The notes below the pieces were generated by a model that was given only the letters and a program-made list of their open reading frames with translations, made no database searches and was not told where the DNA came from. Source: an uncultured Pelagibacteraceae bacterium (GTDB lineage: Bacteria > Pseudomonadota > Alphaproteobacteria > Pelagibacterales > Pelagibacteraceae). Taken from it: a stretch of DNA of 36,783 nucleotides. The translations under genes and the position numbers were made by a program. How positions within the stretch are numbered: position 1 is the stretch's first letter; every line of letters starts with the position of its first letter. Shown piece after piece: positions 1 through 36,783 of this stretch. The stretch is taken from NCBI GenBank assembly GCA_902574705.1, contig CACGOM010000012.1, positions 1 to 36,783 on the forward strand. Direction: 5' to 3'.

Positions 1-45
1 TATAGAAATATGAAAAACAAATATAAGAAAACCCATGTTATCTGA
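1..45 (+). CDS. C-terminal end of an upstream gene (partial, unidentified)
   Basis: Frame 1 is the only plus-strand frame open from the first base; it encodes 14 residues and stops at TGA 43-45. The other two forward frames stop within the first 12 bases. The stop would overlap the next start codon (ATG 35) by 11 bases, which suits the tight packing here. The visible residues are Lys/Asn-rich and carry no recognisable motif. It may equally be non-coding leader sequence. Confidence 0.35.
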   Translation, partial: YRNMKNKYKKTHVI

Positions 46-946
46 TAAAAAAGTAGTATGTCCAAATAATTTACTTGATAAAGCAAGTAATAATAAAGGC
101 GTAAAGGCAGCTATCGTAAATGCTGGAAAACCGCTTCCAATGCTTGCTGCATTAGATGCTGTTAATGAAAAATTAATAGAACCAATTTTCATTGGAGACA
201 AAAATCAAATTCAAAATTGTGCTGAAGAGTTAAAATGGGATATTTCTAGTTATGAGATTATTCATGAGCCTGTGGAAAACAATACTGCAGGAATCGCGGC
301 TAAATTAGCCTCTGAAGATAAAGTTAAAATTATTGTAAAAGGACATATTCACACAGATATTTTAATGAAAGAAATTCTGAAAAGACAACATAAGTTAATA
401 AATAAAAATAGATTAAGCCATGTTTGGCATATGACATTAGAAAAAGATGATAAACCAATTATAATTACGGATGGTGCGCTAAATGTAGCTCCCAACGCTA
501 AAACTAAAATGCATATATTAAAAAATGTAGTTAATTTTGCCAAAAGAATTGGAATTAATAGACCTAAAGTTGCTATTTTATCAGCGACAGAAGAGGTGAT
601 AGAAAGTGTACCAACAACTATAGATGCAAAAGAATTAACAGAACTTGCAAAATCAGAAAATATAGACGCGGATGTTTTTGGGCCATTGGCATTTGATAAT
701 GCGATTTCAAAAAAATCAGCTGCGATTAAAGGAATTAAAAATAATGTTGCTGGGCAGGCTGATATATTATTAGTGCCAAATGTTGAAACCGGCAATTCAC
801 TGGTCAAAATGATGATATATTTTATGGGTGCATGTGCAGCAGGTGTTGTAGTTGGTGGAAAAGTTCCAGTAGTCATAACAAGTAGATCAGATGATGCTCC
901 TGCAAGGCTTGCATCTATTGCTGCGGCAGTTGTTGCATTAGATTAG
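35..946 (+). CDS. Phosphate acetyl/butyryltransferase family protein (Pta/Ptb)
   Basis: A 303-residue cytosolic acyltransferase of the PTA_PTB family (PF01515), which interconverts acyl-CoA and acyl phosphate. Length and layout match the short Ptb-like subgroup: no N-terminal DRTGG or MaoC domain. Family features include the glycine-rich C-terminal core around residues 265-285 (MGACAAGVVVGG) followed by the SRSDDAPARLAS segment, and an ITDGALN motif near residue 145. The next gene, 43 bp downstream on the same strand, is an HpsN-like dehydrogenase. In sulfonate degradation a Pta turns the acetyl phosphate made by Xsc into acetyl-CoA, so the pair may serve DHPS breakdown; no xsc gene is visible. 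Specificity for acetyl or butyryl phosphate cannot be read from the sequence. Confidence 0.85.
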   Translation: MLSDKKVVCPNNLLDKASNNKGVKAAIVNAGKPLPMLAALDAVNEKLIEPIFIGDKNQIQNCAEELKWDISSYEIIHEPVENNTAGIAAKLASEDKVKIIVKGHIHTDILMKEILKRQHKLINKNRLSHVWHMTLEKDDKPIIITDGALNVAPNAKTKMHILKNVVNFAKRIGINRPKVAILSATEEVIESVPTTIDAKELTELAKSENIDADVFGPLAFDNAISKKSAAIKGIKNNVAGQADILLVPNVETGNSLVKMMIYFMGACAAGVVVGGKVPVVITSRSDDAPARLASIAAAVVALD

Positions 947-989
947 TTGTTTAATTAAAATTTATAATATAAAAAACTCTCTTAAAATT

Positions 990-2276
990 ATGGCAATAGA
1001 ATATTTAAAAAAATCACCAAAAACCTCATCCACAGATGATAACAAAACAAATTTAATTGTTCAGAATTTATTAAAAGAATTGGAAACTACAAAAGAAAAA
1101 GGCTGTATAGATCTAACAAAAAAATTTGATAAATACGAGGGAGAAATAATTGTTTCTAAAGAGACAATAGAAAAAATTAATAGAAACATAGACCAAAAAA
1201 CTAAGGATGATATTCAATTTTCTTACGACAGAGTAAGAAAATTTGCAGAAGCTCAACTTAAAAATTACGGACAAGATTTTGAAGTGGAATTATCTAAAGG
1301 TTTATTTGCAGGTCAAAAACTCATTCCTGTAAATACTGCTGGATGTTACATACCAGGAGGACGTTACGCACATATTGCATCAGCAGTAATGAGTGTAACA
1401 ACAGCTAAGGTTGCAGGTGTAAAAAATATAATTGCTTGTAGTCCACCTAAAGAAGGTATTGGCGCACATCCAACAATTGTTTATACAGCAAATTTATGTG
1501 GGGCAGACGTAATTTTAAACTTAGGAGGTGTTCCTGCAATCGCAGCAATGACAAATGGTTTATTTAAAAACCCACCTGCAGATATAATTGTAGGTCCTGG
1601 TAATCAATTTGTTGCTGAAGCAAAGAGAATTTTATTTGGTAAAGTTGGAATAGACTTGTTTGCGGGGCCTACAGAGATTGCAGTCATCGCTGACAAAAAT
1701 GCTGATCCAGAAATAGTTGCGGTTGATTTAGTTGGACAAGCAGAACATGGATATAATTCACCTGCTTGGTTGTTTACAACAAGTAAAGATTTAGCTGAGA
1801 AGGTTATGAAAAGAGTTCCTGAATTAATTGCAGAACTACCAGAATTACCAAGAACTAGTGCGGAAGCAGCATGGAGAGATTATGGAGAAGTAATTCTTTG
1901 TGATACCGATGAAGAAATTGTTAAAGTAAGTGATGAATATGCACCAGAGCATTTAGAGGTTCAAACAGAAAATTTAAAATGGTTCCATGAAAAACTCACT
2001 AACTATGGATCTTTATTTGTTGGTGAAGAAACGACTGTTGCTTATGGTGACAAATGCTCAGGTACAAATCATATTCTACCAACTAAAGGAGCGGGAAAAT
2101 ACACAGGTGGTTTGTTTGTTGGTAAATTTATAAAAACTTTAAGTTTCCAAAGAATGACAAAAGAATCTACTAAAGAGGTTGGTGCTGCTGCTGCAAGGAT
2201 TTCCCGATATGAGGGTATGGAGGCGCATGCAAGGACTGGTGATGTTAGATTAAGAAAATATGGTTTTTCAAATTAA
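990..2276 (+). CDS. hpsN: Sulfopropanediol 3-dehydrogenase (HpsN), HisD family
   Basis: A 428-residue member of the histidinol dehydrogenase family (PF00815), a zinc enzyme doing two-step NAD-dependent alcohol-to-acid oxidation. All key HisD positions are present: zinc ligands Q250, H253, D354 and H413, and the catalytic pair E320-H321 in APEHLEV. The sequence departs from biosynthetic HisD and matches the HpsN branch as I remember it, with an MAIEYLKK opening, GGRYAHIASAVMS near residue 123, and EGMEAHARTGDVRL at the end. HpsN oxidises 2,3-dihydroxypropane-1-sulfonate (DHPS) to sulfolactate. The other histidine gene in the window (hisI) lies far away, and no hisG or hisB is adjacent, which also argues against a biosynthetic role. 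The adjacent acyltransferase fits sulfonate catabolism. A true HisD cannot be formally excluded. Confidence 0.8.
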   Translation: MAIEYLKKSPKTSSTDDNKTNLIVQNLLKELETTKEKGCIDLTKKFDKYEGEIIVSKETIEKINRNIDQKTKDDIQFSYDRVRKFAEAQLKNYGQDFEVELSKGLFAGQKLIPVNTAGCYIPGGRYAHIASAVMSVTTAKVAGVKNIIACSPPKEGIGAHPTIVYTANLCGADVILNLGGVPAIAAMTNGLFKNPPADIIVGPGNQFVAEAKRILFGKVGIDLFAGPTEIAVIADKNADPEIVAVDLVGQAEHGYNSPAWLFTTSKDLAEKVMKRVPELIAELPELPRTSAEAAWRDYGEVILCDTDEEIVKVSDEYAPEHLEVQTENLKWFHEKLTNYGSLFVGEETTVAYGDKCSGTNHILPTKGAGKYTGGLFVGKFIKTLSFQRMTKESTKEVGAAAARISRYEGMEAHARTGDVRLRKYGFSN

Positions 2277-2285
2277 ATAGCTGTC

Positions 2286-2894
2286 TTATCCTAAAATTTC
2301 CATTAAAACATAAAAAGCAATCAGTGACATAATAAATATTATTATCCAATTTATTATTTTCCAAGACATTTTGTTATTTAGAAAATTAGAAAAATAATTT
2401 GAAGCATAACCTAGCAGGTAAAAAAAGATAAATGATGCTGTGGATGCACCAAGTCCAAAATATATTTTATCAGTTAATTCAAAGTTTTTTGAAAAATTTC
2501 CTAAAAAAAATACAGTATCAGAATATACGTGTGGATTTAAGTAAGTAAAACCTATTGTTTTTAAAACAACATTTTTAAATGAAATCTTTGCTATTTCTGT
2601 ATCTAAATTAATTTCTTCGTGTTTTTCCCTAAATTTTGAAATTATAAAATATAAGAGAAATAACAAAAGTAATAAATTGAATATGAGTTCAATTGTTTGA
2701 TTGAAAAAATTTTGAAAGTATTCAAATAAAAAAATTCCTGTAAATATTAAAAGTAGGTCTGAAACAGCGCAAATTAAACAAACTATAAATACAAACTGTT
2801 TTTTAATACCTTGCTCAATAACAAAAATATTTTGTGCTCCAATTGCTAAAATTAAACTAAACCCAGTAATGAAACCAAGACCTATAAATGTCAT
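2286..2894 (-). CDS. LysE/ArgO-family amino acid exporter
   Basis: A 202-residue integral membrane protein with about six hydrophobic segments, typical of the LysE superfamily (PF01810), which exports basic or other amino acids. The first membrane helix carries the family hallmark, GAQNIFVIEQGIKK at about residues 18-31, close to the GAQNAFVLRQG of LysE/ArgO. The gene follows the thiolase by 13 bp on the same strand and ends 9 bp from the convergent hpsN stop, with no hairpin between. Lys/Arg is the usual substrate of this subgroup, but RhtB-type homologues move others, so the exact substrate is open. Confidence 0.85.
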   Translation of the reverse strand: MTFIGLGFITGFSLILAIGAQNIFVIEQGIKKQFVFIVCLICAVSDLLLIFTGIFLFEYFQNFFNQTIELIFNLLLLLFLLYFIISKFREKHEEINLDTEIAKISFKNVVLKTIGFTYLNPHVYSDTVFFLGNFSKNFELTDKIYFGLGASTASFIFFYLLGYASNYFSNFLNNKMSWKIINWIIIFIMSLIAFYVLMEILG

Positions 2895-2907
2895 GTATAA
2901 TTTAATA

Positions 2908-4095
2908 TTAAGATAGCGCCTCTACACACATTGCAATACCCATACCACCGCCGATACAAAGTGTTGCTAGACCTTTTTTTGATTTTCTTTTTTTCATTTC
3001 ATGTAATAACGTGACTAATACTCTTGCCCCAGATGCACCAATTGGATGACCTAGTGCAATGGCTCCACCATTTACATTAACTTTATCAGGGTTAAAACCA
3101 AGTTCCTTATTTACTGAAATTGCTTGTGCAGCAAATGCTTCATTTGCCTCTATTAAATCTAATTGATCTATATTCCATCCAGCTTTTTTAAGTGCTTCTC
3201 TAGATGCAGGAATTGGACCAGTTCCCATTATAGATGGATCAACACCGCATTGAGCCCAAGATGCAATTCGAGCTAAAGGTTTTAAATTTTTATCTTTTGC
3301 AGTTTTTGCATTCATTAAAGTTAATGCGGCAGCTCCATCATTTAAACCTGAGGCATTCCCAGCTGTTACTGTACCATCTTTTTTAAATACTGTTTTCAAA
3401 GTAGCCATAACTTCAGTTGTTGTATCTGATTTTGGATACTCATCTGTATCAAATATTTTGCCATCTTTTAAATTTATTGGAACAATTTCATCTTTAAATT
3501 TATTATTTTTAATTGCTTCAGTAGCTTTCTTTTGAGAATTTACAGCAAATTCGTCTTGTTGCTTCCTGGTAATTTGATATTTTTCTGCAACGTTTTCTGC
3601 TGTTACTCCCATATGATATTTATTATAAACGTCAACTAATCCGTCTATAATCATTGAGTCTTTCATTTTTGACTCTTCGATTTTATCTCCTTTTCTTAAA
3701 ACTTGATAATGAGGTGAATTTGTCATGCTTTCTTGTCCACCTGCAATTACAATATTTGCATCATTTAATTTTAAAGAATTAAAACCTAAAGCAATTGCTG
3801 CTAGACCAGAACCGCAAACTTGATTAATTGTTGTAGCAGTTTTCGAGTTATCGATACCAGAATTAATCAGTGATTGCCTAGCTGGATTTTGTCCTGATCC
3901 AGTTTGCAGAACTTGACCCATATAAACCATATCAACTTCATTATTTTTAAGTTTTGAATGTTCAATACATTTTTTAATAACCTCTGTTCCTAATTCTACA
4001 GCTGTATGACCAGATAAACTTCCAAGGAAAGATCCTATTGGAGTTCTAAATGCAGAGGTAATAACAATATCCATATCGTTTATATTATTGCTCAT
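2908..4095 (-). CDS. Acetyl-CoA acetyltransferase (thiolase II)
   Basis: A 395-residue biosynthetic-type thiolase (PhaA/AtoB family), which condenses two acetyl-CoA to acetoacetyl-CoA or cleaves the product. The nucleophilic C94 sits in NQVCGSG, H350 in [10 protein letters not shown] and the second catalytic C380 in CIGGGMG, and NEAFAAQA (318-325) completes the active site. Length is normal. It starts 21 bp after the stop of the iron ATPase gene on the same strand, so it may share iron-responsive read-through, though its function is unrelated. ATG 4095 was chosen; an internal ATG at 4074 would also leave the fold intact. A link to carnitine breakdown is possible, since CdhC releases acetoacetate, but activation to acetoacetyl-CoA would be needed and no CoA-transferase is visible. 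Confidence 0.9.
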
Positions 4096-4116
4096 AATTG
4101 TTATTTATCACTCAAA

Positions 4117-5166
4117 TTAAAAACAAACAATATGTTCTATATGAATAGGCTTTCGTATTCCAAATTTATCGTTGATGTCATGTTGATGGACATGGTGAGA
4201 ATGAACAAAAACAGGTAATAAATTATTAGTGTTAGTTTTTAAAGTATAAATAAAACTTGTTCCTCTAAATTTTTTATCGATAATGTCAAACTTTAAATTG
4301 CTTTTGTCATCATGTTGTAAATCCTCTGGCTGCACAAGCAATTTGACATCAGTTCCAATTGGAACAGGATTAACAAAATTACCAGTGATAACTCCTAAAT
4401 CGTCATTTTCTAAACTTTTTGGGCTTGTAACTTTAGCAGGTATCAAAACTCCCCTATTTAAAAATTTAACAACTTTTTCTGAATTTGGAAAATGATAAAC
4501 ATTATATGGGTCATCAAATTGTTTTAATTCTTTATCTAAAATAACACCACATTTATCACCTAAGTAAAAAGCTTCGTATGAATCGTGAGTAACTATAATT
4601 GTAGTAATCTTAAGTTTTTTTAGAATCTGTTTTAATTTTACTTGTATCTCTTCTTTGAAACTTTGATCAACATTTGATAGTGGTTCATCGAGCAGCAATA
4701 AATCTGGATTAGAATTCAATGATCTTGCTAAGGAAGCTCTTTGAGCTTCACCAGCACTTATTTGATGTGGATAATGATTTAAGATATTTTCTAAATTTAA
4801 TATTTTTATAATTTCATTAATGTTTATTTTTCCTCTGGTATTGTCTCTTGAAGATAATCTAATATTCTTTTCTACCGTGTAGTGTGGAAACAAACTATTT
4901 TCTTGAAATGAAAGTGCAATCTTTCTGTGTTCTGGATCTATGTGTGTGTCCGTTGAGGATAAAGTTTTACCTTTAAGAGTTATTTGGCCTTCTGATATTT
5001 TTTCAAGACCAGCAATAGATCTTAAAATTGTCGTTTTTCCTATGCCTGATGGGCCAAGTAAGCACACAATGTCTCCTTCTTGCTCAATTGAAAAAGAAAC
5101 ATTTTTTACTTTATCTGAACCAGATATTCTAAATGTTGTGTTGTTAATTTCAAAAAAATTATTCAC
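4117..5166 (-). CDS. fbpC: Iron(III) ABC transporter ATP-binding protein (FbpC/AfuC/FutC type)
   Basis: A 349-residue ABC ATPase energising ferric-iron import at the inner membrane. The ATPase domain has Walker A at 38-45 (GPSGIGKT), Q-loop Q88, Walker B at 156-161 (LLLLDE) and H-loop H194. Residues from about 235 form a TOBE-like regulatory domain usual in the CUT1/FbpC subfamily. The signature motif reads ISAGEAQ (136-142) where most relatives have LSGGQQQ; the critical Ser and second Gly remain. Its start overlaps the permease stop by 8 bases, so the two are translationally coupled. The neighbouring permease and binding protein fix the substrate class as iron. Confidence 0.9.
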   Translation of the reverse strand: MNNFFEINNTTFRISGSDKVKNVSFSIEQEGDIVCLLGPSGIGKTTILRSIAGLEKISEGQITLKGKTLSSTDTHIDPEHRKIALSFQENSLFPHYTVEKNIRLSSRDNTRGKININEIIKILNLENILNHYPHQISAGEAQRASLARSLNSNPDLLLLDEPLSNVDQSFKEEIQVKLKQILKKLKITTIIVTHDSYEAFYLGDKCGVILDKELKQFDDPYNVYHFPNSEKVVKFLNRGVLIPAKVTSPKSLENDDLGVITGNFVNPVPIGTDVKLLVQPEDLQHDDKSNLKFDIIDKKFRGTSFIYTLKTNTNNLLPVFVHSHHVHQHDINDKFGIRKPIHIEHIVCF

Positions 5167-6778
5167 TTCCCTCTCTTAAAATATATTTTGAGGTAAGTAA
5201 AATAAAGAAACTAGCAATAATTATCAAACATAACGAAGGTACTGCTGCGGCTTCTAATAAATCTTCAGATGCAGAAATGTATGCTGTAGTTGCAAAAGTT
5301 TCAAAATTAAATGGTCTTAAGATTAAAGTTATTGGTAATTCTCTAACTATTTCTAATGAAACCAATATAATTACAAATAAAAGTGAATTTCTTAAATAAG
5401 GAACATGAATGTTTAAAAATGTTTTAGTTTTAGAATATCCAAGTAGGTAAGCGCTTTCATCAACAGATATATTCATTTTTTCATATCCTGACTTTATTCC
5501 ATTAAATGCCAATGAGTAAAATCTGATAAAATAAACTATTACAAGACCTAAAACTGATCCAATAAATATTTTTTTAATAGATAAAAAACCTAATGCTTTA
5601 ATTATATTTTCATCAAACCATGCTACAAAAGTTATAAATGCGATGGCAAGAATTACTCCGGGTATTGCGTAACCGGAGATAGACAATGTAGACATTACAT
5701 TTAATATTTTTTGTTTAGAAACTCTATTTCCGTAATTTGATATCAACGCAAAAATAATTAAAACAAGACTTGATAAAGAAACTAAATATAGAGTGTTTAT
5801 TAATAAATCCATTATATTTAAATCAAATAAATTTTCTGGAAATTTAACAGTCCAATATAACATTTGGGTTAATGGAAATAAAAAACTTAGAAAAAATAAA
5901 GCAAAACAAAAAGAAAACGCAAAAAAAGCTTTGGACCCACGTAGTTTATTTTTCTCCTTTTTCTTAAATCCTCCTTTTGATTCCAAATGATATCTAGCTT
6001 TTTTTCTAGATAAATTTTCAGTTAAAAATAATATAAAAATAAAAAGTAAAAGAAAAAATGATATTCTGTTGGCAAATGCTAAATCATCGAATGCTATCCA
6101 TGCATTATAAATGCCAGTTGTAAGAGTATTCACTGAAAAAAAGTCTACAGCACCAAATTCCGCCAAAGTCTCCATCGCTACTAATGATAATCCTGCAACA
6201 ATAGCAGGACGTGCAGCAGGTAAAATTATGGAATAAAAACATTTAAATTTTGAAAAACCAAGATTTTTGCCTAATTCTATTAAATTTTGTGATTGATACA
6301 AAAATGATGATCTTGCAAGTATGTAAACATAAGCAAAAAGTGAAAAGGAAATTGATAAAATTAGACCAAACATTCCACTAAATTTTGGAATATGTTGATT
6401 ATAATTTCCATCTCCAAATAAATATTTTAGAATTGTATATGCTGTTCCATAATTTTCAAAAAAAGCAAAAAGTGAGTATGCGTATATATAAGGCGGTACT
6501 GCAAACGATAAAATTAAAGCCCATTTAAAAAAGTTTGCTCCAGGAAACTCATAAAATGAAACTATATAAGCTGAACCTACACCTAAGAAAAAAGTAAGAA
6601 ATAATACTCCAAACAGGAGTAATAATGAATTAAATACATATTCTAAAAAAAAAGTTTCTCTTAGAATTTCAAAATAATTTGATGTGTCCTCAAAAAAACT
6701 TGAAAATACAGTCAGAATTGGAATTACGACAACAGTTGAAATTAAAAAAGAAGATATGAACCAAGTGTTTATTCTCAT
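5159..6778 (-). CDS. fbpB: Iron(III) ABC transporter permease (FbpB/AfuB type, fused two-domain)
   Basis: A 539-residue membrane protein with about twelve hydrophobic helices arranged as two homologous BPD_transp_1 halves, the standard FbpB/FutB layout. Each half has an EAA-type cytoplasmic loop contacting the ATPase: ELGKNLGFSKFKCFYSIILPAARP near 175-198 and a second near 440-460 (ESAYLLGYSKTKTF). A Lys-rich linker around residues 255-280 joins the halves. The start lies 84 bp beyond the small Cys-rich gene, and a hairpin at 6814-6850 sits in that gap, perhaps tuning the permease below the binding protein. The ATPase gene follows with an 8-base overlap. Confidence 0.92.
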   Translation of the reverse strand: MRINTWFISSFLISTVVVIPILTVFSSFFEDTSNYFEILRETFFLEYVFNSLLLLFGVLFLTFFLGVGSAYIVSFYEFPGANFFKWALILSFAVPPYIYAYSLFAFFENYGTAYTILKYLFGDGNYNQHIPKFSGMFGLILSISFSLFAYVYILARSSFLYQSQNLIELGKNLGFSKFKCFYSIILPAARPAIVAGLSLVAMETLAEFGAVDFFSVNTLTTGIYNAWIAFDDLAFANRISFFLLLFIFILFLTENLSRKKARYHLESKGGFKKKEKNKLRGSKAFFAFSFCFALFFLSFLFPLTQMLYWTVKFPENLFDLNIMDLLINTLYLVSLSSLVLIIFALISNYGNRVSKQKILNVMSTLSISGYAIPGVILAIAFITFVAWFDENIIKALGFLSIKKIFIGSVLGLVIVYFIRFYSLAFNGIKSGYEKMNISVDESAYLLGYSKTKTFLNIHVPYLRNSLLFVIILVSLEIVRELPITLILRPFNFETFATTAYISASEDLLEAAAVPSLCLIIIASFFILLTSKYILREGSE

Positions 6779-6813
6779 AATTTATAATCCGCCTTATAAA
6801 CATGGAAAGTATA

Positions 6814-6850
6814 AGTGTCCATGAAAAGGGGAAGCCTAAACATGGACACT
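6814..6850 (-). promoter_or_regulatory. Intercistronic hairpin between binding-protein and permease genes
   Basis: The arms AGTGTCCATG (6814-6823) and CATGGACACT (6841-6850) are perfect 10-base inverted repeats around a 17-base loop, which can itself form a short AGG/CCT pairing. On the transcribed (minus) strand no run of U follows, so this is not a standard intrinsic terminator. Its place between an ABC binding-protein gene and the permease suggests mRNA stabilisation of the upstream part or partial attenuation. The structure is read directly from sequence; the role is inferred. Confidence 0.6.
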
Positions 6851-6861
6851 ATTTAAGACAA

Positions 6862-7032
6862 TCAAAAATTAAATACTTTTAGGATATGCGGAACCTCCTT
6901 AGCTTTAACTTCTGAGAGTTTTCTTTTATTTATTCTTTTATCGATTTTTTTACACTCCGCAGCACATGGAGAACACGGCTTGGAAGATTTATTATAATCG
7001 ATATCAGAAATAAATTTTGTTTTTTCTTTCAT
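6862..7032 (-). CDS. Small Cys-rich protein in the iron-uptake operon (56 aa, unknown function)
   Basis: This short reading frame begins at ATG 7030-7032, directly abutting the futA stop codon (7033-7035), and ends with TGA at 6862-6864. The 56-residue product is basic, without signal peptide or membrane segment, and carries a CxxCxxxC cluster (C20, C23, C27 in KPCSPCAAECKK). Zero-gap placement after the binding-protein gene suggests translational coupling and shared iron control. Three close cysteines could bind a metal (Fe, Zn or an Fe-S cluster) in the cytoplasm, but I recognise no family. It could be a chance frame; the coupling and the motif are why I favour a real gene. Confidence 0.55.
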   Translation of the reverse strand: MKEKTKFISDIDYNKSSKPCSPCAAECKKIDKRINKRKLSEVKAKEVPHILKVFNF

Positions 7033-8061
7033 CTATTTCCATCCAGCAGCTGTCATTATTTCTACTGCAGCAGCTTGATTTTTTCCATAAGAAGCTAACT
7101 TAGTTTTCATGTCTTGTTTGAAATCTAATCCTAAGTTGTTTACTACTAATGGACTTGGTGAAACACCATCAATCATTGGAAACTCAAAAGTATTATTTGT
7201 AAAGTGTTCTTGAGCCTCAGGTGTTAGTAGATACTCCACAAGAGCAATAGCGTTTGCTTTATTAGGAGCGCCTTTAACTAAAGCTGCACAACTAACATTC
7301 ATGTGTGTTCCTCTATCATTTTGATTAGGAAAGAAAGCCTTAACTTTTCCAGCAGCTTCTTGTTGTTCTGGACCCTTTTTACCTGACAACATAAGAGCTA
7401 AGTAATATGTATTTGCTACAGCAATATCTGCTTCTCCAGCAGCAACTGCCATAATTTGTGCTCTATCATTACCTTCTGGTGTTCTTGCCATGTTAGCAAC
7501 AACTCCCTCTGCCCATGCGGCTACAGCTTTTTTACCATTGTTAGCAATTAAAGAAGCTACAAGAGATTTATTGTAAATGTTACTAGATTTTCTTATTACC
7601 AATCTACCTTTCCATTTAGGATCAGCTAGACCTTCATAAGTCATTCCAGATAATTCAGCACCAGTAACTCTTTCAGGCGAGTAATAAATTATTCTAGCTC
7701 TTTTTGCGATTCCAACCCACTTATTTGTTCTAAAAGTTTTTGGAACAGCTGCTTTGATAGATGTAGAAGTTAATCCAGATTGAAGTGCACCTTTTGAGTC
7801 CATCGCACCACATCTTCCAGCATCAGCTGTAATATATAGATCTGCGGACGAGTCGGCACCTTCTTCGATTATTCTTTTCTCCAATGCACCTGATTTACCG
7901 TTAATTAAATTTACTTTAATTCCCGTTTTTGCTGTAAACTTTCCATAAAGTTCAGCATCAGCTTTATAATGTCTTGCATTGAAAATATTTACTTCAGCTG
8001 CAATTGCAAAAGTTGATACAAACAATGAAATTATTAAAGCTAAATTTGTTATTTTTTTCAT
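7033..8061 (-). CDS. futA: Iron(III)-binding periplasmic protein (FutA/IdiA/FbpA family)
   Basis: A 342-residue periplasmic solute-binding protein delivering ferric iron to the FbpBC-type permease. Residues 1-21 are a signal peptide with probable cleavage near AIA-A. The mature start NIFNARHYKADAELY matches the FutA pattern, and candidate iron ligands are H31 or Y32, Y163 in SNIYNKS, and the tyrosine pair Y219-Y220 in ANTYYLAL. Length is usual. A perfect 7-1-7 Fur-type operator lies 50-66 bp upstream (8111-8127), implying repression when iron is plentiful. It is the first gene of the operon that continues through a 56-residue Cys-rich protein, the permease and the ATPase. Confidence 0.93.
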   Translation of the reverse strand: MKKITNLALIISLFVSTFAIAAEVNIFNARHYKADAELYGKFTAKTGIKVNLINGKSGALEKRIIEEGADSSADLYITADAGRCGAMDSKGALQSGLTSTSIKAAVPKTFRTNKWVGIAKRARIIYYSPERVTGAELSGMTYEGLADPKWKGRLVIRKSSNIYNKSLVASLIANNGKKAVAAWAEGVVANMARTPEGNDRAQIMAVAAGEADIAVANTYYLALMLSGKKGPEQQEAAGKVKAFFPNQNDRGTHMNVSCAALVKGAPNKANAIALVEYLLTPEAQEHFTNNTFEFPMIDGVSPSPLVVNNLGLDFKQDMKTKLASYGKNQAAAVEIMTAAGWK

Positions 8062-8110
8062 TTATCACCGTTTCTCCGCATAAGTTGTATGAAAATGATA
8101 ACTATTCGCA

Positions 8111-8127
8111 TTGATAATGATTATCAA
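8111..8127 (-). promoter_or_regulatory. Fur-type operator upstream of futA
   Basis: TTGATAATGATTATCAA is a perfect palindrome centred on G8119; its core TGATAATGATTATCA (8112-8126) is the classic 7-1-7 Fur box. A partly overlapping second repeat (AATGAT 8116-8121 with ATCATT 8129-8134) extends the site. It lies in the 103-bp gap before an iron-uptake operon, where Fur control is expected. In Alphaproteobacteria the binding protein could be Fur or a Fur-family relative. Confidence 0.85.
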
Positions 8128-8164
8128 TATCATTATTGTATCTGCGACGTTTTGGCTTAAATAT

Positions 8165-9055
8165 CTAAAATTCCCACTCGGAAATTTTACTGTAGAGAAA
8201 GTTTCTAAAGGCTTGAACTCTTGCTACATTTTTTAGGGATTGAGGGTAAACAAAATGAGCCTCTGTTATTGGTCCCTCAACATTTGGTAGTACTTTCACA
8301 ATATTTGGTTGTTTAACAGTTAAATAATCAGGAATAGCAGCTAAGCCTACTCCACTTTGTACTGCTAATAACAAACCATAAACACTATTCACTTTCATTA
8401 CTGGTTTTCTCTTTTTATTATCTTTCATCCCTAGTTTTAACGCCCAATCAGGATCAAAAACAGGTGAAGGAGCACCTCTTCCAAATGAAATAAAGCTATG
8501 TTTATTAAGGTCATTTACAGTTTTGGGATAACCATGTTTTTCTAAATATTTTGGAGATCCATATATATGATAATTAATATCAATAAGTTTTTTTTGAATA
8601 TAGTTTAGTTGTTTCGGTCTTCTCATAAAAATACCAATATCTGCTTGTCTAGTACTCAAATCTAGTTCTTTGTCGTCAAAAATTAGCTCAACTTCAATTT
8701 CTGGGTTTAATTGCATAAATTCTTGAATTCTTGGAGTTAGCCAAGTTGTTCCAAAACTAACTACAGTTGTAACTGTTAATTTGCCTGATGGTTTTGTTTT
8801 TTTATCGCCTAAAGTAGTTTCAACCTCTTTAAGTTTTGAAATAACCTCATGAGCTGTTTTAAATACATATTCTCCATTTTCAGTCAATGTAAGACCTCTT
8901 GCATGTCTTTCAAATAGTTTGACCTTCAAATCATCTTCTAAGGACTGAATTTGCCTACTTATTGCAGATTGACTTAAATTTAAATTTATAGTGGCGCTTG
9001 TAAAACTACCAGCTTCAGCAACTGCATGAAATATTTTGAGTTTGTCCCAATCCAT
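8165..9055 (-). CDS. vtlR: LysR-family regulator of the VtlR/LsrB type
   Basis: A 296-residue LysR transcription factor: N-terminal winged HTH (about residues 1-60, with the QSAISRQIQSLE recognition helix) and a C-terminal effector domain. The opening MDWDKLKIFHAVAEAGSFT and the FERHARGLTLTENGE segment are those of the VtlR/LsrB group conserved across Alphaproteobacteria, which controls small transporter and sRNA targets and redox or envelope genes in Brucella and rhizobia. It starts one base after the acuI stop and is probably cotranscribed with it. It lies beyond the futA promoter and reads in the same direction, so it is not a divergent regulator of iron uptake. Confidence 0.85.
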   Translation of the reverse strand: MDWDKLKIFHAVAEAGSFTSATINLNLSQSAISRQIQSLEDDLKVKLFERHARGLTLTENGEYVFKTAHEVISKLKEVETTLGDKKTKPSGKLTVTTVVSFGTTWLTPRIQEFMQLNPEIEVELIFDDKELDLSTRQADIGIFMRRPKQLNYIQKKLIDINYHIYGSPKYLEKHGYPKTVNDLNKHSFISFGRGAPSPVFDPDWALKLGMKDNKKRKPVMKVNSVYGLLLAVQSGVGLAAIPDYLTVKQPNIVKVLPNVEGPITEAHFVYPQSLKNVARVQAFRNFLYSKISEWEF

Positions 9056-9056
9056 A

Positions 9057-10061
9057 TTATTTATTTACATCAATTATGTATCTACCCGAAGTCTCACCTT
9101 TTAACATTTTTGGGTAAATATCCATAACTTCTTCTAGACTTATTTCTTTTATAGATTTATCTAATATATCAAAATCAATTAATTTTGATGCTTCATTCCA
9201 TAAGAAATTTCTTCTAACTGAAGAAATATTTACTGAATTAATTCCCCAAAGTTTAACACCTCTAATTATAAAAGGCATCACAGTAGTATTCAGTTTGATA
9301 TCAGCGGCATTCCCACAAGAGGCAACAATTCCTGTCTCTTTTGTTTGTGCCAAAACATTTGCTAATACTTGTCCGCCAACAGTATCAACTGCTCCATCCC
9401 ACAAACCTTTATCAAGTGGTCTTGGATCTTTAGTCAATTCACTAGTATTTATAAAGTTTTTAGCGCCTATTGATCTTAGATAATCGTGGTTAGAATCTTT
9501 GCTAGTTACCGCCGTAACATTGCATCCCAGTTTATTTAAAATCATTACTGCGATGCTCCCTACTCCACCTGAGGCACCAGTAACAATTACATCTTGGACT
9601 TTTTCTCCTAATAAAAGTTCTTCTCTAGTTAATTTTGCTACAAATGCACATTGTAAAGCAGTAAGTCCTGCTGTTCCTAATATCATAGACTGACGTGTTG
9701 TAATTTCTTTTGGTTTTTTAACTAAAAAATCTGAATTTACTTTAGCGTACTGTGAGTAACCTCCATAAAAAATTTCTCCAACTCTCCATCCTGTTAAAAT
9801 TACTTCATCCCCAGATTTAAATTTTTCGTTATTGCTTTCCTCAACTTTTCCTGAAAAGTCTATTCCTGGAATGTGGGGAAATTCTTTAACCAATCTTGCG
9901 CCATTTTTTAGAATTAGAGCATCCTTAAAATTTATTCCTGAATAATCAACTTTTACCAAAACATCACCATGTTTTAAAAAACTGTGTTCAATAGATTTTA
10001 CTTCTCTAGTAAAGTTTTCCGACTCTTGATTAACTATTAGAGCTTTAAATTTATCAGACAT
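9057..10061 (-). CDS. acuI: Acryloyl-CoA reductase family oxidoreductase (AcuI/YhdH, MDR)
   Basis: A 334-residue zinc-independent medium-chain dehydrogenase of the YhdH/AcuI family. It has an N-terminal GroES-like domain (GINFKDALI, GIDFSGKV) and a Rossmann domain with GASGGVGSIAV near residue 160. AcuI reduces acryloyl-CoA to propionyl-CoA with NADPH, the detoxifying step in DMSP cleavage and 3-hydroxypropionate use. Length and the family's DGAVDTVGG and CGNAAD blocks agree. The gene lies 21 bp after folE and abuts vtlR. AcuI and general YhdH quinone-like reductases cannot be separated by eye; the marine context, and a DmdA-like gene 23 kb away, make acryloyl-CoA reduction plausible. Confidence 0.8.
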   Translation of the reverse strand: MSDKFKALIVNQESENFTREVKSIEHSFLKHGDVLVKVDYSGINFKDALILKNGARLVKEFPHIPGIDFSGKVEESNNEKFKSGDEVILTGWRVGEIFYGGYSQYAKVNSDFLVKKPKEITTRQSMILGTAGLTALQCAFVAKLTREELLLGEKVQDVIVTGASGGVGSIAVMILNKLGCNVTAVTSKDSNHDYLRSIGAKNFINTSELTKDPRPLDKGLWDGAVDTVGGQVLANVLAQTKETGIVASCGNAADIKLNTTVMPFIIRGVKLWGINSVNISSVRRNFLWNEASKLIDFDILDKSIKEISLEEVMDIYPKMLKGETSGRYIIDVNK

Positions 10062-10082
10062 AACTGAATTTATAACGAAGAT

Positions 10083-10685
10083 TTACTTACTAATAAATCT
10101 TAAATATCTATTTTGAAAACTTAAATCTTCTTTAAATTGACCTAAATAATAATTAGTAACTGTTGTTGCATGTTCTTTTTTTATACCTCTCATAGTCATA
10201 CACTGATGAGTTGAATCAATTGAAACAGCAACCCCTTTTGCATCGAGTGCTTCCATTAATGTTGTTGCAATTTGCATTGTAAGTCTTTCTTGCGTTTGAA
10301 GTCGTTTTGAAAAAATTTCAACTACTCTAGCAAGTTTACTTAGTCCTACAACTCTATCTTTAGGTATGTAGGCAACATGAGCTACTCCAATAATTGGTGC
10401 CATGTGGTGTTCACAATGACTGAATACAGAAATATTTTTTTGGATGACCATATCGTCGTATCCTTCAACATCACCAAAAGTTTTTTCTAATACTTTTTTT
10501 GGATCCTCGCTGTATCCTTTAAAATATTCTTTAAATGCTTTAATTACTCTTTTTGGTGTTTCTATAAGGCCTTCTCTACTAGGATCTTCACCAAGCCAAC
10601 TCAAGATTTTTACAAAAGCTTCTTGAGCCTCTTCGTCAGTAATTTTTTGATTTACTTCTTTGGCTGTTTCTTTAACTAATTTCAT
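10083..10685 (-). CDS. folE: GTP cyclohydrolase I (FolE)
   Basis: A 200-residue GTP cyclohydrolase I, converting GTP to 7,8-dihydroneopterin triphosphate for tetrahydrofolate. The zinc ligands C91, H94 (SHCEHH) and C162 (STHQCM) keep the spacing of the E. coli enzyme, and GLSKLARVVEIF plus RLTMQIA complete the signature. Folate supply suits this neighbourhood, which has THF-linked enzymes: the GcvT half of dimethylglycine dehydrogenase and a DmdA-like protein. The gene is divergent from hisI across a 75-bp AT-rich promoter gap. Confidence 0.97.
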   Translation of the reverse strand: MKLVKETAKEVNQKITDEEAQEAFVKILSWLGEDPSREGLIETPKRVIKAFKEYFKGYSEDPKKVLEKTFGDVEGYDDMVIQKNISVFSHCEHHMAPIIGVAHVAYIPKDRVVGLSKLARVVEIFSKRLQTQERLTMQIATTLMEALDAKGVAVSIDSTHQCMTMRGIKKEHATTVTNYYLGQFKEDLSFQNRYLRFISK

Positions 10686-10760
10686 AAAAAGCTTTATATA
10701 TAATTATAAATTTTTTTTAAATATTTAATATAACTATAAATATGCTACATAACAGCCAAC
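10686..10760 (+). promoter_or_regulatory. Divergent promoter region between folE and hisI
   Basis: This 75-bp gap separates two start codons facing outward and is almost wholly A/T. Several TATAAT-like hexamers occur on both strands (for example TATAACTATAAAT near 10730-10742 on the plus strand). No clear -35 box, riboswitch or operator could be assigned, so only the region and not exact promoters is called. Confidence 0.45.
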
Positions 10761-11228
10761 ATGTTTAAAAAAAGAGAAAACGTACACGAAATAGAAGAGG
10801 GAGACTTATTGTCGCCCAAATTTGATAATGACGGTCTAATCCCGGTAATTACAACCTGCTTCAAGACAAAAGAAATACTTATGCACGGATACATGAATGT
10901 TGAGGCCCTAAAATTAACAATTGAGACAAAGGAAGCTCATTATTGGAGTAGATCAAGAAAATCTATTTGGCATAAAGGAAAGACAAGTGGTTTTGTTCAA
11001 AAAATTATAGAAATAAGAATTGATGATGATCAGGATGCTGTATGGCTTACAGTTGATATAGGCGAAGGGTCAAGTTGTCATGTTGGATATAGATCTTGTT
11101 TCTATAGATCTGTACCATTAGGAAAAATTGATAACGCAAGACAAATTAAAATGAATTTTAAAGAAAATGAAAAAAAATTTGACCCAGAAAAAGTTTACAA
11201 GGGTCAGCCAAATCCAACTAAAGTTTAA
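10761..11228 (+). CDS. hisI: Phosphoribosyl-AMP cyclohydrolase (HisI)
   Basis: A 155-residue monofunctional PRA-CH enzyme of histidine biosynthesis, opening the adenine ring of phosphoribosyl-AMP. The core HGYMNVEAL (42-50), HYWSRSRKSIWHKG (60-73) and SSCHVGYRSCFYR with C106 and C113 are diagnostic. The metal-binding segment reads D88-D-D-x-D92, where many enzymes have DCDxD; the first zinc-ligand cysteine is replaced by D89, a variant I believe is common in Alphaproteobacteria. There is no fused HisE domain. The stop TAA is followed at once by the ATG of the next gene, so the 2OG oxygenase is coupled to it. Confidence 0.96.
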   Translation: MFKKRENVHEIEEGDLLSPKFDNDGLIPVITTCFKTKEILMHGYMNVEALKLTIETKEAHYWSRSRKSIWHKGKTSGFVQKIIEIRIDDDQDAVWLTVDIGEGSSCHVGYRSCFYRSVPLGKIDNARQIKMNFKENEKKFDPEKVYKGQPNPTKV

Positions 11229-11837
11229 ATGAAAATATTAAGTCCTTTTGGTCCCAAACTGGGAAAGATAAAAATTCCATCTAATATTGTATCTTTGTTA
11301 AATAGAGAAGTTGACAAAATAATTGAAAGTAAATCTAAAATGAAAAAAAGTGATTATTCAAAAAAAGTTGTGGGACAAGTTTATCAAGAAATTCAAATTT
11401 CAAAAAAATTCATTGATAAATATTTAAAAAAATTTATTAAAAAACAAGTTTCAACTTACTTAAAAAAATCAATCAATATAATTCCTAAAAAATTTTCTAT
11501 TAAGAATCTTTGGGTAGTAAGACAGTTTAAAAACGAGTACAACCCAGTACATTTCCACGATGGCTATGTTTCGGCTGTGGGATATCTAATGGTTCCAAAA
11601 AATTTAACAAAATCCAAAAAAAAAATTAAAACAAATGGAACAATTGATTTTATAAATGGTACAAAAACGTATTTAAGTAATAGTATTCATAATCATAAAC
11701 CAAAAATTGGAGATATGATCATTTTTCCAAATAACCTAATGCATACTGCTTATCCATTTAATGTAGAGGGTGAAAGAAGATCTTTTTCATTTAATCTAGA
11801 TTTAGATGTTAAAACAAAAAAACTTTTAAATGGCTGA
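11229..11837 (+). CDS. Putative 2OG-Fe(II) oxygenase (TIGR02466/PF13759-like)
   Basis: A 202-residue Lys-rich protein with the C-terminal double-stranded beta-helix pattern of small 2-oxoglutarate/Fe(II) oxygenases found in marine bacteria and their phages. The NPVHFHDGYVSAVGYL segment (106-120) supplies candidate iron ligands H108 or H110, the distal His is H172 in MHTAYPF, and R183/R184 before SFSFNLD would hold 2-oxoglutarate. About 85 N-terminal residues are basic and helical. The start follows the hisI stop with no gap, and the DUF2237 gene overlaps its end by 8 bases. Substrate is unknown; neither neighbour suggests one. Confidence 0.75.
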   Translation: MKILSPFGPKLGKIKIPSNIVSLLNREVDKIIESKSKMKKSDYSKKVVGQVYQEIQISKKFIDKYLKKFIKKQVSTYLKKSINIIPKKFSIKNLWVVRQFKNEYNPVHFHDGYVSAVGYLMVPKNLTKSKKKIKTNGTIDFINGTKTYLSNSIHNHKPKIGDMIIFPNNLMHTAYPFNVEGERRSFSFNLDLDVKTKKLLNG

Positions 11838-12204
11838 AAAACAAAAAAATGTACTAGGTGAAGATCTTGAGGAATGTTCTATGGATCCTCTTACAGGCTG
11901 GTATAGGGATGGATGTTGTAATACAGACAATAATGATAATGGTGTTCATACCGTATGTGCAAAAGTTAATACTGAATTTTTAGAATGGCTAAAAGAAGCC
12001 GGTAATGATTTAATTACACCTCATCCGAACTTTGGTTTTCCAGGATTAAAAGATGGTGATAATTGGTGTGTATGCGCTGGGTGGTATGCTAGAGCAATAG
12101 AGGCTGGTAAAGGATGTCCAATATATTTAAAAAAAACACACGAAAAAACTTTGAAGTTAATTCCAATAGATATTTTAAAAAAGCACGCGATAGATTTATC
12201 TTAA
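11830..12204 (+). CDS. DUF2237 family protein
   Basis: A 124-residue soluble protein of the DUF2237 family (PF09996), recognisable from NVLGEDLEECSMDPLTGWYRDGCC at the N-terminus and DNWCVCAGWYARA near residues 75-87. It is rich in conserved cysteines (C17, the CC pair near 29, and CVC near 79), which suggests metal or disulfide chemistry, but no function is established for the family to my knowledge. It overlaps the oxygenase by 8 bases and ends 1 bp from the convergent ETF-QO stop. Confidence 0.85.
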   Translation: MAEKQKNVLGEDLEECSMDPLTGWYRDGCCNTDNNDNGVHTVCAKVNTEFLEWLKEAGNDLITPHPNFGFPGLKDGDNWCVCAGWYARAIEAGKGCPIYLKKTHEKTLKLIPIDILKKHAIDLS

Positions 12205-12205
12205 T

Positions 12206-13825
12206 CTACATATTTCCATATTTAGGTCCACCACCACCTTCTGGAGTGACCCAATTAATATTTTGAGAAGGTTCTTTGATATCACATGTTTTACAATGAA
12301 TACAATTTTGAGAATTTATTACAAATTTTGGTAAATCATTTTCATACTGGACTTCATAAACTCCTGCTGGACAATACCTTTGAGCAGGTTCATCATACTT
12401 TGATAAAGTATATTTAATAGGTAATTCAGGATCTTTTAATTTTAGGTGCACTGGTTGATTATCAGTGTGATTAGTACCTGTTAAATAAACTGAACTTGTT
12501 TTATCGAAAGTAATTATGTTATCAGGTTTTGGATATTCAATTTTCGGCATTTTATCTGCTATTTTTAAAGTTTCATGATCAGCGTGTTTATGTCTTAAAG
12601 TAAATGGAAGTTTTCCTCTAAATAAAATTTGGTCAATACCAGTAAATATAATACCAAGTATTAAGCCCCAGCTAAAACTTGGCTTCACATTTCTAGCTTC
12701 ATGAAGCTCTTTATAAACCCATGATTTATTAAATTTTTCTTCATAAACAGATAAGTTTTTGCTGTCTTTAATATGATCAACAATGGTTTCAGCTGCAATC
12801 ATTCCACTTTTCATTGCTGTGTGAGATCCTTTTATCTTTGGCATGTTTAAAGTTCCTGCATCACAACCAACTAACAATGCGCCAGGCATATACATTTTTG
12901 GCAAACTTTGAATGCCACCCTCAATTAAGGCTCTCGCACCATAAGATATTCTTTTTCCACCTTCCAAAGATTTTTTAATTGCTGGATGTGTTTTAAATCT
13001 TTGGAATTCATCAAAAGGTGAAAGATGAGGATTTTGATAATCTAAGCCAATTACGTAACCAAGATAAACCTGTTTATTTTGAGCATGATAAACGAAACTT
13101 CCACCATATGTATTTTTATCTAAAGGCCATCCTGCGGTATGCATTACCAACCCTTCTTCGTGATTGTTTTCACTAACTTCCCAAATTTCTTTGAAACCAA
13201 TCCCGTATTGCTGCGGATCTTTTCCTTTACTTAGTTCAAATTTATTTATTAGTTCTTTTCCTAAATGACCTCTGCACCCTTCGGCAAAAACTGTAACTTT
13301 TGCATGAAGTTCAATCCCAGGTTCAAAGCTGTCCTTTTTATTTCCATCTTTGTCAATACCCATATCTTGAGTCGCCACACCTTTTACAGATCCATCTTCG
13401 TTATATAAAATTTCACTAGCGGGAAAACCTGGAAAAATTTCTACTCCTAAATTTTCAGCTTGTTCACCTAACCATCTACATAAATTTGCTAAGCTAATAA
13501 TATAGTTTTTATGATTTTGTTGAACTTTGGGTAATAACCATGTTGGCCAGCTAATTGATTTCTCTTTTCCCAAAAAAAGAAATTTTTCTTTACTTACTTT
13601 TGTTTCGATTGGTGCTTTTAATTCTTTCCAATTTGGAAATAGCTCATCTAAGGCTCTAGTTTCAAAAACATTACCCGATAAAATATGAGCACCTATTTCA
13701 GATGCTTTTTCTAATAAGCAGACATTTATATCTGGATTTAACTGCTTTAATTTTATAGCAGTTGAAAGTCCGGACGGTCCGCCACCTACGATTACAACAT
13801 CGTATTCCATCACTTCTCTGGACAT
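12206..13825 (-). CDS. etfD: Electron transfer flavoprotein-ubiquinone oxidoreductase
   Basis: A 539-residue membrane-associated flavo-iron-sulfur protein that passes electrons from reduced ETF to ubiquinone. The FAD-binding GGGPSGLSTA lies near residues 14-23. The single [4Fe-4S] cluster ligands are C485 in RYCPAGVYE and C508, C511, C514 in NCIHCKTCDIK. The ubiquinone-binding region near SHTAMKSGM is present. It is the last gene of the DMG dehydrogenase-etfB-etfA run, 23 bp after etfA, completing a dedicated path from dimethylglycine to the respiratory chain. Confidence 0.96.
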   Translation of the reverse strand: MSREVMEYDVVIVGGGPSGLSTAIKLKQLNPDINVCLLEKASEIGAHILSGNVFETRALDELFPNWKELKAPIETKVSKEKFLFLGKEKSISWPTWLLPKVQQNHKNYIISLANLCRWLGEQAENLGVEIFPGFPASEILYNEDGSVKGVATQDMGIDKDGNKKDSFEPGIELHAKVTVFAEGCRGHLGKELINKFELSKGKDPQQYGIGFKEIWEVSENNHEEGLVMHTAGWPLDKNTYGGSFVYHAQNKQVYLGYVIGLDYQNPHLSPFDEFQRFKTHPAIKKSLEGGKRISYGARALIEGGIQSLPKMYMPGALLVGCDAGTLNMPKIKGSHTAMKSGMIAAETIVDHIKDSKNLSVYEEKFNKSWVYKELHEARNVKPSFSWGLILGIIFTGIDQILFRGKLPFTLRHKHADHETLKIADKMPKIEYPKPDNIITFDKTSSVYLTGTNHTDNQPVHLKLKDPELPIKYTLSKYDEPAQRYCPAGVYEVQYENDLPKFVINSQNCIHCKTCDIKEPSQNINWVTPEGGGGPKYGNM

Positions 13826-13848
13826 ATTGTTATTTTTTATAGTATTTG

Positions 13849-14802
13849 TTATTTTTGTATAGTGTTTAATTTGTTCAACTCTGCTAGGAATTTTGGCAGT
13901 GCATCAAACAAATCAGCTTCTAAGCCGTAATCCGCAACACTAAAAATTGGAGCCTCGCCATCCTTATTTATTGCGACAATTATCTTGCTCTCTTTCATTC
14001 CCGCTAAGTGCTGAATTGCACCAGATATTCCAACTGCAATATATAAATCTGGCACCACTACTTTACCCGTTTGACCAACTTGATGATCATTAGTTATATA
14101 TCCTGCATCCACCGCAGCTCTTGAGGCACCTATTGCTGCGTTTAATTTATCAGCAACATCTTGTATTAATTTAAAATTTTCTCCACTTTGCATTCCTCTA
14201 CCGCCAGAAATAACTATTCGTGCAGTACCTAACTCTGGTCTATCAGATTTAATTTCTTCCTTTTTAATGAATTTTGTATGATTTGATGGTTCTCCTGGAT
14301 CTCCTTTAACTATTTCGGCAGAACCGCCTGATGTTTCTGCAGGTTCAAATGATGTTGGTCGTATTGTAATACACTTTTTTGCGTCATTACTTTTGACTGT
14401 TGCAAATGCATTTCCAGCGTAAATAGGTCTTAAAAATGTGTCAGCAGATATAACTTTGACAATGTCGCTAACTTGAGAAATATCCAATAAAGCTGCTATT
14501 CTTGGCATTAAGTTTTTACCAAATGTATTAGCTGAGCAAATTATATGTGAATAATTTTCAGCATGTTTAACTACAGCAGACGTAAAATTTTCAGCAATAT
14601 AATTATTATAAATTTCATTATCTACGTGAATTACTTTTTTAACATTAGGAATTTCAGAAATTGATTTTGCGACAGTCTCGGAGTTATGACCTAAAACTAA
14701 GACATGTAAATCTGGGTCTATTTGAGATGCTGCTGTGATTGCATTTAAAGTAAATGGTTTTACTTCATTATTATTATGTTCTGCTATTAAAAGTGATGAC
14801 AT
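13849..14802 (-). CDS. etfA: Electron transfer flavoprotein alpha subunit
   Basis: A 317-residue ETF alpha subunit, binding FAD at the interface with EtfB. The C-terminal FAD domain signature VGQTGKVVVPDLYIAVGISGA (near residues 243-262) and GGRGM near 205 are diagnostic. Its ATG overlaps the etfB stop by one base (TAATG arrangement), the usual sign of coupled translation. The partner dehydrogenase and quinone reductase are encoded on either side of the etf pair in the same operon. Confidence 0.96.
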   Translation of the reverse strand: MSSLLIAEHNNNEVKPFTLNAITAASQIDPDLHVLVLGHNSETVAKSISEIPNVKKVIHVDNEIYNNYIAENFTSAVVKHAENYSHIICSANTFGKNLMPRIAALLDISQVSDIVKVISADTFLRPIYAGNAFATVKSNDAKKCITIRPTSFEPAETSGGSAEIVKGDPGEPSNHTKFIKKEEIKSDRPELGTARIVISGGRGMQSGENFKLIQDVADKLNAAIGASRAAVDAGYITNDHQVGQTGKVVVPDLYIAVGISGAIQHLAGMKESKIIVAINKDGEAPIFSVADYGLEADLFDALPKFLAELNKLNTIQK

Positions 14803-15551
14803 TAGATTACTTTAGCCTCATTTTTTAATTTTTGAACTAATTCTTCAACATTTGCGACTTTTATTCCCGCTTTTCTTTTTGGTGGCTCTTCAACTTTAAT
14901 TTGTTCTATTCTAGGTTTTGTATCAACACCTAAATCTGAAGCATTTATTTGTTCAATTGGTTTCTTTTTTGCTTTCATAATATTCGGTAGAGATGCATAT
15001 CTAGGTTCATTTAATCTAAGATCGCATGTAATAATTGCTGGAACATTAACCTCTATAGTTTCTAATCCTTCATCTACTTCTCTTGTAACTTCTAGAGTTT
15101 TATCTTTAACATCTATTTTTGATGCAAAAGTTGCTTGGGGCCAATTGAGTAAAGCCGCCAGCATTTGACCAGTTTGATTGCAATCATCGTCAATTGCTTG
15201 TTTTCCCATGAAAACTAGATCTGGTTTTTCTTTATCTACTATCTTTTGTAAAATTTTTGAAACAGCTAATGGTTCTATTAATCCATCAACCTTTACATGT
15301 ATTCCTCTATCAGCTCCTACGGCTAATGCTTTTCTAACAGTCTCTTGAGCTTTTTCTTCTCCAACAGTTATCGCAACAATCTCTTTTGCTTTTCCTGACT
15401 CTTTAATTTTTACAGCCTCTTCAACAGCATTATCATCTGGTGGATTTGTAGACATTTTAACATTATCAGTTACAACGCCAGTATTATCTTCTTTTACTCT
15501 TACTTGAACATTGTAATCAATTACTCTTTTTACTGCGACTAATATTTTCAT
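14802..15551 (-). CDS. etfB: Electron transfer flavoprotein beta subunit
   Basis: A 249-residue EtfB, the AMP-binding subunit of the heterodimer. The start [19 protein letters not shown], the [17 protein letters not shown] block (about 125-141) and the [11 protein letters not shown] recognition-loop segment (about 197-207) are characteristic. It begins on the last base of the dimethylglycine dehydrogenase stop and overlaps etfA by one base, so three proteins of one electron path are made from coupled frames. Confidence 0.96.
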
Positions 15552-17983
15552 TATGCTCTCAATAATTTATTTTCAGGATCGTATGGACTTTCATCTAAAA
15601 TTGTTGCATCGTGCATTTTCCCTAAAATGTCAATCTTCAATTTTTGCCCAGGATTTCCTAGTTCTGGTTTTACCATTCCTAAGGCAATAGATTTATTTAA
15701 TCTAAATCCAAAATCTCCTCCTGTTGCCCTACCAATGACTGATCCATTTTCATAAATTGGATTATTACCCAATACATCAGCATCTGTAGTATTATGAATT
15801 TCTAGTGTTACTAACTTGTTAGCAAATCCTTTTTCTCTCCATTTATTAAGTGCATCTAATCCAATGAAGCTTCCTTTATTTGGATGAATAAACCTATCAA
15901 GGCCACTTTCATAAGGTGAATATTCAATTGATAATTCTGTACCAACTAATTTGTAGGACTTTTCAACTCGTAAACTATTCATCGCTCTAATTCCATAGGG
16001 TTTTAAAGCTAAATCAGTACCTGCATCCATCAATTTATCAAAAATATGATTTTGATATTCAATTGGATGATGCAATTCCCATCCTAACTCTCCAACAAAG
16101 TTAACTCTCATAGCGTTTACTGGAGCTTGTCCAACATCTACCATTTTTGAACTTAACCATTTAAAATTTTCGTTAGAAAAATCATCTCTTGATACTCTTT
16201 GCATCAATTCTCTGGCTTTAGGACCTGAAACAACCAGAACTCCCATGCTATTTGTTAAATTTTCAAATATTACAGATCCATCTTTTGGCATCCATTTGTG
16301 TATCCAGTCATGATCTAATCTTTGAAAAGCACCAGCTGAAACTAAATAAAAGCTACTTTCAGACTCCCTCATAATTGTAAATTCTGAGTGAACTCCTCCT
16401 TTTGAATTCAAAGCATGACATAGGTTAATTCTTCCGTTATTTTTTGGCAATTTGTTTGCAACAAGTTTATCTAAAAATTCCTCTGCACCTGGGCCTTTAA
16501 TTCTACATTTTGCGAACGCAGACATGTCCAACAGACCAACATTTTCTTTTACATTTTTGCACTCTTTCTCTATTGCTTTAAACCAATTAGATCTTCTAAA
16601 AGACCAATCGTCTTCCTGCTTCATTCCATCTGTCGCAAAAAAATTTGGTCTCTCCCAACCAAATTTTTGACCAAATACTGCTCCAAGATTTTTCATTCTA
16701 TCGTAACAAGGTGCGGTTCTTAAAGGTCTTGCTGCTCCCCTTTCTTCATCAGGATAGTGAATTATAAATACATTTCTGTAAGCCTCTTCATTTTTTTCTT
16801 TTAAATATGATTTAGAACAATAATCACCGTATCTTCTTGGCTCAACACCAAGCATATCAATTGTTGGCTCTCCATCAACAATCCATTCGGCTAGCTGCCA
16901 ACCTGCACCACCTGCTGCTGTAATTCCAAAACTATGCCCTTCATTGATCCAGAAATTTTTTAATCCCCATGCAGGACCAACTATAGGATTTCCATCAGGA
17001 GTATAACATATCGCTCCATTATAAACTTTCTTAACTCCAACCTCTCCAAATGCTGGAACTCTGTGTATAGCCCCTTCTATATGTGGAGCAAGTCTATCTA
17101 AATCTTCTTGAAATAATTCATATTCAGAGTCTTTTGTAGGTCCATCAAGATAACAACAAGGCGCACCATCTTCATATGGTCCTAAAATTAATCCACCCGC
17201 TTCTTCTCTCATATACCATCTGCTATCACTATCTCTTAAAACTCCCATTTCAGGTAAACCGTCTTTTTTTCTTTTTTGAATTTCTGGATGTGGTTCTGTT
17301 ACAATATATTGGTGCTCAACTGGGATAACCGGAATATCAAGTCCAACCATTTTTCCTGTTTGTCTAGCAAAATTACCTGAGCAAGAAATTATATGTTCAC
17401 ACTCAATTGATCCCTTGTCTGTTTCAACAACCCAGCCATCTTTTGTTTGTTTCATACTAACAACTGTTGTGTTTCTGTAAATTTCTGCCCCTCTATTTCT
17501 TGCGCCTGTTGCTAAAGCTTGTGTTAAATCTGCGGGTTGAATATATCCGTCTTCTGGATGTTGAATTGCTCCAAGTAAGTCTGAAGTGTTACATAGAGGC
17601 CAAATCTCTTTTACTTGATCAGGAGTTAAAAATTTAACATCAACACCAATTGTTTGCGCAACACCCGCGTATTGATGATACTCATCCATTCTATCTTTTG
17701 TGCTTGCTAATCTAATATTTGAAACAACGCTAAAGCCAACATTTTTTCCAGTTTCTTCCTCTAAAGTCTTATATAAATTAACTGCGTATTTATGTAATTG
17801 TCCTACTGAATAGCTCATATTAAATAAAGGCAGTAATCCTGCAGCATGCCATGTTGAACCTGAAGTTAGTTCTTTTCTTTCAATAAGAACTACATCAGAC
17901 CAACCTTTCTTTGCTAAATGATAAAGTGCACTTACTCCAACTACTCCACCACCTACGACAACAACTTTTGCTTTTGATTTCAT
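15551..17983 (-). CDS. Dimethylglycine dehydrogenase-like flavoprotein with GcvT domain
   Basis: An 810-residue fusion of a DAO-type FAD oxidoreductase (about 1-370), an FAO_M linker (about 370-425) and a GcvT aminomethyltransferase half (about 430-805). The dinucleotide motif GGGVVG is at 11-16. H46 in STWHAAGL matches the histidine that carries covalent FAD in mammalian DMGDH. Enzymes of this build oxidise N,N-dimethylglycine (or sarcosine) and pass the methylene group to tetrahydrofolate, giving 5,10-methylene-THF. The gene leads an operon with etfB, etfA and ETF-QO, exactly the electron route known for DMGDH. Dimethylglycine would come from glycine betaine, the expected end product of the 22-32 kb region. 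Sarcosine dehydrogenase is the main alternative. Confidence 0.9.
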
Positions 17984-18052
17984 AGCCCGATTCCTACTAA
18001 ATTTTCAATAAATACGAAACAAATTTCTTTATATTGACTGCTACAGTTTAGC

Positions 18053-18517
18053 CTAGATTGAAGATCCTGTTGATACCGGGTTAGAAACACCAGTTGTAAG
18101 CCAACAATTATTTAGTGGGCCATCACCTAAATATTTCTCAACTTGCCACTTAAATTTATAATAATTTTTATCTTTATCTAGTACAGTAACCTCAAAAGTG
18201 GCCACTTTATCATCGCTATATACCTCAACTACTTTGTGATCTAAATGGTTTATCAGCATTGAAAATGACTCACCCTTTATCATTGATTTAAAATTTTCTA
18301 AGGGCCCTGTGTATTTTTGATTTTCAGGATGAGCAAATTCCCATGTTTGCTCTATCCCTATGTCTATTTTAGGTTTATCATTTTCCATTAATCCACGTAA
18401 TTGAATTTTGACTACTTGATATGGTTCAATTCCATTGTTAGGTTTAATTATATCAGCGTATAGAATAGTGGTTTTAAGAAAGAAAACTAAAATAAATAAT
18501 TTAATTAAAATCCTCAT
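18053..18517 (-). CDS. Secreted protein, DUF4864-like
   Basis: A 154-residue protein with an N-terminal signal peptide (hydrophobic to about residue 21, LYA-D). The mature part resembles DUF4864 (PF16156): a short helix, the FAHPENQKYTGPLENFKSMIKG block and a beta-rich end closing with NNCWLTTG. This is an alphaproteobacterial family of unknown function with an NTF2-like appearance. The start overlaps the stop of the upstream flavodoxin-fold gene by 4 bases (ATGA), so they are cotranscribed. The family call is by pattern memory only. Confidence 0.65.
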   Translation of the reverse strand: MRILIKLFILVFFLKTTILYADIIKPNNGIEPYQVVKIQLRGLMENDKPKIDIGIEQTWEFAHPENQKYTGPLENFKSMIKGESFSMLINHLDHKVVEVYSDDKVATFEVTVLDKDKNYYKFKWQVEKYLGDGPLNNCWLTTGVSNPVSTGSSI

Positions 18518-19083
18518 AATTTTTCTGCAGTTACTTTTACATCATCTAGATATTTTTTTCTTTTTTCATCTGATACAAAAGGAACGGAAAAATATCGTCT
18601 GTAAATAACTTCGTTTATTCCACATATATTAAAAACACCCCTTCTTAATCTTTTTGTTGGCATATTTAAAAAAAAAGTTCTAATTGCAAACTGTGGTGAT
18701 CCATAAGTACAAAATACAATTGCTTTTTTGCCTTTTAAATTACCAATAGGATATCCATAATTTCCGAAGAGTTTTTTAAAAGTAAAAGCCCAAGGAGGTG
18801 TTAAAATTTTGTCTATCCATCCTTCAACAATTGCTGGCATTCTAAAGTTCCATATTGGAGCTATTAAAACAATTGCGTCCGCTTCTTCTATTCTTTTTCT
18901 ATGATCAAGAACAGTTTCATCTGGTTTTTCTCCTGCAAAAATAGGATTAAAATTTTCTTTATATAAATCTACACAATCAACTGTATGCCCAAGTTTTTTT
19001 GCAGTTTCTATAAAAGTATCTTTTATTGCTGCGTTAAATGACTTATCATTATAATGACCATAAACTAAAAATGCTTTGCTCAT
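18514..19083 (-). CDS. NAD(P)H dehydrogenase (quinone)-like flavodoxin-fold protein
   Basis: A Flavodoxin_2 family protein (PF02525; MdaB/KefF/NQO-like), a cytosolic FMN or FAD quinone reductase. Motifs are VYGHYNDKSFNAAI at the flavin phosphate loop, APIWNFRMPAIVEGWIDKIL near residues 77-96 and CTYGSPQFAIR near 130-140. I prefer ATG 19083 (189 residues, MSKAFLVYGHYN), which puts the flavin loop at the usual distance from the N-terminus; ATG 19098 would add five residues. It shares a 45-bp divergent gap with the beta-hydroxyacid dehydrogenase gene. Confidence 0.85.
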   Translation of the reverse strand: MSKAFLVYGHYNDKSFNAAIKDTFIETAKKLGHTVDCVDLYKENFNPIFAGEKPDETVLDHRKRIEEADAIVLIAPIWNFRMPAIVEGWIDKILTPPWAFTFKKLFGNYGYPIGNLKGKKAIVFCTYGSPQFAIRTFFLNMPTKRLRRGVFNICGINEVIYRRYFSVPFVSDEKRKKYLDDVKVTAEKL

Positions 19084-19128
19084 GAACTCAAAATACATAT
19101 ATCATTAGATAGATCAACAAATTAAAAA

Positions 19129-20070
19129 ATGAAAATTGGATTTATAGGACTCGGAAACGTTGGTGGAAAACTTGCAGGTAGCTTGTTTAGAAATAAATTT
19201 GACTTGACTGTGTATGATTTAGACAAAAGTGTCGCTGATGAATTTAAATCAAAAGGTGTAAAGGTTGCAAATTCTGTTGGTGACCTTGTTAAAAATGTTG
19301 ATGTCATTATTACATGTTTGCCCTCTCCTAAAATATGTTCAGAGGTGATGCTCAATAAAGATGGGATTTTAAATAATATTTCCAAAGATAATATTTGGAT
19401 CGAAATGAGCACAACTGATCAAAAAGAAGTCAACAGACTAGGAAAACTAATTAAAGAAAAAAATGCAATTCCTTTAGAGGCTCCAGTAAGTGGGGGCTGC
19501 CATAGAGCAGCTACTGGAAATATAGCAATATTTGTTGGCGGTGAGAGAAAAACATTTGATAAAGTTCTTCCATTATTAACTTGCATGGGAAGAAAAATAC
19601 TTCATGTAGGAGAATTAGGTTCGGCTTCAATATTAAAAGTGATTACTAATTATTTAGCATCTGTACATTTAGCCGCTTTAGGTGAAGCTTGGACTGTTGC
19701 TAAAAAGCATAATTTAGATTTAAAAAAAGCTTTTGAGGGAATTAAGATTTCATCAGGTAATTCATTTGTTCACGAAACTGAAAGCCAAGTAATATTAAAT
19801 GGTTCTTATAATATTAACTTTACTATGGACCTTGTTGAAAAAGATATGTCCCTTTTTAATAAACTTTCAAAAGATCAAGATATTGAATTGGAGATTGCTC
19901 CTTTTGTCTTGAATATTTTTAAGGACGCTAAAGAAAAATTTGGGTCTAGAGCTTGGTCATCAATGGTTGTTAAAAGATTAGAAGATAAATATAGTATAAG
20001 CTTTAGAGAAAAAGGATTCCCAGATGAGTTAGTTGATAATGAACCTGAGGAAAAAGGACAGGAGGTTTAA
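19129..20070 (+). CDS. Beta-hydroxyacid dehydrogenase (3-hydroxyisobutyrate dehydrogenase family)
   Basis: A 313-residue NAD(P)-dependent enzyme oxidising a 3-hydroxyacid or reducing its semialdehyde. The Rossmann motif GFIGLGNVGG is at 4-13, the substrate loop APVSGG at 118-123, and the catalytic lysine K170 with N174 in LKVITNYLA. Asp30 at the end of beta-2 favours NAD over NADP. The C-terminal tail is acidic (NEPEEKGQEV). The aldehyde dehydrogenase starts directly after its stop (20070/20071), so the two probably act on one alcohol-aldehyde-acid series; the substrate is not evident. Members of this family also act on sulfolactaldehyde and tartronate semialdehyde. Confidence 0.85.
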   Translation: MKIGFIGLGNVGGKLAGSLFRNKFDLTVYDLDKSVADEFKSKGVKVANSVGDLVKNVDVIITCLPSPKICSEVMLNKDGILNNISKDNIWIEMSTTDQKEVNRLGKLIKEKNAIPLEAPVSGGCHRAATGNIAIFVGGERKTFDKVLPLLTCMGRKILHVGELGSASILKVITNYLASVHLAALGEAWTVAKKHNLDLKKAFEGIKISSGNSFVHETESQVILNGSYNINFTMDLVEKDMSLFNKLSKDQDIELEIAPFVLNIFKDAKEKFGSRAWSSMVVKRLEDKYSISFREKGFPDELVDNEPEEKGQEV

Positions 20071-21501
20071 ATGTTAGATAAAAGAAAATTTTATATTAAT
20101 AGTAAATGGGTATCTCCTTCAAAACCAAATGACTTAGAAGTAATTAATCCCTCTAATGAAGATCCCTATGCTGTAATTTCACTTGGATCAAAAGAGGATA
20201 TTGATAAAGCGGTCAAAGCCGCAAAAACTGCTTTTGAGAGTTGGAAAAAAACATCAAAAGAAGAAAGGCTTAAACTATTAGAAAAGCTATTAGAAATTTA
20301 TAAAAAAAGATTTAATGAAATGGCAAAAGCTATTTCGGATGAAATGGGTGCACCAATGGATTGGGCTACAGAGGTGCAAACAGGATCAGGCCAAGCTCAT
20401 TTAGAAGATTTCATTTTAAGATTAAAAGAATTTAATTTCGATGAACATTTTGACTCTAAATCAAATAATCATATTTGTTATGAACCAATAGGTGTTTGTG
20501 GATTAATCACGCCATGGAACTGGCCTATTAATCAAATTGCATTAAAGGTTGTTCCTGCACTTGCAACTGGATGTACAATGATTTTAAAACCTTCAGAAAT
20601 TGCTCCTATATCAGGAATGCTATTTGCTGAAATGATCGATGAAGCTGGATTTCCTGCGGGTGTTTTTAATTTAATTAACGGAGATGGTGCTGGAGTTGGC
20701 ACTCATATTTCAGGTCATCCTAATATTGATATGGTTTCATTTACAGGATCAACTAGAGCAGGAAAATTAATTTCTAAAAATGCCGCTGAAACCATTAAAA
20801 GAGTTTGCTTAGAGCTTGGAGGAAAAGGTGGAAATATAGTTTTTGCAGACTCTTATCCAAACGCTGTAAGAGATGGAATTAGAAATGTGATGAGCAATTC
20901 TGGTCAGTCATGTGATGCACCAACTAGAATGCTTGTTGAGAAATCAATTTATCAAAGAGCTGTAGATGAAGCAGTGGATGAAGCAAATAAAATTCAAGTA
21001 GATGTAGGTTCAAAAAAAGGTGATCACATAGGTCCGGTTATTTCAAAAACTCAATACGATAAAATAATTAATTTAATTGAAAGCGGTATATCAGAAGGAG
21101 CAACTTTAGCAGCAGGAGGACCTGATAGACCAAATGGGTTAAATAATGGATATTTCATTAAACCAACAATCTTTACAGATGTTACAAATGATATGAGAAT
21201 TGCAAAAGAAGAAATCTTTGGACCTGTCTTATCAATTATTCCTTTCGAAAAAGAGGAGGAAGCAATTAAAATTGTAAATGATACTTCATACGGTTTAGGA
21301 AACTATTTACAAACAGAAGACAAAGAAAAAGCTCATAGGGTTGCAAAAGAACTTAGATCAGGCTGTGTTTATATTAACGGAAAAGGAGCTGATCCAGGAA
21401 CGCCATTTGGTGGATATAGACAATCAGGCAATGGACGTGAGGGTGGAGTTTGGGGACTAGAAGAATATTTAGAGGTAAAAACAGTAACCGGCTGGAAATA
21501 G
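20071..21501 (+). CDS. NAD(P)-dependent aldehyde dehydrogenase
   Basis: A 476-residue class 1/2 ALDH, oxidising an aldehyde to the acid. Catalytic residues are N150 (TPWNWP), K173, the general base E248 in LELGGKGG and the nucleophile C281 in NSGQSCDAP. Full length. It starts immediately after the hydroxyacid dehydrogenase stop, following a GGAGG-like stretch (acaggaggttta), so the pair is coupled. Given the choline and betaine genes nearby it could serve as betaine aldehyde or trimethylaminobutyraldehyde dehydrogenase, which would feed glycine betaine or gamma-butyrobetaine. That is inference from location; nothing in the sequence proves the substrate. Confidence 0.9.
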   Translation: MLDKRKFYINSKWVSPSKPNDLEVINPSNEDPYAVISLGSKEDIDKAVKAAKTAFESWKKTSKEERLKLLEKLLEIYKKRFNEMAKAISDEMGAPMDWATEVQTGSGQAHLEDFILRLKEFNFDEHFDSKSNNHICYEPIGVCGLITPWNWPINQIALKVVPALATGCTMILKPSEIAPISGMLFAEMIDEAGFPAGVFNLINGDGAGVGTHISGHPNIDMVSFTGSTRAGKLISKNAAETIKRVCLELGGKGGNIVFADSYPNAVRDGIRNVMSNSGQSCDAPTRMLVEKSIYQRAVDEAVDEANKIQVDVGSKKGDHIGPVISKTQYDKIINLIESGISEGATLAAGGPDRPNGLNNGYFIKPTIFTDVTNDMRIAKEEIFGPVLSIIPFEKEEEAIKIVNDTSYGLGNYLQTEDKEKAHRVAKELRSGCVYINGKGADPGTPFGGYRQSGNGREGGVWGLEEYLEVKTVTGWK

Positions 21502-21516
21502 CCTTTTAAAATCATA

Positions 21517-22149
21517 ATGCATTTAATACACAGAGGCATTGTAAATAAAAATTATAAAGAAAACTTATTAAATTCTTTCAAGGCATCATTTAAAAAGGGT
21601 TATGGAATTGAAACTGATATTCATGCCACAAAAGACGGTCATTTTGTATGCTTTCATGACTTTACTTTAAAAAGAATTCATAAAATCAACAAAAGTATAA
21701 AAAACTTAAGTTATACCGAAATACTCAACTTAACTAAAAAAAATCCAATACCATTGCTAAAAGATTTATTGAAACTTTCAAAAAATAAATTTGATTTATT
21801 TATAGAAATTAAACCACTTTTCTCAAATAAATTATTAAGAAAATTATTATATGAGACTAAAAAATATAAGAAATGTGTATTTATTTCTTTTAAAGAAAAA
21901 AATATTTATAGAATTATAAAAATAAAAAGAAAAACAAAAGTTGGACTTTCATATTCTCCATCAACTAGTATTAAAATAATAACAAAAAAATCTAAAAATA
22001 AAGATGTCAATTGTTTAATTTTAGATAAGTATTTTCTAAAAAGTAAAGAAATACACAAAATTAAAAAAGATAAATATTATTATACAATTAAAAATAAAAA
22101 GGATTTTAAGAAATATTCGAACAGTAATCTTATTTTTGAAAATTTATAA
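21517..22149 (+). CDS. Glycerophosphodiester phosphodiesterase family protein (short)
   Basis: A 210-residue GDPD-family TIM-barrel protein (PF03009), hydrolysing glycerophosphodiesters such as glycerophosphocholine to glycerol-3-phosphate and the alcohol. The catalytic set is present: H5-R6 (IHRG), E15-N16, E32 and D34 (IETDIHATKDG) and H47 in CFHD. The C-terminal half is very Lys-rich and shorter than in typical 240-250 residue members, yet keeps the FIEIKP strand. No signal peptide is seen, so it is probably cytosolic. It ends with a 6-base convergent overlap with the hydroxylase gene. Choline release would link it to the choline-dehydrogenase-like gene at 30109. Confidence 0.8.
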   Translation: MHLIHRGIVNKNYKENLLNSFKASFKKGYGIETDIHATKDGHFVCFHDFTLKRIHKINKSIKNLSYTEILNLTKKNPIPLLKDLLKLSKNKFDLFIEIKPLFSNKLLRKLLYETKKYKKCVFISFKEKNIYRIIKIKRKTKVGLSYSPSTSIKIITKKSKNKDVNCLILDKYFLKSKEIHKIKKDKYYYTIKNKKDFKKYSNSNLIFENL

Positions 22150-23280
22150 ATTTTTTAAATAATTAAGTCTTCCGATAATTTCATCTCTATCCATATAGTA
22201 ACCTTGTAGGTGTCTGTTACCTGAATTTGGATCAAACTCTGTTCTGCCGTGAAGTAATCTTCTATTATTAAAACAAAAAATATCTCCTGGCTCTAATCTA
22301 AAGTTAATTTGAAATTTACTATCATGTAATAAATTTCCAAATCTATGATGAGCTTTGTAAACTTTTTCCATTATATCAGGATGACAATCGAGTGTGTCTA
22401 ACGTTGCAATACTGTATCTGATATCATTATAATCTCCATCCTTTGTTAAGGATATCGCTGTACCATAAACGCTTCTTATCGCCTCTTGGGTATAATCTTT
22501 GTCTCTAAATTTAAGAGGTACATTCACAAGTATATCAAAAATTTCTTTTTCATTTTTTCTCAAATAATCTGCTACTGCAAATGCATCTACAGCTGAAGAG
22601 TCTCCTCCTTTAGCAGAATTAACTAAACAATGTAAAAACTGATATCCTGGAGGATTTTCAAACCAAGGTAAATCCATATGATTTCTTAAAGCGTGCGCTG
22701 TATATGCTGAATTATTTGGTTTTGGAATATTTATTACTTCAAAGGGTGTTTTAAAAAAAGTTTCTCTAGTATGGCTTATTTTATTTAGAACAGGCAAGGC
22801 GGACTTTTCCTCTGTTGGAGCGTTTTTAATTATTGCTATTCCCTTATGATGCAAAAGTTCTAACCATTTGATTAAACCATCATTAGTTTCCATTATTTCA
22901 TTACAGTTAATAGTTATGCTATCTAAATTGTTTTCTAACGAAGAGTCCCATAACTGATATGGAGAAATATATTTCTTACTATTCTTTATGGTGTAACAAT
23001 TCTTTCTTAACCAATCAGGATCATAATAACTTGTATGATTACCTTCACTCCACTCTATTTCTAATTTACCATCTTTGTTTATATTTAGATTTTTTGCACT
23101 TAATTTTTCAGAGACATTTAAAATGCTAAACATTCTATGTCTAGAGTCTGGATCATGAGCTGTGGGGCAATTATCTCTTAACCACATATAATTAAATTGA
23201 CTTTTAACCCCATCGTTCCATTCAACTTCTAAAGAAGTTCCATTCTTAGTAACATTTTTTATAAAAAAATTTTCTCTCAT
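22144..23280 (-). CDS. Gamma-butyrobetaine hydroxylase-like 2OG oxygenase (BBOX or TmpA)
   Basis: A 378-residue enzyme with an N-terminal BBOX-type zinc domain and a C-terminal TauD/CAS barrel. From ATG 23280, numbering nearly coincides with human BBOX1: iron ligands H201, D203 and H344, and R356 in a 2-oxoglutarate position. The trimethylammonium cage is aromatic throughout (F176, F180, Y193, Y362 for Y177, W181, Y194, Y366), so the substrate probably has a quaternary amine. N190 matches N191, but the segment holding carboxylate contact N292 has no Asn. Of four zinc ligands, C38 and H82 remain; the other two are T40 and D43. Candidates are gamma-butyrobetaine (giving carnitine) or trimethylaminoethylphosphonate (TmpA). 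The in-frame TTG at 23313 is a weaker start. Divergent from proX. Confidence 0.8.
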   Translation of the reverse strand: MRENFFIKNVTKNGTSLEVEWNDGVKSQFNYMWLRDNCPTAHDPDSRHRMFSILNVSEKLSAKNLNINKDGKLEIEWSEGNHTSYYDPDWLRKNCYTIKNSKKYISPYQLWDSSLENNLDSITINCNEIMETNDGLIKWLELLHHKGIAIIKNAPTEEKSALPVLNKISHTRETFFKTPFEVINIPKPNNSAYTAHALRNHMDLPWFENPPGYQFLHCLVNSAKGGDSSAVDAFAVADYLRKNEKEIFDILVNVPLKFRDKDYTQEAIRSVYGTAISLTKDGDYNDIRYSIATLDTLDCHPDIMEKVYKAHHRFGNLLHDSKFQINFRLEPGDIFCFNNRRLLHGRTEFDPNSGNRHLQGYYMDRDEIIGRLNYLKNL

Positions 23281-23352
23281 GTTCTTGGTCTTATTCTTAT
23301 TTAAACTTATCAAATTTTCAATTCAATTAATAGTTGTATATAAAACGTTAGC

Positions 23353-23381
23353 TTGAACTTTTTCAGAAATCAATGTCTAAT
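23353..23381 (+). promoter_or_regulatory. Sigma-70-type promoter for proXWV
   Basis: TTGAAC (23353-23358) and TCTAAT (23376-23381) are separated by exactly 17 bases, a good match to the housekeeping consensus. Transcription would start near 23388, leaving about 30 nt of leader containing the Shine-Dalgarno GGAGG before ATG 23418. No riboswitch fold fits such a short leader. Confidence 0.6.
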
Positions 23382-23406
23382 GCCCAAAGTTATATAACTT
23401 TTATAT

Positions 23407-23411
23407 GGAGG
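23407..23411 (+). promoter_or_regulatory. Strong ribosome binding site fixing the proX start
   Basis: GGAGG lies six bases before ATG 23418. This near-perfect Shine-Dalgarno decides for that start over the in-frame ATG at 23373, which lies inside the predicted promoter and would bury the signal peptide behind 15 extra residues. Confidence 0.8.
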
Positions 23412-23417
23412 GAACAT

Positions 23418-24437
23418 ATGAGAAATCTAAAGAATATAATCCTAACAACTGTTTTGGCATCTTTGCTAGCGGTGTTTACTACATCTGCAAATGCAAAATG
23501 CAAAGCTAGGTTAGGAGATTTTGATTGGTCTAGTGCTAACATTCATACAGCTATCACTACTTTCATTCTTGAAAAAGGATATGGTTGTGAAGTTTCTGTT
23601 ACAAAAGGAAGTACTACTCCAATAATGGCCGCTCATTATGACGGTCAATTAGATGTTATTACTGAAGTTTGGTATGACAATATTATTGGTAATTATAAGC
23701 CTCACGAAGAAGCAGGCACAATTATCCATATGGGTACAAATACACCAGACTCTCAGCAAGCATTCTACGTAGATAAAGCTACTGCTGATAAATACAATTT
23801 AAAGTCTGTTGAAGATATGAAAGATCCAAAAATAGCTGCGCTATTTAAAGATCCGGAAGATCCTTCAAAAGGAAGAATGACTAGCTGTATATCTGGTTGG
23901 ACTTGCTACACAGTAAACTTGGTAAAACAAAAAGAGTATGGTCTTGATAAATACTATACTAACTTTGACCCAGGTTCTGGTGGTGCATTAGATGCTGCGA
24001 TAGCAGGAGCATTCGCGAAGAAAAAACCAATCTTTACATACTACTGGGCGCCAACTGGTTTAATGGGTAAAGTTGATCTAGTAAGATTAACAGAACCAAA
24101 ATTTGACCAAAAATGTTGGGATGATATGTCTGTAGTTGTTGAAGACATCAAAGCTAATGGTCCAGACGCTTACAAACCTTCTTGTGCATGTGAATATAGA
24201 GATATGGCTTTAACTAAGTCTGTTCTTGCTACATGGGCAAAATCTCATCCAAAAGAAAATGAGTTCATTGGAAAATATACAGTGCCAACAGCTACTGTGA
24301 ACAAAATGTTGGCATATTATGAAGATGAGTCAGGTGGTGATATGGAAGCTACTGCAATAGAGTTCTTAAAAACAGAAACTATGTGGAAAGACTGGGTACC
24401 AGCTGATGTTGCTAAGAAAGTTTCAGCAGCATTATAA
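23418..24437 (+). CDS. proX: Glycine betaine/quaternary amine ABC transporter, substrate-binding protein (ProX)
   Basis: A 339-residue periplasmic OpuAC-family binding protein (PF04069). Residues 1-26 are a signal peptide ending ANA before the mature Lys-Cys. Aromatic residues typical of betaine cages occur in DFDWSSANIHT, TEVWYDN, SGWTCY and YYWAPTG. Cysteines are unusually frequent for a periplasmic protein (SCISGWTC, KCWDD, SCACEY), suggesting stabilising disulfides. The SAR11 orthologue, as I recall, binds glycine betaine and several other quaternary or methylated amines, fitting the catabolic genes around it. Promoter and strong RBS are directly upstream. A terminator-like hairpin follows the stop, so the binding protein is probably made in excess over the permease. 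Confidence 0.94.
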   Translation: MRNLKNIILTTVLASLLAVFTTSANAKCKARLGDFDWSSANIHTAITTFILEKGYGCEVSVTKGSTTPIMAAHYDGQLDVITEVWYDNIIGNYKPHEEAGTIIHMGTNTPDSQQAFYVDKATADKYNLKSVEDMKDPKIAALFKDPEDPSKGRMTSCISGWTCYTVNLVKQKEYGLDKYYTNFDPGSGGALDAAIAGAFAKKKPIFTYYWAPTGLMGKVDLVRLTEPKFDQKCWDDMSVVVEDIKANGPDAYKPSCACEYRDMALTKSVLATWAKSHPKENEFIGKYTVPTATVNKMLAYYEDESGGDMEATAIEFLKTETMWKDWVPADVAKKVSAAL

Positions 24438-24457
24438 TCACTAAATAAAATATAATG

Positions 24458-24484
24458 AGAGAGCCCTTCGGGGCTCTTTCTTTA
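24458..24484 (+). terminator. Intrinsic terminator/attenuator between proX and proW
   Basis: AGAGAGCCC (24458-24466) pairs with GGGCTCTTT (24471-24479), one G-T wobble included, around a UUCG tetraloop, followed by CTTTAATT. It begins 20 bp after the proX stop and precedes proW by 14 bp. This is a textbook rho-independent terminator, but its position within the operon implies partial read-through, lowering proWV relative to proX. Confidence 0.85.
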
Positions 24485-24498
24485 ATTGAAACTGACAT

Positions 24499-25530
24499 AT
24501 GGAAGCACTAAAGAAAAATAAAAAAATAATTTTTAACGTTGGATTGTTGTTTGTTTTCGTATGGTTATTAATAACTAGTTACAATCAATCAAAAAGAAAA
24601 CCTGAAAATATTGGAGAACTACTAAATGACTTTTCTTGGTTGGGAGGTAAGTGGCCTAAGTGGTTAGATTTACCATTAATGAATTGGATCAACGTTGGTT
24701 TTAAAGCTCTAAATGAAAAATATGGTTATATATTTGAAGCTATAAACAATGTTCTTTTATATATGTTGATGCTTGTAAAGAATTTTTTAATTCAAGCACC
24801 GTGGCCATTAGTAATACTTGGTGTAGTTGTTTTAACTTATTTTGCAAGTGGAAGAAAAATTGGAACAACTGTATTTGTTGGTTTCTGTACATTTTTTATA
24901 GGTTTTCTTCACCCAATATTTTGGCAAAAAGCGATTGAAACAACTGCAATAATGTTAATTGGAATATTTCTTTGTGTTATTGCTGGAATTCCATTGGGAA
25001 TAGCAATGGCAAGAAGCGCAAGAACAAGAAATGTAATTTTACCCGTGTTAGATTTAATGCAAACAATTCCAAGTTTTTGCTATTTAATCCCAGGTATAAT
25101 GTTGTTTGGACTAGGAGCTGTGCCAGCCATTATCGCAACTTTTATTTATGCTGTTCCACCCCTTGTTAGACTTACAGATTTAGGAATAAGATTAGTTGAT
25201 AAAGAAGTCATAGAGGCGGCTGATGCATTCGGGGCAAGTAAGAAACAAAAATTATTAGGTGTTCAATTGCCTTTAGCTTTACCAAATATTATGCAAGGAA
25301 TTAACCAATGCACTATGATGGCATTAGCAATGGTAGTAATTGCATCCATGATAGGAACTAGAGGTTTGGGTGATGAAGTATTATTAGGATTACAACAATT
25401 AAATGTAGGTAGAGCTGCAGAAGCAGGTATAGCAATTGTATTATTAGCTATTGTTTTAGATCGAATAACTCAATCATATGGAGAAACTTTACAAGAGAGG
25501 ACTACACCTGCTAAAAAGGAGAAAAAATAA
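24499..25530 (+). CDS. proW: Glycine betaine ABC transporter permease (ProW)
   Basis: A 343-residue inner-membrane permease of the ProW/OpuAB type. An N-terminal membrane segment (about 14-30) and a pre-domain precede the BPD_transp_1 core. The ATPase-contact loop VIEAADAFGASKKQKLLGVQLPLALPNI lies near residues 236-263. The C-terminus is Lys-rich and cytosolic. It overlaps proV by one base (TAATG) and follows the UUCG hairpin, so its expression depends on read-through from proX. Confidence 0.95.
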   Translation: MEALKKNKKIIFNVGLLFVFVWLLITSYNQSKRKPENIGELLNDFSWLGGKWPKWLDLPLMNWINVGFKALNEKYGYIFEAINNVLLYMLMLVKNFLIQAPWPLVILGVVVLTYFASGRKIGTTVFVGFCTFFIGFLHPIFWQKAIETTAIMLIGIFLCVIAGIPLGIAMARSARTRNVILPVLDLMQTIPSFCYLIPGIMLFGLGAVPAIIATFIYAVPPLVRLTDLGIRLVDKEVIEAADAFGASKKQKLLGVQLPLALPNIMQGINQCTMMALAMVVIASMIGTRGLGDEVLLGLQQLNVGRAAEAGIAIVLLAIVLDRITQSYGETLQERTTPAKKEKK

Positions 25531-26555
25531 TGTCTAAGATTGAAATAAATAACGTTTACAAAATATTTGGAAATAATCCTAATTCAGTTTTGCCAATGGT
25601 AAAGGATGGAGCAACAAAAGAGCAAATTTTAGAACAAACCGGTCATACTGTAGGTTTGGATAATGTTTCTCTTAAAATTCAAGAAGGAGAAACATTTGTA
25701 TGTATGGGTCTATCAGGTTCAGGAAAATCAACATTGATCAGACATTTAAATAGATTGATTGATCCTACTGATGGAGAAATTTTAATAGAAGGTACAAACG
25801 TAATGAGCTTGAACACTGAAAGTCTTATAGATTTTAGAAGACATAAAATGAGTATGGTATTTCAAAGATTTGGTTTGTTCCCACACAAGACTGTTTTGCA
25901 AAATGTTGGCTATGGTCTTGAGATGCAAGGTATTGATGAAAACAAAAGAAATAGTATTGCAATGGATAAAATACAAGCTGTTGGATTAAATGGATTTGAA
26001 AATCAATTTCCCGCTCAACTATCTGGTGGTATGCAACAAAGAGTTGGTCTTGCTAGGGCATTAGCTACAGATACTGATATTATGTTAATGGATGAAGCAT
26101 TTTCAGCATTAGACCCTTTGATAAGAAGTGACATGCAAAAGCAGCTTTTAGATTTACAAGCTGAATTAAAAAAAACTATAGTATTTATTACTCACGATTT
26201 GGATGAGTCATTAAGACTTGGAGATCATATAGGAATTTTAAATGCTGGTAAATTAGTTCAAGTAGGAACTCCAGTTGAGATCATAATGAATCCTGCAGAT
26301 GACTACGTAGAAGCATTTGTTAAAGATGTAAATAGAGCAAAAGTAATTAAAGCAAAAATTATTATGATACCTGCGGCCCAAGCTAATGGTATAGACAAAA
26401 CAAACTTAGTTAAAGTTAATGAAGATCAATTTATCGAGGAGTTTTTACCTCAAGTAGTTTGTAATAATGCAAATTGTGAAGTAGTTGACAGAGAAGGTAA
26501 TACTAAAGGATACATAACTAATAAGGAATTGCAAAAATCATTATCAAAGTCATAA
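25530..26555 (+). CDS. proV: Glycine betaine ABC transporter ATP-binding protein (ProV)
   Basis: A 341-residue ATPase of the ProV/OpuAA type. Walker A is GLSGSGKST (60-68), Q-loop Q112, signature LSGGMQQ (164-170), Walker B IMLMDE (184-189) and H-loop H222. The N-terminal 40 residues include the ProV-type extension (MVKDGATKEQILEQTG). The C-terminal 75 residues form a shortened CBS-like region that may sense ionic strength in osmoregulatory relatives. In SAR11 this transporter probably serves nutrition as much as osmoprotection. The SDR gene follows after 4 bp. Confidence 0.95.
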   Translation: MSKIEINNVYKIFGNNPNSVLPMVKDGATKEQILEQTGHTVGLDNVSLKIQEGETFVCMGLSGSGKSTLIRHLNRLIDPTDGEILIEGTNVMSLNTESLIDFRRHKMSMVFQRFGLFPHKTVLQNVGYGLEMQGIDENKRNSIAMDKIQAVGLNGFENQFPAQLSGGMQQRVGLARALATDTDIMLMDEAFSALDPLIRSDMQKQLLDLQAELKKTIVFITHDLDESLRLGDHIGILNAGKLVQVGTPVEIIMNPADDYVEAFVKDVNRAKVIKAKIIMIPAAQANGIDKTNLVKVNEDQFIEEFLPQVVCNNANCEVVDREGNTKGYITNKELQKSLSKS

Positions 26556-26559
26556 TTCA

Positions 26560-27345
26560 ATGGCTATTCAATCATTGAAAAATAAAAAAATAGTTATTTC
26601 TGCTGGTGCATCTGGTATTGGACTAGCAACAACTAAAATCTGCTTAGAAAGAGGGGCTACAGTTTTCGTTTCAGATATTAATGAAAAATTTACAAATAAA
26701 TTAAGAAAAAGTTCAAAAAATAAAAAACTTTTTATTTATAATTGTGATGCCTCAAATGAGAATGATGTAAATGACTTATTTGATAAAATTAAGAAAAAAA
26801 CATCTAAAATTGATGCTTTAATAAATAACGTTGGAATAGCAGGCCCAACTGGAACCATAGAAAAACTAAGCTCTTTCGATTGGGAAAATACTTTAAAAGT
26901 AAATGTTATCAGCCATTTTTATTTTACTAAAAATGCAATTCCACTTCTTAAAAAAAATAAAGGTGGAGCTATAATTAATCTTTCATCTGGTGCTGGTATA
27001 ATGGGATTCCCATTAAGATCTCCATACGCTGCAAGTAAATGGGCAATTATTGGAATTACTAAAACTTTAGCCATGGAACTTGGAAAGTTCAAAATTAGAG
27101 TTAATGCAATTTGCCCAGGTACAATTAAAGGTGATCGAATGGTTAGAGTAATTAGAGATAAAGCAAAATTTTTAAAAACTTCAAAAAAATCAGTTGAAAA
27201 AGAATTTATTTCCATGGCATCCATGAACAGTTGGATTTATGAGGACGACATTGGAAAAATGTGTAGCTTTTTAATCTCTAAGGACTCTGAAAGAATTTCA
27301 GGACAAGTTATTGGTGTTGACGGTAATGCTATAAGGTTAGACTAA
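26560..27345 (+). CDS. Short-chain dehydrogenase/reductase; candidate carnitine dehydrogenase
   Basis: A 261-residue classical SDR. The cofactor motif is GASGIG at 16-21, D39 at the end of beta-2 indicates NAD preference, the NNVG motif is at 89-92, and the catalytic triad is S143, Y156 and K160. The start lies 4 bp after proV, so the transporter mRNA also encodes this dehydrogenase and they presumably share a substrate. The two genes that follow the expected product, 3-dehydrocarnitine, are next door (CdhC and CdhB), while the usual carnitine dehydrogenase (CdhA, 3-hydroxyacyl-CoA dehydrogenase fold) is missing. I infer that this SDR oxidises carnitine at C3. D-carnitine dehydrogenase is, as I recall, an SDR, so stereochemistry is open. 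Confidence 0.85.
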   Translation: MAIQSLKNKKIVISAGASGIGLATTKICLERGATVFVSDINEKFTNKLRKSSKNKKLFIYNCDASNENDVNDLFDKIKKKTSKIDALINNVGIAGPTGTIEKLSSFDWENTLKVNVISHFYFTKNAIPLLKKNKGGAIINLSSGAGIMGFPLRSPYAASKWAIIGITKTLAMELGKFKIRVNAICPGTIKGDRMVRVIRDKAKFLKTSKKSVEKEFISMASMNSWIYEDDIGKMCSFLISKDSERISGQVIGVDGNAIRLD

Positions 27346-28229
27346 TAATGTTTGGTAAGTTTTAATTTTTCTCTAGTTTCACTTGGTGTCATTATAGAAA
27401 TTCCAAGATCGCTTACAATTCTAATTGCTTTCTCTACTAGTTGTGCATTCGTTGCTAATTTTCCTTTTTCTAAATATAAATTATCCTCAAGTCCTACTCT
27501 TGGATTTCCTCCCATAATTGCTGTTTGTGCAACAAATGGCATTTCATTTCTAGAAATTGCAAATCCAGACCATACAGCATTTTCTGGCATTATGTCTTTC
27601 ATTGCTTGCATTGCTAAAGGTGTTGCAGGAGCACCCCAAGGGATACCTAAACACATTTGAAACATTGGTGGATCATCTAGTAAACCTTCTTTATATAATT
27701 GTGCCCCGAACCACATATTACCTAAATCGAAAGCTTCTATTTCAGGTTTAACTTTAATTTCTTTTAATCTTTTTGCAGCTTTTCTTAAATCATTTGGAGT
27801 GTTAACTGTAATAACAGAGCTATCGCCAAAGTTCAGAGTTCCACAATCAAGAGTGCAAATCTCGGGTAAAAATTGTTCTGCATTAGCAATTCTCTCCATA
27901 ACATTTGCCATATCTGTCATTGGTCCAAATTCTAATGGATTTTCCCCCTGTCCAATATCTAAATCACCACCCATGCCTGTAGTTAAATTTAAAACTACAT
28001 CAGTTCCACTAGAACGAATTTTATCTACTACTTCTTTATACAATTCTAGACGTCTACTAGGAGTTCCATCATCTTCTCTAACGTGAATATGTGCAATTGC
28101 GGCACCTGCTTTTGCAGCTTCTATAGCAGCAGTTGCGATTTGATCAGGAGTTTTTGGTAAATCTGGATGTTTAGATGCTGTATCTCCAGATCCAGTAACA
28201 GCACATGAGATAAATACTTTATTGTTCAT
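27342..28229 (-). CDS. cdhC: 3-Dehydrocarnitine cleavage enzyme (BKACE family, CdhC-like)
   Basis: A 295-residue DUF849/BKACE enzyme, a zinc-dependent Claisen-type lyase. It moves the acyl part of a beta-keto acid onto CoA: 3-dehydrocarnitine plus acetyl-CoA gives betainyl-CoA plus acetoacetate. Zinc ligands H47 and H49 (AHIHVRED) and E248 (VGLEDN) are present. The blocks PEICTLDCGTLNFGD (122-136), CLGIPWGAPA (193-202) and NLTTGMGGDLDIG (81-93) match the CdhC branch as I remember it from Pseudomonas. It ends with a 4-base convergent overlap with the SDR and is divergent from the thioesterase gene across about 50 bp. Other BKACE substrates cannot be excluded, but the neighbouring CdhB-like thioesterase and betaine transporter support dehydrocarnitine. 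Confidence 0.88.
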   Translation of the reverse strand: MNNKVFISCAVTGSGDTASKHPDLPKTPDQIATAAIEAAKAGAAIAHIHVREDDGTPSRRLELYKEVVDKIRSSGTDVVLNLTTGMGGDLDIGQGENPLEFGPMTDMANVMERIANAEQFLPEICTLDCGTLNFGDSSVITVNTPNDLRKAAKRLKEIKVKPEIEAFDLGNMWFGAQLYKEGLLDDPPMFQMCLGIPWGAPATPLAMQAMKDIMPENAVWSGFAISRNEMPFVAQTAIMGGNPRVGLEDNLYLEKGKLATNAQLVEKAIRIVSDLGISIMTPSETREKLKLTKHY

Positions 28230-28278
28230 TTTAATTATTAGATTTATACTATTAAATTAAGTCTTGGGAAATAAAAAT

Positions 28279-28746
28279 ATGTCAGTGCATGTTACAAATG
28301 TAAAAATTAAATCTGAGTGGACAGATTATAATAAACATCTCAATATGGCCTATTATGTTTTAGTATTTGATCAGGCTTGGGAAATTTTACTTGAAAAATT
28401 TGGTATGGGTGAAACTTCAGCAAAAACTACTGGAATGAGCACTATGGTTGTTGAAACAAATACAACTTATGACAATGAAGTTGGTGAAGGTAAAGAAGTT
28501 GAGATAGTTTTAACTTATTTTGATCACGATAAGAAAAGATTACAATACAAATTAGAAATGATAGATAAAGATACAAATAAACTTTCTTCAACAATTGAAA
28601 TGCTATCATTACATGTTGATTTAAATAAAAGGAAAGTAGCTGAGTTTGATGAAGAAAGAACCAGCCTTATGGATGCATTTATTAGTGAAAATAAAGAAAA
28701 ATTTAAAAGTGATAATTTAAAATTTACAGGTAAACTAAAAAAATAA
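28279..28746 (+). CDS. cdhB: Betainyl-CoA thioesterase (CdhB-like, hotdog fold)
   Basis: A 155-residue single hotdog-fold thioesterase of the 4HBT family. The active-site motif EWTDYNKHLNMAYY (13-26) has the catalytic Asp D16. Betainyl-CoA thioesterase completes carnitine breakdown by releasing glycine betaine and CoA; in some bacteria it is fused to carnitine dehydrogenase, here it stands alone. ATG 28279 is preferred over TTG 28264 because it lies at a sensible distance from the GGGAA stretch and puts the motif at the normal position. It heads a tight operon with the TauD oxygenase (1-bp gap), the HD oxygenase and the GMC enzyme. Confidence 0.85.
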   Translation: MSVHVTNVKIKSEWTDYNKHLNMAYYVLVFDQAWEILLEKFGMGETSAKTTGMSTMVVETNTTYDNEVGEGKEVEIVLTYFDHDKKRLQYKLEMIDKDTNKLSSTIEMLSLHVDLNKRKVAEFDEERTSLMDAFISENKEKFKSDNLKFTGKLKK

Positions 28747-28747
28747 T

Positions 28748-29575
28748 ATGCAAGTAAATTTGTTATCTGGAGCATTGGGAGCTGAGGTAAAAGGGGTTGA
28801 TCTTAAAGATTCTTCTGACAAAAACTGGAAGGTAGTTAACAATCTGATGCTTGAACACAAAGCACTTTTCTTTAGAGATCAAGATATTACTTGTGAAGAA
28901 CAGATTAATTTAGCAAAAAAGTTTGGGCCACTTGAAAGACACGTTTATGTTAAAGGCTTAAAAGACCATCCAGAAATTTTAAGAATTGTAAAAGGAGCTG
29001 AAGAGAAACATCAATGGGGTGAAACTTGGCATACTGATGTTAGCTATAATCCAAAACCAACTAAAGTTATTATTTTAAGATCTAGAAAAATTCCTCCTGT
29101 TGGTGGAGATACTATGTTTTCAAATATGGAGATTGCATATGAAACTCTTGATAATGAAATTAAAAAGAAAATCGAAGGAAAGAAAGCAATTCATAGCTCT
29201 TTAGGTGCTGCAGCTTTTGTAGATAAATATACAGAGATGGAAGGTAATGGAAATTTAGATGAATACTCAAACGAGCATCCGATGGTAAGAATTCACCCTG
29301 AAACAAAGAAAAAAATTCTTTATGTGAATTCAATGTATACAAAAAAAATAATAGGTATGGATAAAAAAGAGAGCGATGAAATATTAAAAATTATTTTTGA
29401 GCATCAAGAAAGATTAGATTTTACATGTAGATTTAAATGGACAGAAAATGCTGTTGCTATTTGGGATAACAGAAGCACTCAACATCAGGGCTTAACAGAT
29501 TTTTTTCCTGGTAGAGGCCTTGGTCACGAAAGAGTAATGGATCGAATTGCAATTGAAGGAGATCATCCAAAGTAA
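28748..29575 (+). CDS. TauD/TfdA-family 2OG-Fe(II) dioxygenase, substrate unknown
   Basis: A 275-residue alpha-ketoglutarate oxygenase of the TauD family (PF02668). Iron ligands are H95 and D97 in WHTDVSY and H246 in STQHQGL; R262 and R266 (RVMDR) match the TauD arginines that bind 2-oxoglutarate and the substrate side. Taurine, 2,4-D, alkylsulfates and amino acids are known substrates of the family; none can be assigned. Its start follows the thioesterase stop by 1 bp, and the PhnZ-like gene follows its own stop with no gap. That pairing resembles the hydroxylase-plus-HD-oxygenase pairs (PhnY/PhnZ, TmpA/TmpB), so C-alpha hydroxylation for the next enzyme is the favoured role. Confidence 0.88.
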   Translation: MQVNLLSGALGAEVKGVDLKDSSDKNWKVVNNLMLEHKALFFRDQDITCEEQINLAKKFGPLERHVYVKGLKDHPEILRIVKGAEEKHQWGETWHTDVSYNPKPTKVIILRSRKIPPVGGDTMFSNMEIAYETLDNEIKKKIEGKKAIHSSLGAAAFVDKYTEMEGNGNLDEYSNEHPMVRIHPETKKKILYVNSMYTKKIIGMDKKESDEILKIIFEHQERLDFTCRFKWTENAVAIWDNRSTQHQGLTDFFPGRGLGHERVMDRIAIEGDHPK

Positions 29576-30112
29576 ATGGATATCATTGAGAAAATCATAA
29601 GTAACTTTAAAAATAATAAATCACTTTATATCGGAGAAAATGTAACAATTGCTGAACATATGATTCAGTCAGCAATGATGGCTGAAAAATCAAAAAGCAA
29701 AGACAATTTGGTTTGTTCATGTTTATTGCACGATTATGGTCATTTCATATTAGATGATCCTGATGAATTGGTTAGAAACAATCAAGATGGCAAACACGAA
29801 GATATTGGTTATGAGTATTTAAAAAGATTTTTTAAGAAAGAGGTAGTTGAACCTATTAAACATCACGTTATAGCTAAAAGATATCTTGCTAGAGATAAAA
29901 AATATTACAATCGATTATCTGAAGCATCTGTAGTAAGTCTTAAACTCCAAGGAGGCCTATTAAACAGCAAGGATGCAAAGGTATTTGAAAAAGAAGAATT
30001 CTTCAAAGATGCAATAAAACTTAGAAAGTTTGATGAAGCTGCAAAAAAAATAGGCGTCAAAATAAAAGATATCATTCAGTATAAAGATTTATTAAAAGCA
30101 TCTCTAAAATGA
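29576..30112 (+). CDS. HD-domain mixed-valent diiron oxygenase, PhnZ/TmpB-like
   Basis: A 178-residue single HD-domain protein with all metal ligands of the oxygenase PhnZ: H28, H52-D53, H74, H97 and D153, plus Y18 and E21 in YIGENV, the gating Tyr/Glu pair. Other matching blocks are HHVIAKRYL (K101 at the phosphonate-contact position), LSEAS, LQGG and KLRKFDE. PhnZ splits 1-hydroxy-2-aminoethylphosphonate to glycine and phosphate. TmpB makes glycine betaine and phosphate from the trimethylated analogue. The start directly follows the TauD stop, and its TGA overlaps the GMC start by 4 bases. Placement among glycine-betaine-forming genes favours a TmpB-like reaction. A nucleotide phosphohydrolase role is unlikely because the oxygenase-specific residues are retained. 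Confidence 0.85.
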   Translation: MDIIEKIISNFKNNKSLYIGENVTIAEHMIQSAMMAEKSKSKDNLVCSCLLHDYGHFILDDPDELVRNNQDGKHEDIGYEYLKRFFKKEVVEPIKHHVIAKRYLARDKKYYNRLSEASVVSLKLQGGLLNSKDAKVFEKEEFFKDAIKLRKFDEAAKKIGVKIKDIIQYKDLLKASLK

Positions 30113-31689
30113 ATTATGATTATTTAATAATTGGTGCAGGATCAGCAGGATGCGTACTTGCAAATAGACTAACAGAAAATGGTCAAAATAATGTAGCTAT
30201 ATTTGAAGCTGGAAAGCCTAGTGATATTTGGAAAGTTAAAATGCCCCTTGCAATTTTGTACACAATGCATGATCCAAAGTATAATTACAAATATTACTCA
30301 GAACCAGAGCCTCATTTACATAATAGAAGATTATTTTGTCCAAGAGGTAAAATGATTGGAGGATGTTCTGCTCACAATGGAATGGTATTTGTAAGAGGAA
30401 ATCCAAACGATTATAAGAGATGGGCATCTTTTGGATTAGAAAATTGGTCTTATGAAAAAGTACTTCCTTATTTTAAAAAAATTGAAACATGGTCTGAAGG
30501 AGAAAATGAGTACAGAGGTGGAAGTGGTATATTGCCAGTAAACCAATCTAAAAATAAAAATCCCTTATTTAAAGCATTTGTCGAGTCAGCTGGTGAAGCT
30601 GGCTATAAAATAAATGATGATATGAATGGTAAAGAACAAGAAGGTTTTGGAATGTACGATGTCACTATTCATAAAGGTGAAAGAGCAAGTGTTTCTAAAT
30701 ATTATTTAAATCCTGCAAAAAAAAGAAAAAACCTCAAAGTATTTACAGAGTCTTTTGTAGAAAAAATTATTTTTGAAGGAAAGAAAGCTATTGGTATTGA
30801 GGTCAAAATTAAAAATAAAATTGAAAAAATATATGCAAATAAAGAAGTAATTTTAAGTGGTGGTGCTATAAACTCTCCTCAATTGCTTATGCTGTCTGGT
30901 ATTGGTCCAAGTCAACACCTAAAAGACAAAGGAATTAATGTGGTTCACAATTTAGAGGGAGTTGGAAAAAATCTACAAGATCACTTAGAAACCTACGTTC
31001 AACAAGAGTGTAAAACAAAAGATACTTTATATTCTTATGTTAATAAAATTAATATGATTAGAATAGGTATTCAATGGTTTCTAAATAGAAGTGGTCCTTG
31101 CTCTACCTCTTTTTTAGAAGCAGGTGGCTTTTGTAAATCATCTTCTGAAAGAGAATACCCAAATATTCAATTTCATTTTTTTCCTGCTTTTGTAATTGAC
31201 CACGGATTAGTTGATCCAGATAGACATGGTTATCAATTACATGCGAGTCCAAACCATCCAAAAAGTAGAGGTCATATAACTTTAAATAGCTCTAATCCTT
31301 ATGATTATCCAAAAATTCAATTTAATTATCTTGAACATGAAGATGATTTAAAACAAACAATTGAAAGTATTCATGTAGCAAGAAAAATTTTGGGACAAAA
31401 CTCTTTAAAACCATTTGCAGGAAAAGAGATTGGACCAGGAGAACATGCTCAAACTAAAGAAGTATTTGAAGAATACATTCGTTCTAAAGCTGAGACTGCT
31501 TATCACCCATCTTGTACTTTAAAAATGGGGGTAGATAATATGGCTGTAGTTGACCAAAAACTAAAAGTTCATGGTATAGAAAATTTAAGAGTAGTTGATG
31601 CTTCTGTTATGCCTGAAATTACAAGCGGAAATTTAAATGCTCCAACGCTCATGATTGCTGAAAGAGCATCAGAATTTATTTTAAACTAA
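30109..31689 (+). CDS. GMC-family choline dehydrogenase-like flavoprotein
   Basis: A 526-residue GMC oxidoreductase. The FAD motif GAGSAG is at about 8-13, GMC signature 1 around GKMIGGCSAHNG (about 79-90), and signature 2 around SGGAINSPQLLMLSGIG. The catalytic pair H466 (AYHPSC) and N510 (SGNLNAP) corresponds to that of choline dehydrogenase and choline oxidase. BetA oxidises choline to betaine aldehyde and on to glycine betaine, feeding electrons to the membrane. It ends an operon with cdhB-, tauD- and phnZ-like genes (4-base overlap with the latter). Many marine GMC enzymes act on other alcohols, so choline is likely but not proven. Confidence 0.85.
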   Translation: MNYDYLIIGAGSAGCVLANRLTENGQNNVAIFEAGKPSDIWKVKMPLAILYTMHDPKYNYKYYSEPEPHLHNRRLFCPRGKMIGGCSAHNGMVFVRGNPNDYKRWASFGLENWSYEKVLPYFKKIETWSEGENEYRGGSGILPVNQSKNKNPLFKAFVESAGEAGYKINDDMNGKEQEGFGMYDVTIHKGERASVSKYYLNPAKKRKNLKVFTESFVEKIIFEGKKAIGIEVKIKNKIEKIYANKEVILSGGAINSPQLLMLSGIGPSQHLKDKGINVVHNLEGVGKNLQDHLETYVQQECKTKDTLYSYVNKINMIRIGIQWFLNRSGPCSTSFLEAGGFCKSSSEREYPNIQFHFFPAFVIDHGLVDPDRHGYQLHASPNHPKSRGHITLNSSNPYDYPKIQFNYLEHEDDLKQTIESIHVARKILGQNSLKPFAGKEIGPGEHAQTKEVFEEYIRSKAETAYHPSCTLKMGVDNMAVVDQKLKVHGIENLRVVDASVMPEITSGNLNAPTLMIAERASEFILN

Positions 31690-31691
31690 AA

Positions 31692-32678
31692 TTATTTGTT
31701 ACGATAAACTGAAATTAAACAGATGATTTCAAACATTATAGCCGATGCCACCATTGCAGTAATTTGATTTGGATTATCTTTTGTGGGCATTAAACATGCA
31801 ACATCACCACCAATAACATTTTTACCTTTTAGACATTGAATAAGTTTTCTTGCTTCATCCATATTGAAACCTCTATAAGCTGACTCAATGTTTGCAACAC
31901 CTGGTGCAACAGATGGATCTAAACAGTCTAAATCAAAAGTTACATAAATAGGATTATCTCCTAGTCTATCTAAAATCATTTTTGCACATTTGTCATGACC
32001 CCACTCTCTATACTCATCCATAGTAATTACTTGATAGCCATTATCATAACTTGCTTGTAACCAATCTAAAGTTCTTGGGTTTCCTCTAATTCCAATTTGT
32101 GTACTTGTATGTGGATCAACGTTTCCTTGTTTTACCAAATATGATGCCCAATGCGCGGCAGATTTTTTTGCACCAAGAAAGTGATCTAATTTTTCAAAAC
32201 AATCTGTGTGTGCATCAAAATGAAGAAAAGTTATTTTTTTTCCTTTTGTAAGTTTTGAATTTTTTTTAGCTAAGCTTTGAACAATTCCTCCTGTTATAGA
32301 ATGATCTCCACCAATAGATACCACTGGTTTTTCTGCTTGTTCTATTTGATCATAAAAAGCTGAGATCCTTTCAATACACTTTTCATTATTGTTTGCCTCT
32401 GGAAAAGGAACATCTCCTAAATCATGAATTTTATTTTCTTTCCAAGGATCAATTTTATAATCAAAATGAGATCTTTTTAACATTGCTGAAATATTTCTGA
32501 CTGCTCTTGGTCCTAGATGTTGATCTCTCTCTGTTGTTCCATTTCCTGTACTATGAGGAACACCTACTAAAGCTATATCACAGTTTTTTGGATCAGGATC
32601 ATTTTTGCATCTAAATAAAGTTGGTATACCCCACCAATAGAGGGTCTCCATCATTATCTTATCTTCTTCAGAAAACAT
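31692..32678 (-). CDS. Ureohydrolase (agmatinase/arginase family) with atypical active-site loop
   Basis: A 328-residue binuclear metal hydrolase of the arginase/agmatinase superfamily (PF00491), releasing urea from a guanidino substrate. All six metal ligands are present: H126 (GGDHS), D155, H157 and D159 (DAHTD), and D249 and D251 (TFDLDCLDP). After APG, where agmatinases normally read (T)GTPEPGG, this protein has VANIESAYRG (261-270). That loop contributes to substrate selection, so agmatine is doubtful; guanidinobutyrate, guanidine or another guanidino compound are options. A second start at M9/M10 is possible. It lies 45 bp downstream of the DmdA-like gene on the same strand and its stop is 2 bp from the convergent GMC stop. 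Confidence 0.85.
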   Translation of the reverse strand: MFSEEDKIMMETLYWWGIPTLFRCKNDPDPKNCDIALVGVPHSTGNGTTERDQHLGPRAVRNISAMLKRSHFDYKIDPWKENKIHDLGDVPFPEANNNEKCIERISAFYDQIEQAEKPVVSIGGDHSITGGIVQSLAKKNSKLTKGKKITFLHFDAHTDCFEKLDHFLGAKKSAAHWASYLVKQGNVDPHTSTQIGIRGNPRTLDWLQASYDNGYQVITMDEYREWGHDKCAKMILDRLGDNPIYVTFDLDCLDPSVAPGVANIESAYRGFNMDEARKLIQCLKGKNVIGGDVACLMPTKDNPNQITAMVASAIMFEIICLISVYRNK

Positions 32679-32723
32679 AAACCGAATATGACATAAATTT
32701 TATAAATTTAAAAGTTTATTAGC

Positions 32724-33863
32724 CTAAGAACTGGCTATTTTTTTCTTTGGATCAAAAAATGGTTTCTCAACTACTCTGCAATTTACTTTTTTTTTATTAA
32801 TAATTGTTGTTAATTTGGTATCAAGGTTTGAATGTCGAATATCAATCATTGCTAAAGCGATGTTTCTTTTTAATCTTGGTGAGTAAACTGCAGAAGTTAC
32901 TTTTCCAATCTTAAGATCATTATTTAAGATGGGCCAAAAAATTGTATTTGGTCCTGATAATGGTTCGCATTCAATTTCTAAACCAACCTGTATTCTTTTA
33001 ATTCCCTCTTTTTTAATTTTTTTAAGAGCTTCTTTGCCAATAAAATTAACATCACTCTCTAAATTAACTAATCTATCGAGTCCTAATTCAAACGGATTAG
33101 TATTTATATCCGCATCTGCATGATAAGATAACATTCCTCCCTCTATTCTTCTAATTGATGAAGTATGTCCAGGTTGAAGACCATGTTCCTTACCAGCTTC
33201 CATAATTGTTTCATATAATTCATTGCCTTTAGATCCATCTCTTAAATAAATTTCATAACCTAGTTCACTTGACCATCCCGTTCTAGATAAAATTAATGGA
33301 ATATCATTTAGTTTATATTCCTTTAACCAGTAGTATTTTAAATTCTTAATATTTTCTCCAAATAATTTTTCCATTATTTTTCCAGAAGTAGGACCTTGTA
33401 ATTGTAAAGGCGATACATCAGGTTCTGAAATTTTTACATTTAATCCTGAGTTTACCGCAACTCCTTGTGCCCATAATAAAATATCACTATCAGCCAATGA
33501 TAACCAAAAATGATTTTCGGCTAATCTTAAAAGAACAGGATCATTCAATATGCCTCCATCATTATTTACAATCAATACATACTTACATTGACCGATCGAT
33601 AATTTTGAAAGATCTCTTGGAGTTAAAAGTTGAATAAATTTAAAAGCATCTGGTCCTGTAATCTCTACTTGTCTCTCTACCGCAACATCACAAAGAATAG
33701 ATTTTTCGATTAAATTCCAAAAGTTTTGTTCTGGACTACCAAAGTCTCGGGGTATGTACATATGATTATATACTGAGAATCCGGTAGCACCCCACTTTAC
33801 GGTTGATTCAAAATAAGGAGATTTTCTAATTTGAGTACCAAATCCAAAATTTTTATTAGACAT
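32724..33863 (-). CDS. DmdA-like GcvT-fold protein (putative THF-dependent demethylase)
   Basis: A 379-residue protein of the GcvT/DmdA family (PF01571 plus PF08669 domains), which moves a methyl or methylene group to tetrahydrofolate. It shares the DmdA framework: SVYNHMYIPRDFG near the N-terminus, DVAVERQVEITG, LTPRDLSK, and the NDPVLLRL and ADSDILLWA blocks. From ATG 33863, W197 and Y206 fall at the numbering of Pelagibacter DmdA residues that, from memory, line the DMSP site. The loop between them reads SSELG instead of the SKQGG typical of DmdA, and GHTSSIRRIEGG replaces the usual GCPN.IERIES. I therefore call a paralogue with probably another methylated substrate. ATG 33878 is a less likely start. 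Confidence 0.8.
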   Translation of the reverse strand: MSNKNFGFGTQIRKSPYFESTVKWGATGFSVYNHMYIPRDFGSPEQNFWNLIEKSILCDVAVERQVEITGPDAFKFIQLLTPRDLSKLSIGQCKYVLIVNNDGGILNDPVLLRLAENHFWLSLADSDILLWAQGVAVNSGLNVKISEPDVSPLQLQGPTSGKIMEKLFGENIKNLKYYWLKEYKLNDIPLILSRTGWSSELGYEIYLRDGSKGNELYETIMEAGKEHGLQPGHTSSIRRIEGGMLSYHADADINTNPFELGLDRLVNLESDVNFIGKEALKKIKKEGIKRIQVGLEIECEPLSGPNTIFWPILNNDLKIGKVTSAVYSPRLKRNIALAMIDIRHSNLDTKLTTIINKKKVNCRVVEKPFFDPKKKIASS

Positions 33864-33924
33864 GAAAATCTTTAACACGCACGAAAATAATTACAAAGTT
33901 AATTTTTTTTGATATACAGCCATA

Positions 33925-34875
33925 ATGAGTACTCCAAATAATAATCCTAAAGGAATTTTACTTATCCTTTCAGGCATGGCTCTATTCTCAATTCAAGACT
34001 CATTAATTAAATATATTTTTGAAGAATCTGCTCTTTATGAATTATACTTTGGTAGAACATTAACCGCTTTAATTTTATTATTTATATTTTTAAAAATTAC
34101 ATCTCAAAAATTAGTATTTAAAACACATTATCCTCTTTTAACTTGCTGTAGAGTGATATGTTTCTTTTTTGGTTTTAGTTTCTTTTATATTTCACTAACA
34201 TACATGTCTCTTGCAATGGCAAATGCATTATTTTTCTCAAGTCCATTTTTTATTTCAATTTTAGCTATAATATTTTTAGGAGAAAAAGTTGGTATAAGAA
34301 GATGGCTTGCAATCTTAGTTGGATTTATAGGAGTTTATATTGTTTTAAATCCAGATTTTGAGAACTTTAATTATATGAAGCTGGCACCTGTTGCATGCGC
34401 TCTATGTTATGCAATATCTATGACAATAACAAAAATTACCTCCGATAAAGACAACGTTTATACACAAATGTTTCATTTATATATAGGCGCAATAGGAATA
34501 AGTATTTTATTTTTTATTTTTACCGGTAAAGGACAATTTAATACTTTTTCAGATCCGACCTTTCAATTTATTACTAGAGAATGGTTTACAAATCCAACTT
34601 ATGCATGGCCATACATTGTGGCTATGGGATTTGTCGCTGCTGTTTCTTTTTATTGTGTATTTTCAGCTTACTCAGTAGCATCTCCCTCAGTGGTTTCTTT
34701 ATTTGAATACTCTCTAATTATTTGGGCAATTATAATTGGCTATGTTTTATTTAACGATATACCAACGATAAGAACTTTTGTAGGTGTTACTTTAATTATT
34801 GGTGCTGGTGTGTATATTTATTTAAGAGAGAAAGTAAAAGATCAAATGATTGTTACTGATACTCCTAACAGATGA
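33925..34875 (+). CDS. EamA/DMT-superfamily transporter
   Basis: A 316-residue inner-membrane protein with about ten hydrophobic helices in two EamA (PF00892) repeats, roughly 8-140 and 150-300. The first repeat ends with AMANALFFSSPFFISILAIIFLGEKV, the usual helix-4/5 pattern with the LGE motif; RWLAILVGFIGVYIVLNP follows. Such carriers export or import amino acids, nucleotides or metabolites; the substrate cannot be told. Its stop overlaps the start of the IPNS-like oxygenase by 4 bases (ATGA), so transport and oxidation may concern the same compound. Its start faces the DmdA-like gene across about 60 bp. Confidence 0.9.
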   Translation: MSTPNNNPKGILLILSGMALFSIQDSLIKYIFEESALYELYFGRTLTALILLFIFLKITSQKLVFKTHYPLLTCCRVICFFFGFSFFYISLTYMSLAMANALFFSSPFFISILAIIFLGEKVGIRRWLAILVGFIGVYIVLNPDFENFNYMKLAPVACALCYAISMTITKITSDKDNVYTQMFHLYIGAIGISILFFIFTGKGQFNTFSDPTFQFITREWFTNPTYAWPYIVAMGFVAAVSFYCVFSAYSVASPSVVSLFEYSLIIWAIIIGYVLFNDIPTIRTFVGVTLIIGAGVYIYLREKVKDQMIVTDTPNR

Positions 34876-35843
34876 TGAAAAAGAAATATATTCCTACTAT
34901 CAATATTTCAAAACTTAATCTTGAGTGCATAAGTTCAAAAAATAATGATATATTTAAACAAATCCAAAAGGCTTGTATTGAAGTGGGATTTTTCCAAATT
35001 GTTGGACATGGGATTGAAAAAAATTTAATTAAGAAGATTGCTAAAACTGCACATAAATTTTTTAATTCCAACGTAAAAAATAAATACAAATTAGCTCCAA
35101 AAAAATGGAATAAATTTAATAAGAACGTTTACCGGGGTTACTTTCCTAGTGACGTAAATGGTAAAGAAGGTTTGGATATTGGCGATCCATTGATTTCAAA
35201 TGTATTTATCAAAAAAAATAAAAGAAAAAAAATAGAAAAATTAAACCTTTCAAAATCATTAAGTAAAAATTCTATTGAAATAATAAATAAATATTATGGA
35301 GAAATATTTAATTTAAGTGAATTGCTTTTTAAAATAATTATTTCTATTTCTAGAAAAAATCACAAATTATCAAAAGCTGCATTTCAAAGAGTAAAAACTT
35401 TAAGTACCTTAAGATTTAATTATTATCCAAAACAAAAAAATCCTGTTGAAATATCTAAACAAGACGGGGTCGCTCTAGGATGTGAAACACATGTAGATAG
35501 TGGTATTTTTACTGTTCTATATCAAGACCGCAAAGGAGGTTTACAAGTTCAAAATCGAAGAAACAAAAAATGGTATGATGTGCCTTTTAATAAAAACGCA
35601 TTAGTCGTTAATACTGGTCTAGCTTTAGAGTATCTTACTAATGGCAAATATAAAGCCACTAATCACAGAGTCTTATGGAATAAATCTGAGAGATTATCTA
35701 TACCGTTTTTTTTCGAACCATCATTTGATTTTAAAATGAATAAAACCTTCTTTGGAAATAAATCATATAAGAAGTCCGTTGGGATTAAATATGATAAATT
35801 TTTAATGAATTCTCTTAAAAAGTTTATTGAATATAATAGATAG
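34872..35843 (+). CDS. Isopenicillin N synthase-like 2OG-Fe(II) oxygenase
   Basis: A 323-residue non-heme iron oxygenase of the DIOX_N/2OG-FeII_Oxy type. The N-terminal domain has ACIEVGFFQIVGHGI (35-48). The barrel provides H207, D209 and H265 for iron and R274-x-S276 (RLSIPFF) for 2-oxoglutarate. RYYP-like (RFNYYP) and GGLQVQ blocks are present. Bacterial relatives are poorly characterised; plant ones include flavonoid and ethylene-forming enzymes. It is coupled by an ATGA overlap to the EamA transporter and converges with the CoA-binding protein gene 9 bp away. The protein is strongly Lys/Asn-rich, as are others here. Substrate unknown. Confidence 0.87.
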   Translation: MMKKKYIPTINISKLNLECISSKNNDIFKQIQKACIEVGFFQIVGHGIEKNLIKKIAKTAHKFFNSNVKNKYKLAPKKWNKFNKNVYRGYFPSDVNGKEGLDIGDPLISNVFIKKNKRKKIEKLNLSKSLSKNSIEIINKYYGEIFNLSELLFKIIISISRKNHKLSKAAFQRVKTLSTLRFNYYPKQKNPVEISKQDGVALGCETHVDSGIFTVLYQDRKGGLQVQNRRNKKWYDVPFNKNALVVNTGLALEYLTNGKYKATNHRVLWNKSERLSIPFFFEPSFDFKMNKTFFGNKSYKKSVGIKYDKFLMNSLKKFIEYNR

Positions 35844-35852
35844 TTCTAATTA

Positions 35853-36305
35853 TTATTTTGTAAGGTGGGGAAAATTTATTTTTTTCTTTTGCATTATTCT
35901 CTGATATTCAGTTTTAATACATGAGTTTTCTATATAGTTTGCATTAATTGATTTAGCATTTTCTTCAGCCTTTTCACTAGTTATTCCCAGTTGTAACCAA
36001 ATTGTTTTTGGATTTAGATCCTTGGCCTCTTCAACAATTTTTTCTGCTTCAGCAGATGGTCTAAAGATATCTACAATATCAATTTTTTTATCAATTTCTT
36101 TTATAGATTTATAAGTCATCTGGCCTAATATTTCTTGTCCGGCCGCGCCTGGATTTACAGGTATTACCTCGAAACCAAATTCAAGCAAATACTTCATTAC
36201 AATATGAGAGGTTTTATCTTTTTTTGCACTAGCTCCCACCAACGCTATTACTTTTGCATCAGAAAATATTTCTTTTAACTTTTTATCGTCTATTTGTGTT
36301 TCCAT
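35853..36305 (-). CDS. CoA-binding domain protein (YccU-like)
   Basis: A 150-residue stand-alone CoA_binding_2 domain (PF13380), the Rossmann fold also found at the N-terminus of ADP-forming acyl-CoA synthetases. VIALVGASAKKDKTSHIVMKYL (about 19-40) is the nucleotide loop, followed by VIPVNPG and the DIVDIFRPSAEA and TIWLQLGI strands. The C-terminal NSCIKTEY matches the conserved Cys-containing end of the family. The precise role of this family is not known. Its start overlaps the enoyl-CoA hydratase gene by 16 bases, supporting an acyl-CoA connection. Confidence 0.9.
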   Translation of the reverse strand: METQIDDKKLKEIFSDAKVIALVGASAKKDKTSHIVMKYLLEFGFEVIPVNPGAAGQEILGQMTYKSIKEIDKKIDIVDIFRPSAEAEKIVEEAKDLNPKTIWLQLGITSEKAEENAKSINANYIENSCIKTEYQRIMQKKKINFPHLTK

Positions 36306-36783
36306 TTAGGTTTTCTTTTTTGTAAGAAAGCTGAAATTCCTTCATGAGCATCCATGGCCATCATATTTAGTGTCATCATCTTACTTGTGTAGGCATAGGC
36401 TTTTCTTAAAGGCATTTCTAATTGTTTATAAAAAGCTTGTTTTCCAATTTTAATTGTTAAATTAGATTTTGATGCAATTTTTCTTGCAACATTAAGAACT
36501 TCTTTATCTAATATTGATTTTGAATAGTAATCATTGATTAAACCAATCTCTTTAGCAAAAGAAGCTTTTATTGGTTCACCTGTTAAAAGCATTTTCATCA
36601 TTCTTTTTCTGTGAATTTTTCTACTTACAGCAACCATGGGGGTACTACAAAATAAACCAATATTTACACCTGGTGTTGCAAACATTGAGTCATTTGTGCT
36701 ATATGCTAAATCACAACTCGCTACTAACTGGCATCCTGCTGCATAAGCTGCTCCATGAACTTTTGCTATAACTGGTTTTCTGC
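36290..36783 (-). CDS. Enoyl-CoA hydratase/isomerase family protein, ECHDC3-like (5' truncated)
   Basis: The gene runs off the right edge of the window; 163 codons are visible in frame from base 36781, without the N-terminal part. The oxyanion-hole segment KPVIAKVHGAAYAAGCQLVA is at the visible start. Downstream, FATPGVNIGLFCSTP is characteristic of the ECHDC3-type branch of crotonases, with LLTGEPI and AFLQKRKPKW at the end. In typical crotonases catalytic glutamates lie near GLFCSTP; here that stretch has none, as in ECHDC3 proteins, so classical hydratase activity is uncertain. The first in-frame ATG (36685) is internal and not the true start. It overlaps the CoA-binding gene by 16 bases. 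Confidence 0.9.
   Translation of the reverse strand, partial: RKPVIAKVHGAAYAAGCQLVASCDLAYSTNDSMFATPGVNIGLFCSTPMVAVSRKIHRKRMMKMLLTGEPIKASFAKEIGLINDYYSKSILDKEVLNVARKIASKSNLTIKIGKQAFYKQLEMPLRKAYAYTSKMMTLNMMAMDAHEGISAFLQKRKPKWKHK

Follow-up and report, generated by a model that had tools for sequence, protein, structure and literature searches.

A TmpB-like HD oxygenase in a SAR11 glycine-betaine island and its candidate hydroxylases

The locus studied here raises the question of what an HD-domain oxygenase acts on when its gene directly follows that of a TauD-type oxygenase, and which hydroxylase supplies its substrate. The window, by which we mean the whole stretch of 36,783 nucleotides that was analysed, is one entire contig of an uncultured Pelagibacteraceae draft genome (86% complete, 40 contigs). 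A first-pass annotation, made from the sequence, had described a TauD oxygenase directly coupled to a PhnZ/TmpB-type HD diiron oxygenase inside a glycine-betaine-forming operon. The genes concerned are as follows.

15551..17983, minus strand: two-domain FAD/GcvT protein, by its domains of the dimethylglycine/sarcosine dehydrogenase kind; below all NCBIfam cut-offs
20071..21501, plus strand: aldehyde dehydrogenase; best NCBIfam match betaine-aldehyde dehydrogenase, 428.1 of 668.6 bits
21517..22149, plus strand: glycerophosphodiester phosphodiesterase-like protein, named after the Arctic SAR11 island gene; no NCBIfam match
22144..23313, minus strand: gamma-butyrobetaine dioxygenase-like protein (BBOX); best NCBIfam match TIGR02409, 320.6 of 414.75 bits
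23373..26555, plus strand: ProX-ProW-ProV-like quaternary amine ABC uptake system, three genes named from their ORF sequences
26560..27345, plus strand: short-chain dehydrogenase of the island (domain and profile searches)
27342..28229, minus strand: BKACE (domain and profile searches), with a presumptive substrate
28264..28746, plus strand: 4HBT thioesterase, similar to carnitine 3-dehydrogenase fusions in their C-terminal part; likely a betainyl-CoA thioesterase
28748..29575, plus strand: TauD-type Fe(II)/2OG oxygenase (ORF calls, domain and profile searches, residue alignment, fold)
29576..30112, plus strand: HD-domain diiron oxygenase of the TmpB/PhnZ kind (domain, sequence, residues, tree, fold)
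30109..31689, plus strand: GMC oxidoreductase of the choline dehydrogenase kind (NCBIfam profiles; 4-base overlap with HD)

The ORF coordinates bear out the tight packing described for the thioesterase, TauD, HD and GMC genes, which all lie on the plus strand with gaps of 1, 0 and −4 bases, HD starting on the base after the TauD stop (29575 to 29576). The GMC protein scores 747.2 bits against the subfamily profile PRK02106, above the cut-off of 605, and 681.2 bits against the betA equivalog, below the cut-off of 732.1.

The residues listed by the first-pass annotation as defining the oxygenase site of the HD protein (H28, H52-D53, H74, H97, D153, Y18, E21 and K101) are all invariant in an alignment of 11 sequences that includes TmpB (6npa) and PhnZ (4mlm), and so are H56, S118 and Q125. 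We take H56, K101, S118 and Q125 to be phosphonate contacts in TmpB and PhnZ. Across 20 HD sequences from the window and other loci, several of them partial, every signature residue is invariant except Y18. H28, H52-D53, H74, H97 and D153 match the metal motif, and Y18 and E21 the YxxE loop, as both are defined in the available text of PMC8177086; the protein also carries the five histidines (H28, H52, H56, H74 and H97) called for in PMC11203657, whose available text gives no positions. In sequence searches TmpB was the top solved structure (E 1.6e-33), with PhnZ at E 1.3e-26. An AlphaFold model (pLDDT 92.9) matched TmpB 6npa best (Z 26.1) and PhnZ at Z 25.3; myo-inositol oxygenase scored Z 11.1 and every other listed entry 9.4 or less, in a list where a family's being missing carries no weight as evidence. 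The HD tree, a quick one with SH-aLRT support only, covered 46 of 66 SAR11 loci, 47 of 50 others, the window, TmpB and PhnZ. It places 43 SAR11 HDs in one clade (support 99, starred), grouped with TmpB (91, unstarred), with long-branch warnings for PhnZ and L130. Values of dN/dS ranged from 0.02 to 0.27 across 11 pairs and were below 0.1 in nine of them; together with the sequence matches, they speak against a chance reading frame.

Sequence, tree and fold agree in placing the HD protein with the TmpB/PhnZ oxygenases, as first proposed. The Pfam result, in which the general HD domain alone was matched, would also suit an ordinary phosphohydrolase standing beside TauD by accident. This reading keeps a negligible probability and is in effect ruled out by motif, tree and fold: the oxygenase-type YxxE loop and the five histidines are present, and the protein sits with TmpB and PhnZ, far above the hydrolases listed.

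The choice of substrate was less direct. The HD protein falls under the curated cut-offs of TIGR03276 (Phn-HD; 167.4 of 214.6 bits) and NF049941 (TmpB; 160.4 of 300 bits). The TmpB cut-off does not discriminate here, because a SAR11 HD adjoining true TmpA (locus L058; true TmpA being defined by a profile score above 400 bits) misses it too, with 153.8 of 300. It is improbable that HD instead cleaves a non-phosphonate hydroxylated quaternary amine delivered by TauD, for example at a C-C bond in the manner of myo-inositol oxygenase. Such a substrate would suit the carnitine and betaine setting, the missed NCBIfam phosphonate cut-offs and the lack of visible phosphonate transport genes in the window and of PF12974 in the draft genome. 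However, all four presumed contacts common to TmpB and PhnZ are kept, HDs of the same clade adjoin true TmpA, and the missed TmpB cut-off is uninformative, as L058 illustrates. The first-pass annotation had left the choice between a quaternary-amine phosphonate and a sulfonate or carboxylate analogue; the phosphonate is favoured, whereas the analogues find no support here. We conclude with fair confidence that the HD enzyme is a TmpB-like oxygenase making glycine betaine.

The neighbourhood fits the making and using of glycine betaine, and the island domains and NCBIfam matches uphold this part of the earlier description. The cassette is flanked by the BBOX, ProXWV-like, short-chain dehydrogenase, BKACE, thioesterase, betaine-aldehyde-dehydrogenase-like and FAD/GcvT genes, and some relatives carry a gene best matching L-carnitine dehydrogenase (L036, 328 of 414 bits). 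In four loci (L054, L055, L087 and L088) two genes directly precede TauD: one of 346-348 aa, which resembles homocysteine methyltransferase in L055, where it was typed, and one sharing 35-38% identity with the FAD/GcvT protein of the window. Their products point to betaine.

Gene content around the cassette varies. Upstream of the thioesterase (L034-L037 and L114), some genomes have a CitE/RipC-like lyase (typed in L035) separating it from BKACE, and others have a gene of the class II aldolase type, identified in L086; modularity thus extends to the island's carnitine end. Just 3' of GMC, an agmatinase-family gene (window 31692-32678) occurs in some genomes and is replaced elsewhere by a 369-aa protein (L033:671-1780, L039:11616-12725), which has no NCBIfam match in L033 and which we take to resemble an amidinotransferase. 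A GcvT-fold protein at window positions 32724-33878 reaches 387.7 bits against the DMSP demethylase profile, just below the cut-off of 410. An SMR exporter like quaternary-ammonium exporters lies against TauD on the opposite strand in L086 (9084-9416), and genes of like size occupy this place in several other loci.

As noted at first pass, no phosphonate transporter or regulator was seen in the window, and the phosphonate-binding protein family PF12974 (E 1e-5) was not found in the window's draft genome. Of 23 HD-clade genomes searched for it, only three (G290, G252 and G006) exceed its cut-off, and this rarity speaks against a role in phosphorus starvation. The ProXWV-like system could be the route by which a quaternary phosphonate is taken up. 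The Arctic SAR11 island has an ABC system at the same place, according to the available text of PMC12421898.

The TauD-type neighbour was then compared with E. coli TauD (34% identity, fold Z 35.1). The alignment gives Fe ligands H95, D97 and H246 and the 2OG arginine R262; R266 (the anion arginine) and H65 are kept, and W90/G91 replace E. coli D94/N95. We take the equivalents of R266 and H65 to hold the sulfonate in E. coli TauD and D94/N95 to be its amine contacts, and we assume the ligand roles likewise. This combination is consistent with a substrate bearing a negative charge and an amine other than a free primary amine; the TauD residues do not tell phosphonate from sulfonate or sulfate. 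The protein falls under the NCBIfam TauD cut-off (PRK09553; 215.7 of 313 bits). PF02668 is its sole Pfam match at E ≤0.001, with no GBBH-like N-terminal domain, whereas the window's BBOX paralogue combines PF02668 (TauD) with such an extra domain, a pair that is presumably the architecture of TmpA. A TauD partner had been announced as a new pairing for an HD oxygenase. It does belong to a different subfamily from TmpA, but within the same Pfam family, since the TmpA-kind BBOX is PF02668 too. Outside the bacterial family, the best TauD homologue among 385 genomes of the class was 46% identical. In ten TauD neighbourhoods from outside the family no match to the window's HD or GMC was seen, a result of little weight, since in two of them (L209 and L217) not even TauD passed the ORF filter.

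The distribution of both genes was surveyed in 297 genomes of the same family. The HD clade (at least 52% identity) is present in 31, a second HD clade (41% identical to the window's) in 6, and TauD orthologues (at least 67% identity) in 41; one HD gene (G006:C2:127424-127921) has an in-frame TAA and is possibly decayed. TauD and HD occur together in 24 genomes, HD without TauD in 7, TauD without HD in 17 and neither in 249. This co-occurrence, in 24 of the 31 HD genomes, exceeds chance (Fisher p 1.9e-18, uncorrected for ancestry). Among the 17 TauD-only genomes, 15 have a direct TauD-GMC arrangement, one (G178) has no adjoining GMC and one (G126) is truncated where its contig stops; four of the 17 carry another, 41%-identical HD elsewhere.

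Gene order was typed at 85 SAR11 loci, a set in which some genomes were drawn from two collections: TauD-HD-GMC at 46, TauD-GMC at 17 (including L087 and L088, whose genomes have HD elsewhere), HD-GMC at 8 (including L048 and L050, whose contigs start inside TauD), HD only at 12 (six being the second HD clade) and TauD only at 2. In L056, TauD does not adjoin HD. The order itself is conserved: HD and GMC overlap by 4 bases at 54/54 adjacent loci, and the TauD-HD gap is 0-9 bases at 45/45 loci, with the same double sampling in both counts. The most constant neighbour of both TauD and HD is GMC. Direct coupling of TauD to HD, as first proposed, is not borne out, given the 17 TauD-GMC loci without HD, the HD-GMC loci without TauD and the two genomes that pair HD with true TmpA. 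A strict TauD-HD couple is only partly supported. On the TauD tree, again a quick one with SH-aLRT support only (47 of 66 rows, duplicates and fragments left out), presence of HD at the locus changes five times, at least four of them forced by well-supported branches. HD-GMC without TauD forms one clade of six rows nested among TauD-HD-GMC types, most likely because TauD was lost there and HD kept. Four genomes (G069, G224, G274 and G123) have HD-GMC without TauD (E 1e-30) and without TmpA over the cut-off; G057 has both an HD close to a TmpA-like gene and a TauD-GMC apart from it.

This mosaic would suit two betaine-forming modules working in parallel, an arrangement we consider quite possible, at appreciably less than an even chance. 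TauD would turn taurine betaine or choline-O-sulfate into betaine aldehyde, to be oxidised by GMC or by the island's aldehyde dehydrogenase, and HD would separately convert OH-TMAEP, obtained from TmpA, a TmpA-like enzyme or uptake, into glycine betaine; the genes would be clustered through a common product, not a common substrate. Besides the loci having one gene without the other and the gains or losses of HD on the TauD tree, the TauD residues agree with it. Of 12 TauD contact positions that were mapped, two of them gapped in every SAR11 row, none distinguished the 41 rows with HD from the 18 without; the column differing most is residue 27. The presumed sulfonate-holding R266 and H65 are kept and the presumed amine contacts changed. 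The constant TauD-HD spacing, by contrast, argues against separate modules.

The evidence on the hydroxylase itself bears on both possibilities. True TmpA was found in 6 of the 297 genomes, all six HD-positive (p 8e-7, uncorrected for ancestry). In two of them (G042 and G082) it adjoins an HD of the same clade (L058 and L059) and scores 531.7 and 541.9 bits; on the HD tree, a six-row set including these two HDs is sister (91) to 37 HDs of TauD/GMC loci. The other four (G073, G116, G092 and G122; 55-76% complete) have TmpA elsewhere, about 16 kb (G073) and 19 kb (G122) from HD on the same contig, and their sole HD found is one beside TauD and GMC, although in G092 and G116 the contigs hold just the end of TauD. 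In these four genomes the HD at the TauD/GMC locus would therefore have to use the product of TmpA. Their having both TauD and true TmpA also favours parallel modules.

Contact residues separate true TmpA from its relatives. With the phosphonate contacts taken from the available text of PMC9296572, the pattern NNR is kept in 5/5 SAR11 TmpA rows, against D?R in 18/18 rows of a TmpA-like paralogue and N?A in 36/36 BBOX rows; SAR11 BBOX proteins are accordingly without the TmpA phosphonate arginine. The generic TmpA-like paralogue (about 324-352 bits) occurs in 104 of 297 genomes, and six further genomes have true TmpA. It accompanies HD in 21 of 31 genomes against 83 of 266 without HD (p 9e-5); TmpA or the paralogue is present in 27 of 31 HD genomes (p 1.8e-9) and the paralogue in 29 of 41 TauD genomes (p 5.5e-7), none of these values being corrected for ancestry. 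As the hydroxylase of HD the paralogue is nevertheless disfavoured, both phosphonate asparagines being missing in the 18 rows examined. True TmpA was not found in the window's genome (86% complete), where the best scores were 340.7 and 272.3 bits against the cut-off of 400; the 340.7-bit protein (L170) is of the kind without both asparagine contacts.

With the paralogue set aside for want of both asparagines, 25 of the 31 HD genomes are left with no evident TmpA; TauD occurs in 20 of them, which favours TauD as the local hydroxylase. Weighing against it are the 17 TauD genomes that lack this HD, the contact positions that do not change with HD, the four genomes whose HD-GMC is accompanied by neither TauD nor TmpA, and the co-occurrence of the paralogue with HD. 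Two parallel modules would leave HD without a known hydroxylase in the same 25 genomes, the window's included. Nor did the literature searched, in its available text, give support for taurine betaine or choline-O-sulfate as TauD substrates. The relatives considered were the best 80 of 531. Beyond SAR11, we examined the neighbours of 50 HD loci: by profile, 18 have an adjoining BBOX/TmpA-like gene and 32 neither BBOX nor TauD, three of the latter (L128, L154 and L158) showing a BBOX-like gene nearby. The SAR11 TauD profile gave no match beside HD in these 50 loci.

Taken together, our preferred explanation, tentative and just short of evenly balanced, is that of a TmpB-like HD in a betaine island, receiving a hydroxylated substrate from TmpA or TauD, with GMC leading to the same product. 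TauD-HD-GMC would be a cassette of a SAR11 island funnelling quaternary amines into glycine betaine. HD would use a mixed-valent diiron centre to break the C-P bond of (R)-1-hydroxy-2-(trimethylammonio)ethylphosphonate by oxidation, giving glycine betaine and phosphate. A 2OG oxygenase would add the hydroxyl: true TmpA where a genome has it, as few do, and elsewhere, as in the window's genome, most likely the TauD-type neighbour. GMC would oxidise choline or betaine aldehyde to glycine betaine. TauD would also have a role independent of HD, because TauD-GMC stands alone in many genomes. Gene order, family membership, active-site residues, distribution and selection are direct observations; the substrates, the passage of a product from TauD to HD and the role of GMC are inferred. 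We rate a relay from TauD to HD and two parallel betaine-forming modules as roughly equal in likelihood. The further proposal that TauD displaced TmpA in SAR11 as the hydroxylase feeding a TmpB-like HD, on a route serving betaine carbon and nitrogen rather than phosphorus starvation, is one we hold with more doubt than belief. The analysis suggests that SAR11 cells with the cassette can also use a choline-like phosphonate as a source of betaine, with release of phosphate.

The cassette is worth an assay for its bearing on marine phnZ counts. In the available text of PMC9381506, Pelagibacterales make up 45% of marine phnZ sequences and phnZ is read as 2-aminoethylphosphonate (AEP) catabolism; that of PMC8316502 divides phnZ into subclades and describes the AEP-specific form as rare. 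Of the SAR11 HD genes examined, one clade lies on the TmpB side, mostly in the betaine island, and a second near PhnX (one locus typed), so that counting them as AEP genes may mislead. If TauD did displace TmpA, there would be a further 2OG/HD phosphonate route, to which many marine SAR11 phnZ genes read as AEP degradation would belong. If TMAEP is the substrate, SAR11 would connect an osmolyte-like phosphonate with glycine betaine, a compound that can stand in for glycine in SAR11 according to the available text of PMC12478193, and the phosphate released would be a testable source of regenerated phosphorus. In the typed second-clade locus (L063:7831-10382), HD lies near a phosphonoacetaldehyde hydrolase gene (TIGR01422, 266.5 bits over the cut-off of 220) and near arsenate-reductase-like and aquaporin-like genes. 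A PhnD-type binding protein is encoded about 4 kb from the second-clade HD in five of its six genomes (L063-L068); the sixth, G166, has only about 1 kb of contig beyond HD.

Compared with known systems, the window's TauD shares with E. coli TauD the fold, the Fe and 2OG ligands and the anion arginine and histidine, and differs in sequence (34% identity), in its replaced presumed amine contacts and in its score below the NCBIfam cut-off. TmpA and TmpB of Leisingera caerulea act by way of OH-TMAEP, which is converted to glycine betaine and phosphate. The window resembles this pair in the HD fold, metal ligands, YxxE loop and likely product, and in two same-family genomes an HD of this clade adjoins true TmpA; the window differs in that the adjoining 2OG enzyme is TauD-like, without the GBBH-like domain, and is followed after HD by a choline dehydrogenase-like gene. 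PhnY and PhnZ convert 2-aminoethylphosphonate to glycine, and a Gimesia/Prochlorococcus pair acts on methylphosphonate. The succession of a 2OG hydroxylase and an HD diiron oxygenase is common to all of these, whereas the window's HD is closer to TmpB than to PhnZ. Unlike in Prochlorococcus MIT9301, as presented in the available text of PMC6581173, no phosphonate transporter or Pho genes were seen beside the window's HD. A TauD-HD gene pair was not found in the available text of the literature searched. The island as such is already published: in the available text of PMC12421898 it is reported from half of 16 Arctic SAR11 genomes, its authors think it acquired by transfer, and the HD gene is not named. 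The same text lists 17 genes without an HD for a region of 17-20 genes, so an HD may occur in some, and it proposes no phosphonate role, the word phosphonate being absent. Those genes include HADH, ALDH, GPDP, BBOX(1), ABC, ADH, BKACE, thioesterase, BBOX(2), CHDH and DMT; to the extent that PMC12421898 is available, genes and order largely match the window, which is without the LGL, CDH, aldolase and SMR genes. By order, the Arctic BBOX(2)-CHDH corresponds to the window's TauD-GMC, a correspondence for which L086, with its own aldolase and SMR genes, offers a further comparison.
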